DNA of 57,244 nucleotides, from the NCBI GenBank assembly GCA_009702965.1, contig WLHB01000004.1:1-57244 (forward strand), read 5' to 3'. Positions 1 to 57,244 of the stretch are shown here, one piece after another; positions within the stretch are counted from its first letter, which is position 1, and the number at the start of each line of letters is the position of its first letter. The notes below the pieces were generated by a model. That model ran no database searches, was not told the DNA's origin, and saw nothing but the letters and a program-made list of their open reading frames with translations. The position numbers and the translations under genes were made by a program. Source of the stretch: Actinomycetota bacterium (lineage in GTDB: Bacteria > Actinomycetota > Actinomycetes > Nanopelagicales > Nanopelagicaceae).

Positions 1-1457
1 AAACCTGTACCGCGAGTTTCTGTAAGGAACTCGGTACGGAAACCAATAAGTCCACGTGATGGAACCTTGTAATCAAGACGGATCCATCCGGTTCCGTGGT
101 TGACCATCTGCTCCATGCGTCCCTTACGAAGTGCCATTAATTGAGTAAGAACACCTAAATAATCTTCAGGTGCATCAATTGTTAAACGCTCCATCGGTTC
201 ATGAATTTTGCCATCAATCTTCTTGATAACAACCTGTGGCTTTCCAACAGTAAGTTCGAAACCTTCGCGCTTCATGATCTCAACGAGAACAGCCAACTGA
301 AGTTCGCCGCGACCTTGAACTTCCCATGTATCTGGACGATCAGTATTAAGAACGCGCAGTGAAACGTTACCTACGAGTTCGGCATCAAGGCGACCCTTTA
401 CTTGGCGTGCAGTGAGGAGCTTGCCGCTCTTTCCAGCCAAAGGAGATGTATTGATACCGATGGTCATCGAAATTGATGGTTCATCGACAATAATCAAAGG
501 CAGAGCGTGCGGATTGTCATTATCTGCCAGCGTTTCACCGAGAGTAATTGTCTCGATACCCGCAACAGCGATGATGTCTCCAGGATGTGCCTCAAGTGCT
601 GGAACGCGCTCGAGAGCTTCGGTAATCAAGAGCTCTGAAATCTTTACTCGCTCTTGCGTGCCATCTGTCTTCATCCATGTAACGGTCTGACCTTTTTTAA
701 TCACACCTTCGCGAACGCGACAGAGTGCAAGACGACCAAGAAATGGTGACGAGTCAAGGTTTGTTACATGTGCTTGAAGTGGTGCACCTTCGTGATACAC
801 AGGTGCTGGAATTGCAGAGAAGATTGTGTCGAAGAGAACGTCAAGATTTGTCTCTTCTGGCATTCCACCATCTGCCGGACGAGTCAATGATGCGCGTCCT
901 GCTTTAGCTGATGCATAGACAACTGGAAATTCAATCTGCTCTTCATTAGCGCCAAGATCAAGGAAGAGTTCATAAGCTTCATCGACAACTTCCGCGATAC
1001 GTGAATCGGGGCGATCGACCTTATTGATTAACAAAATTACTGGCAGATTCTTCTCAAGCGCTTTACGCAATACGAAACGAGTCTGTGGCAGTGGGCCTTC
1101 TGATGCATCAACGAGCAAGATAACGCCATCGACCATTTCTAGTCCGCGCTCTACCTCGCCGCCGAAATCTGCGTGGCCTGGTGTATCAATAATGTTCACG
1201 ATCGTGTTGCCGCGCTTTACTGCGGTGTTCTTAGCAAGGATCGTAATTCCCTTTTCGCGCTCAAGATCCATTGAATCCATCATGCGGTCCTGGCCTTCGC
1301 CCTGAACTTTGTGGGCCGCGAACGCACCGGATTGCCACAACATCGCATCAACGAGTGTTGTCTTTCCGTGGTCTACGTGAGCAATGATTGCAACGTTACG
1401 AAGGTCTTCACGACGCTTCTCTGGCAAGCCTTTGAGGTGTTCTTGTTTTTTAGACAT
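1..1457 (-). CDS. typA: Ribosome-associated GTPase TypA/BipA, C-terminus cut by window edge
   Basis: Translational GTPase of the EF-G-like family that binds ribosomes and helps 50S assembly and stress adaptation. About 485 of the usual roughly 610 residues are present; the C-terminal end lies beyond base 1. Visible G motifs are AHVDHGKT (about residues 26-33), DTPGH (91-95) and NKVD (145-148), followed by the EF-Tu-like domain 2 and the EF-G-like domain containing GRGELQLAVL. A charged N-terminal extension of about 18 residues precedes the G domain. The ATG at 1457 lies inside the last codons of ychF (8-base overlap with its TAA), so translation is probably coupled. Identification is firm. 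Confidence 0.95.
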   Translation of the reverse strand, partial: MSKKQEHLKGLPEKRREDLRNVAIIAHVDHGKTTLVDAMLWQSGAFAAHKVQGEGQDRMMDSMDLEREKGITILAKNTAVKRGNTIVNIIDTPGHADFGGEVERGLEMVDGVILLVDASEGPLPQTRFVLRKALEKNLPVILLINKVDRPDSRIAEVVDEAYELFLDLGANEEQIEFPVVYASAKAGRASLTRPADGGMPEETNLDVLFDTIFSAIPAPVYHEGAPLQAHVTNLDSSPFLGRLALCRVREGVIKKGQTVTWMKTDGTQERVKISELLITEALERVPALEAHPGDIIAVAGIETITLGETLADNDNPHALPLIIVDEPSISMTIGINTSPLAGKSGKLLTARQVKGRLDAELVGNVSLRVLNTDRPDTWEVQGRGELQLAVLVEIMKREGFELTVGKPQVVIKKIDGKIHEPMERLTIDAPEDYLGVLTQLMALRKGRMEQMVNHGTGWIRLDYKVPSRGLIGFRTEFLTETRGTG

Positions 1458-2523
1458 TGAATCGAAACTCCACAACATCTCCGTCGGCCATTACGTATTC
1501 TTTGCCTTCCATGCGAACTTTCCCCTTTGATTTTGCTTCAGTCATAGAACCTGCTTCCACCAAGTCGGCAAAAGAGACAATTTCGGCTTTGATAAAGCCT
1601 TTTTCAAAATCTGTATGAATTACACCTGCAGCCTTCGGAGCGGTATCACCCTTATGAATTGTCCAGGCACGCGCTTCCTTTGGACCAGCGGTTAAATATG
1701 TTTGCAAACCGAGTGCGTCAAAACCAACGCGAGCAAGTGTTGCAAGACCTGGCTCTTTCAGACCAATAGATTCAAGAAGTTCCATCGCATCTTCATCTGA
1801 AAGTTCGGCGAGCTCTGCTTCAGTCTTTGCATCAAGGAAAATTGCTTGAGCAGGTGAAACAAGTGCCTGCAATTTCGCGCGCAGATCGTTATCGCCCAGT
1901 TCTGCCGCATCAACATTAAAGACATACAAGAATGGCTTGGCAGTCAATAAGTGAAGTTCATGCAAAAGTTCGCGATCAATTGAAGATTGCGACAAAGGTT
2001 TTCCTGATTGCAACCATTCATTTGCAGCCTTCACTGCCTCAAGAACTGGCAGGCGATCTTTTGCAGTCTTCGCCTCTTTCTCAAGACGCGGAATCGCTTT
2101 CTCGATTGTCTGCAAATCGGCGAGCGCTAGTTCGGTATTAATGGTTTCCATGTCGCTGCCTGGATCGATTCGGCCATCAACGTGAACAACATCGTCATCG
2201 TTAAAGACGCGGATCACTTGGCAGATGGCATCGGTTTCGCGAATATTGGCCAAGAATTTATTGCCAAGGCCGGCACCTTCTGATGCTCCCTTAACGATTC
2301 CTGCGATATCAACAAAGGAGAGTGCGGCTGGAAGGAGCTTTTCAGAGGAGAAGATTTTCGCCAGAACCGATAAACGCTCATCGGGTACGCCTACGACTCC
2401 GACGTTAGGTTCAATGGTGGCGAAGGGGTAGTTGGCCGCTAAAACATTGTTCTTGGTCAGAGCGTTAAAAAGGGTCGACTTGCCCACATTCGGCAGGCCG
2501 ACGATTCCAATGGATAGGCTCAT
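1450..2523 (-). CDS. ychF: Redox-regulated ATPase YchF (OLA1 family)
   Basis: Obg-related P-loop ATPase that associates with ribosomes. It has the full family length of 357 residues. P-loop GLPNVGKST is at 9-17, the YchF-type specificity segment FNVDAAE replaces the GTPase NKxD, and the C-terminal TGS domain (about 274-357) ends in [11 protein letters not shown]. No Shine-Dalgarno precedes the ATG; the upstream bases read ACCTCCT, the complement of one. TAGGCT lies nine bases before the ATG, so a leaderless or nearly leaderless mRNA is likely. It is divergent from rmuC and overlaps the typA start downstream. This order (ychF, DUF6542, ispH, xseA, xseB) is common in actinobacteria. Confidence 0.95.
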
Positions 2524-2574
2524 AGGAGGTAGAGCCTACGCGTGATTGTCGGTGGCTCCTGCCACGATAGGGGC

Positions 2575-3765
2575 ATGACCAGCACAAATAGCCCACTCGT
2601 GACCATTATTACCCTCATGATCGGCCTGATTCTCGGCCTTGTCATTGGATTTCTTATCTGGCGACGAGGTTCATCAGGTACTGCCATCGATTCAACTGAT
2701 CTCACAGAACAACTCAGTGCTGCGCGCGCCGAACGCGATCTCTATAAGAGTGAACGAGATAACGCAGTTGCTGGTTCGAAGTTAGCGGGCGAACTTGAAG
2801 CGATGAAGGGCGCGATGGAGAAGTTACAGAAGGAAGCCGGTGATGCTGATCGCCGTCGCATCGAGGCCGAATCAGATATTCGTGCACAAGTTCGTGCGAT
2901 GTCAACGCATAACGAATCACTAGTGGCACAGACCAAAGCAATTGCTGGTGCGCTCACTAACGCTGCTACCCGCGGAAAATTTGGTGAGGCGCAACTTGAG
3001 TTGATGCTTGAAAACGCTGGCCTGCGTAAAGATATTGAATTCACCGCCCAGCGTTCGACAACTGATGCTGACTCATCTGGAATTCCAGATATCACCGTCA
3101 AGATGCCAGGTGGCACCAAACTCTTTATCGATTCAAAGTTTCCCTTTGATCGTTTTATCGAAGCGCATGAAGAAGAAGATAGCGATGCGCGTGAGGCTCT
3201 CTTTGCCGAGCATCGTAAAGATCTCTTCAGCCATGTACAGACGCTGGCAAAGCGTGGCTATCACGCCTCACAAGATTCGCCAGACTTTGTCATTCTCTTT
3301 GTCCCCTTTGAATCACTGCTTACTGAGGCTCTTCGCGTCGATCCACTCTTCCTGGAAAACGCCTTTAAACTCAATGTCACTATCGCAACGCCAACGTCGA
3401 TGATGGCACTGCTTCGCACAATCGGAAATGTCTACTCACGTAACGCTGTTGCGCGAAATGCTGAAGATATCTCGAAGTCAGCTGCCTCATTTATGAAAGA
3501 TCTGACACTTCTTCACTCTCGCATTATCAAAGTCGGTACCGCAATCAACTCTCTCAGCAAGGCTTATTCCGAGCTGATTCCAACGGCTGAATCCACCGTC
3601 AAGCGCGCTGCTGCGAAGATCTTGAGTTATGGAGTTTCCGGAGATAAAGATAAACTCGCACTTGCATATCCTGATGCGCCAGCACAGGTACGTGAGATTA
3701 AAAATAGCGATATCGCTGCAGAAGATGACTTTATCGATGCAGAAGAGGTGAAGGAGGACGAGTGA
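2575..3765 (+). CDS. rmuC: DNA recombination protein RmuC homologue
   Basis: RmuC-family protein, thought to limit DNA inversions and to have an endonuclease-like core. With the ATG at 2575 it has 396 residues: an N-terminal membrane anchor (about 8-28, VTIITLMIGLILGLVIGFLIW), a coiled-coil stretch rich in Glu/Arg/Ala (about 40-110), then the conserved RmuC domain containing GKFGEAQLE, LFIDSKFPFDRF and FVPFESLLTEAL. A GTG at 2542 would add eleven residues (HDRG-type sequence) before the membrane segment and seems less likely. The stop codon overlaps the GTG of the next gene (GTGA). Confidence 0.9.
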   Translation: MTSTNSPLVTIITLMIGLILGLVIGFLIWRRGSSGTAIDSTDLTEQLSAARAERDLYKSERDNAVAGSKLAGELEAMKGAMEKLQKEAGDADRRRIEAESDIRAQVRAMSTHNESLVAQTKAIAGALTNAATRGKFGEAQLELMLENAGLRKDIEFTAQRSTTDADSSGIPDITVKMPGGTKLFIDSKFPFDRFIEAHEEEDSDAREALFAEHRKDLFSHVQTLAKRGYHASQDSPDFVILFVPFESLLTEALRVDPLFLENAFKLNVTIATPTSMMALLRTIGNVYSRNAVARNAEDISKSAASFMKDLTLLHSRIIKVGTAINSLSKAYSELIPTAESTVKRAAAKILSYGVSGDKDKLALAYPDAPAQVREIKNSDIAAEDDFIDAEEVKEDE

Positions 3766-4166
3766 CAAGTTCACTTCCAGCAATTAGCGGTCCTGGCCTA
3801 AAAAAGCAGGGCGTTGTTGTTCTGCAGATTTTCTTTATCTTTCTCTTTACCTTCGCAGAACTCTCGCTTCGTGGTGGCACAGGCGTCCTTACTGGCCTTG
3901 TTATCGCCGTTGTTACCTTTGGTGGAATTCGCTTCGGTCGCCCCGGAACACGTTATGTATCAGTTGTGACACCACCACTGGTTCTTGCAGCCCTCGTTAC
4001 TTTTTACTTCCTTGCAACTGATGGCTTTTCGATCTCGCGCCTTGGCATTGATATCTTGGCTGCTCTTGCCTCAGTTGGTCCGTGGCTACTTGCTTCAGCG
4101 CTGTATGGATGGTTTATGTTCCTTAATGAAAAAGCGAAGAAACGTAAGCCAAAGAACCGTCTTTAA
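3762..4166 (+). CDS. DUF6542-like four-helix membrane protein
   Basis: Small integral membrane protein of 134 residues with about four hydrophobic segments (roughly 17-37, 40-58, 66-85, 92-118) and a basic cytoplasmic tail, [13 protein letters not shown]. Starts at GTG 3762, four bases after a strong AAGGAGG, and overlaps the rmuC stop, so it is translated with rmuC. Actinobacterial proteins annotated DUF6542 occupy this position between ychF and ispH/xseA; the family name rests on that context plus topology, and its function is unknown. Its TAA shares the tetranucleotide TTAA with the ispH stop on the other strand. Confidence 0.75.
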
Positions 4167-5125
4167 GCCTTACCCATCGCTTTGAGATCTCTACGCAACT
4201 CTTGCGGTAGCGAGAAGAGCAGTGATTCTGTTGTAGCGCTAATCTCTTCAACATCGCTAAATCCATGAAGGCTAAGCCAATCAAGAACTGTGCGCACCAA
4301 GATCTCAGGTACTGATGCACCACTAGTTAAACCGACAGTCTTCACGCCGACCAACCACTCATCTTTCGCCTCTGAGGCATAGTCGATGAGATATGCCTTC
4401 TTTGCTCCGTATTCAAGTGCGACTTCAACGAGGCGCACTGAGTTAGAAGAGTTCGTTGATCCAACTACGAGAACTAGATCTGCCTGCGGAGCAATTGCCT
4501 TAATTGCTTCTTGGCGATTCTGGGTTGCATAACAAATGTCATCTGATGGTGGATCTTGAATCTCAGGAAAACGCTGACGCAAGATTGCAACCGCTTCTAA
4601 CGTTTCATCAACGCTCAGAGTTGTCTGCGACAACCAGACTAACTTCTTGCCAGGTGTTGGTTGCACGGTGCGAGCACCATGTAATCCATCAACAATTTTG
4701 ACCTTGCCGACTGCTTCGCCAGCCGTTCCTTCAACTTCTTCGTGGCCTTCGTGACCGATGAGCAAAATCTCTGTCTCTTCATTTGCAAAGCGACGTACCT
4801 CATGATGAACCTTGGTAACAAGTGGGCAAGTGGCATCAATTGTTTTCAGACTTCGTGCTGCTGCCTGCTCGTGCACGGCTGGTGATACTCCGTGGGCTGA
4901 GAAAATTACGGTCTTGCCTTCAGGGACTTCATCTGTCTCGTTAACAAAGATGACACCCTTTTGTTCAAGAGTGGAGACAACGTGCTTGTTATGAACAATC
5001 TCTTTACGGACATAGACAGGTGCGCCGTAAGCCTCAAGCGCTTTTTCGACTGTGATGACGGCGCGATCAACGCCGGCGCAATATCCACGGGGGGCGGCGA
5101 GAAGTACGCGTTTGCCTGAATCCAT
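4163..5125 (-). CDS. ispH: 4-hydroxy-3-methylbut-2-enyl diphosphate reductase IspH
   Basis: Last enzyme of the MEP isoprenoid pathway: reduces HMBPP to IPP and DMAPP with a [4Fe-4S] cluster. 320 residues, normal length. The three cluster cysteines are visible at C16 (GYCAGV), C100 (ATCPLV) and C198 (ICYATQ), with HNKHVV (about 45-50), SAHGVSP (77-83) and [10 protein letters not shown] (125-134), which carries the catalytic Glu. The ATG lies seven bases after TAGACT and has no Shine-Dalgarno, so the mRNA is predicted leaderless. Divergent from xseA with only 26 bases between start codons. ispE in the same window belongs to the same pathway, and uppS uses its product. Confidence 0.97.
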
Positions 5126-5132
5126 GTGGGTG

Positions 5133-5145
5133 AGTCTATTAGGCT
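5133..5145. promoter_or_regulatory. Back-to-back leaderless promoters of ispH and xseA
   Basis: On the minus strand TAGACT (5138-5133) lies seven bases before the ispH ATG. On the plus strand TAGGCT (5140-5145) lies six bases before the xseA ATG. The two -10-like hexamers are one base apart, so polymerase binding at one should exclude the other. Neither start has a Shine-Dalgarno. No convincing -35 is visible. Confidence 0.6.
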
Positions 5146-5151
5146 GGGCTC

Positions 5152-6360
5152 ATGTTCGAAACTTCAAGTGAGAAACCCGCGCCAGTGCGCGTTGTCACTG
5201 AAGCAATTAAGGAGTATCTCGATCGATTAGGCCCCATCTGGATTGAGGGCGAGATCTCAGAGCTCAACGAACGTAGCGGTGGAATGGCATTTATGCGCCT
5301 GCGTGATACCAGCGCCGATATGAGTCTTTCAGTCATGTGTTACAAAACCGTCTTAGCGTCGGTGCAACCGCTTCCTGCAAATGCACGCGTTGTGATTCAT
5401 GCCAAGGCATCTTGGTATACAAAGAGTGGAACGCTGACTATGTCAGCGAAGGAAATCAGACAGGTTGGCGTCGGTGAGTTATTGGCGCGCTTAGAAGAAC
5501 TTAAGGGAGTACTCGCCAAAGAGGGGCTCTTTGATTCAGATCGTAAAGTGAGTCTGCCGCGTCTACCAAAAAAAGTGGGCCTGATCTGTGGACGTAATAC
5601 AGATGCGATGAAAGATGTTGTTGAAAATTCCCGTCGTCGTTGGCCGGCAGTTGAATTTGAGATACGCGAAGTTGCGGTGCAGGGAAGTGCCGCAGTTGTT
5701 GAGGTATCGCAAGCTTTAGCCGAACTTGAAGCACGCGCAGATGTTGATGTAATCATCATTACTCGCGGCGGTGGATCATTTGAAGATCTCTTGCCATTTA
5801 GCGATGAGAGCTTGGTTCGTCTCGCTGGTTCGTGTCTGACACCGATTGTTAGCGCGATCGGCCACGAGAAAGATTCGCCGCTGCTTGATCTTGTCGCAGA
5901 TTACAGAGCATCGACTCCTACCGATGCCGCCAAGCGCGTTGTTCCAGATATTGCACAAGAGATCGCCGATATCGACCTTATTCGCCAGCGCTTGTTTCGC
6001 AAGGTCACTCATCTTCTCGATTTTGAAATCTCAACAATTTCGCATCTCACAGCACGCCCTGTGATGAAAGATCCAATGGTGATTGTGACTTCACGAGTAG
6101 ATCAGATTTCAACTGCGCGCGATCGTGCAGCACGCACGATGACTGCGCTGATTGATAGCGAAAAACGCGAACTTAAACAGGTGCGCGCCCACCTGCGATC
6201 CCTCTCGCCGCAGTCGACCCTTGATCGCGGATATTCAGTTGCCACCTTAGAAGGTGGTGCGATCGCACGCGATGCGGCAAAGATTCCCGCAGGCTCCAAC
6301 CTCACAATTCGTCTTGCAAAGGGCTCATTAGAAGCAACGGTAGAAAGAAGAGTAGATTAG
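5152..6360 (+). CDS. xseA: Exodeoxyribonuclease VII large subunit
   Basis: Large subunit of ExoVII, a metal-independent single-strand exonuclease used in repair. 402 residues. An N-terminal OB-fold (about 12-105, [30 protein letters not shown]) is followed by the catalytic domain with [27 protein letters not shown] and [26 protein letters not shown], and a coiled-coil towards the C-terminus. The start at 5152 is fixed by TAGGCT six bases upstream (predicted leaderless). xseB follows four bases after the stop. Confidence 0.96.
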
Positions 6361-6364
6361 GAAC

Positions 6365-6577
6365 ATGGCTGCAGAGAAGAAGATCTCCTACGAACAAGCC
6401 CGTGATGAACTTGCCGAGATTGTGGAATCCCTTGAATCAGGAAGTGCCACTCTCGAAGAATCTCTTGCACTCTGGGAGCGCGGAGAAGCGTTAGCAAAGA
6501 TCTGTCAAGAGTGGCTTGATGGAGCAAAGTCGAAGATTGCAGCAAGCCGCACATCTGCCGAAGATGGCTCCGAATAG
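6365..6577 (+). CDS. xseB: Exodeoxyribonuclease VII small subunit
   Basis: 70-residue helical subunit of ExoVII that binds the XseA coiled-coil. The family core [36 protein letters not shown] is split here as [19 protein letters not shown] (9-27) and [17 protein letters not shown] (28-44). It begins four bases after xseA; TAGATT at the very end of xseA also lies six bases before this ATG, so an extra internal leaderless promoter is possible. Confidence 0.95.
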
Positions 6578-6586
6578 GAGATCACC

Positions 6587-8248
6587 ATGGCGCCACAATT
6601 TTCATACTCAGATCTTCTTCCACTTGGTGAAGATTCCACCCAATACCGCCTCTTAACAAAAGAGGGTGTGAGTGTAAAAAAGCATGGCGATCTTGAATTT
6701 CTCCACATTGAACCGTCAGCGCTTTCACATTTAAGTGAAGTAGCGATCCACGACATTTCTCATTACCTACGTTCAGCTCATCTTCAACAGCTAACAAATA
6801 TTGTTAATGATCCTGAAAGCTCGCCTAACGATCGCTTTGTTGCTATTGATCTTCTTAAGAATGCAAATATTGCAGCAGGTGGAGTTCTACCGATGTGCCA
6901 AGACACCGGAACTGCGCTGATTACAGGAAAGAAGGGTCAATATGTATTGACCTCAACCAAGGATGAGATTGCCCTCTCGCAGGGAATTTATAATGCGTAT
7001 ACAAAACTCAATCTGAGATATTCACAGATGGCCCCTGTCACCACATGGGAAGAGAAGAACACGGGCAATAACTTGCCCGCTCAGGTCGAGATTTATTCAG
7101 ATAGCGACCATAGCGATGAGTACAACTTCCTCTTCATTGCAAAAGGTGGCGGAAGTGCCAACAAATCATTCTTGTACCAAGAGACAAAGGCTGTACTTAA
7201 CCCCGCATCATTTATGACATGGCTTGATGGAAAACTTCGTTCAATCGGAACCGCTGCCTGCCCTCCGTACCACCTTGCAATTGTTATCGGCGGAACCAGT
7301 GCAGAGCACACAGTAAAGACTGCCAAATTGGCATCGACAAAGTATTTGGATTCACTACCAACATCAGGTGATGCCGCAACAGGACATGGATTTAGGGATA
7401 TCGAACTTGAAGGCAAGGTCCTTGAACTCACTCGCACACTAGGAATTGGCGCACAATTTGGTGGAAAGTACTTCTGCCACGATGTGCGCGTTGTCCGCCT
7501 TCCTCGCCATGGCGCATCACTTCCGATTGCAATCGCCGTTTCGTGTTCGGCAGATCGCCAGGTCAAGGCAAAGATCACTCGCGATGGCGTCTTTATTGAA
7601 GAACTCGAACGCGATCCAGCGCGCTTCTTACCTGAAACAACCGTTGAGCATCTCGACGATAACGTTGTTGCCATAGACCTCAATCAATCGATGGATGCAG
7701 TACGCGCCGAACTTTCAAAGCACACAGTAAAAACTCGGGTCAGTCTGACTGGAACGATTGTGGTTGCGCGAGATCTTGCCCATGCAAAGATCAAAGAGAT
7801 GATCGATAAGGGCGAGCCAATGCCGCAATACCTGAAGGATTACGCTGTTTATTACGCGGGCCCTGCAAAGACTCCTGAAGGATATGCATCAGGTTCATTT
7901 GGTCCAACAACTGCCGGTCGCATGGATTCATATGTTGATTATTTCCAAGAGAAGGGCGGCTCATTTGTCATGCTGGCAAAGGGCAATCGCTCACAGGCCG
8001 TGACAGATGCCTGCAAGAAATACGGCGGCTTCTATCTCGGATCTATCGGAGGGCCAGCAGCGCGTCTTGCCCAAGATTGCATCACTAAAGTTGAGGTCTT
8101 AGATTTTCCTGAACTAGGAATGGAAGCAGTCTGGAAGATTGATGTCGTGAATTTCCCAGCATTTATTGTTGTCGACGATAAGGGCAATGATTTCTTTGCT
8201 CAGACCTCAAAGCCGATGACTATCGGGACGCGTCCTAGCGAAGTTTAG
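6587..8248 (+). CDS. fumA: Fumarate hydratase class I, iron-sulfur type
   Basis: Converts fumarate to malate in the TCA cycle using an oxygen-sensitive [4Fe-4S] cluster. 553 residues with both halves fused, as in FumA/FumB. Candidate cluster cysteines are C104 ([10 protein letters not shown]), C225 (GTAACPPYH) and C320 (AVSCSAD), matching the spacing of E. coli FumA. The C-terminal half contains [24 protein letters not shown] and [15 protein letters not shown] (given here as separate motifs at about 445-468 and 484-498). The start is set by AGGAG seven bases upstream. It follows xseB closely and may be co-transcribed. Many actinobacteria use the class II enzyme, so the class I choice is notable. 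Confidence 0.95.
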
Positions 8249-8259
8249 AAAATCGCTCT

Positions 8260-8847
8260 TTAGTAGTAATTACTGCGCTTGAATTTTGACCAAGCCCGGC
8301 AAGGGTTGTCATAGCGAATCTCGATATAGCGAAGACCCCAACGCATCTGAGTTACTGGGTTTTTGCGCCAATCGCTGGAAATGATCTCCATACGGTTCGC
8401 TGGGTAAGCCTGTGGGATTCCATGAGCGCCAGTACGTGGGTTGCGAGCTTTGTAATTCCAATTGCTCTCTTTAGTCCACAAGTTATTGAGGCAGGCGAAT
8501 TGATATTTGCCCCAGTTGTACTCGGTCTGCATAATCTGGCGGGCGACATACTTTGCACCATTTGGGGTGCGGGCAATCTCAACCTGGCGGGTGACCGATG
8601 CGACAAGGGCCATCTCGGAGGCGAAGAGGGATTGCGAGAAATCAAGTTGTGAAAATAGTGGAGCGCCTTCTGAGAGGTCGACCATTGAGGATTTGAGGTT
8701 TGTTGCCTCGGGAAGAACCAGACGGGTGCTCTGAGGAAAATCTAAACCGTAGGCAGTTGGCTGGGCGCTGGCCAGAATCAAAAGGGTCGCGACAAGAGAC
8801 CAGAGGCCAACAACTTTGCGTCGCGGCCGTGCAATACGTTCTCGCAT
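8260..8847 (-). CDS. Secreted lytic-transglycosylase-like protein
   Basis: 195 residues. A basic N-terminus and hydrophobic segment (about 13-35) form a signal peptide or anchor, and the C-terminal half (about 100-195) resembles the actinobacterial aggregation-promoting-factor/transglycosylase-like domain: TEYNWGKYQFACLNNLW, TKESNWNYKARNPRTGAHG and RWGLRYIEIRYDNPCRAW. E127 in TKESNW is the likely catalytic glutamate; C119 and C183 may form a disulfide. Predicted to cut cell-wall peptidoglycan. Start ATG 8847 has AGGAGG eight bases upstream. The 5' leader contains a strong hairpin (8887-8918). Its stop is 11 bases from the convergent fumarase stop. Confidence 0.8.
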   Translation of the reverse strand: MRERIARPRRKVVGLWSLVATLLILASAQPTAYGLDFPQSTRLVLPEATNLKSSMVDLSEGAPLFSQLDFSQSLFASEMALVASVTRQVEIARTPNGAKYVARQIMQTEYNWGKYQFACLNNLWTKESNWNYKARNPRTGAHGIPQAYPANRMEIISSDWRKNPVTQMRWGLRYIEIRYDNPCRAWSKFKRSNYY

Positions 8848-9097
8848 CTTCAGATCCTCCTGTTCTCTACTCTTCTTTCCGGCAAACCCTTATCACCCCA
8901 AAAATGGGGATCTAAGGGAAGGGGGAATGGCTTTAGGGTGGCAAGAGAAGGGGGCATGGGCAAATCAGAACACGCATAAGGCGGAAATTCCCCGAAAAGT
9001 GACTGGTTGTGGATAGGTAAAAGTGCTGGTCAGAATGGGGGAAGTCCGATATGTACCTTTTGCGACTGTGATCTTTAAAGACCGTCTTTCTCAGGGT
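8848..9097. other. 250-base intergenic region between transglycosylase and phoH genes
   Basis: Holds the leader of the transglycosylase-like gene (minus strand) and the 3' side of the phoH gene. Just beyond the phoH stop are the small palindromes CTTTAAAG (9073-9080) and AAAGACCGTCTTT (9077-9089), too compact to be a clear terminator. A TATCCACA word on the minus strand (around 9010) resembles a DnaA box but is single. No open reading frame of note. Confidence 0.5.
8887..8918 (-). promoter_or_regulatory. Stem-loop in the leader of the transglycosylase-like gene
   Basis: On the minus strand an outer stem CCCTTA/TAAGGG (6 bp) and an inner stem CCCC/GGGG (4 bp, loop ATTTTT) are separated by a symmetric GAT/TGA internal loop. 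It lies about 40 bases before the start codon, upstream of the Shine-Dalgarno. It may act in mRNA stability or regulation. It does not match the c-di-AMP riboswitch consensus as I remember it. Confidence 0.4.
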
Positions 9098-10459
9098 CTA
9101 GCCGACGGGTCCCTCGAGCATCTCGGTGACCAGGGCTGCAATTGGCGAGCGCTCTGAGCGGGTGAGAGTGACATGGGCGAAGAGTGAGTGACCTTTGAGC
9201 TTTTCAACGACAGCGACAACGCCATCATGGCGACCCACCCGCAAGTTATCGCGCTGGGCGACATCGTGGGTGAGGACAACTCGTGAGCCTTGGCCGATTC
9301 GAGAAAGGACGGTGAGCAGAACTCCGCGTTCTAGTGATTGGGCCTCATCGACAATGACAAAACTATCGTGCAGAGAACGGCCACGGATATGGGTTAGTGG
9401 CAGAACTTCAATGAGTCCGCGGGCGATGATTTCATCGATCACCGCTTGGCTGACCAACGCCCCCAAAGTGTCAAAGACTGCCTGTGCCCAAGGCGACATC
9501 TTCTCGCCTTCACTGCCCGGCAGGTATCCAAGTTCTTGTCCGCCGACAGGATAGAGAGGGCGGAAGATCACAACTTTCTTATGGAGACGTTTCTCCATCA
9601 CCGCTTCCAGACCGGCGCACAAGGCGAGGGCAGATTTTCCTGTTCCGGCCCGCCCGCCGAGAGAGACGATACCGATCTCATCATCTAGGAGAAGATCCAG
9701 TGCGATCCGTTGTTCAGCGCTTCGACCGTGAAGGCCAAAGGCGTTTCGATCACCGCGCACTAAACGCAACTGCTTATCTGCTGTCACTCGTGCCAGAGCG
9801 CTTCCTTTTTCAGAGTGCAGAATAACCCCGGTATGAACGGGCAAGGTATGGGCGCATTCATGATCTGCGCGATCACCTGAATAGAGATCATCGATGATGT
9901 GATGGCCGACATCGATCTCTTCGATTCCAGTCCATCCGCTACTTGAAACTAGCTCTGCTAAATATTCTTCGGCCTGAACTCCGACAGATGATGCCTTGAC
10001 GCGAAGTGGCAAATCTTTTGTCACCAAGATGACGTCTCGGCCATCTGACATTAAGTTCTTTGCAATCGCCAAGATGCGAGAATCATTGGTGCCATCGCGT
10101 AAGAAGCCATGTGGCAAGGTGCTTAAATCTGTGTGATTGAGTTCAACAGAGAGCGTGCCACCTTCTGGAGTAATCGTCAGTGGCTGATCTAGGCGACCAT
10201 GCTCGATTCGTAGATCATCAAGTGCGCGAAGTGCGGCGCGGGCAAAGTAGCCAAGTTCAGGGTGATCTCGCTTGGTCTCAAGCTCTCCGATTACCGCGAT
10301 TGGAATGATGACTTCATGCTCATCAAAGCGCAGTAAGGCCCCTGGATCTGCCAAAAGAACGCTGGTATCTAATACGTATGTCTTACGCGGTGGGTGTGCC
10401 AACGGTGAGAACTCGCAATTCTTTAATTGTTCTAGAAGGGACCTGCTTCGGATATTCAA
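9098..10459 (-). CDS. PIN-domain/PhoH-domain ATPase (PhoH2 type)
   Basis: PhoH2-type protein: an N-terminal PIN nuclease domain (about 27-165, [11 protein letters not shown] with the first acidic residue D31) fused to a PhoH helicase-like P-loop domain (about 245-450, Walker [10 protein letters not shown] at 268-276, Walker [12 protein letters not shown]). Such proteins act on RNA. The length of 453 matches the family. The start is unclear: the frame offers TTG at 10459, and TAGGAT (10465-10460) sits six bases before an in-frame ATC at 10453. An ATG or GTG is absent in the first 25 codons. Located 40 bases after uppS on the same strand. Confidence 0.9.
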
Positions 10460-10465
10460 ATCCTA
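10460..10465 (-). promoter_or_regulatory. Candidate -10 element of the phoH gene
   Basis: TAGGAT on the minus strand in the short gap after uppS. By the six-base rule seen at other genes here, transcription would begin at 10453, at an in-frame ATC codon and downstream of the TTG used by gene finders. Confidence 0.4.
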
Positions 10466-10499
10466 GAACTGAGAAGCCATTTCTTTCAGCGACACGCCA

Positions 10500-11276
10500 C
10501 TACTTACCCAGCCGGCGATGGCGTTGTGAATATGAGCGAAGTGCTCGAAGGAAATCAACCCGACGAAAATCTGGCCAATACGCCTCACAGAAATAAAACT
10601 CTGAGTGAGCGCTCTGCCATAACAAGAATCCCCCAAGGCGTTGTTCACCCGATGTACGAATTAAGAGTTCGGGATCTGGCTGGCCTGCCGTATATAGATA
10701 TTGCGAAATCTCTTCAGCGTCTAATTCAGCCATCGCTTCATCAATGCCCTTGCCTTGCGTTGCCGCCTTCGATAGATAACTCTTAACGGCATCAACTATT
10801 TCGCGCCGTCCACCATAGCCAATCGCGACATTGACCTCCATCGTTCCTGGGTGGGTAGGCAGTGAGGACAACTTCTTCTGCATCCACTCAGGCAGGAGAT
10901 CGAGTGCACCCACTGACTTAATCGTCCAACGACCTGTCCGAGATAACTCATCAACGCTCTCGCCAATAACGGCTAAGAGTGCATCAAGTTCTTCAGGGGT
11001 ACGTTTGAAGTTATCAGTAGAGAGCATCCAGAGCGTGACTACTTTTACCTGTGCTTCTTCACACCAACCGAGAAAGTCAATGATCTTGTCAGCACCTCTT
11101 CGATGACCTTTGGGATCTTCCGCACTTGGATTGCTCATCGCCCATCTGCGATTGCCATCAAGAATCACACCGACATGCTGTGGGGTCTGACTAAAATCTA
11201 AATCGCGAACAATTCTTGATTCATAGAACGGGTAGAAAACACCCTTGATCGCTTTACGGGTTCTGCTTAACAACAC
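10500..11276 (-). CDS. uppS: Isoprenyl transferase (UppS/cis-prenyltransferase)
   Basis: cis-Prenyltransferase that adds IPP units to make the polyprenyl diphosphate lipid carrier, or a shorter Z-prenyl diphosphate that primes it. 258 residues from GTG 11276, which has GGAG four bases upstream. Signature motifs are VGVILDGNRRWAM (catalytic D40), LWMLSTDNFKR, and near the C-terminus PDPELLIRTSGEQRLGGFLLW with SEFYFCEAYWPDF. An upstream start would run back through the DUF3817 gene. It overlaps the DUF3817 gene by 23 bases, so the two are coupled. Chain length cannot be read from sequence alone. Confidence 0.93.
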   Translation of the reverse strand: MLLSRTRKAIKGVFYPFYESRIVRDLDFSQTPQHVGVILDGNRRWAMSNPSAEDPKGHRRGADKIIDFLGWCEEAQVKVVTLWMLSTDNFKRTPEELDALLAVIGESVDELSRTGRWTIKSVGALDLLPEWMQKKLSSLPTHPGTMEVNVAIGYGGRREIVDAVKSYLSKAATQGKGIDEAMAELDAEEISQYLYTAGQPDPELLIRTSGEQRLGGFLLWQSAHSEFYFCEAYWPDFRRVDFLRALRSYSQRHRRLGK

Positions 11277-11553
11277 GGCGCTCCAAAACAAATGATGCGA
11301 TCGGCAAGGTCCCACCCAAGATCATCCAAATCATGCCTTTGATACTTTTGCGCATTTTCACGCTGAGTTGCAAGGCGGCTAAAACGTAGAAGATGTAGAG
11401 AGCCCCGTGAATATGGGTGATCCAGACAATCCATGGCTGTGTGCGTTCTAGGTGAAAGAGATATTTGGCTGGCATATAGAAAAACCAGAGTATTAATGAG
11501 AGGTAGCCACAGATTATTGCCATGACCCGGAAGCGAAAAACCGCGCTCTTCAT
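11254..11553 (-). CDS. DUF3817 small membrane protein
   Basis: 99-residue protein with three hydrophobic helices (about 8-30, 45-65, 72-90). The pattern FRVMAIICGYLSLILWF, HIHGALYIFYVLAALQL and GGTLPIASFVLERRV matches the actinobacterial DUF3817 family, whose role is unknown but which often sits beside cytochrome-oxidase assembly genes. ATG 11553 overlaps the SURF1 stop (ATGA), so it is coupled to SURF1. Confidence 0.85.
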   Translation of the reverse strand: MKSAVFRFRVMAIICGYLSLILWFFYMPAKYLFHLERTQPWIVWITHIHGALYIFYVLAALQLSVKMRKSIKGMIWMILGGTLPIASFVLERRVVKQNP

Positions 11554-12254
11554 GCGCTCAACGTATCGCTTTCCTGGCGCTTTCGGTAAAAAGGCAGATA
11601 GATCACAATCGCAGCCATCAGCCACCAGATGATGACGTAAGAAATATGTTGCCAGTAATAACCGGTCGCCTTGGACTTTACCGGTGCAAGAGTGATTCGA
11701 TCTCGATCGATGACACCTTCGCTCACCTGTTCACCCGTTGCGAGTAGAAATCCGTCATAGAGATCTAGATCTGTCTGCGCCACGATCACACTGCTATCGA
11801 CGCGAGAAATTACGCCAGGAGAGTTCGTTGACACATCTTCAAATTGGCGAGGTTGAACAATTGCTTGCAGATCCACGCCACTTGCCATTGCAACGCTGGG
11901 CTCAATTAAACGATCTTTCCAGTATCCGCGAAGGACTAGAACAGCGCTCGATTGATCGACCTGCATCAACGCCACTTCCCAATCGCTGGTTACACCTTGC
12001 TGATCAATCTGATTCGGAGCGCGAAATGTCAGAATGTAATTACCGCGCAGAGAAACTTTTTTTCCAACAGAACGTGAGTCAAGAGCCATAGCAGGAGATG
12101 CTAAATCTGATAATTGATAGATGGTTGTATCTGGTGCAACTTTCTTCGCTGCCTGCAATTTATTGGCGGCATCGAGTTGCCATAACCCTAAGAAGATAAA
12201 GATGGCGACCAATGTGAGAACCACAACAGTCTTGCCAAAAAGTTTAAATGTCAC
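11550..12254 (-). CDS. SURF1-family cytochrome c oxidase assembly protein
   Basis: 234 residues. Two transmembrane helices (about 7-27 and 200-221) flank an extracytoplasmic domain, the classic SURF1 layout. FLGLWQLDAANKLQAAKK at the first helix matches the family LGxWQ..R/K motif and YYWQHISYVIIWWLMAA matches the second helix. SURF1 aids insertion of heme a into cytochrome aa3 oxidase. Starts at GTG 12254, inside the end of the 45-residue microprotein gene (11-base overlap), and passes into the DUF3817 gene by ATGA. Confidence 0.88.
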   Translation of the reverse strand: MTFKLFGKTVVVLTLVAIFIFLGLWQLDAANKLQAAKKVAPDTTIYQLSDLASPAMALDSRSVGKKVSLRGNYILTFRAPNQIDQQGVTSDWEVALMQVDQSSAVLVLRGYWKDRLIEPSVAMASGVDLQAIVQPRQFEDVSTNSPGVISRVDSSVIVAQTDLDLYDGFLLATGEQVSEGVIDRDRITLAPVKSKATGYYWQHISYVIIWWLMAAIVIYLPFYRKRQESDTLSA

Positions 12255-12381
12255 CGTTATTTTCGCGATCTTTCATTTTGTTGAAACGCTTATAGAAACT
12301 GCGAAGCAATAAGGCCACGGTGATGCAGAGAATCAAAACGGTAAGCGAACCCGCTGACCCCATAAAATCTTCATTTTCCAT
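12244..12381 (-). CDS. 45-residue single-helix membrane microprotein
   Basis: A complete small frame reading MENEDFMGSAGSLTVLIL, then CITVALLLRSFYKRFNK and MKDRENNGDI. One hydrophobic helix (about 13-26) is followed by a basic cytoplasmic stretch, so N-out/C-in by the positive-inside rule. GAGAAT lies exactly six bases before the ATG at 12381 (predicted leaderless) and the frame ends 11 bases inside SURF1, which uses GTG; coupling to SURF1 supports it being real. In Mycobacterium a small membrane protein gene occupies a similar place near greA and mca, from memory. The function is unknown; a role in oxidase assembly would be a guess from context. Confidence 0.7.
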   Translation of the reverse strand: MENEDFMGSAGSLTVLILCITVALLLRSFYKRFNKMKDRENNGDI

Positions 12382-12383
12382 GA

Positions 12384-12393
12384 GAGAATTCTC
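12384..12393. promoter_or_regulatory. Palindromic bidirectional -10 element
   Basis: The perfect palindrome GAGAATTCTC lies between two divergent start codons only 14 bases apart. Read rightward, GAGAAT (12384-12389) is six bases before the DUF4307 ATG (12396). Read leftward, GAGAAT (12393-12388) is six bases before the microprotein ATG (12381). The same hexamer at the same distance is found before ppc and tRNA-Gln, which supports it as a -10. Confidence 0.65.
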
Positions 12394-12395
12394 CC

Positions 12396-12806
12396 ATGTC
12401 ATCACCCAATGAGAACCCTGTAGGTGATGAGACCTTTGACTACAACGATCGCTACGGAATTACGCGAAAGAGATCCTGGATCCTGCCGGCTGCAATCTTT
12501 GCCATTATCGGTATTCCCTGGACAATTTGGGCCGCACTCGATCACTCTCAGCCAGAGTTAAGTTCAAAGCTCTACTCTTTCTCTATCACTGGTGAGCGTG
12601 AAATCACAATGCGATACGCGATAGAACGTAGAGACCCTGATGCCGTTGTTCTATGTACTTTAGTTACTCTCGATTTTGATAAAAACATCGTGGGACAAAT
12701 TGATGATCGAATCGAGGGCGGTGAGTCCACAGTTGAACGAATCGTTGCGATCCCTGCCCGTTTACCCCCTGTAAGTGCGCGTATCGTCTCCTGCAGGATT
12801 TCCTAA
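12396..12806 (+). CDS. DUF4307 membrane-anchored protein
   Basis: 136 residues: a hydrophilic N-terminus, one transmembrane helix (about 26-47, RKRSWILPAAIFAIIGIPWTIWAA) and an extracytoplasmic domain of about 85 residues with two cysteines (VVLCTLVTLDFDKNIVGQ and RIVSCRIS). This matches the actinobacterial DUF4307 family, commonly next to greA. Function unknown. Predicted leaderless from GAGAAT six bases upstream. greA follows after 29 bases. Confidence 0.82.
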   Translation: MSSPNENPVGDETFDYNDRYGITRKRSWILPAAIFAIIGIPWTIWAALDHSQPELSSKLYSFSITGEREITMRYAIERRDPDAVVLCTLVTLDFDKNIVGQIDDRIEGGESTVERIVAIPARLPPVSARIVSCRIS

Positions 12807-12835
12807 CTCGGCCATCACCGCTAACCTTTACGCCT

Positions 12836-13312
12836 ATGAGCACTCCACAAACCTGGTTGACCCAAGAGGCGGCCGACCGTCTCAGATCAGAGTTAGAGAC
12901 TCTAGAGACAACTGGTCGTCGTGATGTGACTGCAAAGATTGAGGCAGCGCGCGCTGAAGGTGATTTGAAAGAAAACGGTGGCTATCACGCTGCTCGTGAT
13001 GAACAGGGCAAGATGGAGGCGCGCATTCGCCAACTGAAGCAGATTCTTGAAAATGCTCATATCGGAACGCCACCTGCCAGCGCAGATGGAGTTGTTGGCG
13101 CTGGAATGGTTGTCACTGCAAGAATTGCAGGCGACGAGATGAAGTTTTTGCTGGGATCTCGCGAAATCACATCTGATGAATTTGATGTTTATAGCGAGAA
13201 GTCACCACTAGGCAGCGCTGTGATGGGAGCCAAGATCGGCGACACTGTTTCTTACACAGCACCTAACGGCAAGGCGATCTCAGTTGAGATCATTGAGGCT
13301 CGTTTTATTTAA
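12836..13312 (+). CDS. greA: Transcription elongation factor GreA
   Basis: Rescues backtracked RNA polymerase by stimulating transcript cleavage. 158 residues. N-terminal coiled-coil with GDLKENGGYHAARDEQGKMEARI (acidic tip D/E in GDLKEN) and C-terminal FKBP-like domain with SPLGSAVMGAKIGDTVSYTAP. TAACCT lies eight bases before the ATG, and no Shine-Dalgarno is present. Its TAA shares TTAA with the stop of the convergent ABC permease. Confidence 0.95.
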   Translation: MSTPQTWLTQEAADRLRSELETLETTGRRDVTAKIEAARAEGDLKENGGYHAARDEQGKMEARIRQLKQILENAHIGTPPASADGVVGAGMVVTARIAGDEMKFLLGSREITSDEFDVYSEKSPLGSAVMGAKIGDTVSYTAPNGKAISVEIIEARFI

Positions 13313-14100
13313 TTAGCGGCTCGGGCATACTTTCGCGCACTCAGCGGAATAAATATTGCCATCAGAATAACCATGTAAGCCAGTGAAGTAATCAGTGGAT
13401 ACTCACTTGGGAACGATCCGGCAGTTGCGCCAAATTCCGTCTCAAGACCGAAGAGTGAACGACATCCTGCCACCATTGTTGAGACTGGATTCCACTCTGC
13501 AAAATACTGCAGCGCGCGCGGCATTCCTGTCGTTGGTGCGAATGCATTCGATAAGAAGGTCAGTGGGAATGTGACAATAAATGAAACGTTCTGAACAACG
13601 CGAGCATCTTTTGCCGATAGGCCAACAAGAACTCCAACCCAAGAGAGTGCGTAGCCAAAGAGCAGAAGAAATAAGAAGCCAAGGAGCATGTTTCCGACTC
13701 CACCTGTTGGGCGCCAACCGACGATATAGCCGGTGATTCCCATGACTGTGAGAACAACGATATTAAGGAGTGAATCTCCCAGTGTGCGTCCGATGATGAG
13801 CGCACTTCGTGAAATTGGAAGTGATCTAAAGCGATCGATCAGACCCTTCTTCATATCTTCAGCAAGACCTGATGCAGTACCTGCAAGAGTAAATGCAACG
13901 GTTTGTACGAAGATGCCAGGCATCAAAAGTTGTACGTATCCGCCTGGTTGACCTGTATCAATAGATCCGCCGAAGACAAATCTAAAGAGAAGAACAAACA
14001 TCACTGGTTGAATCGTTGAAAAGATCAGTACTTCAGGCACGCGCACCAAGAGCAGGATCTGACGGCGAGTAATAATGAAAATATCTTGAAGGTTTCTCAT
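13309..14100 (-). CDS. ABC-2 type exporter permease (DrrB-like)
   Basis: 263 residues with about six transmembrane helices typical of ABC-2 permeases: QPVMFVLLFRFVFGG, GIFVQTVAFTLAGTASGLAEDM, RSLPISRSALIIGRTLGDSLLN and a helix near FIVTFPLTFLSNAF followed by PTTGMPRALQYFAEWNPVSTM. That last block is characteristic of DrrB/daunorubicin-resistance permeases. It is the membrane half of the exporter whose ATPase lies upstream (ATGA-type overlap). The substrate is unknown, probably an amphipathic drug or lipid. Confidence 0.9.
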   Translation of the reverse strand: MRNLQDIFIITRRQILLLVRVPEVLIFSTIQPVMFVLLFRFVFGGSIDTGQPGGYVQLLMPGIFVQTVAFTLAGTASGLAEDMKKGLIDRFRSLPISRSALIIGRTLGDSLLNIVVLTVMGITGYIVGWRPTGGVGNMLLGFLFLLLFGYALSWVGVLVGLSAKDARVVQNVSFIVTFPLTFLSNAFAPTTGMPRALQYFAEWNPVSTMVAGCRSLFGLETEFGATAGSFPSEYPLITSLAYMVILMAIFIPLSARKYARAAN

Positions 14101-15062
14101 TTCTTAGCCTCTTCCTTTAACTCTTCTGCGACATGACCTGTCAGCGACATAAAGACATCATCAAGTGATGGGCGCTTAAGGGATACATCGAGTGGATGAA
14201 TGCCAGCACCATCAAGTTCGCGCAGCGCCTCGATCAAGGCCGCTGAGCCAGTTGAAACTGGGGCTGAGATTAGGCGCATACCTTCATCAAGTGTTGCTGG
14301 GTTCTTGCTGACACGAGAAACAATTTCGAGTGTCTGTGCGATGTGGCTCTGTTCAACAACAATCTGAAGCCGCTCTCCACCCACCTGCTTCTTGAGAGCA
14401 TCAGATGTTCCACGAGCAATCACCTTGCCGTGATCAATGACTGCAATTTCATCAGCCAATTGATCTGCCTCTTCTAAATACTGTGTTGTGAGCAAGAGCG
14501 TCACGCCACCTTTAACAAGTTCCTGGATTACTCCCCACATCTCTTGGCGACCACGTGGATCAAGGCCGGTTGTCGGTTCATCGAGAAAGAGCACCTTTGG
14601 TTTAACAATCAGCGATGCTGCAAGATCAAGACGGCGCCGCATTCCACCTGAATATGTCTTAATTGGTCTACGCGCACTTTCGGTGAGTGAGAACTGTTCA
14701 AGTAACTCTTCTGCGCGAGCAACCGCCTGCTTCTTTCCTAAGTGATAGAGCTGTCCAAACATCACCAAGTTATCCCAGCCGGTGAGAATCTCATCTACTG
14801 CTGCATACTGACCTGAAAGGCCAATGACTTCGCGTACCTTCTCTGGATGCTTAATCACATCAATTCCACCAACAATTGCTCGCCCTGAATCAGGGTTGAG
14901 GAGTGTTGCAAGAATGCGCACCGTTGTTGTCTTTCCAGCACCATTTGGGCCTAATACGCCCAAAACGGTGCCTTCTTCAACATCTAGCGAGAGGTGATCA
15001 AGTGCGCGAACAGCGCCCTTGTCATAGGTTTTTACGAGGTCTTCAGCGATGATTGATTTCAC
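14097..15062 (-). CDS. ABC exporter ATP-binding protein (DrrA-like)
   Basis: 321 residues. Walker A GPNGAGKTT (38-46), Q-loop near GLSGQYAAVDE, signature YSGGMRRRLDLA (137-148), Walker B LFLDEP (158-163) and a C-terminal DrrA-type extension ending in LKRPSLDDVFMSLTGH. It energises the adjacent permease. GTG 15062 has TAAGTT exactly six bases upstream and no Shine-Dalgarno, so the operon mRNA is predicted leaderless. Divergent from an MFS exporter gene. Confidence 0.93.
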   Translation of the reverse strand: MKSIIAEDLVKTYDKGAVRALDHLSLDVEEGTVLGVLGPNGAGKTTTVRILATLLNPDSGRAIVGGIDVIKHPEKVREVIGLSGQYAAVDEILTGWDNLVMFGQLYHLGKKQAVARAEELLEQFSLTESARRPIKTYSGGMRRRLDLAASLIVKPKVLFLDEPTTGLDPRGRQEMWGVIQELVKGGVTLLLTTQYLEEADQLADEIAVIDHGKVIARGTSDALKKQVGGERLQIVVEQSHIAQTLEIVSRVSKNPATLDEGMRLISAPVSTGSAALIEALRELDGAGIHPLDVSLKRPSLDDVFMSLTGHVAEELKEEAKK

Positions 15063-15068
15063 GCGGTA

Positions 15069-15074
15069 AACTTA
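15069..15074 (-). promoter_or_regulatory. Leaderless -10 element of the DrrAB-like operon
   Basis: TAAGTT on the minus strand, six bases (TACCGC) before the GTG start at 15062. Confidence 0.5.
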
Positions 15075-15142
15075 TTACCTTGCAGTAGAAATTCCAAATA
15101 CTCACTCAATTTCATAGCAGTACAACTTAAATGGGGTTAACC

Positions 15143-16744
15143 ATGACGACGAACGCGCCGGGTAAAGCACACACACATAAAGAGATCATGGTCATCCTCG
15201 GAGGCCTCATGACCGGCCTTTTACTTGCGGCCCTCGATCAGACAATTGTTTCCACCGCCCTTAAAAGTATTACTGAAGACTTCAATGGACTTAACCACTA
15301 CACCTGGGTTGTCACCGCATACTTGCTGACATCGACAGCATCTACTCCGCTCTATGGAAAAATTTCCGATATCTACGGCCGTCGCCCAGTATTTCAATTT
15401 GCAATCGTTACCTTCTTATTAGGTTCACTATTGGCCGGTGCCGCACAAGATATGAATCAGCTGATTGCTACTCGCGCACTTCAAGGTCTTGGTGCCGGTG
15501 GCTTGATGGCACTTACATTTGTAATCATCGGTGACATCGTTCCTCCACGTGAACGTGGCCGTTACGTGGGTTACTTCGGTGCTGTCTGGGGATTATCTTC
15601 GGTTGCCGGACCACTTCTTGGTGGCTTCTTCTCAGATCGCGAAACAATTCTTGGAATCACTGGATGGCGCTGGATTTTCTACATCAATATCCCATTTGGA
15701 ATCCTTGCACTAGTACTTACAAGTGCCACGCTGCATTTGGCAAAACAGAAGCGTGAGCACTCCATCGATTATCTCGGTGCGGCGCTTCTTGTTACTTCGG
15801 TAACTCTTGTCTTGCTCTCACTCAGCGTCTATGGTCCGCAAGACGGTTGGACAGATTCGCGCACACTTTCTTATCTCGCTATTGGTCTAATTCTGACTGT
15901 TCTCTTTATCTGGTGGGAGGGTCGCGCCAAAGAGCCGATAATTCCTCTTGATCTCTTTAAGAACCACACATTCACTCTCACCTCAATACTCGGTGCAATC
16001 ATCGGTGCTGGAATGTTTGGCGCCATTGTTATGTTGCCTCTCTATCTTCAGGTCGTAAAGGGTGATAGCGCAACATCTGCAGGCCTCAAACTCATTCCAC
16101 TCATGCTGGGAATCGTCTCCACGTCAATTATCAGCGGTAAGTTGATCTCAAAGCATGGCAAGTACAAGCGTTTTCCAATAATGGGAACAGCGTTGATGAC
16201 AATCGGAATCTTGGCGATGTATCGCCTCGAGATTGATACTCCATTCTGGGAGATTGCAATCTATGCCCTGATGGTTGGCGCTGGTCTTGGCCTTTCTATG
16301 CAGACCATTGTGATTGCACTTCAAAACGCAGTTGATTTCAAAGATATGGGTATTGCAACAAGTTCAAATACCTTCTTCCGTTCGTTGGGATCTGTCTTTG
16401 GAACCGCTCTCTTTGGAGCAATCCTCTCTAACCGTCTCGGTCATTACTTGATGGTCGGACGCGAAGAACTAGCAACAAGTAATCCAACTGCCGCACTCTC
16501 ATTTACCGAGAGCGATATTGAGATGATCAAGCAGAACACCGGTGTGATCGCTCAACTGCCACCGGATGCACAGACCACTGCGCTCAACGCCTTCGTAGAT
16601 TCTTTTCACGTTGTCTTCCTTGCAGCGGCGCCACTTACAGCAATTGGATTCTTCATCGCACTCTTCTTACGTGAAGCCCCACTGCGTACCAATGAAGATT
16701 ACGCAGCAGCTCGTCAAGAGTCAGCTGGAGAAACACTCGGTTAG
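15143..16744 (+). CDS. DHA2-family MFS drug exporter (14 helices)
   Basis: About 533 residues, EmrB/QacA type with 14 predicted transmembrane helices. Markers are [13 protein letters not shown] (motif D1) in helix 1, [13 protein letters not shown] (motif A) after helix 2, and [26 protein letters not shown]. Proton-driven export of toxic compounds is the family role; the substrate is unknown. I prefer ATG 15143 because GGGG lies six bases before it; ATG 15131 in the same frame would add MGLT. The second MFS gene follows after 14 bases, so the two form an operon. Confidence 0.92.
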
Positions 16745-16758
16745 CACCGATCCTGCCT

Positions 16759-17976
16759 ATGAAATTTCAATCACCACTACGCGATCTTCCCCGTGAAGTA
16801 AGCGTCCTTGTTGTTGCTTCCTTCTTTGTTGCGGTTGGCTTCGGAATCATCGTTCCCGCCATCCCACTCTTCGCGCGATCTTTTGAAGTCAGTAACGCTG
16901 CAGTCGGGTTGATCATCTCCCTTTTCGCATTTACTCGTTTCGCATCTGGGCTCTTCTCTGGAAAACTCGTCGATAAATTTGGTGAGCGCACAGTCTTTGC
17001 AGTTGGTGTCGCACTTGTTGCAATCTCAGTAGGTCTATGTGGAGTGGCACAGAGCTACAACCAACTTCTCTTCTTTCGTGCAGCAGGCGGCCTTGGTTCT
17101 TCCATGTTCTCTGTCGCTGCAAGCTCAGTCATTTTGCGCTCAGTTACCGATGCCCAACGCGGTCACGCTCAATCTGTCTACAACGGGTCTTTTCTTCTCG
17201 GTGCAATCGCTGGGCCGGCAATTGGTGGAGCGCTTGCCGCAGTTTCACTTCGCGCACCATTTTTCGTCTACGCAATTGCACTCGCAATCTCTGGCACCGT
17301 TGCCTTCATCTTCTTCACTAGCGAACATCTGCAAGCACCAAAGAAGAGTGATGGTAAAAAGGCTGTGATGTCTTTACGTGAAGCGCTATCCCTTAAGGGT
17401 TACCGATATGCGCTAGTGATTACCTTCGTTGCTAGTTGGGTTCTCTTCGGTGTTCGAACCTCAATCTTGCCTTTATTCATTACAGAACAACTGAAATCAA
17501 CAGCCGCCGTTGTGGGATGGGGCTTTACGATCTCCGCTGTTATCCAAGGAACGCTAATTTTGCGTGCAGGACGCTTATCTGATGAACGCGGTCGCCGATT
17601 TATTTTGATCGTCGGCACCACAATTGCTCTTGTTGGCATTGTGATTATGACTCTTACCCTTAACCCATTGATGTTCTTTATCTCTATGGCCATCATGGGC
17701 CTCGGCAACGCATTTCTTGCCAGCGCACCCGCAACTATTGTCGGCGACCTCATTGAAGGAAAGGGCGGTCAAGTAATCGCGCTCTTTCAAATGGCGGGGG
17801 ATGCCGGAATGATCGTTGGCCCTGTAGTTGTTGGTTTTATCGCCGATCATTACGGCTATCGCGACGCCTTCGCAGTCAGCGGACTTGTCTTCTGTATTGC
17901 AATAGTGCTCTCATTAAAGATGCCCGAGACTCGAAAGTCCCGGGCATCAGTAACTAATGTTGATCCTTTACATTAA
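16759..17976 (+). CDS. DHA1-family MFS transporter (12 helices)
   Basis: 405 residues with 12 predicted helices in two halves. GKLVDKFGERTVF is the motif A loop after helix 2, GRLSDERGRRFIL its repeat in the second half, and GAIAGPAIGGAL a motif C (antiporter) sequence in helix 5, which argues for export. Co-transcribed with the DHA2 exporter upstream. A GC-rich hairpin in its last codons (17919-17948) looks like the terminator of the convergent gene. Its stop shares TTAA with that gene. Confidence 0.9.
   Translation: MKFQSPLRDLPREVSVLVVASFFVAVGFGIIVPAIPLFARSFEVSNAAVGLIISLFAFTRFASGLFSGKLVDKFGERTVFAVGVALVAISVGLCGVAQSYNQLLFFRAAGGLGSSMFSVAASSVILRSVTDAQRGHAQSVYNGSFLLGAIAGPAIGGALAAVSLRAPFFVYAIALAISGTVAFIFFTSEHLQAPKKSDGKKAVMSLREALSLKGYRYALVITFVASWVLFGVRTSILPLFITEQLKSTAAVVGWGFTISAVIQGTLILRAGRLSDERGRRFILIVGTTIALVGIVIMTLTLNPLMFFISMAIMGLGNAFLASAPATIVGDLIEGKGGQVIALFQMAGDAGMIVGPVVVGFIADHYGYRDAFAVSGLVFCIAIVLSLKMPETRKSRASVTNVDPLH
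17919..17948 (-). terminator. Intrinsic-terminator-like hairpin for the Bax1-like gene, inside the convergent MFS gene
   Basis: On the minus strand GATGCCCGGGACT pairs with AGTCTCGGGCATC (12 of 13 pairs) around a TTCG tetraloop and is followed by TTTAAT. It begins 24 bases past the Bax1-like stop, within codons of the MFS gene. On the plus strand no T-run follows, so it points leftward only. Confidence 0.6.
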
Positions 17977-18782
17977 TCGTTTCCACGAAGAATTGCGATC
18001 AAGCGAAGCATCTCAAGGTAGAGCCAGACCAAGGTAACCATCAAACCAAACGCTGCGCGCCATGATTCAATCTGTGGCACTCCGCTCTTAATTGCACGAT
18101 CAATCTGATCTAGATCCATCACGATAAAGAGTGAAGCAAGAACAACTCCACCTGCTGCGAGAATAAGTCCGAGCCCACCAACGTTATAAAGACCGCCGGG
18201 TGTACCCATAAAGCTTGCAAGCATGCTTACGAGAGCTAAACCAATGTAACCAATAAGCGCACCAAACATTACGCGCTGGAACTTAGGTGTCACACGAATA
18301 CGGCCGCTGCGGTATGCAAAGAGCATTCCACCGAATGCGCAGAGTGTTGCAAGAACTGCTTGGCTTGCAATGCCTGGGTATGCCGTCTCAAAGAAACTTG
18401 TAATTGTTCCAAGGAATAAACCTTGGAAGGCAGCGTAGGCAACGACTAGTCCTGGGCGAACCTTCTTGCTAAATGTGTTGACCATGCTGAGGGCAAAACC
18501 ACCGATGAGGCCGATCACAAGCGCGGTACCACCAAAGTTGGCATTCCATGCATAGGCGCCAACAACTAGAAGGACTGCAAAGAGAGAAGCAGTCTTTACA
18601 ACTACATCTTCCATTGTCATGCGGCCTGTCTGCAGTGATGATGCAGATGGGGCTGAATATGTATCCTCTAGGTTCTGTGTTTGCAAACCATTTGAATCCA
18701 TACGGGCAAAACCCTTACCCGAAAATGATCGTGATAAGACTGGATTTGAACTCTTCACTTGAAGCACCTTTCGTGACGCCAC
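17973..18782 (-). CDS. Bax inhibitor-1/YccA family membrane protein
   Basis: 269 residues: a hydrophilic N-terminal tail of about 65 residues, then seven hydrophobic helices, as in the actinobacterial Bax1-I/YccA-like family. The last helices read IGYIGLALVSMLASFMG, LGLILAAGGVVLASLFIVMDLDQID and RAAFGLMVTLVWLYLEMLRLIAIL. The D-x-D pair in the MDLDQID segment is where bacterial homologues have the pH/calcium-sensing acidic pair. GTG 18782 has AGGAA six bases upstream, and TATAAA (18800-18795) is a plausible -10. The physiological role in bacteria is unsettled (calcium leak, membrane proteostasis). Confidence 0.9.
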   Translation of the reverse strand: MASRKVLQVKSSNPVLSRSFSGKGFARMDSNGLQTQNLEDTYSAPSASSLQTGRMTMEDVVVKTASLFAVLLVVGAYAWNANFGGTALVIGLIGGFALSMVNTFSKKVRPGLVVAYAAFQGLFLGTITSFFETAYPGIASQAVLATLCAFGGMLFAYRSGRIRVTPKFQRVMFGALIGYIGLALVSMLASFMGTPGGLYNVGGLGLILAAGGVVLASLFIVMDLDQIDRAIKSGVPQIESWRAAFGLMVTLVWLYLEMLRLIAILRGND

Positions 18783-18928
18783 TAGTTATTCCTATTTATA
18801 CCCCTGTTGCCAGGTAGCACTATTTAAAACCATCCGAACACTTTTTTCATTCCCAATGGTACGGGCTTCGCCTCAAGGTTTTGTTTAGACTTTTAGTCTC
18901 CTGCTGAAGAAGGGGCGGGTGATTCAGG

Positions 18929-18934
18929 TAACCT
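18929..18934 (+). promoter_or_regulatory. Leaderless -10 element of the excalibur lipoprotein gene
   Basis: TAACCT six bases (ctattc) before the GTG start at 18941; no Shine-Dalgarno. A small inverted repeat AGACT/AGTCT (near 18886-18898) lies about 35 bases upstream. Confidence 0.5.
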
Positions 18935-18940
18935 CTATTC

Positions 18941-19771
18941 GTGCTGAAAAAGGGAAAAAGACAGACCCGAGTGCTTTTCATGATTGGAGCACTCGCCTTC
19001 AGTGTTTTCACTCTCTCTGCTTGCACTGTAACTTCTGAAACAGAAAGTGCACCAACCGCAGCCGATACGGTCAATAACTCAGCGGTAGATCAATTCATTG
19101 GAACCGTTACTGGGTATGGCGTGGAATCTCAAGGGTATGGCGGAGATAACGAGAACACTGTCTACGTCGATAACAAGAGAGTGGATTTAGATCTCATCTG
19201 GCCATATTCAGCTGGATGTATGGAGAGAGAACTCGTTCAAGATAAAGCTTTTGCATCAGCACGAGATGCACTCGAAAAGACTCTTCCTATCGGCCAAAGG
19301 GTCTTAGTTGTATTAAGTAACTTTGAAAATGGCGAGTGGGTCGGTGATCGTAGTAAAGGATTTATTCATATTCTCAAAGATAAGGACAACCCTGAAGTCG
19401 CTCCCCCTGCCGATTCAGTGAACGAGCGATTAGTACTAACAGGCTATTGGGTTCCTCACGGAATGGGTATTGAATTCGACGCTTACACTTTCACTGCTAC
19501 CTACGGGAACTTCAATGCTGAATACCTATCGCAGAAACAAGAAGAGTACCTTCCACACATTTTCGAAGCAGGAAACAAAGCTCGCACCAATCAATCTGGT
19601 GCCACACCAATTTGCTCGACCTTAGCTCTCGATTATGAAATTGATACCTTCTATAAAGGATTGTCTTTTTCCCGAGATGAGGAAGAAGAAACTCGCTTGT
19701 GGTGGATTGAGCGTAATAAACCTGTCAACTGTCGCGACGGCGATGGTGACGGAATCTGTTTTGAGCGATAA
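18941..19771 (+). CDS. Lipoprotein with SNase-like middle and C-terminal excalibur motif
   Basis: 276 residues. Signal peptide with lipobox LSAC (C28), so a membrane-anchored extracellular lipoprotein. The middle (about 52-145) looks like a divergent thermonuclease/SNase fold: DQFIGTVTGYGVESQGYG, then VDLDLIWPYSAGCMERE, then LPIGQRVLVVLSNFENGEW, but the catalytic arginines of true nucleases are not obvious. The C-terminus NCRDGDGDGICFER (263-276) is an excalibur calcium-binding motif, often paired with SNase domains. GTG 18941 is supported by TAACCT six bases upstream. It ends two bases from the next, convergent, gene. Confidence 0.65.
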   Translation: MLKKGKRQTRVLFMIGALAFSVFTLSACTVTSETESAPTAADTVNNSAVDQFIGTVTGYGVESQGYGGDNENTVYVDNKRVDLDLIWPYSAGCMERELVQDKAFASARDALEKTLPIGQRVLVVLSNFENGEWVGDRSKGFIHILKDKDNPEVAPPADSVNERLVLTGYWVPHGMGIEFDAYTFTATYGNFNAEYLSQKQEEYLPHIFEAGNKARTNQSGATPICSTLALDYEIDTFYKGLSFSRDEEEETRLWWIERNKPVNCRDGDGDGICFER

Positions 19772-19773
19772 AT

Positions 19774-20706
19774 TTAGTAGGTAAAACGCGTTTCAAATTG
19801 TGTTGTGTAAGGGCCATCAAAGCCTTTCTTTCCCTTGATACAACTATCTCCATACCCAAAGCTGATTTCACGAGTCTCACCCGGGCCAAGTCTGTAAATC
19901 GTTCCGAGGAATGAAGTCCCCTTGCGTCCAGCTTCAATTTGTCCTTGCGACAGCGGCCCATTTGCTACAAAAGCTTCAATCCCGGCAGTGAGAGTAAATT
20001 CAGAGACATTGCGAGCTGTTGCCTTGAGGCTGACACGTTCCGAAGGCCCATCACACGTTGCCTTCACTGCACTCCACTCGAATGCATTTAATTGATTGAG
20101 GGTTTCTAAATTCTCGTCGCTAGGTATCGTAAATACTGTCGATGGTTCACCGACTACCTGGCCCTTCTTGCATCCTTCTCCACCTTCTAGAGAGATCACC
20201 GTAAAACTATCTGGAGGAAGATCTAAGAAAACACCCGAGAGCGGAATCATGAATTTTTCATATGTAGTAACAGGAATCTCGGCTCTGCCAGAGATTGGTG
20301 TATTTCCAGAGTTTCTTACCTCCAGAGTACCTCCCATGTAATAGTCCGTGCAGTCAGTCGTGACAGCCCCATAACTCACACTTACTACCGGTGAAACACT
20401 GGGGGTAGGAGTAGCTGGTTCATTGTTACCGGAGATATTCGGAGTCAGCTCTTTAATTCCACTGGAGATGCTTGAACCATCAAAATTAGCGAACTCAGCA
20501 ATAGAAGAAAACCAAGGCACCTGTAGGAAGATGACAAGTGCGAGGAGTACACCGCTATTAACCTTGTTATTTCTACCGCGACTAAATACGTAGAAGCCGA
20601 GTAATACCGGCCAGAGAAATACATACATTGGTAGACGAATGGCTATATGTAGATTACTAAACTTGCCCCAAGCATTCTCCAACGCACGGATCACCTTAGA
20701 ATTCAT
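19774..20706 (-). CDS. Unrecognised membrane-anchored surface protein
   Basis: 310 residues, family not recognised. Two transmembrane helices (about 25-42, LPMYVFLWPVLLGFYVFS, and 51-68, SGVLLALVIFLQVPWF) are followed by a Pro/Ser/Thr linker (about 97-110, EPATPTPSVSPVV) and two beta-rich extracellular repeats, each with a cysteine pair (C119 with C178 region; C218 with C288 region). Phrases such as LEVRNSGNTPISGRAEIPV and RLGPGETREISFGYG recall Ig-like/CARDB domains. Convergent with the excalibur lipoprotein. An inverted repeat TGCTGA/TCAGCA lies about 20-45 bases upstream of its start. Confidence 0.7.
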   Translation of the reverse strand: MNSKVIRALENAWGKFSNLHIAIRLPMYVFLWPVLLGFYVFSRGRNNKVNSGVLLALVIFLQVPWFSSIAEFANFDGSSISSGIKELTPNISGNNEPATPTPSVSPVVSVSYGAVTTDCTDYYMGGTLEVRNSGNTPISGRAEIPVTTYEKFMIPLSGVFLDLPPDSFTVISLEGGEGCKKGQVVGEPSTVFTIPSDENLETLNQLNAFEWSAVKATCDGPSERVSLKATARNVSEFTLTAGIEAFVANGPLSQGQIEAGRKGTSFLGTIYRLGPGETREISFGYGDSCIKGKKGFDGPYTTQFETRFTY

Positions 20707-20722
20707 AGTGCCTAATATTCTA

Positions 20723-20746
20723 TGCTGATTTTTCCTAGCCTCAGCA
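20723..20746. repeat. Inverted repeat upstream of the 20706 start
   Basis: TGCTGA and TCAGCA separated by 12 bases, 17 to 40 bases before the start codon of the minus-strand gene. The position fits an operator or 5' leader hairpin; no regulator can be named. Confidence 0.3.
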
Positions 20747-20834
20747 GTTCTATCGCTTTAGACTCCAGATTTTTCAAGCTCCGACCAACCCGCGGCGCTA
20801 CATAGGATTTGACTAACGGATTCGTCAGAGTTGA

Positions 20835-21626
20835 CTATTTCTTGCATAAGGAGATTTCAATAACCGGTTGCGGGAAAGATTCTCTGATACCAGTGTCGAG
20901 GGGAGAGAGAAAGAGTGGACTTTGAGTTCCTCTGTCGTCGTAACTCCAGTTCTTTTTCGAAAGATTCATCCTCCAATAATATGTCCAACTGCGATCTTTT
21001 ACAGAATTAATCTTATAAATAATTGGCCCAACGTATCGCGGATTTCTAAGATCCGCCTCTGAAATAGAAAACCAGAACTTGCCTTCTCTTAATTCCATTC
21101 GAAATCCACCACGCACTTCTGCATCCCGTGCATAGTTATCGCCACCTAGGAAATTGATATCGTACTTGTATACGAATTTATCTTCCAATTCCTCGCAAGT
21201 GATATTGGTAAACGTCACTGTTGGTTTAATGTAATCTGGCAGACCATCTCCATTTGCATCATTTCTAACCGTTGTATCTGGCTCGGTAACTTCTTCACTC
21301 GGACTACTCGTTGGCTTAACTGACTTTTTAGGTGTTGGGGATGCTGTCTTTGTGACTATCGCAGAAGGCTTCACACTTGGTTTGGTTGTTGGTGAGGGAG
21401 TGTTTGAAGCTACACGAGGCGTCTCTTCCGCAATCGCAGACGGCGACGATACTTCCTTTGTTGGCGCTACCGTGGGCGATGTTGCAGGTGTAGAGATGGG
21501 CGATGACACGGGAGACTCAATCGATAGAGTTTCGCTCTGAGTAGGTGTGCAACGCGAGAGTATCAATATGGATAAGACCACCAATACAAGAATGACGATA
21601 AGAGTCTTCTTGTGATTTGATCTCAC
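20835..21626 (-). CDS. Unrecognised surface protein with Pro/Ser/Thr stalk and calcium-binding loop
   Basis: 263 residues, family not recognised. An N-terminal signal-anchor (8-24, TLIVILVLVVLSILILS) is followed by a low-complexity Pro/Ser/Thr/Lys stalk (about 27-118), a thrombospondin-3/dockerin-like calcium loop DANGDGLPD (123-131), and a beta-rich C-terminal domain (132-263) with two cysteines. C26 is preceded by SR, which does not fit a lipobox. The mucin-like stalk is the kind of segment modified by Pmt O-mannosyltransferases, and a pmt gene is in this window (inference). Confidence 0.7.
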   Translation of the reverse strand: MRSNHKKTLIVILVLVVLSILILSRCTPTQSETLSIESPVSSPISTPATSPTVAPTKEVSSPSAIAEETPRVASNTPSPTTKPSVKPSAIVTKTASPTPKKSVKPTSSPSEEVTEPDTTVRNDANGDGLPDYIKPTVTFTNITCEELEDKFVYKYDINFLGGDNYARDAEVRGGFRMELREGKFWFSISEADLRNPRYVGPIIYKINSVKDRSWTYYWRMNLSKKNWSYDDRGTQSPLFLSPLDTGIRESFPQPVIEISLCKK

Positions 21627-21827
21627 TTCTACTCCTTACATTCTTCGTTAACGACTGAGTACCAAATAAAGGGAAAGCCGCAGCTAGAACCTTCTTGGCT
21701 CTCTTTCCAAATGGTAGCCAATTGAGCTGGAAATTAGAATAAAAGAATGCAGATCTAACCAGTCTTAAATTCACTCGCGGAGGCCGGAGAAGTAGCAGTT
21801 ACCTTCAAAGGTAACTCTCTGTGCGGA
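21627..21827. other. 201-base intergenic region
   Basis: Downstream of the SHOCT gene and upstream of the stalk-protein gene, both on the minus strand. Contains the hairpin 21797-21816 next to the SHOCT stop and, near 21640, AAGGAG before the downstream start (GTGAGATCAAATCAC). A possible -10 TTATTC/TATTCT lies near 21735. No further coding frame is convincing. Confidence 0.4.
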
Positions 21828-21834
21828 TCACAGA
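21797..21834 (-). repeat. Two adjacent stem-loops, the first containing the SHOCT stop codon
   Basis: On the minus strand TCTGTG-ATCCG-CACAGA (21834-21818) is followed after one base by AGTTACCTT-TG-AAGGTAACT (21816-21797), both perfect. The TGA stop of the SHOCT gene (21830-21828) is within the first hairpin. No T-run follows, so this is not a textbook intrinsic terminator. Confidence 0.5.
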
Positions 21835-22487
21835 CCGAGAATTTGTCGCTTCTTAATGTCGAATTCCTCTTGAGTAATCAAACCCTTCTTGAGGAGATCT
21901 CCCAATCGCTCCACCTGATCTATCGCCTCTCTAGAATTAACGTGTGATGGCTGCATGCCCGAACTCCGCGAGGGAACAAACATCTGAGCGGTAGAAGGAT
22001 TTTGGCCAACGCTGGTCGATTTCTGATTTTCTGAGCGGACTGTAACAAAGGTAAGTATCGCCCCAAGTATCCCAAGGAAAATGCCGATAAACCGGAGATA
22101 TGAACCTGTTTCAAAAAAGAGAGATTCGAAAGAAGTCCCTGGCATGTAGTTGGGAATGAATAACATTGGCAAAATCCAGTACTGAAAGAATCCACGTATT
22201 CCAAAGTCGAATAGATACTCGAGATCTCGAATTATGGCCAAAACTCCAAACAAGAATTGAACAATGTAAACTGATATTACGGAAATTGCAGCTACTACTC
22301 TTTTGCCTACCAAGAATATGGGTGGTGCCAAAAGAGTAATCTGAATAAGAGTTGTCCCCATCCCAACGTAAAAGAGCCAATTCAGTTGATACTCGTCTCG
22401 AAAAATAAATGAAGTATCCTGGATAAAAGAGATTGCGAAAATGCCTGAGGCTGCTGCAAAAAGAGCTCTTGGAAAAGTAGGGGTCAC
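21828..22487 (-). CDS. SHOCT-domain membrane protein
   Basis: 219 residues: four hydrophobic helices (about 7-24, 37-60, 64-87, 130-150), a polar linker (152-185), and a C-terminal SHOCT motif IDQVERLGDLLKKGLITQEEF (189-209). SHOCT segments are short oligomerisation or tethering helices found at protein ends; the biological role is unknown. GTG 22487 lies two bases after the aldehyde dehydrogenase stop, so it is the third gene of that operon, although its function need not be metabolic. Its stop codon is inside a hairpin. Confidence 0.75.
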   Translation of the reverse strand: MTPTFPRALFAAASGIFAISFIQDTSFIFRDEYQLNWLFYVGMGTTLIQITLLAPPIFLVGKRVVAAISVISVYIVQFLFGVLAIIRDLEYLFDFGIRGFFQYWILPMLFIPNYMPGTSFESLFFETGSYLRFIGIFLGILGAILTFVTVRSENQKSTSVGQNPSTAQMFVPSRSSGMQPSHVNSREAIDQVERLGDLLKKGLITQEEFDIKKRQILGL

Positions 22488-22489
22488 TG

Positions 22490-23911
22490 TTATTTTCCGT
22501 TGATCCGTGCACCGTTAAGTTCGGCGGATCCGTCTTGAAGCACAGGTGAGAGATATCTCTGAGGGAAATTTTGATAGGTAACTGGCCTGCGAAAACGCAG
22601 AATCGCCTTAGCCCCAACAGAGGTGAATAACGGATTGGTGGAAGCGGGATATGGCCCGCCATGGTGCATCGCCCACGTAACTGCCAATCCAGTTGGCCAT
22701 TGATTCCACACGATGCGGCCACTGATACGTTCCAAATGTGAAATCAGCAGAGAAAGATCCATGGGATCACTTTCAGTAGCGTGAATTCCACTGGTGAGCG
22801 TGCCCGAGAAAGATTCTGCAACTTTGAGCAATTCAGCAGAATCTGAGCAATCTACAACTACCGCAGTTGGTCCAAATACTTCTCGGCGAGCACTTTCTCC
22901 AGCCGCTAAGAAATCTTTTCCTGAAATTGTGTAGACCGATACATTCGTATCTCCACCGTCACTATTTTGGGCGATTAACCTCATCCCAGGCACTTGAGCA
23001 ATCTCATCGCGATTCTTATCGTGCGACTTCACAATATTTGAGTTTAAAAGCTTCTGTGCAGGTGCAACTGATACAAGTGTTGAAAGCTCTGTGTTAATTG
23101 CACTCGCACCATCAACAATTAAAAAGCCAGGCTTAGTACAGAACTGGCCGGCACCCATCGTGATTGAGCCTAGAAATCCTTCAGCAGTTTCTTTCGCTTT
23201 ATCTGACGCTGCAGCACGAGTAACAAAGACAGGGTTAAGGCCACCTAACTCTCCATAGAAAGGAATTGGATTCTCGCGACGATTGGCTACATCAAAGAGC
23301 GCGCGTCCACCATGTGTGGAACCGGTAAATGCAATTGCAGCGGTAAGCGGATGTTCAACTAGAGCTAATCCAGAATCAAAATCTTCGACAAGAGAGATAA
23401 GTCCGGCAGGTGCACCTGCCTTGAGGGCTGCAGCAATCATAATCTCACCCACCATTCGAGAAACACGTGGATGTCCAGGATTAACCTTGATGACAACCGC
23501 ACATCCTGCAGCAAGTGCTGCTGCTGTATCGCCTCCTGCAACTCCGAATGCAAATGGAAAGTTACTCGCACCGAATACACCAACAACACCCAGTGACGTT
23601 GTTTTCAAACGCAAATCAGGACGAGGCGGAGTAAGTGATGCATCTGCGTAATCAATTGTTATATCTAAATATGTTCGATCCTCAACCGCACGAGCCATGA
23701 GGCGTAATTGACCAGTTGTTCGCCCCACTTCGCCAGTCAGGCGCGCCTCAGGAAGATTTGTCTCCTCCATCGCTACCGGAACTAGCTCTGATTTAGCGCT
23801 ATCAAGGGCTTCAGCTATAGATTCTAGGAGAGCCACAATCTTTGCACTCTCCCAATTACGAATCTGCAACCAGGCAGCATGTGCATCTCTGACTTGTCTA
23901 TCCAGTGTCAT
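22490..23911 (-). CDS. Aldehyde dehydrogenase, ketoglutarate-semialdehyde type
   Basis: 473 residues, NAD(P)-dependent aldehyde dehydrogenase. Catalytic Glu E221 (FYGELGGLNPVFV) and catalytic Cys C258 (TMGAGQFCTKPGFL) are present, with FGASNFPFAFGVAGGDTAAAL forming the N-terminal nucleotide region (113-133). FTGSTHGGRALF and AGQFCTKPG are typical of the 2,5-dioxovalerate (alpha-ketoglutarate semialdehyde) dehydrogenase branch. It starts by ATGA overlap with a fumarylacetoacetase-family gene. The pair fits the last two steps of oxidative pentose or sugar-acid breakdown, giving 2-oxoglutarate. Confidence 0.88.
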   Translation of the reverse strand: MTLDRQVRDAHAAWLQIRNWESAKIVALLESIAEALDSAKSELVPVAMEETNLPEARLTGEVGRTTGQLRLMARAVEDRTYLDITIDYADASLTPPRPDLRLKTTSLGVVGVFGASNFPFAFGVAGGDTAAALAAGCAVVIKVNPGHPRVSRMVGEIMIAAALKAGAPAGLISLVEDFDSGLALVEHPLTAAIAFTGSTHGGRALFDVANRRENPIPFYGELGGLNPVFVTRAAASDKAKETAEGFLGSITMGAGQFCTKPGFLIVDGASAINTELSTLVSVAPAQKLLNSNIVKSHDKNRDEIAQVPGMRLIAQNSDGGDTNVSVYTISGKDFLAAGESARREVFGPTAVVVDCSDSAELLKVAESFSGTLTSGIHATESDPMDLSLLISHLERISGRIVWNQWPTGLAVTWAMHHGGPYPASTNPLFTSVGAKAILRFRRPVTYQNFPQRYLSPVLQDGSAELNGARINGK

Positions 23912-24750
23912 ATTAATCTCTCATCTCTTCGGGAGACCAGCATCACTGGATTATTGAGTTCACCTAGAACTCCACCATTTATCTTTACAACATCACCCTC
24001 ATGAAGAGTGAACTCTGCATCAGGAACAATTCCCGTTCCAGTAAAGAGCATCGCCCCCGTTGGCATTGAAAGTGTACGAAAGAGCCAATCAACAAGCTCT
24101 TCAAATCCCCGCTTCATTTGTGCACTAGATGATGAACCTGTAAAGACTTCAGTTCCTTTTCGTTCGACACTAAGCGTGTAAGGAAATACTGCTTCGGCAA
24201 TCTCCCATGATGGAACAATAAAACTACCAATCGTGCAGGCCTTCTCATATGACTTAGCTTGCGGAAGATAGAGAGTATTTTCTCCTTCAATAGACCGCGA
24301 ACTCATATCGTTTCCAATGGTGTATCCAAAGATCTCTTTATGTGAGTTAACAACTAAAACAACTTCAGCCTCCGGCACATCCCAACCAGAGTCACGACGG
24401 ATTCCAACAGGTTCACCGTTAGGAATCACTCTCCATCCCACCGCTTTATAAAAAATCTCCGGTCTATCAGCATCATAGACACGGCTATAGAGATCAGGAA
24501 CGTCAGACTCCTCCATGCGCCCCACTTTGCTTCTTAAGTAGGTAACTCCACATGCCCACACTTCGTGATGAGAATCTATTGGTGCCGCCACATGTGTTGG
24601 CGCTTTCACGGGAGTGTTTGCTGCTTCAATAATTGAGCGTGCTTCTTTTATATCCATAGAGAGCAAATCGGTGAGTGAGTGTTTTATCGAGAAATACTCT
24701 CCGCTGAGTTCAACTAGAAGAGTGTTGTCGCTTTTATAGATTCGTCTCAT
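23908..24750 (-). CDS. FAH-family 2-keto-3-deoxy-sugar-acid dehydratase (probable)
   Basis: 280 residues of the fumarylacetoacetate hydrolase superfamily. VWACGVTYLRSKVGRMEES, DSGWDVPEAEVVLVVNS and GYTIGNDMSSRSIEGENTLY carry the metal-binding acidic residues (E in PEAE, D in GNDMSS region). This is closer to the XylX-type 2-keto-3-deoxy-pentonate dehydratases that pair with ketoglutarate-semialdehyde dehydrogenase than to true FAH. It opens a three-gene operon. TAGGAT lies six bases before ATG 24750 (leaderless), and a second TAGGATT lies 11 bases further upstream. Confidence 0.8.
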   Translation of the reverse strand: MRRIYKSDNTLLVELSGEYFSIKHSLTDLLSMDIKEARSIIEAANTPVKAPTHVAAPIDSHHEVWACGVTYLRSKVGRMEESDVPDLYSRVYDADRPEIFYKAVGWRVIPNGEPVGIRRDSGWDVPEAEVVLVVNSHKEIFGYTIGNDMSSRSIEGENTLYLPQAKSYEKACTIGSFIVPSWEIAEAVFPYTLSVERKGTEVFTGSSSSAQMKRGFEELVDWLFRTLSMPTGAMLFTGTGIVPDAEFTLHEGDVVKINGGVLGELNNPVMLVSRRDERLI

Positions 24751-24756
24751 ACTGGA

Positions 24757-24762
24757 ATCCTA
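24757..24762 (-). promoter_or_regulatory. Leaderless -10 element of the FAH/aldehyde dehydrogenase operon
   Basis: TAGGAT on the minus strand six bases before ATG 24750. A repeated TAGGATT eleven bases upstream could be an alternative -10 or part of an operator. Confidence 0.5.
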
Positions 24763-24816
24763 CAGAAATCCTATAGGGTTATAAAGGTACCAATGAAGAT
24801 AAACCCACTTTTGGAG

Positions 24817-24838
24817 GGCTAAGGCTTAGACCTTAGCC
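24817..24838 (-). repeat. Stem-loop containing the stop codon of the propeller/FN3 gene
   Basis: On the minus strand GGCTAAGG-TCTAAG-CCTTAGCC is a perfect 8-bp stem with a six-base loop; the TAA stop (24835-24833) is in the 5' arm. It is followed by CTCCAAAAG, so there is no T-run. The same arrangement occurs at 21818-21834. Confidence 0.55.
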
Positions 24839-26611
24839 ATTGCGTCGTGAAGCGATCAGGGCAAGAATATTGGCCAATCTATCTTTTCTATCTTGGATCT
24901 CCACCATCTCTGTCTCTATCGCCTTCTTGATACCCGCATATGAGGAACGCTCGTCTTGCGAGAGCTCTTTTACCACTCGAGTAAGAGTGGCCTTGTGCTT
25001 GCTCTCCATAGGTATCAGTCCAATCTCAATCAAACTATTGGAGTAGATAGTTTTCACTCGCTCAGAGTCGATGATGCCAAGAACTTCGTACTTGCGTGCC
25101 ACTTTTAGAACTTGGGTGATGTCTACTCGAGATTCCTCGGGGAGGGCGAAGATTTCAGTGTGTAACTGATCAATGTTTTCGTTTGTAACACCGGCGATCT
25201 CAGCCTGATTGAAGGTTTCAATCATTACCTTCTCAGGACTTTTAAACTTCCTTAAGATCTCAGCACGAGCGGACTTCTTATCCGCTTCTCGTTTAGCGGC
25301 CGCGGCGCGATCTGCCAATGTTTTTTGCGCTGCAATCTCCTCATCAGTGGCGGGAGTTGTTATGGAGATACTGGCGCTTGAAGATGCAGATGTTCCAACG
25401 CTATTTGAGGCTGTAACTCTGAATGTGTAAGCGGTAGAGGAAGTTAGCCCTGTAACAATGATGCTCCCGGATCCTGATTGAAATATCTGCCCCGTAATTG
25501 AGCCCGGCGTAGAGGTTGCAGTATAAGTTTCAATTGTTGCGCCACCATTGCTCGTTGGCGCTGTAAAAGCTACTGATGCACTAGTAGGTGAGAGTGAAGT
25601 AACGCTGCCAATTGTTGGTGCACCCGGTACAGTGACATCTGGAGTAGCAACTAAGCGATAAGTACTGTTCCCTCCTGAAATAATGTCTCCATTTGATGCA
25701 ATCAGTAATCCTTGAAGAATGTATCCCGAGGTAGAACTTAAATTAGTCAGAGTATTTGCGGAAAGTGATGTTTGAAAGACAGTTCTAGACGTTGGCGAAA
25801 TTACCTTAGTTGTTCCGCCATATACATTCGCATAAATTGCGTCAGACGCGTCAGAATCAATACCCGCATATCTAGTAGTACCAAAAACAGTGAGTTTTTC
25901 AACCGTATTAGCTGTAACGGACTGCCCAAATAATGTCCCTGTGCTCACTGGCATTACGAAAACACCTTGCAAGCCCCATCCGTCCGAGATAAAAATATTG
26001 CCCGAACTGTCAACAGCCAAATCCCAAAACCAATTTGATCCATTTGAGTAGAGGGTTTTTGAGGTATTAGCAGTTACCGATTGCCCAAATAATGTTCCTG
26101 ATGCGGCTGGCAAAACCGAAAAGGTGCCGGTTGCTATGTAGACGCCAAAAAGGTTCCCGGCACTATCGAAATCTAAACCACCACGAAGTCCCGTGCCGCT
26201 GGCTATTTGAGTGACGGTATTGGCTGTAAGTGAAACTCCAAATAGTGTTTGACCAGAGCTGGAAAGTCCGTAAATATCTCCATTTGCTAACGACCAAACT
26301 AAAATTCCACCTGAACTTATTGCAATACCTGCGGGGTTTGAAACGGCAACGATGGTTTTAGGCGTTCCTGCAGTGACTGCCTGCCCGAAAAGTGTTCCTG
26401 TCGTGGCGGGAACAACGACGATTCCTTTTTTACTCGAATCAGAATTATGGTCGTCGGCAATATAAATATTGCCAGCAGAGTCCTCAGCCAAACCCACCGG
26501 ATATCCCAAGCTGTAAATAGTGGTTGCGGTAACGCCAGCAAAAGCCTGACTGGTTGAATAAAACGGCATAAGTAAAATCAATATCAACGAGATTGATTTT
26601 CTTAAGTTCAT
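24833..26611 (-). CDS. Secreted beta-propeller/FN3/helical-tail protein
   Basis: 592 residues. Signal peptide 1-26 (ends SQAFA). Residues 27-325 form an NHL-like propeller: GLAEDSAGNIYIADD, DLAVDSSGNIFISDG and similar lines alternate with a peculiar repeated motif, T-LFG-x-S/A-V/L-TANT, at about 72-83, 121-132, 172-183, 225-236 and 276-287 (spacing 49 to 53). A fibronectin type III domain follows (328-420, VPGAPTIGSVTSLSPTSASV ... GLTSSTAYTFRVTASNSVG as separate motifs). The tail (422-592) is helical, Ala/Lys/Glu-rich and coiled-coil-like. Start ATG has AAGGAA six bases upstream. Probably extracellular binding or adhesion; the function is not known. Confidence 0.75.
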   Translation of the reverse strand: MNLRKSISLILILLMPFYSTSQAFAGVTATTIYSLGYPVGLAEDSAGNIYIADDHNSDSSKKGIVVVPATTGTLFGQAVTAGTPKTIVAVSNPAGIAISSGGILVWSLANGDIYGLSSSGQTLFGVSLTANTVTQIASGTGLRGGLDFDSAGNLFGVYIATGTFSVLPAASGTLFGQSVTANTSKTLYSNGSNWFWDLAVDSSGNIFISDGWGLQGVFVMPVSTGTLFGQSVTANTVEKLTVFGTTRYAGIDSDASDAIYANVYGGTTKVISPTSRTVFQTSLSANTLTNLSSTSGYILQGLLIASNGDIISGGNSTYRLVATPDVTVPGAPTIGSVTSLSPTSASVAFTAPTSNGGATIETYTATSTPGSITGQIFQSGSGSIIVTGLTSSTAYTFRVTASNSVGTSASSSASISITTPATDEEIAAQKTLADRAAAAKREADKKSARAEILRKFKSPEKVMIETFNQAEIAGVTNENIDQLHTEIFALPEESRVDITQVLKVARKYEVLGIIDSERVKTIYSNSLIEIGLIPMESKHKATLTRVVKELSQDERSSYAGIKKAIETEMVEIQDRKDRLANILALIASRRNG

Positions 26612-26675
26612 TTATTTTCCTTCGGCTATCGATGCACCTGAGGAAGGGTAGTACAACTCGCTGGCTCGCGCCTTG

Positions 26676-26748
26676 TGCCCTCGGTGGGGGTCGAACCCAC
26701 ACTTGGAGGATTTTAAGTCCTCTGCCTCTGCCATTGGGCTACGAGGGC
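26676..26748 (-). tRNA. tRNA-Leu(UAA) with a short variable loop
   Basis: 73 nt. Acceptor GCCCTCG/CGAGGGC, D-arm GCCC..GGC, anticodon arm GAGGA-CTTAAAA-TCCTC (anticodon TAA), variable loop CAAGT, T-arm GTGGG-TTCGAAC-CCCAC, discriminator A, and no encoded CCA (CAA follows). The anticodon says leucine, but leucine tRNAs normally have a long variable arm and this one has five bases. TAGACT lies 11 bases upstream as a -10. Confidence 0.85.
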
Positions 26749-26759
26749 CAAGGTGGGTG

Positions 26760-26765
26760 AGTCTA
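26760..26765 (-). promoter_or_regulatory. -10 element of the short-arm tRNA-Leu
   Basis: TAGACT followed by CACCCAC. The same 13 bases occur at the ispH promoter (5138-5126). Confidence 0.45.
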
Positions 26766-26797
26766 CATCCTGTTAGATAGTGAAAGTTCAGCGCTAC

Positions 26798-27628
26798 TTA
26801 CTTAGAGGAACGTCGCTTACGCATATTTTCGGAGATCATCAACCAAATCAATGCCGGAACTAAGTCGATGCTGCGCTTAGCAAACCACTTGGCTCCATTT
26901 GTAATCAGCCAATACATCTCAAACTTCTTTGAGACATTAACTTCGGTTGGGATTTTCTTCGCTGATCGACGTGGCAATGAGAGATGTCGACGCACAGAAT
27001 CTGCGATGTGTTGGTGACCCAGTGCGGAAGGATGCATGCGATCTACGTGCCACATGCGACGCTCGTGTGCGATTCTAGAATTCCATGTTGGCACAACTAT
27101 TCCGAGTCCGTCGCCTGCAAGTTCGTCGAGAATCTCATTAATGATAATGACGCGGTCACTCAAGATTCGACGTAGAGACATTGGTCCAGGGGCGGTTCTG
27201 ATTGGATCTGGGAGACCGAGCATGACGACGAGGGATCCGATCTCTATCGCTGATTTACTGATTGTTTCAAGACATGTGCGGATCTCTTCTGGAGAGAAAT
27301 CACCGCGTAGAACATCGTTTGTACCGATGCAGATCAGCACCATGTGTGGTCGATATGCGATCACTGCAGGTAATTGATTGGTTGGTAGATGACGTGCACG
27401 AGCACCGTTCTTAGCAACATTTACAAAACGTTCAGCCTTTAGATCGTGAGCGATACGACCTGTCCAACCAAAGCCAACTGATGAGATCTCATTTCCGTGA
27501 TCGCCTACTCCAAAGACTGAGCTATCTCCCATTGCGATGATTCGCATATCTTCAACATGGCGAAGAGCGAGGGCTAGTTCGGATTGAGATACGAGTGGGG
27601 CGATGAACGGCTTGATCGGTGTATTCAT
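26798..27628 (-). CDS. SGNH/GDSL-family esterase or lipase
   Basis: 276 residues from ATG 27628, which overlaps the upstream glycosyltransferase stop (ATGA). Block I is IIAMGDSSVFGVGDHG (nucleophile S36), block III is CIGTNDVLRGDFS, and block V is VDRMHPSALGHQHIADSV with the catalytic Asp and His. No signal peptide, so probably cytoplasmic or membrane-peripheral. The C-terminus is basic with a short hydrophobic patch (PALIWLMISENMRKRR). Third gene of a glycosyltransferase operon, so deacylation or transacylation of a glycolipid is plausible but not shown. Confidence 0.88.
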   Translation of the reverse strand: MNTPIKPFIAPLVSQSELALALRHVEDMRIIAMGDSSVFGVGDHGNEISSVGFGWTGRIAHDLKAERFVNVAKNGARARHLPTNQLPAVIAYRPHMVLICIGTNDVLRGDFSPEEIRTCLETISKSAIEIGSLVVMLGLPDPIRTAPGPMSLRRILSDRVIIINEILDELAGDGLGIVVPTWNSRIAHERRMWHVDRMHPSALGHQHIADSVRRHLSLPRRSAKKIPTEVNVSKKFEMYWLITNGAKWFAKRSIDLVPALIWLMISENMRKRRSSK

Positions 27629-28770
27629 GATGCGACATCCCATCTATAGAATCGGAGTAACTGATCTGCAGTCTCTTTCCATGTGAATTTCTCAGCTCGT
27701 GCACGTGCATTGGTGCGAGTCTCCTCGCGATCTAATCCATTGAATTCAACGATTGCATCTGCCCAGTCGGAAGCCGAGCGGGTAAGTGCGCGTCCAGATT
27801 CTTCGCAGATAATCTCTGAGATGGCAGCCTCTGATCGACAAATAACTGGTGTGCCAGAGGCGAGAGTTTCTAGGGCAGCCAACCCAAATGTTTCAATCGG
27901 GCCAACTGCGAGAAATGTTGTAGCCCCCGCCATTAGATGGGAGAGCGCGTTGCGATCTGAAACAAAGCCTAAGAGCAGCACATTAAGGTCATCGCGTTTA
28001 ATGACCTGCTTCATCTTGGATTCGAGTGGTCCACTTCCTGCAATTACAAGTGGAGTCAGGATTCCTCGCGTCTTTAATTCTTGCGCAATTTCTAGGAGAA
28101 AGAGCGGGTCTTTCTCCTTCGATAACCGTGTGCAAGCAAAGATGTAGTTGTCTGGGAAATAGGCGAAAGCTTTATTTTCTACTTCTCGAATACGTGGATC
28201 AAATTTTTCTAGGTCCACACCTAACGGAACAGATACGAGTTTTGCCTTAGGAGAGTGATCTACCTTTAAGCCGAGTTGTTCAAACTCTTCTGCTGCAAAA
28301 TTGGTCGTTGCAACAATTCGCCCAACAGAGTCCCGAGTCTTTCTATTCCATTGACGGACCAGAGTCCCTTGAAAGGGAAGATGGCGAGCGAAGCTACGAA
28401 CGATCCCATCTACTCTTTCGTGAGCAAAGAACGTTGTTGGGATACCGCGAGATCTAGCCCAACGAGCGGCAGTTAGTAGGGTTGTGCGATCTGAGATTTC
28501 TAGAATATCTGGCCTGAAATCTTGGAGTTTTCCGATAACTTTCTTCGGTTTCACAATCATTCTGTAGCCACCAGAGAACGGGATCTGTGGCGCTGCAACA
28601 GTTACTCGAGAAACGGCACCATTGCTTTCGTATGAATCTTTCTTACCAGGGACAATAAGTAAGACTGTGTGACCCGACTTTGCATATTGCAGACTTAGTT
28701 CGTTCATTGTGGTGCGAAGCCCACCGCTCTTTGGACCGTACATATTTGCAATATGAGCGATTCGCGTCAT
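27625..28770 (-). CDS. GT4-family glycosyltransferase
   Basis: 381 residues with the GT-B fold. N-terminal acceptor domain begins RIAHIANMYGPKSGGLRTTM; the C-terminal nucleotide-sugar domain has DNYIFACTRLSKEKDPLFLL, VIAGSGPLESKM and the E-x7-E motif in PIETFGLAALETLASGTPVI. Overlaps the previous glycosyltransferase by ATGA. Likely builds a cell-envelope glycolipid or mannoside together with its neighbour; the sugar and acceptor are not readable. Confidence 0.9.
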   Translation of the reverse strand: MTRIAHIANMYGPKSGGLRTTMNELSLQYAKSGHTVLLIVPGKKDSYESNGAVSRVTVAAPQIPFSGGYRMIVKPKKVIGKLQDFRPDILEISDRTTLLTAARWARSRGIPTTFFAHERVDGIVRSFARHLPFQGTLVRQWNRKTRDSVGRIVATTNFAAEEFEQLGLKVDHSPKAKLVSVPLGVDLEKFDPRIREVENKAFAYFPDNYIFACTRLSKEKDPLFLLEIAQELKTRGILTPLVIAGSGPLESKMKQVIKRDDLNVLLLGFVSDRNALSHLMAGATTFLAVGPIETFGLAALETLASGTPVICRSEAAISEIICEESGRALTRSASDWADAIVEFNGLDREETRTNARARAEKFTWKETADQLLRFYRWDVAS

Positions 28771-29921
28771 GAGGCTTGCATCCCATGTTCGTCGTTGTGG
28801 CGCTTATTCTCAAGAACCTCATTAAAGATTTCAACGAGTTGATTACACACGTGATCCCAGGTCTTTCCCTGGACCTTGGAATAGGCGGAGGCAGACATCT
28901 GATTGAGTTGTTCTCGATCGAAGATGGTGCGCAGAACCTTCTTACGAATATCCAAATTCTCGCCTGGCTCATAAAGGAAGCCATCTACACCATCAATAAT
29001 CAAATCTTTTGGGCCACCGGCATTGGGTGCGACAACAGCTAAACCAGCAGCCATTGCTTCTTGAATAACCTGACAGAAGGTTTCGTTCTCACCAGTTGTA
29101 ATTAAGAGATCCATCGAAGCAACAGCTTTGCTGAGTTCTTTTCCACTGAGATGACCTGTGAAGATTGCTTTGGGTAGAGCCTTTTCTAAACTCTCGCGCG
29201 TTGGACCTTCACCGACAATGACTTGCAGAATCTTCTTACCAGCCAGCAACCCCACGTCACCGATGGTGGCAAGTTTATGCACCTGCTTCTCCGGTGCTAA
29301 TCTTCCAACGAAACCGATTACGAGAGTCTCTGAATCAGCGCCCCAGTACTTACGTAGTTTTTCAGATCGCCATTTTGGATTGAATTGTTCAAGATCTACA
29401 CCTCGTCCCCAATGGCGAATATTCTCGATCTGCAATGATTGTAAGAATGCAATTGAATCTGTAGAAGGTGCGAGAGTTACCGTTGATCCTGTGTGAATCT
29501 TTCTTAGTCTCTTCTCCACAATTGTCTTGGCAGTGTTAAGGCCATAGAAATCAATGAATCCAGAGACATCTGTTTGATAATTTGCGATAACGGGAATATT
29601 GCATCGGACTCCCGCCTTGCGAACTTGTTCACCTAGTAGGAACGGTGAGGCGAGATAGATAATGTCTGGCTTAAAATCTTCAAGAATCGGTATGAGTGTC
29701 TTGACTTTCACTCGTGGAATATCTACCTGCGCAATTCTCTTGAGAGCAAGTGCTGGAACTCGTCGGATTTGGATCTCTTCTACCTGTGAGGGTCCATCTC
29801 CGGAGGCGATCACGAGTACTTCATGCCCTTGGGCTTTTAAGTAGCGCGAGACTCGAAGCACCGAGTTGGTGACTCCGTTAGAGCGCGGAAGGAAGGATTC
29901 CGCAGATATAAGAACTCGCAT
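28767..29921 (-). CDS. GT4-family glycosyltransferase, MgtA/PimB-like
   Basis: 384 residues from ATG 29921. It starts MRVLISAESFLPRSNGVTNS, the phrase seen in mycobacterial MgtA/PimB-type GDP-mannose-dependent alpha-mannosyltransferases. Donor-site elements are IGFVGRLAPEKQVHKL, VIVGEGPTRESL and GENETFCQVIQEAMAAGL (E-x7-E). Expected to add mannose to a glycolipid on the inner membrane face. TATAAA is six bases upstream of the ATG and an inverted repeat GGGGCT/AGCCCC adjoins it. First gene of a three-gene operon. Confidence 0.88.
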   Translation of the reverse strand: MRVLISAESFLPRSNGVTNSVLRVSRYLKAQGHEVLVIASGDGPSQVEEIQIRRVPALALKRIAQVDIPRVKVKTLIPILEDFKPDIIYLASPFLLGEQVRKAGVRCNIPVIANYQTDVSGFIDFYGLNTAKTIVEKRLRKIHTGSTVTLAPSTDSIAFLQSLQIENIRHWGRGVDLEQFNPKWRSEKLRKYWGADSETLVIGFVGRLAPEKQVHKLATIGDVGLLAGKKILQVIVGEGPTRESLEKALPKAIFTGHLSGKELSKAVASMDLLITTGENETFCQVIQEAMAAGLAVVAPNAGGPKDLIIDGVDGFLYEPGENLDIRKKVLRTIFDREQLNQMSASAYSKVQGKTWDHVCNQLVEIFNEVLENKRHNDEHGMQAS

Positions 29922-29927
29922 GGTCAA

Positions 29928-29956
29928 TTTATACGGGGCTTGCCTTACATAGCCCC
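29928..29956 (-). promoter_or_regulatory. Promoter with inverted-repeat operator candidate for the glycosyltransferase operon
   Basis: On the minus strand GGGGCT, ten bases, AGCCCC (29956-29935) is followed after one base by TATAAA (29933-29928), which is six bases before ATG 29921. The repeat covers the spacer between -10 and -35, where a repressor would act, or it could be the terminator-like end of nothing else nearby. Confidence 0.4.
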
Positions 29957-30071
29957 CTACATTGTGGAAAGTTCATCTTAACTCTAGACGTAATTTCTGG
30001 AAGAAAATATCAATATCTGTTTACTTTCCGTTCAACTAATAAAGTGCCTTTGAGATCTTTGCCCTGTCACT
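29957..30071 (+). promoter_or_regulatory. Promoter region of the HAD/GDPD gene pair
   Basis: AT-rich, with TAATAA (30039-30044) as a possible -10 some 30 bases before the HAD start. GGAAAGT (from 29964) and ACTTTCC (near 30022) form a widely spaced inverted repeat. No Shine-Dalgarno is visible before ATG 30072. Confidence 0.25.
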
Positions 30072-30755
30072 ATGAAGTCCATGAGAAACCAGGGTCAGCG
30101 TGCAGCGTTCTTTGATCTAGATAACACACTCATCGACGGCTCATCTATCTACTATTTCGTCCGCGGAATGACTAAATCGGGCGAGATAAAGAACCGTGAC
30201 ATCTTCCGATTTGCTTGGGATAACTACCGATTCCGTAAGTCACGCGAAGAGAGCTCTTCGAATATGGCCTATGCCACCAAGAGAATTCTAGATTTTGCGC
30301 GAGGACGCTCGCACAGCACTATTAGTGAACTGTGTGAAGAGATCGTTCATGACTTTCTTCCCAAGAAACTATTTCCACAGATGAAAGAGCGAATCGAAGA
30401 GCACCAGAGCATCGGTCACCACACGTGGATTGTTTCGGCATCACCGATTGAGATTGCATCAGTTGTTGCACGTAAATTGGGAATGACGGGTGCCATAGCC
30501 ACAACTGGTGAAGTAGTTGATGGTCATTACACAGGTAATCTGCCAGGTGGAGCCATGCATGGAATCAATAAAGCTAACGCCGTTCGTTCTCTCGCTTCCG
30601 CAAACACTTATGATTTAAATAATTCATTCGCATATAGCGACTCCGTGAATGATCTTCCACTTCTTGTGAGCGTGGGTAATCCCTTTATAGTCAATCCCAA
30701 TAAAGCACTGAAGGTAATTGCTACAAAGAATGAATGGCCAGTGCTGGTCGCATAG
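30072..30755 (+). CDS. HAD-IB family phosphatase (SerB-like fold)
   Basis: 227 residues of HAD subfamily IB. Motif I FFDLDNTLIDGSS (nucleophile D15, general acid D17), motif II around WIVSASPIEIASVVA, a conserved Lys region, and motif III YSDSVNDLPLL. Family members dephosphorylate phosphoserine or phospholipid headgroup intermediates. The next gene, a glycerophosphodiesterase, begins on the base after the stop, suggesting a joint role in phospholipid headgroup turnover (inference). Confidence 0.9.
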   Translation: MKSMRNQGQRAAFFDLDNTLIDGSSIYYFVRGMTKSGEIKNRDIFRFAWDNYRFRKSREESSSNMAYATKRILDFARGRSHSTISELCEEIVHDFLPKKLFPQMKERIEEHQSIGHHTWIVSASPIEIASVVARKLGMTGAIATTGEVVDGHYTGNLPGGAMHGINKANAVRSLASANTYDLNNSFAYSDSVNDLPLLVSVGNPFIVNPNKALKVIATKNEWPVLVA

Positions 30756-31436
30756 ATGCAGATCTGGACGCATAGAGGAAACCCTGGTCCTGAGAATACG
30801 CTTGAAGGATTTTCTCAAGCATGGATTGATGGAATCAGGCACTTTGAAACAGATATTCATTGCACCAGCGACGGAGTTTTAGTACTCGCACACGATAGCG
30901 ATATCTCAAGACTTACCGGCCAGAGGAAAGAAATAAACGATATTTCTTGGCAAGAACTTCAAGAACATAAAATTGATGGCGAGTTTGATTGGACCACACT
31001 CGATGAGTTACATACTCAATACGATCAGGCGCAAATCTCAGTAGATATCAAATCTGACCATGCCTTAGAGCCTTTTCTGCAATGGGCAGAAGGGAAAGAC
31101 CTCTCCAACTACATCGTGGGATCCTTCTCTGCTGAGCGAGTAAATCGGGTCCGAGAGGAGTTCCCAACGTTGACAACTGCTCTTACATCCAAGGAAATTC
31201 TCTTTATCGCCGCTGGTTTGGGCCGTCTCTTGCCTGGACATTCGGCAAAGCGAGTTGCAATGGTTCCACCACGATTCAAGGGAATCAAGATTCTCACGCG
31301 TTCATTTGTTGATTTCTGTTCAGCTCATTCTATTGATATCAATGTGTGGACAATAAATTCAGATGAAGAGCTTGATCAGATCCGTCACTTACCGATCAGT
31401 GGAATTATCACCGACCACTACCGTAGATTTATTTAG
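30756..31436 (+). CDS. Glycerophosphodiester phosphodiesterase
   Basis: 226 residues, TIM-barrel GDPD. The hallmark is WTHRGNPGPENTLEGF (catalytic H-R-G) and FETDIHCTSDGVLVLAHDSDI (metal ligands E/D and second catalytic His in LAHD); VWTINSDEELDQI near the end is also typical. No signal peptide, so cytoplasmic: it splits glycerophosphodiesters to glycerol-3-phosphate and an alcohol. No Shine-Dalgarno; the start directly abuts the HAD stop (TAGATG). It overlaps the convergent UDG gene by 8 bases. Confidence 0.92.
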   Translation: MQIWTHRGNPGPENTLEGFSQAWIDGIRHFETDIHCTSDGVLVLAHDSDISRLTGQRKEINDISWQELQEHKIDGEFDWTTLDELHTQYDQAQISVDIKSDHALEPFLQWAEGKDLSNYIVGSFSAERVNRVREEFPTLTTALTSKEILFIAAGLGRLLPGHSAKRVAMVPPRFKGIKILTRSFVDFCSAHSIDINVWTINSDEELDQIRHLPISGIITDHYRRFI

Positions 31437-32157
31437 ATATCCCTGCAGCTTTTGCAGCCTCTTTTATCACCTTATCGAGCATTGCTTTAGTGAGTTTTCC
31501 CGTAAATGTGTTTTGTTGGCTTGGATGATACGAGCCGATGATGGTGATCTTTTTATCTCCATCTTTGAATATGACTTTGGCTCCGTGTGCAAACTTTGTT
31601 GTGACAATTTCATGACCGAGTTGGCGAAGGGTTGTAATTGTTGCCTGCCAAGCAAAAGAGCCGAGTGCCAGATATGCATTGGTCGTCTTGCTAGCAAGTT
31701 GAAACTCATGTGTGAGAAATGGTGCGCAGGTGTGGCGCTCTTCAGTGCTTGGCTTGTTATCAGGTGGCGCACAACGAACAGCACAGGCAATGCGAGTATC
31801 GATAAGTTCTTGCCCATCTTTGATTGAGACACTCGTTGGAATTGTCGCAAGACCTGCACGATGAAGAGAACCGTAGAGCCAATCCCCCGAACTATCTCCG
31901 GTAAAGATACGTCCTGTTCTATTTGCACCATGAGCACCAGGTGCAAGGCCAATAATCATTAACTTGGGTTTATCACTGCCAAATGATGGAACAGGCTTAC
32001 CCCAGTACTTTTCGTCTTCATATGCTTTTCGTTTTGTAACCGCTACTTCTTCACGCCATTGCACAAGACGTGGGCAGGCGGTGCAGGCGATAATCTCTTT
32101 ATTGAGCAGTGGCAGAGTTTTAGACGAACTATGTGGCAAGTGACCAAGCCATTCCAT
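31429..32157 (-). CDS. Family 5 uracil-DNA glycosylase (UDGb)
   Basis: 242 residues from ATG 32157, 29 bases inside ppx. Removes uracil and some other deaminated bases from DNA. Motif 1 IIGLAPGAHGANRTGRIFTG and motif 2 GSYHPSQQNTFTGKLT identify family 5; four cysteines for the [4Fe-4S] cluster are in ACTACPRLVQ and ACAVRCAPPDNK. The long upstream frame would run through ppx in another phase, so the short start is preferred. Confidence 0.93.
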   Translation of the reverse strand: MEWLGHLPHSSSKTLPLLNKEIIACTACPRLVQWREEVAVTKRKAYEDEKYWGKPVPSFGSDKPKLMIIGLAPGAHGANRTGRIFTGDSSGDWLYGSLHRAGLATIPTSVSIKDGQELIDTRIACAVRCAPPDNKPSTEERHTCAPFLTHEFQLASKTTNAYLALGSFAWQATITTLRQLGHEIVTTKFAHGAKVIFKDGDKKITIIGSYHPSQQNTFTGKLTKAMLDKVIKEAAKAAGISK

Positions 32158-33040
32158 CGAGAATGTCAGATTCTGATGCAACGAATTCAGTGGCATCTGT
32201 TGCGTGCATGATGCGAGAGAGAACGAGTGATCCGGCTGAAATGACATCCACGCGACCTGGGTGCATATAACCGAGTGCGGCGCGTTCTTCTTGAGTGCTG
32301 CGCAAGAACATCTTTGAGGTGCTGTGCACTTTCTCGGCAGGGATCCGCGAAAGGTGTATTGAATAACGGTCATATGTTGGTAGATCAAGAGCTGCTGCAG
32401 CAACGGTGGTAGCAGTACCAGCAACTGCGATCAGGGTCTTTGCTTGTGTGATTGGAACAATCTTTGCAGCTTGTGCGATTGCTTCATCGATATCTTCAGT
32501 GGCAGATGCGACCTGGCCGCTATCTGGAAGATCGTGGGTGAAGTGGCGCTCGGACATGCGCACACAACCGATGTTGACGCTCTTTGCGAATTCGACTTTA
32601 TCTGTGCCGAAGACAAACTCTGTCGATCCACCGCCGATATCAATGACAAGAAAAGGTCCATCAGATGGTGGGAGATCGCGGGTTGCACCGAGAAATGAGA
32701 GAGATGCTTCTTCTTCGCCAGAGATTACTTCAGGGCGAACACCTAAACGCTCAAAGACGCCTTCGATAAAGAGATCGCGGTTAGTGGCATCGCGGGTGGC
32801 ACTTGTGGCACAGAAGCGAATCTTTTCAACGCCACGTTTTGCGATCTCTGCTGCGTATAGATCAACAGCTGCGAGTGTGCGAGTGATTGCATCAGGGTGG
32901 AATTGGCCGGTTTTATCAACGCCTTGGCCAAGTCGAACAACTTCCATGAGGCGTGTTACTTCGCGGAATGAGTCGCCTTCGATATCTGCAATCAGTAAAC
33001 GAATGGAGTTTGTTCCACAATCAATGGCTGCTACTCGCAT
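32129..33040 (-). CDS. ppx: Ppx/GppA phosphatase family protein
   Basis: 303 residues from ATG 33040. Actin-like ATPase fold: MRVAAIDCGTNSIRLLIAD (phosphate 1), FLVIDIGGGSTEF (phosphate 2) and VAGTATTVAAAAL. Hydrolyses polyphosphate or pppGpp, or in short actinobacterial forms short-chain polyphosphate. It lacks the C-terminal HD domain of longer Ppx. Overlaps DUF501 by ten bases upstream and UDGb downstream, within the eno-divIC-DUF501-ppx order typical of actinobacteria. Confidence 0.93.
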   Translation of the reverse strand: MRVAAIDCGTNSIRLLIADIEGDSFREVTRLMEVVRLGQGVDKTGQFHPDAITRTLAAVDLYAAEIAKRGVEKIRFCATSATRDATNRDLFIEGVFERLGVRPEVISGEEEASLSFLGATRDLPPSDGPFLVIDIGGGSTEFVFGTDKVEFAKSVNIGCVRMSERHFTHDLPDSGQVASATEDIDEAIAQAAKIVPITQAKTLIAVAGTATTVAAAALDLPTYDRYSIHLSRIPAEKVHSTSKMFLRSTQEERAALGYMHPGRVDVISAGSLVLSRIMHATDATEFVASESDILDGMAWSLAT

Positions 33041-33534
33041 GGTTCGGTTTTCCACCATTGCGGTAATTGCGCGAGTGCTTCATCACCGAGTGGATTTACA
33101 CCAGGACCAGCAGAGAGTGAATGTGCAACGAGTGAATGTAAACACTTCACGCGATTGGGCATTCCTCCCGCAGAGATTCCGTCGACTTCGGGAACATCCA
33201 TCTTCAGCGCAGCACGTGCAGCAAGGTAATCATCGTGGGCGGCAGCGTAAGCTCCTGCAAGTTCGGCATCGGTCTCAAGGCGCTCATTCATTGTGGCCAT
33301 TAACCCAGTTGATTCAAGCGTTGAAATTGCGGCAGTTAGACGAGGGCAGGTGGCATAGTAAAACGTTGGAAATGGTTCGCCGTGGCTAAGGCGTGGAGGT
33401 GTTTCAACAACTGCAGCGTTTCCGCAGGGACAGCGATAAGCAATAGCGTGCACATCGCGCGGAGTGCGGCCAAGTTGGGTTTCAATGCAGGTGAGATCTT
33501 GTGCGGTAACTTTTTTATCGTTGTGATCAATCAT
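33031..33534 (-). CDS. DUF501 protein
   Basis: 167 residues from ATG 33534, which shares its A with the TGA of the previous gene (TGATG). Family features are QLGRTPRDVHAIAYRCPCG (CxC pair), FYYATCPRLTAAIS and GISAGGMPNRVKCLHSLVAHSL; with its cysteines and histidines it may bind metal. The function is unknown across the family. Always between divIC-like and ppx genes in actinobacteria, as here. Confidence 0.92.
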   Translation of the reverse strand: MIDHNDKKVTAQDLTCIETQLGRTPRDVHAIAYRCPCGNAAVVETPPRLSHGEPFPTFYYATCPRLTAAISTLESTGLMATMNERLETDAELAGAYAAAHDDYLAARAALKMDVPEVDGISAGGMPNRVKCLHSLVAHSLSAGPGVNPLGDEALAQLPQWWKTEPCE

Positions 33535-33950
33535 CACTTCTCGCCAGTGACTTGAGTGATCGAGGCGATCATTCTCGTGTACCAAGGTGAGCCATCTTCG
33601 AGTTGATCGGCGACCTTATTTGCAACCACTTCTGGTTCGCCATCTGGTGTTCCGGTGACGATGTACTGACGCTCACCTGGCATCACAAAGTGAAGACGTT
33701 CGCGTGCTTGCGCTTTAACGTATTCAGGATCTTGCCAGCGCATCAACTCAAGGCGGGCTGCTTCAAGGGCTGCGCGGTCATCATTGACTTGTGCCTGCAA
33801 CGCATTGATCTGTGCGCGTTGATTAAAGTAATGCTGAATCGGTGGCGCTAAGACAAGTGCGAAGATAAAGAAGATGGTTACTAGAGCGAAGGTACGTGTT
33901 GAACCAGGGCGTCGCGAAGAAAAAACTCGCTTTGGCTTAGGCCGACGCAC
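33534..33950 (-). CDS. FtsB/DivIC-like septum formation initiator
   Basis: 138 residues: a basic cytoplasmic N-terminus (RRPKPKRVFSSRRPG), one transmembrane helix (about 20-39), then a periplasmic coiled-coil (HYFNQRAQINALQAQVNDDR and onwards) and the conserved LMRWQDPEYVKAQARERL with FVMPGE. A bitopic divisome protein that works with FtsL/FtsQ. GTG 33950 is 22 bases after eno, with AAGGA about nine bases upstream. Confidence 0.9.
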   Translation of the reverse strand: MRRPKPKRVFSSRRPGSTRTFALVTIFFIFALVLAPPIQHYFNQRAQINALQAQVNDDRAALEAARLELMRWQDPEYVKAQARERLHFVMPGERQYIVTGTPDGEPEVVANKVADQLEDGSPWYTRMIASITQVTGEK

Positions 33951-33972
33951 CTGAAGTAATCCTTACCGTCGA

Positions 33973-35274
<1,302 letters not shown>

Positions 35275-35283
35275 TTAAATATT

Positions 35284-35314
35284 CACAATCTGCGCTCAAC
35301 GATGAACGATTGTG
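35284..35314 (-). promoter_or_regulatory. Inverted repeat upstream of eno
   Basis: CACAATC and GATTGTG separated by 17 bases in the gap between mazG and eno; on the minus strand it overlaps a possible -35 TTGAGC, with -10 TAAGTC 16 bases further. It could be an operator or a weak mazG terminator. Confidence 0.3.
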
Positions 35315-35326
35315 CTGGGGCTAATA

Positions 35327-35980
35327 CTACCCTGCCTCAGATTGGCGGATCTTCTCGATCATTTCTCGCGCCTGCCCACGTAGCGCGCTCTCAGGATCAA
35401 TATTGTGTTGATGCGCCCATGCAATTATCGAGGCTAACGCTTCTCCGATTGTGGCTTCACTTGGGGATTGCTCGACGGCTTGAGTAGCAGTTGCGATATC
35501 GGTCATCGGTAGCTCAACTTTATATTTCTCGGCGCGATAGATCAGTTTTTCTACAAGTGGGAGCGCTGGCTGAGCCATCGCAATGCCATCAAGACTTGAT
35601 GTGCGCCCCTTTTCCTTCGCCTTAATTGCTTCCCAGTTTTCGATAACTTCATCCATGTCATCAACTTCAAGGCCCTCAAAGACATGTGGGTGTCGGCGGA
35701 TCAACTTATCTGCAATTAACTTTGCGACATCTTCAATAGAGAATGGATCAGTTGGATGATCTTGTGCCATGCGCGAGTGAAAATACACTTGTAATAAAAC
35801 ATCGCCGAGCTCTTCGCGCATACCAATTCGGTCGCCATCACCGAGCGCATCAATAAATTCGTAAGACTCTTCGAGCAAATACTTTACGAGTGACTCGTGC
35901 GTCTGTTCAGCATCCCATGGACAACCACCGGGTGAACGGAGGCGATCCATCACTTCAGCAAGACGCAGAAGCTCAGACAT
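35327..35980 (-). CDS. mazG: Nucleoside triphosphate pyrophosphohydrolase MazG
   Basis: 217 residues. Sanitises abnormal or damaged NTPs. The MazG domain is SPGGCPWDAEQTHESLVKYL with LLEESYEFIDAL (E-E metal motif) and MREELGDVLLQVYFHSRMA (E-x2-D motif). It is a single-domain form, half the size of two-domain E. coli MazG, as is common in actinobacteria. ATG 35980 lies 23 bases after the SurA-like gene. Confidence 0.93.
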   Translation of the reverse strand: MSELLRLAEVMDRLRSPGGCPWDAEQTHESLVKYLLEESYEFIDALGDGDRIGMREELGDVLLQVYFHSRMAQDHPTDPFSIEDVAKLIADKLIRRHPHVFEGLEVDDMDEVIENWEAIKAKEKGRTSSLDGIAMAQPALPLVEKLIYRAEKYKVELPMTDIATATQAVEQSPSEATIGEALASIIAWAHQHNIDPESALRGQAREMIEKIRQSEAG

Positions 35981-36003
35981 AGTTGGAAGGTCTTCGCTCT
36001 GAA

Positions 36004-36609
36004 TTATTCAGTAGAAGGAGTAACAGCATCGCTGGCAACAACTGCTGCGATGATCTGACCTGTTGTTGCATCCCATTTACCGTAGCGTGGGTTCACATTA
36101 ATCTTGAGCTCAGTTACCTTTTCAACAAAGAGTTCTTGTATGCGCGGTTGAATTTCTTCTTCAGCGAAACCTGTCTGAGCGAGCGCTTGACCAATTTTTT
36201 CGGTAACCAATATTGCACGAAGGTATGGCTCAAGATCTTGTGGTGCAATTGATGCTGCTACGAGTGCTTGTGGAAGTAGCTCTTCGCCGCCAACTTGTTC
36301 AACAATCTCAGCACGGCGTGAAGCAACTTCAGAGTTGGTGACTTCAATCTTGAGATCTTCAGCAACGGCTGTAAAGCCTGCGATAAGTAGTTGGAATTGC
36401 AGTTGATTGCGCACGAGAGTCTCGCCTGTCTCTAACTGCATCTGTGTTGTGTCGACCTTTGCACGCTCAGCCAGGACAACATCTACATTCGCCAAAAGCT
36501 CTGTCGTCGTAATCTTTGTATCGCCAAGAGTCAGAGCAGAGTCAACATTTGAGCATCCAGTAAGGACGAGTGCGGTTGCAAGTGCCAGAGCAGTCAGGAT
36601 CTTCTTCAC
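36004..36609 (-). CDS. SurA-N-domain lipoprotein (peptidyl-prolyl isomerase-like chaperone)
   Basis: 201 residues from GTG 36609, which overlaps the mfd stop (GTGA). Signal peptide with lipobox LTGC (KKILTALALATALVLTGCSN), so anchored outside the membrane. The body matches the SurA N-terminal chaperone region: VTNSEVASRRAEIVEQVGG, then ALVAASIAPQDLEPYLRAIL; a parvulin domain is not visible and residues 175-180 NPRYGKWD match the usual end. It occupies the lpqU-like place between mfd/mazG and eno. Probably folds secreted proteins. Confidence 0.82.
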   Translation of the reverse strand: MKKILTALALATALVLTGCSNVDSALTLGDTKITTTELLANVDVVLAERAKVDTTQMQLETGETLVRNQLQFQLLIAGFTAVAEDLKIEVTNSEVASRRAEIVEQVGGEELLPQALVAASIAPQDLEPYLRAILVTEKIGQALAQTGFAEEEIQPRIQELFVEKVTELKINVNPRYGKWDATTGQIIAAVVASDAVTPSTE

Positions 36610-39600
36610 GGTTTTCTCTCTTTCGTCGTTAACTCTTCCAGGGCCGTGGATATCCAGACCAGGAGAGAAGTATCCCCCATCTGAGGAGATAGATTGGACG
36701 GGCTCCACCCGCTGGGTTTAGGAATCGTCACCATCACGCTATCTGTCGCATTCTTATAGAGAGATCCTGGGTATAGACGGGTGAGGCGTAACTGTTTCGA
36801 TTCAGGAAGAGGCAGCGGGGTAATCCGTAGATATTTGCCGGTTGAGACTAATTCGGTGATGCCGAGCGCCTTTGCCTGAGCTCGTAGCGCAGCAACTTTA
36901 AGTAAGACTTGCGCTTCTTCGGGCAATGGTCCAAATCGATCGTGCAATTCACCTTCGATGGCATCTACATCTGATTGTGTCGCAACATCGGCAAGGCGAC
37001 GATAGAGATCTAGTCGAAGTCTTTCACCCGGAACATATTCAGCCGAAAGATGTGCGTTAACTGGTAACTCAACTTTACACTCGTGATTTTTCTCATCCGT
37101 TGCGATGATTCCTGCTTTGTAATCATGTACCGCTTCGCCAACCATGCGCATGTAAAGGTCGAATCCCACATCTGCAATATGACCAGATTGCTCACCGCCC
37201 AAAAGATTTCCTGCGCCACGAATCTCTAGATCTTTTAGCGCAACTCGCATACCTGCACCTAGGTCTGTATTTGTGGCAATCGTCTTGAGGCGATCGAGTG
37301 CGACTTCAGAAATTGGTTGATCTGCCGGGTAAAGGAAGTACGCGTAGGCGCGTTCGCGTCCACGACCGACTCTTCCTCGCAATTGGTGAAGTTGTGAGAG
37401 ACCAAAGTTATCGGCGCGTTCAACGATCAGAGTATTTGCATTAGCAATATCGAGACCGCTCTCCACAATTGTTGTGCAGACAAGTACATCAAAGTCTCGA
37501 TTCCAGAATGCAAGAATCACATCTTCCAGTGCACCTTCACTCATCTGTCCATGTGCAACGCGAATTCGCGCCTCAGGGACAAGGTCTTGAATCTTTGCAG
37601 CGGCACGATCGATTGATTCCACTCGATTGTGCAGATAAAAAATCTGACCATCACGTAAAAGTTCACGATGGATTGCCGCCCGTATCTGGGCATCATCTGC
37701 CGGACCCACATAGGTCAAAATCGGATGGCGCTCTTCAGGTGGTGTAGTGATCGTTGACATCTCACGGATACCAGTCACAGCCATCTCAAGTGTGCGTGGA
37801 ATCGGTGTTGCAGACATCGCTAAAACATCCACTGTTGTGCGTAATTTCTTCAGGGATTCTTTCTGTTCAACTCCAAAGCGTTGCTCTTCATCAACAATGA
37901 CCAGGCCAAGATCCTTGAAAACAACATCCTGTGAGAGCAAACGGTGGGTTCCGATAATGACATCAGCGCTGCCATTGAGCGTTTCATCAAGGATCGCCTT
38001 CGCCTCTTTCACGCTATTAAAGCGCGATAAGCCCGCAACTTTGATTGGGAAACCTGCATAACGCTCTGCAAAAGTCTTTGTATGTTGCTGAACAAGAAGA
38101 GTTGTGGGAACAAGCACCGCAACTTGTTTTCCATCTTGCACGGCCTTGAAGGCGGCGCGAATTGCGATCTCAGTCTTTCCATATCCAACATCACCGCAGA
38201 TGATGCGATCCATGGGATACGGGCGTTCCATATCCAGTTTCACATCTTCAATGGTGGAGAGTTGATCAGGAGTTTCAATGTAAGAGAAGGCATCTTCTAG
38301 CTCTCGCTGCCATGGCGTATCGGGTGAGAAGGCAAACCCTGGCGCACTTGTACGCGCTGCATACAATCTAATGAGTTCACCAGCAATTGCCTTTACCGCT
38401 TTACGTGCACGTCCCTTTGCCTTCTGCCATTCACCGCTACCAATTCGGTGAACTGTTGGGGATTCACCACCGATGTACTTACTCACTTGTTCAAGCGAAT
38501 CGGTCGGAACAAAGATGCGGTCCCCTGGTTGTCCACGCTTTGCCGATGCATACTCAATTACAAGATATTCACGAGTCACGGTATTGACAGTGCGCGCTGT
38601 CATTTCAATATAGCGACCGATTCCATGTTGTTCGTGAACTATAAAATCTCCAGCTTTGAGTTCAAGTGGATCAACGGCCTGCTTACGCTTTGATGGCATC
38701 TTTGCACTATCGCGCCCACTTGATTTGCTGCCCGAGAGATCGCGCTCTGTGACATAGAGAATTCCAGAGTCTTCAGATGAGAAGCCATAAGCGATTGTTG
38801 ATTGGCAGAGATGTATCGCACCTTTAGCCGGAATCTCATTGAGTGATTGCATAACCTTGACCGGCAAATCTGCAGCGCGGAATACGCCTGCAAATCGTTC
38901 GATCATGCCATGTCCTGATGCTGAGAAGATAACGCTCTGCTGCGTTGAGAGCCCTGTGCGCAGTAACTCGATGACCCGATCACTATCGCCGCGCATAGGT
39001 TCTATCGCAGTGAAATCTAAGAATGTGGCACTTGTATCAAGGTCGCTACCAAAGCTATTAAGTGATCTAGCGGTAAGGCCCGCTTCCACAATTACTGCAT
39101 GCAGTTCATCCCAATCAAGATATGTTGTAGCTTCAACTGGAAGAGGCGCAGTAGCACCGATTGATGCGCCCGACCAAGCGGCCTGAAAGAACTCGTCATT
39201 GGTAGCAATAAGGTCTGCAGTACGCGATTTGATTCGTTCGTCATCAATAAAAATCACTTCACTCTTTGTAGGCATGCGCGAAGTAATCGTCTCAAGTTCA
39301 TCGATGAGCATCGGAACTAGGGATTCCATTCCATCGCATGAAATTCCTTGAGCAATTTTTCCAAGAATCTCTGAGGCCGATGGATATTTATTCTCGAGTT
39401 TGCCGGCACGTTCCTGAACTTCGGGCGTCAGAATGAATTCGCGGCAAGGAAGAATTTCAATCTTCTCAGTAACAGGGGTTTGGGTACGCTGATCAGAGAC
39501 ATCGAAGTACTTCATCTCTTCAATTTCATCACCGAAGAAATCAATGCGCACGGGATGAATGGCTAGAGGGAAGAACACGTCAATAATTCCACCGCGAACA

Positions 39601-40094
39601 GCAAACTCTCCACGCTTTTCAACAAGATCAGTTCTGGAGTAAGCGTTTAAAACCAAATGCTCAACGAGGCTAGTCAGTGAGATTTCTTGCCCTACTTCTA
39701 GCGTAAGTAACGGTTGTGAGGAGACCGCCGAAATAAATCTGTGAATTGCTCCTCGCACCGGTGTGATCACAATTGGATGGAGAGCGTGCGGTGTTGCCAA
39801 TGAGTTCAGCGTGGCAACTCGACGCGCCACTGTGTCACTGCGTGGACTTAAGCGTTCATGAGGAAGTGTTTCCCAGGCAGGAAATTCAAGAACCACATCA
39901 TGTAATTCACGTAGCTCGTGTGCCAAATCTTCTGCGCTGCGTGAAGAACTTGTGATGACAAGTAAGGGGCGCTCTTTTGCACGAGCTGCAAGAAGAAATG
40001 GGTATGACGAACTTGGTGCAATAATTTTGCTTGAGTGAAGCAGCGCGTCATTGACCTCTGGGTTTATCTCGATGGCTGAGATAACACCGCGCAT
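36606..40094 (-). CDS. mfd: Transcription-repair coupling factor Mfd
   Basis: 1162 residues. Removes stalled RNA polymerase from lesions and recruits UvrA. Domains in order: UvrB-like region (1-350, PLLVITSSSRSAEDLAHELR), RNA-polymerase-interacting domain (about 480-550, DFIVHEQHGIGRYIEM), RecG-like motor (Walker A CGDVGYGKTE at about 633, DEEQ box at about 733, then LHQLRGRVGRGRERAYAYF), and the C-terminal TRCF domain. ATG 40094 has GGGGGG six bases upstream. Divergent from ppc. Confidence 0.97.
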   Translation of the reverse strand: MRGVISAIEINPEVNDALLHSSKIIAPSSSYPFLLAARAKERPLLVITSSSRSAEDLAHELRELHDVVLEFPAWETLPHERLSPRSDTVARRVATLNSLATPHALHPIVITPVRGAIHRFISAVSSQPLLTLEVGQEISLTSLVEHLVLNAYSRTDLVEKRGEFAVRGGIIDVFFPLAIHPVRIDFFGDEIEEMKYFDVSDQRTQTPVTEKIEILPCREFILTPEVQERAGKLENKYPSASEILGKIAQGISCDGMESLVPMLIDELETITSRMPTKSEVIFIDDERIKSRTADLIATNDEFFQAAWSGASIGATAPLPVEATTYLDWDELHAVIVEAGLTARSLNSFGSDLDTSATFLDFTAIEPMRGDSDRVIELLRTGLSTQQSVIFSASGHGMIERFAGVFRAADLPVKVMQSLNEIPAKGAIHLCQSTIAYGFSSEDSGILYVTERDLSGSKSSGRDSAKMPSKRKQAVDPLELKAGDFIVHEQHGIGRYIEMTARTVNTVTREYLVIEYASAKRGQPGDRIFVPTDSLEQVSKYIGGESPTVHRIGSGEWQKAKGRARKAVKAIAGELIRLYAARTSAPGFAFSPDTPWQRELEDAFSYIETPDQLSTIEDVKLDMERPYPMDRIICGDVGYGKTEIAIRAAFKAVQDGKQVAVLVPTTLLVQQHTKTFAERYAGFPIKVAGLSRFNSVKEAKAILDETLNGSADVIIGTHRLLSQDVVFKDLGLVIVDEEQRFGVEQKESLKKLRTTVDVLAMSATPIPRTLEMAVTGIREMSTITTPPEERHPILTYVGPADDAQIRAAIHRELLRDGQIFYLHNRVESIDRAAAKIQDLVPEARIRVAHGQMSEGALEDVILAFWNRDFDVLVCTTIVESGLDIANANTLIVERADNFGLSQLHQLRGRVGRGRERAYAYFLYPADQPISEVALDRLKTIATNTDLGAGMRVALKDLEIRGAGNLLGGEQSGHIADVGFDLYMRMVGEAVHDYKAGIIATDEKNHECKVELPVNAHLSAEYVPGERLRLDLYRRLADVATQSDVDAIEGELHDRFGPLPEEAQVLLKVAALRAQAKALGITELVSTGKYLRITPLPLPESKQLRLTRLYPGSLYKNATDSVMVTIPKPSGWSPSNLSPQMGDTSLLVWISTALEELTTKERKP

Positions 40095-40123
40095 ATTTCA
40101 CCCCCCAATAGCAACTGGCCCCG

Positions 40124-40139
40124 CTTGGTCAAGACCAGG
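40124..40139. promoter_or_regulatory. Palindrome between mfd and ppc
   Basis: CTTGGTC-AA-GACCAGG (one G-T pair). On the minus strand it overlaps TTGACC, a good -35 for mfd, with TATTGG 16 bases downstream. It fits an operator for mfd or a shared site of the divergent pair. Confidence 0.35.
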
Positions 40140-40187
40140 GGGCTATGAGCAAAGTCTACGGTGTGTGCGATGCACAGATTTCCCTGC

Positions 40188-40193
40188 GAGAAT
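40188..40193 (+). promoter_or_regulatory. Leaderless -10 element of ppc
   Basis: GAGAAT followed by atgcgc and the ATG at 40200. Same hexamer and distance as at 12384-12393 and before tRNA-Gln. Confidence 0.5.
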
Positions 40194-40199
40194 ATGCGC

Positions 40200-42890
40200 A
40201 TGACAAATCAGGATGAGTCGCTGCGCGCTGATGTGCGTCGATTAGGCGATCTCCTTGGTCAAACCCTCGTCCGTCAAGAAGGGCAAGAGCTTCTCGATCT
40301 GGTTGAAAGCGTGCGAAAGGCTGTACGCGAAGGAACTGGCGGAGAAGTTCTTAAGGATTTATCGGTAGATGATTCGATCCAGCTCGTTCGAGCATTTAGT
40401 ACTTATTTTCATTTGGCAAATGTCGCCGAGCAGGTAAACCGAGTACGTATTATTTCAGAATCTCGCGAGTTCAACGGTTCATGGATTTCGCGTGCTGTAG
40501 ATAAAATCATCGAAGCACAGAAGGCTCAACTTCCTGGTCATCAATTTACACAAAGCGATCTTGAGCAATGGATCAGCGAACTTAGCGTGCGCCCAGTGTT
40601 TACCGCTCACCCAACAGAGGCTGCCCGCCGATCAATTCTCAATAAACTTGGAGAGATTTCGCGCCTTCTTGATTTACCAAAAAGTGTGACAAATACACAA
40701 TCACTGGCTGAAATTGTTGATCTGCTATGGCAGACAGATGAATTACGCGTTGATCGCCCTGAACCACTTGATGAAGCGATGAACGCTCTTTATTATCTAG
40801 ATGATCTTGCTCGCACGACAGTGCCAGAAGTTCTTAATGAGTTTGCGCACGAGTTAAAGCGCTTAGGTGTTGATTTACCAGTTACTGCCAAGCCGCTCAC
40901 ATTTGGAACGTGGATTGGTGGTGATCGCGATGGCAATCCAAATATCACTCCTGAGATCACTAAGGCTGCTGTTATTCTCCAAGTGGGCCACGCCATTCGA
41001 ACAACAATCGCCGCGATGGATCAATTGCGACAGATGCTTTCAGTCTCTACCCGAATTATCGGTGCGACTCCTGAACTTTCTGCTTCTGTTGAGGAAGATT
41101 TAAAACACATTCCTGAGTTTGAACCACGTTTTCGTCGACTTAATACGCAAGAGCCATACCGTTTAAAGGCGACAGCAATTGTTCATCGCTTAGCGCTCAC
41201 TCGTGAACGCCATGCTCAGGGCACCCCTCATGTACCGCATCGTGATTACAAAGATACTGCCGAACTATTAGCTGACTTAACGTTGATGCGTGATTCACTC
41301 TTTGCTCACCGTGGCGAGTTAATCGCTACGGGTTTACTTGAAAGAACTATTCGCTCGGTTGCGGCCTTTGGAATAACACATGCAACCCTTGATATTCGTG
41401 AGCATTCTGATGCCCACCATACAGCTCTTTCTCAGATTATCGGTGGTTCATATTCAACACAGAGCCACGAAGAACGCTTTAAAACTCTCGTGGCATTACT
41501 TGCAGAGCCAACGAACCAGCAGACCGCATCGCTTACCGGAAATGATGCAAAGACCTTTAACACCTTTGTCGTAATCAACGAATTGATTGAGGATTTCGGA
41601 CCAGAGATTATTGAGACCTACATCGTCTCGATGACAAAGGGTGCTGACGATCTGATCGCTGCAACGGTGCTTGCTAAATGGGCTGGGTTGGTTGATGTAT
41701 CGGCAGATCGTGCAAAGATCGGATTTGCACCTCTACTCGAAACTGTTGCCGAACTGCGTGCAGCAGGTGAGATTCTCGAAACACTTTTATCTGATCCGAC
41801 ATATCGAAAAGTTGTTGAACTTCGTGGAAATATCCAAGAAGTCATGTTGGGATACTCTGATTCGAATAAAGATGCGGGAATTGCAACAAGTCAGTGGGAG
41901 ATTCACCGCGCACAGCGTCAGCTTCGTGATGTTGCAATGAAATACGGAGTCCGCCTTCGTTTATTCCACGGTCGCGGAGGATCTGTTGGTCGCGGTGGCG
42001 GCCCTACGTATGAAGCTCTTGTCGCTCTTCCTTGGGGATCTATTGATGGTGAAATCAAAGTAACCGAACAAGGTGAAGTAATTAGCGATAAGTATTCATT
42101 ACCTGCATTAGCCCGCGAGAATGTCGAACTTACGTTGGCGGCATCACTTGAAGCAACGATTTTAAACCGTGCTCCACGACAAGATAAAAAAGAGTTAGAG
42201 CGTTGGAATCTCTGCATGGATGTCATCTCTAATGCTTCTTTTGCGCAATACCGAAAGTTGGTCGATCATCCTGATCTTCCCGCTTATTTCTACGCCTCAA
42301 CACCAGTAGAACAACTCGGAAATCTATTCCTTGGTTCACGCCCATCGCGCAGGCCAGATGCGACATCAGGTCTGGGATCTTTACGCGCGATTCCTTGGGT
42401 ATTCGGATGGACCCAATCACGACAAATTGTGCCGGGCTGGTTTGGTGTGGGGTCAGGACTTAAGGCCGCACGTGATGCTGGTAAGAGCGATGATATGAAA
42501 TCGATGCTTAAAGATTGGCACTTCTTCCATACATTTATCAGCAATGTAGAGATGACGCTGGCTAAGACCGATTTAGTTACAGCTCGTCGTTATGTAGAAA
42601 CTCTTGTTCCGAAAGAGCTTCACCACTTCCTTGATGAGATCACTGCAGAATTCGAACTCACTGTTTCAGAGATTCTGTTGCTCACCCAGAAAGATTCGCT
42701 CTTGAGCGAACAACCTGTCCTGGCACGCACGCTACAAGTACGCGATGCCTATCTTTCACCTCTGCACTTGCTGCAGATCAACCTTCTACAGCGCGTGCGC
42801 GCTAAGGGTGACTCTGCAGATCCAACGCTGATTCGTGCGCTTCTGCTGACGATCAATGGTGTTGCTGCAGGCCTTCGAAATACTGGCTGA
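40200..42890 (+). CDS. ppc: Phosphoenolpyruvate carboxylase
   Basis: About 896 residues. Makes oxaloacetate from PEP and bicarbonate, the anaplerotic feed of the TCA cycle. Key motifs are VFTAHPTEAARRS (catalytic His, about 137), GTWIGGDRDGNPNIT, MLGYSDSNKDAGI, LFHGRGGSVGRGGGP and the C-terminal RNTG. The ATG at 40200 is chosen because GAGAAT lies six bases upstream; ATG 40194 and 40161 are in frame but lack any signal. One base separates its stop from the convergent pth stop. Confidence 0.96.
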   Translation: MTNQDESLRADVRRLGDLLGQTLVRQEGQELLDLVESVRKAVREGTGGEVLKDLSVDDSIQLVRAFSTYFHLANVAEQVNRVRIISESREFNGSWISRAVDKIIEAQKAQLPGHQFTQSDLEQWISELSVRPVFTAHPTEAARRSILNKLGEISRLLDLPKSVTNTQSLAEIVDLLWQTDELRVDRPEPLDEAMNALYYLDDLARTTVPEVLNEFAHELKRLGVDLPVTAKPLTFGTWIGGDRDGNPNITPEITKAAVILQVGHAIRTTIAAMDQLRQMLSVSTRIIGATPELSASVEEDLKHIPEFEPRFRRLNTQEPYRLKATAIVHRLALTRERHAQGTPHVPHRDYKDTAELLADLTLMRDSLFAHRGELIATGLLERTIRSVAAFGITHATLDIREHSDAHHTALSQIIGGSYSTQSHEERFKTLVALLAEPTNQQTASLTGNDAKTFNTFVVINELIEDFGPEIIETYIVSMTKGADDLIAATVLAKWAGLVDVSADRAKIGFAPLLETVAELRAAGEILETLLSDPTYRKVVELRGNIQEVMLGYSDSNKDAGIATSQWEIHRAQRQLRDVAMKYGVRLRLFHGRGGSVGRGGGPTYEALVALPWGSIDGEIKVTEQGEVISDKYSLPALARENVELTLAASLEATILNRAPRQDKKELERWNLCMDVISNASFAQYRKLVDHPDLPAYFYASTPVEQLGNLFLGSRPSRRPDATSGLGSLRAIPWVFGWTQSRQIVPGWFGVGSGLKAARDAGKSDDMKSMLKDWHFFHTFISNVEMTLAKTDLVTARRYVETLVPKELHHFLDEITAEFELTVSEILLLTQKDSLLSEQPVLARTLQVRDAYLSPLHLLQINLLQRVRAKGDSADPTLIRALLLTINGVAAGLRNTG

Positions 42891-42891
42891 T

Positions 42892-43467
42892 CTAGGAATT
42901 AAATTTTGATTGGGTGAAATCAAGCCCTTTTTCGATCAGGGATTCAACAACATCACTGCCTCGATCAATGAATTCTCCGAGAGACAGTTTTTCTTCCTTA
43001 CTGAATTGCTTCAAGACAAAGTCTGCTGGATCTTGTTGACCCATTGGGCGGCCGATACCTAGACGAATTCGATAGTAATCAGGGGTATCAAAGGCAGAGG
43101 TCATTGATTTCAAACCGTTGTGGCCATTGTCGCCGCCGCCTAACTTGCTGCGGATAACTGAATATCCGATATCTAACTCATCGTGCAAGACAATAATCTT
43201 TGCGGGTTCAACTGAGTAAAAGTTAGCAAGAGCCTTTATTGGCCCGCCAGTTTCATTCATATAACTATTTGATTTAGCGAGAATTACTGGATGCGCATCA
43301 ACACCAACGCCTAATTTATAGGCAGCAATTTGGGTGCGAGATTTGTGATTTGCAAGCTTTACATTGTGGCGTTTTAAAAGATGGTCAATAACCATCTGAC
43401 CCACATTGTGACGGGTGGCAGCGTATTGATCCCCTGGATTACCAAGGCCCACTACCAACCACGTCAT
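42892..43467 (-). CDS. pth: Peptidyl-tRNA hydrolase
   Basis: 191 residues. Recycles peptidyl-tRNA dropped by ribosomes. VVGLGNPGDQYAATRHNVGQ contains N10 and catalytic H20; SNSYMNETGGPIKAL and LHDELDIGYSVIRSKLGGGD (catalytic Asp) complete the site, then GHNGLKSM. Follows rplY by 18 bases on the same strand, the usual actinobacterial rplY-pth pair. Confidence 0.96.
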   Translation of the reverse strand: MTWLVVGLGNPGDQYAATRHNVGQMVIDHLLKRHNVKLANHKSRTQIAAYKLGVGVDAHPVILAKSNSYMNETGGPIKALANFYSVEPAKIIVLHDELDIGYSVIRSKLGGGDNGHNGLKSMTSAFDTPDYYRIRLGIGRPMGQQDPADFVLKQFSKEEKLSLGEFIDRGSDVVESLIEKGLDFTQSKFNS

Positions 43468-43485
43468 AATGAGAAAGGGTACGGG

Positions 43486-44103
43486 TTAAGCGTCTTTCTT
43501 TTCAGCATCTGCAGCAGGTGCCGCAGCATCTGTTGCTACTGGAGCTGCTACCTCTTCTACCGCCGCTGTTGAACGCTCAGACAAGTGAACGATAATCATC
43601 TTTGGATCGCTCACAAGAGTTGTGCCTGCAGGAAGAACAACCTCTGATGCATAACGTGATGTTCCAGCTGACATTCCTTCAATATCAAGTGTGACGAACT
43701 TAGGAATAGATGTTGCTTCAGCTTCAACTTCGATTGTGTGGTTAACGTGCTCAAGGATGCCGTCTGGATCGTGCTTTCCTTCAGTGTGAACAGGAACGTC
43801 AACGGTAACTTTCTCACCACGACGAACAAGTACGAGGTCGATGTGCTCGAGGATCTGCTTAAGTGGATGGCGAACTACTGACTTTGGAAGTGTGAGTTCA
43901 ACCTTTCCATCAATATCAATGTTAAGGAGAACGTTTGACTCCTTGAGGGCTACGCCAAGTTCGCGTGCTGGCAATGTGATGTGAAGCGGCTTCTCTCCAT
44001 GGCCGTAGATAACTGCTGGGACAAGTCCTGCAACGCGTGCACGACGTGAAGCACCTTTACCGAATTCGGTACGTGATGTTCCCTTGATTGATACTTCTGC
44101 CAT
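43486..44103 (-). CDS. rplY: 50S ribosomal protein L25/general stress protein Ctc
   Basis: 205 residues, the longer two-domain Ctc/TL5 form: a 5S-rRNA-binding N-terminal domain (about 1-95, RTEFGKGASRRARVAGLVPAV, VIYGHGEKPLHI) and a beta C-terminal domain (SIPKFVTLDIEGMSAG), ending in an Ala/Val/Glu-rich acidic tail (about 178-205). AAGGGAG lies seven bases before the ATG. A stem-loop lies in the leader (44130-44165). Confidence 0.95.
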   Translation of the reverse strand: MAEVSIKGTSRTEFGKGASRRARVAGLVPAVIYGHGEKPLHITLPARELGVALKESNVLLNIDIDGKVELTLPKSVVRHPLKQILEHIDLVLVRRGEKVTVDVPVHTEGKHDPDGILEHVNHTIEVEAEATSIPKFVTLDIEGMSAGTSRYASEVVLPAGTTLVSDPKMIIVHLSERSTAAVEEVAAPVATDAAAPAADAEKKDA

Positions 44104-44244
44104 TGTCTTACTCCCTTAGCGCTGTAGATACTTCACTTGCAATTCTTGAAGTTATTGCATGAAGTTCCAGCAGGAGTTGATCCCTACGCCGTCGATCACG
44201 GATAAATTTCACCCTCGCCGGAACAGAGCAAAGATTAGCCTGAG
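44104..44244 (-). promoter_or_regulatory. rplY leader with stem-loop at 44130-44165
   Basis: Between prs and rplY. On the minus strand ACTTCA-T-GCAAT pairs with ATTGC-AAG-TGAAGT, an 11-bp stem with a 1x3 internal loop and a ten-base apical loop, 12 to 25 bases ahead of the AAGGGAG ribosome-binding site. TAATCT (near 44235) is a possible -10. In E. coli L25 represses its own mRNA, so an autoregulatory site is conceivable here. Confidence 0.4.
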
Positions 44245-45225
44245 TTAGCTGTGTCCGTCAAAAAGGCTTGTTACTGAGCCATCTTCGAAGACTTCACGGA
44301 TCGCCCGACCCAAAAGTGGGGCAATGGTGAGCACGGTGAGCTTGTCGAAACGCTTATCTTCAGCGATCGGAAGTGAGTTTGTGACAACAATTTCAACAGC
44401 ACGAGACTCTTTCAAGCGCTCAACAGCAGGGCCTGAGAAGACTGCATGGGTTGCTGCGATGATGACATCTTTTGCACCCCCCTCAAAGAGGGCATCAACA
44501 GCCTTCGTAATTGTTCCTGCAGTGTCAATCATGTCATCGATAACAACGCATGTGCGACCTGTGACATCACCAACGACGCGGCCTGTTACTGATTCATTTG
44601 GAATAAGTGGATCTCGTGTCTTATGAATAAATGCGATCGGACATCCACCAAGAAGTTCTGACCAACGTTCTGCAACGCGCACTCGTCCTGAGTCAGGAGA
44701 AACAATTGTGAGCATCGAACGATCAACTTTGCTTCCAACATAATTGGCAAGCATTGGTAGAGCAAAGAGATGATCTACTGGACCATCAAAGAAACCTTGA
44801 ATCTGAGAAGTGTGAAGGTCGACAACCATTAAGCGATCAGCGCCTGCAGTCTTATAAAGATCAGCCATCAATCGTGCAGAGATTGGCTCACGTCCACGGT
44901 GCTTCTTATCTTGACGAGCATATCCGTAGAAAGGTGCAACGACTGTAATGCGCTTTGCTGAAGCTCTCTTGAGAGCATCAACCATGATGAGTTGTTCCAT
45001 GATCTGCTTATTTACTGGGGCAGCATGTGACTGAAGTACGAATGCATCGCAACCGCGTACAGATTCTTCGAAGCGAACGAAAATTTCACCATTTGCAAAA
45101 TCATAAGCAGAGGTTGGGGTAAGTGGGACGCCTAGTTCGGATGCAACTTCATCTGCTAACTCTGGAAAACCTCGTCCTGTAAAGAGTCGTAATCTTTTTT
45201 CGGAAGTTAATCTGAGTTCGCTCAC
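44245..45225 (-). CDS. prs: Ribose-phosphate diphosphokinase (PRPP synthetase)
   Basis: 326 residues. Makes PRPP for nucleotide, His and Trp synthesis. Visible: LFTGRGFPELADEVA, the ATP loop VRFEESVRGCDAFVLQS, MVVDLHTSQIQGFFDGPVDH (catalytic His/flexible loop) and PRPP loop CVVIDDMIDTAGTI. GTG 45225 is five bases after glmU; AAGGG inside the glmU tail can serve as Shine-Dalgarno. glmU-prs is a conserved pair. Confidence 0.97.
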   Translation of the reverse strand: MSELRLTSEKRLRLFTGRGFPELADEVASELGVPLTPTSAYDFANGEIFVRFEESVRGCDAFVLQSHAAPVNKQIMEQLIMVDALKRASAKRITVVAPFYGYARQDKKHRGREPISARLMADLYKTAGADRLMVVDLHTSQIQGFFDGPVDHLFALPMLANYVGSKVDRSMLTIVSPDSGRVRVAERWSELLGGCPIAFIHKTRDPLIPNESVTGRVVGDVTGRTCVVIDDMIDTAGTITKAVDALFEGGAKDVIIAATHAVFSGPAVERLKESRAVEIVVTNSLPIAEDKRFDKLTVLTIAPLLGRAIREVFEDGSVTSLFDGHS

Positions 45226-45230
45226 AGAAG

Positions 45231-46655
45231 TTAGCCCTTCTTCCCATCATCATGACGCGAGGCCGCATCTGCTGATTTTGTACCGGATCGCTTGCGCAGG
45301 ACCCAACCTAATACATTTCTCTGCTTTGCCCTAGCAACTCCAATTGCTCCGGGTGGCACATCTTCAGTAATCACTGAGCCAGCGGCTGTATATGCGCCAT
45401 CTCCGATCGTGATCGGGGCTACCAACATGGAATCGCTCCCGATTCGCACATGATCTCCAACCACGGTGTGGTGTTTTTCAACGCCATCGTAATTCACGAA
45501 AATTGTCGCAGCACCGATATTGCTACCCTCACCGATTGTGGCATCGCCAACATATGAAAGGTGCGGAACCTTTGAACCGTCACCAACAACAGCATTCTTC
45601 ATCTCAACAAATGCTCCGGCCTTACTTGATGTGCCTAGTTGGGTACCTGGTCTTAAATATGTAAATGGTCCAACGCTTGCATTGGCACCGATCACAGCAC
45701 CTGTGCAGTGAGATTCAATCACCTGCGCACCAGAGGCAACGGTGCAATTAAGCAATGTGCTGCGAGGCCCGATAACGGCGCCGCTTGCAACCTTTGTTGA
45801 CCCAGCAATCCATGTACCTGGCAATAACGTGACATCACTTTCAACTGTGGCAGTTGAATCAACCCAGGTTGAGATTGGATCAACGATAGTCACGCCAGCC
45901 TTCATTAAATTATCGTTAATCAGATCGCGCAAAAGAGCAGCGCTTTCAGCAAGCTGGGCACGGTCATTAACTCCGAGAATTTCAATAAAGTCTTCGATGA
46001 GAACCGCTGCGATTGATCCACCGTCATTACGGAGGATTTCAAGAACATCGGTGAGATAGAGCTCGCCTTGTGAATTATCGTTCTTTAATTTTCCAATCGC
46101 TGCCGCAAGTTTTACACCGTCGAATGCGTAGACCCCAGAATTAACTTCGTAGATTGCCTTCTCTTCATCGCTGGCATCGCGCTCTTCAACGATACGAAGT
46201 AATGAACCATCTTCGCTGCGAACAATTCGGCCATACCCTGTTGGATCTGGGTGCTCAGCAGTCATGACAGATGCTGCAAACTTTCCTTTATGGTGAACTT
46301 CTAAAAGTGCTTCAAGTGAGGCACCTGTAAGCATCGGGGTATCCCCTGCAAGAACCAAGACAGTTCCCTGTGAACTTGTGCCTGCGAGCGCCAATTGAGT
46401 TGCATGACCGGTACCACCGCGGTGTTCTTGAAAGACCGTTGTGGCGTGAGGTGCAATTTGGGCAACATGTGCTTCAACAAGTTCACGACCTGCGCCGACG
46501 ACAATGCAAAGATTTTTACCCTTGAGCCCACTTACTGCATGGAGAACATGGCCAAGAAGTGTGAGACCAGAAATTTCATGAAGAACCTTGGGAGTTGTGG
46601 ATTTCATCCGCGTGCCTTCTCCAGCGGCGAGAACAACCACTGTTTCAAGGCTCAT
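45231..46655 (-). CDS. glmU: Bifunctional GlmU: glucosamine-1-P acetyltransferase and UDP-GlcNAc pyrophosphorylase
   Basis: 474 residues. Makes UDP-GlcNAc for the cell wall. N-terminal nucleotidyltransferase (1-230) with VVLAAGEGTRMKSTTPKVLH and ILVLAGDTPML-like GTVLVLAGDTPMLTG; C-terminal left-handed beta-helix (250-450) with hexapeptide repeats, GPFTYLRPGTQLG, HLSYVGDATIGEGSNIGAAT and the catalytic His region. The tail is basic. ATG 46655 is six bases after TACACT (leaderless); the tRNA-Gln repeat array ends two bases upstream of that -10. Confidence 0.97.
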   Translation of the reverse strand: MSLETVVVLAAGEGTRMKSTTPKVLHEISGLTLLGHVLHAVSGLKGKNLCIVVGAGRELVEAHVAQIAPHATTVFQEHRGGTGHATQLALAGTSSQGTVLVLAGDTPMLTGASLEALLEVHHKGKFAASVMTAEHPDPTGYGRIVRSEDGSLLRIVEERDASDEEKAIYEVNSGVYAFDGVKLAAAIGKLKNDNSQGELYLTDVLEILRNDGGSIAAVLIEDFIEILGVNDRAQLAESAALLRDLINDNLMKAGVTIVDPISTWVDSTATVESDVTLLPGTWIAGSTKVASGAVIGPRSTLLNCTVASGAQVIESHCTGAVIGANASVGPFTYLRPGTQLGTSSKAGAFVEMKNAVVGDGSKVPHLSYVGDATIGEGSNIGAATIFVNYDGVEKHHTVVGDHVRIGSDSMLVAPITIGDGAYTAAGSVITEDVPPGAIGVARAKQRNVLGWVLRKRSGTKSADAASRHDDGKKG

Positions 46656-46661
46656 GTATTA

Positions 46662-46667
46662 AGTGTA
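46662..46667 (-). promoter_or_regulatory. Leaderless -10 element of glmU
   Basis: TACACT on the minus strand, six bases (TAATAC) before ATG 46655. The region where a -35 would lie is the third (tRNA-distal) repeat unit. Confidence 0.55.
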
Positions 46668-46669
46668 AC

Positions 46670-46771
46670 TTGCTCCGCCTGCTTATTCGGCGGGCAATAT
46701 AAATTGCTCCGCCTGCTTATTCGGCGGGCAATATAAATTGCTCCGCCTGCTTATTCGGCGGGCAATATAAA
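46670..46771. repeat. Three perfect 34-bp tandem repeats derived from the tRNA-Gln 3' end
   Basis: Units 46670-46703, 46704-46737 and 46738-46771 are identical. Plus-strand unit: TTGCTCCGCC, TGCTTATTC, GGCGGGCAA, TATAAA. TTGCTCCGCC continues as the first ten bases (46772-46781) of the region holding the tRNA 3' end. On the transcribed (minus) strand each unit is a hairpin TTGC-CCGCC / GGCGG-a-GCAA, and units 1 and 2 downstream of the tRNA are followed by TTTATATT, so they resemble stacked terminators. Confidence 0.95.
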
Positions 46772-46774
46772 TTG

Positions 46775-46846
46775 CTCCGCCACCAGGTATCGATCCTGGA
46801 CCCTGGGCTTCAAAGGCCCATGTGCTAGCCACTACACAATGGCGGA
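46775..46846 (-). tRNA. tRNA-Gln(UUG)
   Basis: 72 nt. Acceptor TCCGCCA/TGGCGGA, D-arm GTGTAGTGGCTAGCAC, anticodon arm TGGGC-CTTTGAA-GCCCA (anticodon TTG), variable GGGTC region, T-arm CCAGG-ATCGATA-CCTGG, discriminator G, then CAA; CCA is not encoded. GAGAAT (46858-46853) lies six bases upstream of the 5' end, so the predicted transcript starts at the mature 5' end. Confidence 0.93.
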
Positions 46847-46852
46847 ACCCGT

Positions 46853-46858
46853 ATTCTC
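46853..46858 (-). promoter_or_regulatory. -10 element of tRNA-Gln
   Basis: GAGAAT on the minus strand followed by ACGGGT and then the first base of the tRNA. Same hexamer as at ppc and the 12384 palindrome. Confidence 0.5.
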
Positions 46859-46900
46859 CCTCATTACTTGGGGTGCTGGCGACCAGAATCCGCGCAATCG

Positions 46901-47812
46901 TTAAATAATTTTTGCGCCCTGCACAGGACCAAAGGCCCGAGCAACGCTTCCTACAACTCCACTTGAGGTCAGGGCGACCGCTAAATCCAAGCCTGCTTCA
47001 ACATCTGCAACGAGAAATGCAACAGTGGGGCCAGAGCCTGAAACTATCGCACCAAGTGCTCCATATTCCTGGCCAACATCGAGAACTAATGACAGTGCAG
47101 GACGCAACGTGCAGGCCGCACTTTGTAGATCATTGCTCAGTGATGCGCCAACGGCTTTCGCGTCCCCTGAAAGAAGTGCCTGCATTAATTGATCACTAAT
47201 TCGTGGCTCTGAGATATCTAACTCTGCACGCAATCGATCACACTCTGCATAAACAGCTGGTGTTGAAAGACCGACGCTGGAAAGTGCTAAGACCCAGTGA
47301 TAGGTACCTCGTGAAAGAGCAGATGTAAGTTGGTCACCGTGGCCTTGTCCAATAGCAGTTCCACCCGTGAGCATAAATGGAACATCGCTACCCAGAGATG
47401 CGGCGAAATCATGTTGTTCTTCACGAGACATTGCTAAGTCATACAGGTAATCAATTGCAACAATCATTGCAGCAGCGTCGGCGCTTCCACCAGCCATACC
47501 TCCTGCAACTGGGATGCTCTTCTTAACTTCAATATGAACATCGATCGTGATGTCATATTCAGATGCAATTAACTGCGCAGCCTTCACCGCCAAATTTGTC
47601 TGATCCGCTGGAACCCCATGGGTGTGATCTCCCACGATTGAAATAGTGATTCCTGAACCAGGGGCGCTCTTTGTGACGGTCACATCATCGAAAATTGAAA
47701 TAGCCTGAAAGACAGAGACAAGATTGTGGAAGCCATCGGACTCTCGCGGGCCAACGGATAACTGCAAATTAACCTTTGCAGGTACGCGCACCGTTACTGA
47801 ATCTTTTGCCAC
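46901..47812 (-). CDS. ispE: 4-diphosphocytidyl-2-C-methyl-D-erythritol kinase
   Basis: 303 residues. GHMP kinase of the MEP isoprenoid pathway. RVPAKVNLQLSVGPRESDGFH (motif 1, catalytic K), the ATP motif IPVAGGMAGGSADAAA and ALGAIVSGSGPTVAFLV (motif 3) are all present. GTG 47812 lies six bases after TAAGGT, with no Shine-Dalgarno, so it seems to have its own leaderless promoter 16 bases after rsmA. The rsmA-ispE order is a conserved actinobacterial pair. Confidence 0.95.
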   Translation of the reverse strand: MAKDSVTVRVPAKVNLQLSVGPRESDGFHNLVSVFQAISIFDDVTVTKSAPGSGITISIVGDHTHGVPADQTNLAVKAAQLIASEYDITIDVHIEVKKSIPVAGGMAGGSADAAAMIVAIDYLYDLAMSREEQHDFAASLGSDVPFMLTGGTAIGQGHGDQLTSALSRGTYHWVLALSSVGLSTPAVYAECDRLRAELDISEPRISDQLMQALLSGDAKAVGASLSNDLQSAACTLRPALSLVLDVGQEYGALGAIVSGSGPTVAFLVADVEAGLDLAVALTSSGVVGSVARAFGPVQGAKII

Positions 47813-47818
47813 GCGTAG

Positions 47819-47824
47819 ACCTTA
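47819..47824 (-). promoter_or_regulatory. Leaderless -10 element of ispE
   Basis: TAAGGT on the minus strand, six bases (CTACGC) before GTG 47812. Confidence 0.5.
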
Positions 47825-47828
47825 TTAC

Positions 47829-48653
47829 TTATTGAGCAATTGTGCAGAAATCTTGAATGGTCAGCGCTTCACCACGCAACGTGCCATCAATTCCCACCGA
47901 CGCAAGGTGCGCTTCGGCTGCCGCCGAACCGCCATAGATAGATGACAAGGTTGAACGGAGCATTTTTCTGCGCTGAGCGAATGCTAAATCGATGATTGAA
48001 AAGACCTTCTTTCGTAGCACTTCATCACCTAATGGGGCATGGCGCGAAAAGGCTACTAACTTAGAATCTACATTCGGAGCTGGCCAGAAAATTGATCGAG
48101 AAACAGAGCCTGCACTAGTCACATCTGCCCACCATGCCGCCTTCACGCTTGGGATTCCGTACTCCTTGCTATTTGGTTTCGCCGCTAAACGATCAGCAAC
48201 TTCTGCCTGCACCATCACGACACCGCTTCGTAGCGTTGGGAAGTACTCAAGGAGATGAAGAAAGACGGGGACTGAAACGTTATAGGGCAAGTTAGCAACC
48301 AATACGGTGGGTTCCACATCAAGTGATGTGACTGCCAACGCATCACTTGTGTGAACTGTTAACTGTTCTGATCGCTGGCTATGTTTTGCAGCCGTGATCG
48401 GGAGCTGCCTGGCCAAACGAGAGTCAATTTCAATTGCAACCACAGATGCTGCTTCTTCTAAAAGGGCGAGTGTCAACGATCCAAGGCCGGGGCCAATTTC
48501 AAGTGCGACATCATCGCTACGAACATCGGCAACTCGAACGATTTTTCGACACACATTTGCATCAATAACAAAGTTTTGACCAAGTGATTTAGATGGTTTG
48601 AGATCAAGGAGAGCGGCAAGCTCTCTAATCTCTGCCGCTCCTAGAAGGCTCAC
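47829..48653 (-). CDS. rsmA: 16S rRNA dimethyladenosine transferase RsmA/KsgA
   Basis: 274 residues. Dimethylates two adenosines in helix 45 of 16S rRNA late in 30S assembly. SLGQNFVIDANVCRKIV, the SAM site ALEIGPGLGSLTLALLE, and the adenine-flipping NLPYNVSVPVFLHLLE are clear, as is the C-terminal FAQRRKMLRSTL. GTG 48653 overlaps the tatD stop (GTGA). Confidence 0.96.
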   Translation of the reverse strand: MSLLGAAEIRELAALLDLKPSKSLGQNFVIDANVCRKIVRVADVRSDDVALEIGPGLGSLTLALLEEAASVVAIEIDSRLARQLPITAAKHSQRSEQLTVHTSDALAVTSLDVEPTVLVANLPYNVSVPVFLHLLEYFPTLRSGVVMVQAEVADRLAAKPNSKEYGIPSVKAAWWADVTSAGSVSRSIFWPAPNVDSKLVAFSRHAPLGDEVLRKKVFSIIDLAFAQRRKMLRSTLSSIYGGSAAAEAHLASVGIDGTLRGEALTIQDFCTIAQ

Positions 48654-49522
48654 AGCGATGTTCCTGCGGCAAACGAACCAAATATTCTCTCGGCATTATT
48701 TGAAATCGCTGTCGCAAACTCAGCGAGTTCAGCGTTACGTTCATCAGCCATTGCTCTGACAATGGTTGCAATCTGTGCTGGTGAATTGAGTGCTCCACGA
48801 TGTGGCATCGGGGCTAAAAACGGAGCATCCGTCTCAACTAAAATCTGATCAATAGGTGTAATTGAAAGTGCTTCACGCAGCGCCGGAGCATTTTTAAAGG
48901 TAACAGTCCCAGCAAACGAGAGAATATATCCACGTTCAATGCACTTCTTAGCCATCTCTACATCTCCAGAAAAGCAATGAAAGACAGTCTTTTCAGGTGC
49001 ACCGACTTCTTCGAGGATAGATAAGACATCATCGTGTGAATCGCGGTCGTGAATTACTAGCGCTTTCCTACTTCGCTTGGCCAGTTCAATATGCCACTTA
49101 AATGATTCTTGTTGACGCGGGCGCAGTTCTGGTGGTGTGCGAAAGTAATCAAGCCCTGTCTCGCCAATTGCTCGTACCCGCGGATGTTCTGCCAATTTTT
49201 CAATGATCGCTAAATCCTTTTCAAGATCTGCCACAACTGGCGCTTCATTAGGGTGAAGGGCTACCGCTGCAAGAACTTGGTTCTCATAGAGTGCGGCAAG
49301 ATCAACTCCCCATTGTGATTGCTCTGCTGAATATCCAACCTGAACTATTCGATCAATTCCAGCCTTCGCGGCATCATCGAGTACTTGTTTTACTTCAGGT
49401 GAATCAACAGCTGTATTTGCGACAATCTCGATGTGGGCGTGTGCATCAACACAAGGAACAGGTAGCGGCTCTGGTGCTGGCGCAAGTTGGCGATCAATAT
49501 CGCGATTGTGGCGATCTGCCAT
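48650..49522 (-). CDS. tatD: TatD-family metal-dependent DNase
   Basis: 290 residues from ATG 49522 (MADRHNRD), seven bases after the metG stop. TIM-barrel hydrolase with VDAHAHIEIVA (metal His pair), AIGETGLDYFRT, ALVIHDRDSHDDV, VFHCFSGDVEMAK and LVETDAPFLAPMPHRG. Acts as 3'-5' exonuclease or D-tyrosyl-tRNA-like quality control in some species. An ATG at 49546 inside metG is possible but would add MRLKSNFQ. Many actinobacteria have an rpf gene between tatD and rsmA; it is absent here. Confidence 0.94.
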   Translation of the reverse strand: MADRHNRDIDRQLAPAPEPLPVPCVDAHAHIEIVANTAVDSPEVKQVLDDAAKAGIDRIVQVGYSAEQSQWGVDLAALYENQVLAAVALHPNEAPVVADLEKDLAIIEKLAEHPRVRAIGETGLDYFRTPPELRPRQQESFKWHIELAKRSRKALVIHDRDSHDDVLSILEEVGAPEKTVFHCFSGDVEMAKKCIERGYILSFAGTVTFKNAPALREALSITPIDQILVETDAPFLAPMPHRGALNSPAQIATIVRAMADERNAELAEFATAISNNAERIFGSFAAGTSL

Positions 49523-49529
49523 CTGAAAA

Positions 49530-51101
49530 TTACTCTTTAATCTCAAGTCGTGGAAAGAGAACTGGGCTCTTTGTTACAACAGCGCCTTGTGGCAGTTGCC
49601 CCCATTGCGCAATATCGCTCACCTTCTGGGCACCGATTGGGCCAAGTGTTTCTTGCGCACCGAGTGAGTTCCAAAGAACTTCAGTGGTGGCTGGCATAAC
49701 AGGGTGCAAAAGAACAGCGAGTGCTCGTAGAGATTCAGCGGTGTTATAAAGAACTTGTTCTAACTCAGCTTTATTTGCTGGATCTTTCGCCAAAATCCAT
49801 GGCTCTTTTTCAGTCACATATCCGTTAACTTTTTTACAAAAGTCCATGGCCGCAACGATTCCGGTTTGGAAATCAAGAGCGACCATCGCTTTATCTGCTG
49901 TCTCGACTGTTGCCTTGAGGGCTTGTACAAGTGAATCATCATGGTGTGGGGCAGGGATAACGCCTTCACAATACTTTTCAATCATCGCTGCAAGGCGTGA
50001 GGCTAGGTTTCCAAAGTCATTTGCGAGCTCTGATGTGTAACGCGCACTCATATCTTCCCAAGAGAAAGATCCGTCGCTACCAAAGGGAATTGCGCGCAAG
50101 AAGTAATATCTAAAAGCATCGATACCAAAGTGGTCGGTGATATCAGAGGGAGCGATTCCTGTGAGTTTTGATTTACTCATTTTTTCGCCGCCAACTAAGA
50201 GCCATCCATGTGCAAAGACTTTGCGAGGGGTATCAAGTCCGGCAGCCATCAACATCGCTGGCCAAATGACGGCGTGAAAGCGCAAGATATCTTTTCCTAC
50301 AAGATGAACATCAGCCGGCCACGTCTGCGCAAACTTCTTCCCACCTTCTGAATTTGGATCATCAGTGAGTCCAACTGCGGTTGCATAATTAAGTAGGGCA
50401 TCAAACCAAACGTAAACAACTTGATCGGTATCCCAGGGAACAGGGATTCCCCAATCAAATGTTGATCGGCTAATGGAGAGATCTGAAACTCCGCCTTCTA
50501 AGAACGAGATCACTTCATTGCGCGCACTTTCAGGTTGGCAAGCATCTGGATTGTTCTTATATAAATCAATAAGTGGTTGGGCAAATGCGGAGAGTTTAAA
50601 GAACCAATTATTTTCATTGACAATTTCAACGGGCTTACTGTGAATAGGGCAGAGTTTCTCTCCATCTGCATCGATGAGATCACCTGGTAGCTTGAATTCT
50701 TCGCAGCCCACGCAATACGGGCCTTCATACTTTCCCGCATAAATGTGGCCAGAGTCTTTTAGTGATTGTAGAAACTTCTGAACACGTTCGGTATGGCGCG
50801 GCTCTGTAGTGCGGATGAAATCATCATTTGCGATATTCAGCGCACTCCAATTGGGCTTCCACGCATCAGCAACAAGACGATCAACCCATTCTTGTGGAGC
50901 AACGTTGTTCTGCTCTGCAGTGCGCATTACTTTCTGGCCATGCTCATCTGTGCCAGTCAGAAACCAGACAGATTCACCACGCTGGCGATGCCAACGTGTG
51001 AGTACATCTCCTGCAACAGTTGTGTATGCATGCCCAATATGCGGGGCATCATTGACATAGTAAATCGGTGTTGTCAGGTAGAAGGATTTCACGTGCGCCA
51101 T
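49530..51101 (-). CDS. metG: Methionyl-tRNA synthetase
   Basis: 523 residues from ATG 51101, four bases after rsmI. HIGH motif in TTPIYYVNDAPHIGHAYT, KMSKS in GGEKMSKSKLTG, and a single zinc knuckle YCVGCEEF with LCPIHSKPV. The anticodon-binding domain runs to the end; there is no C-terminal tRNA-binding dimerisation domain, as in other short actinobacterial MetG. The frame extends upstream into rsmI, but that reading is antisense-free noise. Confidence 0.96.
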   Translation of the reverse strand: MAHVKSFYLTTPIYYVNDAPHIGHAYTTVAGDVLTRWHRQRGESVWFLTGTDEHGQKVMRTAEQNNVAPQEWVDRLVADAWKPNWSALNIANDDFIRTTEPRHTERVQKFLQSLKDSGHIYAGKYEGPYCVGCEEFKLPGDLIDADGEKLCPIHSKPVEIVNENNWFFKLSAFAQPLIDLYKNNPDACQPESARNEVISFLEGGVSDLSISRSTFDWGIPVPWDTDQVVYVWFDALLNYATAVGLTDDPNSEGGKKFAQTWPADVHLVGKDILRFHAVIWPAMLMAAGLDTPRKVFAHGWLLVGGEKMSKSKLTGIAPSDITDHFGIDAFRYYFLRAIPFGSDGSFSWEDMSARYTSELANDFGNLASRLAAMIEKYCEGVIPAPHHDDSLVQALKATVETADKAMVALDFQTGIVAAMDFCKKVNGYVTEKEPWILAKDPANKAELEQVLYNTAESLRALAVLLHPVMPATTEVLWNSLGAQETLGPIGAQKVSDIAQWGQLPQGAVVTKSPVLFPRLEIKE

Positions 51102-51105
51102 CTTA

Positions 51106-51942
51106 TTACGACTTACTCGCATCAACGACAGCGGCATAGACGACCTTCTTAGGCAGTTCTGACTCTTTTGCCACTGTTGCGATCGCATCTTTACGATCCA
51201 TTCCAGCAGATTCAAATTCGCGTACTCGAGCAACAATCTCTTCCGCACTCTTTATCGCAGCACCGACAGGTACTCCTTCGATTACCAGCGTGATTTCTCC
51301 TAAAATCTCCTTCGATTGAGACCAATCAATCAGCTCTTGTAGCGAGCCTCGAACTGTCTCTTCATAGGTTTTTGTCATTTCACGACAGACCGCGGCACGA
51401 CGATCAATGCCGAGAATTGATGCGGCATCGCGCAGTGAATCTGTAATGCGGTGAGGGGCCTCAAAGAAAACCATGGTGCGTTCCTCAAATCGCAACGTTT
51501 CAAGGTGAGCAATGCGAGCACCAGAGCTGCGAGGAAGAAAACCCTCAAATGTAAAACGATCTGTCGCAAGCCCAGAGAGTGCTAACGCCATCGTTGGGGC
51601 GCTAGGGCCTGGAATAACAACAACACTGATTCCTAGCGCGATCGCATCGCGTGTAAGTCGGAAACCTGGATCACTAATTGTTGGCATCCCTGCATCCGAT
51701 ACAACAAGAACTTTTTTGCCACTGTGAAGAAGTGAGAGTACTTCCTCGGTCCGCGCAGTTTCATTTCCATCAAAGAATGAGATTATCCGTGCAGTAAATG
51801 TGACACCAAGATCTGCAGCCAATCGATGAAATCGGCGAGAGTCTTCCGCCGCAATAACTTCGGCATCAATGATCGCTTGCTTTAATCGCGGGCTGGCATC
51901 TCCTGGATTACCAAGAGGAGTAGCCGCCAACGTTAAGGTCAT
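51106..51942 (-). CDS. rsmI: 16S rRNA (cytidine(1402)-2'-O)-methyltransferase RsmI
   Basis: 278 residues. Tetrapyrrole-methylase-fold enzyme that 2'-O-methylates C1402 in the P site. LAATPLGNPGDASPRL, AEDSRRFHRLAADLG, VLVVSDAGMPTISDPGF and VVIPGPSAPTMALALSGL are the SAM and substrate loops, with FFEAPHRITDSL. ATG 51942 opens the rsmI-metG-tatD-rsmA chain and is divergent from pmt, 58 bases away. Confidence 0.96.
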   Translation of the reverse strand: MTLTLAATPLGNPGDASPRLKQAIIDAEVIAAEDSRRFHRLAADLGVTFTARIISFFDGNETARTEEVLSLLHSGKKVLVVSDAGMPTISDPGFRLTRDAIALGISVVVIPGPSAPTMALALSGLATDRFTFEGFLPRSSGARIAHLETLRFEERTMVFFEAPHRITDSLRDAASILGIDRRAAVCREMTKTYEETVRGSLQELIDWSQSKEILGEITLVIEGVPVGAAIKSAEEIVARVREFESAGMDRKDAIATVAKESELPKKVVYAAVVDASKS

Positions 51943-51988
51943 TGGACTATCTTCTCAGGAATTACTCCACTTTACTTACAGATGCGCA

Positions 51989-51994
51989 TACCCT
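51989..51994 (+). promoter_or_regulatory. Leaderless -10 element of pmt
   Basis: TACCCT six bases (tatgcc) before the GTG at 52001, which decides this start over longer in-frame options overlapping rsmI. Confidence 0.55.
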
Positions 51995-52000
51995 TATGCC

Positions 52001-53266
52001 GTGACCTACCTCGGAATCTATCTGATCGCTGGCCTCGGATTTCTTCTGCGAGTAATTAATCTAGCCACTCCAAAAGGTCTAGTTTTTGATGAGGTCTACT
52101 ACGTCGATGCTGCTCGAGACTTTCTCGCTTTCGGTGTTGAGGTTACAAAGGACGAGCCAGAATTTGTGGTTCACCCTCCCCTTGGTAAATGGTTTATAGC
52201 AATAGGAATACGACTATTTGGTGACAATGAATTCGGGTGGAGATTTGCAACAGCCGTGGCTGGAACTATCTCAATTATTCTTATCGGCCTCATTGCGCAG
52301 AGACTCTTCCGTTCACAACTTCTCACGCTACTTGCAACATTTTTAGCCGCAGTCGATGGACTCGCGCTTGTCCATTCACGCACTTCACTTCTTGATAACT
52401 TTCTCACCACACTCATTCTCGCCGCAACGTATTTCTTTATTCGCAAAAATTACGTGGTCACGGCAATTTTCCTCGGCCTAGCTTTAGGCACAAAGTGGAG
52501 TGCGCTCTATTTCATCGCCGTATTTGGAGCAGTTGCTCTCTATCGCGCATTCACTCATCACACAGGACGCAATCTCATTCGTCCGAGTATCGAACGAATT
52601 CTCACCTTTACTCTTATTCCAATTGCTATCTATCTAGCTACTTGGGTGGGTTGGTTTCTCTCTGATCGTGGATGGGGGCGAGATGCCGGATCTAACGCGA
52701 TCACTTCCTTTATTAAATATCACGAGCAGATGCTCTCGTTCCATACAGGGCTCAATGAAAAACATACTTACATGGCACATCCATGGACGTGGCTCATACA
52801 GTCACGTCCAACATCATTTTTTTATGAATCACCAAAAACATGTGGAGCCCCATCGTGTTCACAGGAAGTTCTAGCAATGGGAACACCATTTCTATGGTGG
52901 ACCGGGGCGATTGCAATCTTTGTTGTATTCGGCTTCTGGATTAAATCAATAATTAAACGTCGCATGGAACCTGCATCCACCATCATTGTCATGGGTATGG
53001 TTGCTGGGTATCTTCCTTGGTTTGCTTTTGGAGAGCGTACGGTCTTCTCTTTCTACTCAATAATTTTCCAGCCATTCCTCATCCTGGCTATTGTGTACTG
53101 TGCGCGCTGGTTTATTTCACATAATCACAAGTGGGGAACAATTGCCTCATCGGTATTTGCTGTAATAGTTTTCTTTAACTTTCTTTACTTTCTCCCTATT
53201 TTTGTGGGAGATGTAATGACATATGACGCGTGGTATTCACGTATGTGGTTGCCCAGCTGGATTTAA
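52001..53266 (+). CDS. Protein O-mannosyltransferase, Pmt-like (GT39)
   Basis: 421 residues with about ten transmembrane helices. GT39/GT-C fold: the first loop holds GLVFDEVYYVDAARDFL with the catalytic D-E pair, then EFVVHPPLGKWFIAIG and the loop SRTSLLDNFLTT. HPWTWLIQSRPTSFFYES is the conserved loop 4 region. It uses polyprenyl-phosphate-mannose to mannosylate secreted proteins as they leave Sec. Shorter than the mycobacterial enzyme (about 520). GTG 52001 is supported by TACCCT six bases upstream. Likely clients are the Ser/Thr/Pro-rich surface proteins at 19774-21626 (inference). Confidence 0.9.
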   Translation: MTYLGIYLIAGLGFLLRVINLATPKGLVFDEVYYVDAARDFLAFGVEVTKDEPEFVVHPPLGKWFIAIGIRLFGDNEFGWRFATAVAGTISIILIGLIAQRLFRSQLLTLLATFLAAVDGLALVHSRTSLLDNFLTTLILAATYFFIRKNYVVTAIFLGLALGTKWSALYFIAVFGAVALYRAFTHHTGRNLIRPSIERILTFTLIPIAIYLATWVGWFLSDRGWGRDAGSNAITSFIKYHEQMLSFHTGLNEKHTYMAHPWTWLIQSRPTSFFYESPKTCGAPSCSQEVLAMGTPFLWWTGAIAIFVVFGFWIKSIIKRRMEPASTIIVMGMVAGYLPWFAFGERTVFSFYSIIFQPFLILAIVYCARWFISHNHKWGTIASSVFAVIVFFNFLYFLPIFVGDVMTYDAWYSRMWLPSWI

Positions 53267-53286
53267 GACGCCGGATTGAGGACGTT

Positions 53287-54039
53287 TTATTCGCCGGCTG
53301 CGCGATTTTCGCGAAGGCGTGTGACTGCTTCTTCAGCCAACTGCTGATCAAAGATTTGATCTCGTGATGGTGCAGCTGCTGCCAGCGCTTCACGCTCGAG
53401 ACGCTCTTGCTCTTCGCTCCATTTACCCGGCTCTGTCAGGTCAATGATGCGCTGTGACGAAACCGCTTTTGCAGCATTGACATATGTTGGTACTGGAACG
53501 CTCTGTGGATCCCATTCATTTGCTGCCTGTTGACTACCCTTTGGCAAAATCGTTACACCAGTGATTTCGCGCTCCGCGAGTGGAATCCAATGTTCAGTAA
53601 CAGAATGTGGTGTAACAATTTCAGCAAAGTTCGTAGTCGATACGCCTGCATTAGTTCGATGTAATTCATCGCGACGTCGCTTCGTAATTTTCTCAGTATT
53701 GGCTTCATGACGAACATGAGCAAGATAGAAAATGAATCCTGCAATTGGTAGTAGTAGAAGAGTCCAAGTTACTGTTTGCATAATCGCACCAATCAATGTC
53801 AGTAAGAAAGAAGTGACGATTAATGCGAAGAATAATCTTCTGCGCATCAATCTCATTTGATGAGCCCTCATTCGATCCACATCAGAGAGCGGACTTGTAT
53901 TTCCCGCTACAACTTCAAGTGCACTTCGATATCTCTGTGCGCTTTTCCCCGTGAATTCGTTCCGACTATCGATCCAGCGCGGCAGAAAATAGGCAACCCA
54001 CATGCCAATAATCGCTAGATAGATAATTCCGGAGGCCAT
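53287..54039 (-). CDS. SepX/GlpR-like divisome membrane protein
   Basis: 250 residues. N-terminal helix ASGIIYLAIIGMWVAYFLP (2-20) followed by RW and a polar region, then two more helices (about 70-88 and 91-108, FFALIVTSFLLTLIGAIMQ, WTLLLLPIAGFIFYLAHV) and a long cytoplasmic tail. This is the layout and N-terminal signature of actinobacterial SepX (Streptomyces) and GlpR (Corynebacterium), the membrane receptor of the gephyrin-like protein Glp. The neighbours rimJ-like and moeA/glp-like match the known gene order. The tail lacks a recognisable domain. TAATCT lies nine bases before the ATG. Confidence 0.75.
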   Translation of the reverse strand: MASGIIYLAIIGMWVAYFLPRWIDSRNEFTGKSAQRYRSALEVVAGNTSPLSDVDRMRAHQMRLMRRRLFFALIVTSFLLTLIGAIMQTVTWTLLLLPIAGFIFYLAHVRHEANTEKITKRRRDELHRTNAGVSTTNFAEIVTPHSVTEHWIPLAEREITGVTILPKGSQQAANEWDPQSVPVPTYVNAAKAVSSQRIIDLTEPGKWSEEQERLEREALAAAAPSRDQIFDQQLAEEAVTRLRENRAAGE

Positions 54040-54119
54040 GGTGAGCCAAGATTACGCGGTGGGGCCCTGAGTTCTTTGGATTTGCCCCCTACTCTTTCTT
54101 ACTATTTTTTTATCAACTC

Positions 54120-54707
54120 TTATTCGACGCTAGCGTTTTCTTTTACAAAAGTTATGTGGTCTCGCCACTGTCCATCAATATGTAGATAGCGAGCTCGACT
54201 GCCTTCGAGGATATATCCCGCCTTCTCTGCAACTCTGCGTGATGGGGCATTTTCTGGGCGTAGATTAATTTCGATGCGATGCAGACCAAGTTGATCGAAG
54301 CCAAATCGAGTCAGAATTTCAACGGCCTGCGTAGTAAATCCGCGATTCGCGTGGTCGCGGTCTATCCAATAGCCAATATGTGCCCCTCGCATGGCTCCAT
54401 AAATCACGCCCCCCATCGTTATCTGACCGATCAGGTCGCTGCCTCTCCAAATAACAAATGAGTACGAACGGCCATGGCGTGCCTCACGATTAAAGATTCG
54501 AATCATCGCAAAAAAAGACGGTAGCTCGTGTTGGCCGATTGTTGCAGAAGGACCCGTTGTGACTGTCGGAAGCGTCGCCTCCCATTGGCGCAGCCAGTCA
54601 CGGTTATGGCTACGTACACGATTCCACTTCATACGATCTCTTAAGCGAAGTGGGCGTAGCTCTAATTCACCATCACTGAGAAGTATTGGCCAGTTCGGTG
54701 ATGACAT
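54120..54707 (-). CDS. RimJ/RimL-type GNAT acetyltransferase
   Basis: 195 residues. GNAT fold with LRPLRLRDRMKWNRVRSHNR at the start, GHIGYWIDRDHANRGFTTQAV (acetyl-CoA loop, Q/R-x-x-G/A variant) and LHRIEINLRPENAPSRRVAEKAGY. Likely acetylates an N-terminus, classically of a ribosomal protein. Its position between glp-like and sepX/glpR-like genes is conserved in actinobacteria. It starts five bases after the glp-like stop. Confidence 0.88.
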   Translation of the reverse strand: MSSPNWPILLSDGELELRPLRLRDRMKWNRVRSHNRDWLRQWEATLPTVTTGPSATIGQHELPSFFAMIRIFNREARHGRSYSFVIWRGSDLIGQITMGGVIYGAMRGAHIGYWIDRDHANRGFTTQAVEILTRFGFDQLGLHRIEINLRPENAPSRRVAEKAGYILEGSRARYLHIDGQWRDHITFVKENASVE

Positions 54708-54712
54708 GAGGA

Positions 54713-55639
54713 TTAGATGTATCGGCGCTCAAGCACGACAACAGTTACTTCTGACCCAGATTCAAGAGTGGTGACTCCTTCAGGGATTGCGATAAAGGCG
54801 TTGGCATCTGAAAGCGTGGTCTGCTCATCCTGCGCTGAGGAGTTACCTTTGCCAAGAGGTGAGATTGTCTTTCCATCTTCAGATAAGACGCCTCGTACAT
54901 AGGATCGTGAATTCTCTGGCGAGGTGATCGCCTTATCCAGTTTTGCCTTCACCGATGGGCGGTGAATAGTTGCCGCCCCAAGCATTGTTCGAATCATCGG
55001 GCGAATCAAAAGCTCAAAAGAGATGTAGGCCGCGATTGGATCACCGGGGAGGGTAACGACTGGAACTTTATCTGGCCCGATGACTCCGAAATTGTGGCGA
55101 CCACTTGATTCAATTGCTAAATCAATCGTGGTGATCTCACCGATTCCTGAAAGTGTCCTGGTGATCAGATCAAAAGAATCGTCATTTCGTTCACCACTAA
55201 TGATGATGAGATCGGCTCGTACTAATTGATCTTCAATTACATCCTTTAGCTCTTCTTCATTATCTGGAATCGTGTGGACTCGATATGCCACCGCTCCGGT
55301 CTCGCGCACGGCTGTAGTAAGCAACCAAGAATTTGTTTCGTACTCTTCATCGGCGCTGAGAGTATTGCCAGGCTCAACTAAATCTGGTCCGGCAGAGAGA
55401 ACAACAACGCGTGGATGTGGGCGTGTAAGGAGATGATCTCGACCAATTGATGCTGCAAGACCTATCTGTGTGGAGCGAATTCGGCTTCCCTCTTTCAAGA
55501 CAAGACGATCTCCAGCGTAAACATCTGCTGCAAGGGTCGCGCCATGGGCGTCAAGAAGCGGCATATCGAATGGCTCAAGGGGGCGACAGAGAGCAAGGAG
55601 GGATGAGAGAAACTCATCAACTTTTATATGCTCTGCCAT
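54713..55639 (-). CDS. Shortened MoeA/gephyrin-like protein (Glp-like)
   Basis: 308 residues against about 400 for MoeA. The N-terminal helix region (1-40, VDEFLSSLLALCRPLEPFDMPLLDAHGATLAADV as pieces) runs straight into the end of the next domain (GSRIRSTQIGLAASIG, 51-66). The PPFDNSAMDGYA block, the domain II and the IMTGAP loop are gone. In the MogA-like domain TGDELVEPG reads SAGPDLVEPG and GGVSVGDYD reads SGERNDDSFD, so the catalytic site is lost. VTLPGDPIAAYISFELLIRP and the C-terminal domain remain. Predicted leaderless from TATGGT six bases before ATG. Likely a cell-division scaffold, not a molybdenum-cofactor enzyme. Confidence 0.8.
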   Translation of the reverse strand: MAEHIKVDEFLSSLLALCRPLEPFDMPLLDAHGATLAADVYAGDRLVLKEGSRIRSTQIGLAASIGRDHLLTRPHPRVVVLSAGPDLVEPGNTLSADEEYETNSWLLTTAVRETGAVAYRVHTIPDNEEELKDVIEDQLVRADLIIISGERNDDSFDLITRTLSGIGEITTIDLAIESSGRHNFGVIGPDKVPVVTLPGDPIAAYISFELLIRPMIRTMLGAATIHRPSVKAKLDKAITSPENSRSYVRGVLSEDGKTISPLGKGNSSAQDEQTTLSDANAFIAIPEGVTTLESGSEVTVVVLERRYI

Positions 55640-55645
55640 AATCTC

Positions 55646-55651
55646 ACCATA
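55646..55651 (-). promoter_or_regulatory. Leaderless -10 element of the glp-like operon
   Basis: TATGGT on the minus strand, six bases (GAGATT) before ATG 55639. It would drive the glp-rimJ-glpR-like operon. Confidence 0.5.
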
Positions 55652-55682
55652 CTTGTTAGAGCTACTGAAATCGGGGATTGAC

Positions 55683-56240
55683 GTGAACTTAGGTGAGCAA
55701 AAGTCTCTTCTTCGAAAAAAGTATCGTGAAAATCGCAGAGATCTTCGACGAGATTTACCTTACACACATCTCATCGAATGCCCTGAGATTGAAAATGCAC
55801 AGATAGTTGCGAGTTATATCTCTTATGGTGACGAACCCAACACAGATGAACTCAATAGAGCAATTCTTGAATCTGGAAAAAAATTACTTCTTCCGCGGAT
55901 CACACCAGATTCGCAAGAGCCATCACTCGACTGGGTTTTTTGGAATGGTGATCGAGAGCAATTGGCGAGCCGAGGCAAAGTATTAGAACCAGTAGGTCTA
56001 CGCGAAAGCAATCTAGCTCTTATTGATGTGGTGATTGCACCCGCACTGCATATTGATTCGCAAGGGTTTCGATTAGGTCAAGGTGGTGGGTACTACGATC
56101 GCGCACTCTCTGAAATAAGTGCATGGACAGTTGCCTTGATTTTTCCTGAAGAGACTTCAGAAGATTTACTCCCACGAGAATCGCATGATGTTGCAGTTAA
56201 CGCCTACGCCACGTACGAAAAGATCGTTCGCTTTATTTAG
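55683..56240 (+). CDS. 5-formyltetrahydrofolate cyclo-ligase
   Basis: 185 residues from GTG 55683 (GGGG six bases upstream). Converts 5-formyl-THF to 5,10-methenyl-THF. QKSLLRKKYRENRRDLRRDL starts the fold, VASYISYGDEPNTDELNRAI carries the substrate loop, LLLPRITPDSQ follows, and GFRLGQGGGYYDRAL is the nucleotide/phosphate signature. A TTG at 55653 would add ten residues with no supporting signal. In relatives galU usually lies between this gene and glp/moeA; not here. Overlaps the convergent acyl-CoA dehydrogenase stop by eight bases. Confidence 0.94.
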   Translation: MNLGEQKSLLRKKYRENRRDLRRDLPYTHLIECPEIENAQIVASYISYGDEPNTDELNRAILESGKKLLLPRITPDSQEPSLDWVFWNGDREQLASRGKVLEPVGLRESNLALIDVVIAPALHIDSQGFRLGQGGGYYDRALSEISAWTVALIFPEETSEDLLPRESHDVAVNAYATYEKIVRFI

Positions 56241-57244
56241 GAAGATTTCTCGCCATTACGATGCGTTGAACTTGATTGGTGCCCTCATAGATCTGGGTAA
56301 GTTTGGCATCACGCATCATTCTCTCAACTGGATAATCAGAGACATATCCATATCCACCAAGAACCTGGACCGCATCTGTCGTTACCTTCATGGCAACATC
56401 GCTTGCAAATGCCTTACTTGCTGATGAGAAGAAGCGTAAGTCTTTATCATTTCGCTCACTCTTTGCAGCGGCAGCATAGGTAAGTTGGCGTGCTGCTTCA
56501 ATATTCATCGCCATATCGGCAAGAATGAATTGGATTGCCTGGAATTCAAAGATTTCTTTACCGAATTGCTTACGTTCGTGTGAGTACTTTTCAGCGGCAT
56601 CGAGTGCGCCTTGTGCAATACCTAGAGCTTGTGCGGCAATCGTAATTCGGGTGTGATCAAGAGTATCCATCGCAATAGCGAAACCTTTACCAACTTCACC
56701 AATACGACGATCATCTGAAATTTCAATATTGTCGAAATAGACTTCACGTGTAGGTGATCCGCGAAATCCCATCTTCTTCTCAGGTGCGCCAAATGAAATT
56801 CCAGGATCAGATTTTTCTACGATGAAGGCAGTGATTCCCTTAGATCCTTTACTTGGATCTGTTTGTGCAATGACTGTATAGAACTCAGAGATCCCGGCAT
56901 TTGAAATCCACTTCTTACTTCCATTGAGCAACCAACCGGCAGATGTCTTCTCTGCCTTTGTCTTCAGGGCAGCCGCATCTGAGCCGGCCTCTGATTCTGA
57001 GAGACAGTATGAAAATCCTTTACCTTGTGCCAGCGCCGGAAGCCAGCGCTTTTTCTGCTCTGTATCGCCGCCGAGCATCAATGGCAAAGATCCTAATTTG
57101 TTAACAGCTGGGATAAGAGATGAAGATGCACAGACGCGAGCAACTTCCTCAATAATGATTGCAACAGCGAGTGCGTCAGCACCTTCGCCACCAAATTCAA
57201 CGGGCACATGGGCGGCGTGAAGATTTGCCTTAATCAGCGCATCG
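56233..57244 (-). CDS. Acyl-CoA dehydrogenase, N-terminus cut by window edge
   Basis: About 337 residues are visible; the N-terminal part lies past base 57244. FAD flavoenzyme that oxidises acyl-CoA in beta-oxidation or branched-chain amino-acid breakdown. FAD/substrate motifs are FSYCLSESEAGSDAAALKT, GWLLNGSKKWISNAG and TVIAQTDPSKG; DTLDHTRITIAAQALGIAQG, RKQFGKEIFEFQAIQF and VQVLGGYGYVSDYPVERMMRDAKL follow, and the catalytic Glu is in IYEGTNQVQRIVMAR. Class cannot be fixed without the N-terminus. Confidence 0.93.
   Translation of the reverse strand, partial: DALIKANLHAAHVPVEFGGEGADALAVAIIIEEVARVCASSSLIPAVNKLGSLPLMLGGDTEQKKRWLPALAQGKGFSYCLSESEAGSDAAALKTKAEKTSAGWLLNGSKKWISNAGISEFYTVIAQTDPSKGSKGITAFIVEKSDPGISFGAPEKKMGFRGSPTREVYFDNIEISDDRRIGEVGKGFAIAMDTLDHTRITIAAQALGIAQGALDAAEKYSHERKQFGKEIFEFQAIQFILADMAMNIEAARQLTYAAAAKSERNDKDLRFFSSASKAFASDVAMKVTTDAVQVLGGYGYVSDYPVERMMRDAKLTQIYEGTNQVQRIVMARNLPK

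Follow-up and report, generated by a model that had tools for sequence, protein, structure and literature searches.

Tandem copies of the tRNA-Gln 3' end, variable in number, between tRNA-Gln(TTG) and glmU in Planktophila-like actinobacteria

The tRNA-Gln–glmU spacer and its repeat units

The window, that is, the whole stretch of 57,244 nucleotides analysed here, carries on its minus strand, in this order, what we take to be tatD, ksgA and ispE, then tRNA-Gln(TTG), a repeat array, and the presumptive genes glmU, prs and rplY. All features given below lie on this strand. The tRNA gene, position C74 included, extends over 46774–46846 (ARAGORN; Rfam RF00005 at 46775–46846), and the reading frame of 474 amino acids at 45231–46655, defined by the list of open reading frames and by relatives, is presumably glmU, a name given from its sequence. 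The closest relative of the locus among named ones is a Candidatus Planktophila MAG (L034) with a GlmU 93% identical, and judged by its sequence the window's genome is that of a Planktophila-like acI actinobacterium.

Three identical units of 34 nt run on from the tRNA gene. The first-pass annotation had placed them at 46670–46703, 46704–46737 and 46738–46771, and they are indeed perfect copies, their number being the count of a draft assembly. The natural unit boundary on the minus strand lies just after the discriminator base; repeat analysis and relatives thus give unit 1, which adjoins the tRNA, at 46741–46774, unit 2 at 46707–46740 and unit 3 at 46673–46706, and Tandem Repeats Finder called 46666–46781 with a period of 34 and 3.4 copies. 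Read from the base after the discriminator, a unit is CAATTTATATTG-CCCGCC-GAATAAGCA-GGCGGAG. Its last seven bases equal the acceptor 3' strand of the tRNA plus discriminator (GGCGGAG, 46775–46781, termed D), in agreement with the annotation's view that the units derive from the tRNA 3' end. These direct copies (D') lie at 46741–46747, 46707–46713 and 46673–46679, and each unit also holds an inverted copy of the tRNA end minus one base (I, TTGCCCGCC), at 46757–46765, 46723–46731 and 46689–46697. The ten bases GGCGGAGCAA, previously described as the shared end, are common to the tRNA gene and the units, but only GGCGGAG belongs to the folded tRNA: the Rfam match stops at 46775, the C corresponds to position 74 and AA to the trailer.

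A -10-like TACACT of glmU (46662–46667) was found where the annotation had put it, two bases past the last GCAA of the array. It ends 6 nt before the glmU ATG, and from this spacing the glmU transcript is probably leaderless, starting at or next to the ATG. The tRNA together with the array reaches a folding energy that beats all 200 shuffles (z -5.4), and the array is not a product of chance. Within its own assembly, which is 76.3% complete, a 20-nt junction pattern allowing up to 3 mismatches matched the three array sites only (reversed control 0), which argues against a genome-wide repeat family.

Variation in relatives and recurrence at tRNA-Ala

The full tRNA pattern, which required an intact first D, was present in 177 of 193 glmU loci from the genus and near genera and yielded 97 distinct spacers; the 16 loci dropped for want of it were contig ends, outgroups and L100, which has a different anticodon arm. 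As the genome sets overlap, stretches identical from the tRNA to a GlmU motif were counted once, so that some of the 97 spacers differ only in the first glmU codons. No unit was found in 58 spacers, one in 25, two in 11, three in two and four in one (58/25/10/3/1 without length filter), and the length variation that the annotation had proposed to look for is therefore real. The distance to the GlmU motif was 33–231 nt in 96 of the 97 (in L183 the motif was not found), and 82 of the 97 had a -10-like motif by a loose pattern without chance estimate. Since 58 spacers are unit-free, the array is dispensable; Planktophila versatilis (L039) is one species naturally without units.

Several relatives differ by whole units within a common flank: L174, L161 and L163 have 0, 1 and 4, L175/L082 and L170 have 0 and 2, L117 and L027 have 0 and 1, and L080 and L089 have 1 and 2, whereas L019 and L010 (0 and 1) also show two base differences in the flank. 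Only the pairs L080/L089 and L019/L010 were comparable on the glmU tree. We infer from these differences that slippage or unequal exchange takes place. Within a genome the arrays can be homogeneous, with four of four units identical in L163 and three of three in the window, and unit families are specific to lineages: 34 nt (the window type), 33 nt with CCATTTATGG or CAATGTATTG, 30 nt with CGAYAAGCGAAGCC and 40 nt with CGAAAGCAAAGCC. When mapped onto a tree of 88 loci built from glmU alone, with weak support at some nodes, unit numbers and types are intermingled, a pattern that agrees with units having been gained, lost and exchanged repeatedly.

Deviating forms were seen as well. The close relatives L029, L030 and L033 have different unit types at one site, and their sequences suggest recombination exchange or loss from a mixed array. 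L045 and L085 have half units, in which the tRNA-Gln end is copied in inverted form but D' is missing; in L085 GGAGCCAATTGGCTCC forms a perfect palindrome together with the tRNA end. Five direct copies of the tRNA-Gln end without I occur in L341/L100, from another genus, and four in L342, from a genus distinct from the latter. L337 and L344 show plain short tandem duplications of the last 13–16 nt of tRNA-Gln, C74 included, possibly the starting state of such arrays.

In the order as a whole, a D' follows tRNA-Gln in 55 of 296 genomes (25 of 108 when only good-quality genomes are counted) and in seven of 17 genera, with no match in the reversed control. Matches from other genera amount to 16 genomes, and glmU came next in all 10 inspected.

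The same plan recurs at a second tRNA. In the single-contig genome G003, tRNA-Ala(TGC) is followed by a version in its own sequence, TGGA-ACCAG, loop, CTGGTCTCCA. A pattern for D and D' at this tRNA matched in 6 of 135 genomes of the genus, including G056, whose GlmU is closest to that of the window's genome. In the order it matched in 8 of 296 genomes, with one match in the reversed control, and I could be recognised by eye in each of these 8. The inverted copy is perfect in G151 from a second genus (GGAGACC) and has one mismatch in G232 from a third. An independent D-I-D' matched to tRNA-Ala argues that complementarity, rather than sequence, is kept. Among 233 tRNAs of seven genomes, exact copies of the tRNA's 3' end of at least 7 nt within 100 nt were found at Gln(ttg) in five genomes, at Ala(tgc) in G003 and at Gln(ctg) in G122, with about one expected by chance (control 219/52678), and at no other tRNA of this set, which rules out a general feature of tRNAs. 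The Gln(ctg) copy showed no inverted copy by eye. In the same genome (L255), tRNA-Phe has a different direct repeat, GGTTTGTGTCTGGCCA, in two copies within 70 nt downstream.

Constraint on the units and predicted folding

Stems and loops of the units change at very different rates. In the 34-nt family (8 taxa, glmU tree), changes per site were 0 in ATTG, 0.25 in CAAT and 1.9–2.0 in both loops. This family was selected by length and CCC[GA]CC, and D' in all families by a pattern fixing most of its bases, so the conservation of these segments is partly circular. In the 30-nt family (8 taxa), stems and D' had 0–0.12 changes per site (0.12 in GCGAAGCC) and the loops 1.3–1.4 (1.4 in loop 2). ATTG is also kept in loci with a single unit. 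As stems change much less than loops, a small RNA structure is likelier than junk.

Of 37 first units, 22 contain a complement to a triplet of the trailer, against 3.6 expected, as CAA:TTG in 18 and as CCA:TGG in four, and from the sequences this qualifies as a compensatory exchange; the triplet is uncomplemented in the remaining 15, including all 10 with CGA. The inverted D was the only target to which unit cores were significantly similar (26 of 46). Four other targets reached p<=0.05 in 1 of 46 each, which rules out the glmU promoter, the T-arm and their complements as sources of the cores. None of 39 first units holds a perfect 7-nt complement of D; near-perfect inverted copies occur in L030 (second unit) and L085 (half unit). 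In an alignment of D with I, with the structure slid by -1, 91.4% of 140 cells were paired. It comprised 28 of 48 distinct D-to-D' stretches and mostly left out 30-nt, 40-nt, other-genus and I-less ones. There were no double changes, because D is invariant.

The two pairing registers proposed at first sight exist in prediction, with the tRNA end at -16.4 kcal/mol and inside one unit at -14.0. Compared with shuffled cores, pairing with D had a mean z of -2.8 (p<0.05 in 35 of 49 pieces) and pairing with D' a mean z of -1.6 (23 of 49), four of the 49 pieces being fragments from over-splitting in L009 and L030. For the window array, predicted native acceptor pairing was 0.94–0.96 with a trailer of up to 16 nt and fell to 0.01 at 18 nt, when I is complete; once D' was present, the acceptor 5' strand was predicted to pair with it instead (0.83). 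With longer trailers the native value was 0.91 at 50 nt and 0.00 at 60, and the second D' reached 0.83 at 70. The pairing thus alternates as the trailer lengthens, which accords with the earlier idea of a ladder that includes the acceptor strand of the tRNA.

Across 37 first units, predicted native acceptor pairing before D' was 0.26 vs 0.70 with shuffled cores. With D' it was 0.18 vs 0.27, and the exchanged fold reached 0.64 vs 0.58. Invasion by I is therefore specific to real units and strand exchange is not. The expectation that D' would restore the native tRNA was contradicted by equilibrium folding, as the value with D' stayed below that of shuffled cores. In zero-unit spacers the mean native probability was 0.38, with 36 of 57 below 0.5 (L102, which has an N run, was excluded from the folding counts). 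These tRNAs presumably work, so the folding model is crude and equilibrium values are not to be taken literally. The outcome is decided by cotranscriptional folding and processing, not by equilibrium. Pairing of a 25-nt trailer to the tRNA end was significant (p<=0.05) for 27 of 39 spacers with units and for 16 of 57 without, and no such trailer pairing was seen at 124 other tRNAs (mean z 0.14; 7 of 124 at p<=0.05, near the chance level).

Possible explanations and known systems

The array might best be explained as a duplicated tRNA 3' end, variable by slippage, that is kept as a structured pre-tRNA trailer timing 3' maturation or separation from glmU, a reading to which we give somewhat less than even confidence. 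The array would then be a variable-number tandem duplication of the tRNA-Gln(TTG) 3' end, in which each unit adds an I and a fresh D', giving a transcript tRNA(5' strand 0 ... D)-I-D'-I-D'-I-D'. Copy number would shift by slippage or unequal exchange between D copies of 7–8 nt. Selection, presumably acting on the RNA and not on the DNA, would keep I and D' as a structured 3' trailer in which I pairs with the D of the tRNA or with D', and the trailer hairpin would compete for the acceptor strand until cut off. The most likely role would lie at the tRNA-to-mRNA boundary, in how and when the 3' end matures and parts from glmU, and regulation, including any effect on glmU, might follow from the structure. 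Arrays without I (L100/L341, L342) speak against a trailer of this kind.

A neutral minisatellite, in which slippage at a hairpin amplifies the tRNA end and repair templated by D keeps the copies alike without any function, is a real though lesser possibility. It would account for the copy number difference between the close relatives L080 and L089, the homogeneity of the arrays of L163 and the window, the more than half of spacers that are unit-free, and the simple direct duplications of the tRNA end, lacking I, in L337, L344 and L342. It sits badly with stems that are almost constant next to loops with about 2 changes per site, with ATTG kept even in single-unit loci, and with the missing perfect complement in 39 first units, which D-templated repair would tend to restore.

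A more specific form of function, a cis switch, is rather doubtful. In this model I would strip off the acceptor 3' strand and D' would replace it, giving two exchanged cloverleaves whose balance sets tRNA output where a tRNA adjoins a gene in acI bacteria. Equilibrium folding provides mixed evidence for such a switch.

The annotation had also proposed stacked terminators or an insulator for glmU, and both, as intrinsic terminators or as a bar to tRNA transcription entering glmU, now appear improbable. Tandem hairpins do stand between the tRNA and a downstream promoter, and the first two hairpins of the window are followed by TTTATATT (6 T of 8), but a T-rich tail follows no more than 5 of 57 D' copies. 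The terminator scan was empty in the array, although it admits loops of 8 nt at most and those of the array have 9. Other tRNAs of the same genome, e.g., tRNA-Arg(tct), show by eye an ordinary hairpin plus T. Relatives without units do without the array, and in many of them (e.g., L008, L011 and L081) the -10 directly follows the tRNA, which leaves little need for an insulator.

It is quite unlikely that the D' copies serve as extra 3' cleavage sites, GGCGGAG-C being the setting in which actinobacteria would cut after C74. Known tRNA 3' endonucleases require the T-arm/acceptor fold, which D' alone lacks. The first C after D' is retained in all units of the relatives listed, and position 74 is C in 239 of 242 tRNAs. 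According to passages of PMC3848588 and PMC4681348, P. acnes and S. coelicolor cleave between the two Cs of the CCA; these reports concern precursors of CCA-encoding tRNAs, and the authors of the P. acnes study suggest that the enzyme responsible might act on CCA-less tRNAs as well.

That the units are left over from integration at a tRNA attachment site, or form a tiny mobile unit targeting tRNA 3' ends, is highly improbable. The units sit exactly at the tRNA 3' end and repeat it, and unit types differ between the close relatives L029 and L030. Nevertheless, the common repeat is only 7–8 bp, spacers of 33–231 nt leave no space for an element and none lies within them, and the unit is not found elsewhere in its own assembly. 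A scan of viral contigs with the unit pattern gave 0 exact matches, and carriage by viruses was rejected on this result. An assembly artefact, conceivable since the window comes from a draft of 60 contigs, can practically be dismissed, as homologous units occupy the same site in independent assemblies, including the single-contig genomes G003, G004, G005, G011 and G131.

An observation of its own concerns start codons at tRNA ends. In seven acI-family genomes (e.g., L216, L280 and L211), an ATG or GTG that begins a frame of 60 codons or more stands exactly one base after the discriminator at 14 of 229 tRNAs, compared with a mean of 1.4 and a maximum of 5 at the other 59 offsets; the counts include homologous pairs, e.g., Leu(caa) in four genomes. 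In the spacers L087, L129, L130, L132, L137 and L139, the glmU frame can open with C-ATG right where tRNA-Gln ends, and its first codons contain CGCCACC, which complements GGTGGCG of the tRNA end. With start codons one base past the discriminator, the actinobacterial cut after C74 reported for CCA-encoding tRNAs would release leaderless mRNAs. The sequences suggest a possible bacterial form of tRNA punctuation, a term found only in a reference in the portion consulted of PMC4633059 on mycobacterial leaderless transcripts.

The abstract of PMC5301498 describes acI bacteria as the group of highest abundance in most freshwater lakes. Should the trailer prove functional, these bacteria would control tRNA 3' maturation, or its timing, through a structure made from the tRNA's own sequence. 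Even if neutral, the arrays form a natural series of hairpin-bearing repeats growing and shrinking at a tRNA gene. Cultured Planktophila, some species of which are naturally unit-free, make a role of the trailer testable.

In the titles and opening parts of abstracts of open-licence literature, no description of such arrays in Actinobacteria was found, and several known systems can be compared. With intrinsic terminators the array shares a G+C-rich hairpin, but not a T-rich tail kept in relatives. With integrative attachment sites it shares a direct repeat of the tRNA 3' end, of 7–8 bp only, but no integrase element lies between the repeats. Hairpin-promoted slippage and quasi-palindrome template switching are known mutational processes, and closely spaced direct and inverted copies that change in number resemble their products; the inverted copies, however, are imperfect in all 39 first units, and the stems are far steadier than the loops.

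Attenuators form mutually exclusive 1:2 and 2:3 hairpins, and D, I and D' are similar segments in that I may pair with either neighbour, both predicted registers beating shuffled cores. In contrast to attenuators, the first segment belongs to a functional tRNA, as its acceptor strand, and there is no terminator, and the array is known from sequence and predicted folds. The rtT repeats of the E. coli tyrT operon, an Rfam family of their own, are tandem repeats of about 178 bp at a tRNA-Tyr locus, directly after the tRNA gene, whose 3' end is copied in each of them. Rfam gave only tRNA matches in the window (gathering scores) and in 46600–46900 (E up to 1), with no match to rtT. The present array differs from rtT in its 34-nt units, its inverted copy, the tRNA-Gln, the other phylum and its recurrence at a second tRNA; common to both are tandem repeats after a tRNA that carry a copy of its 3' end.
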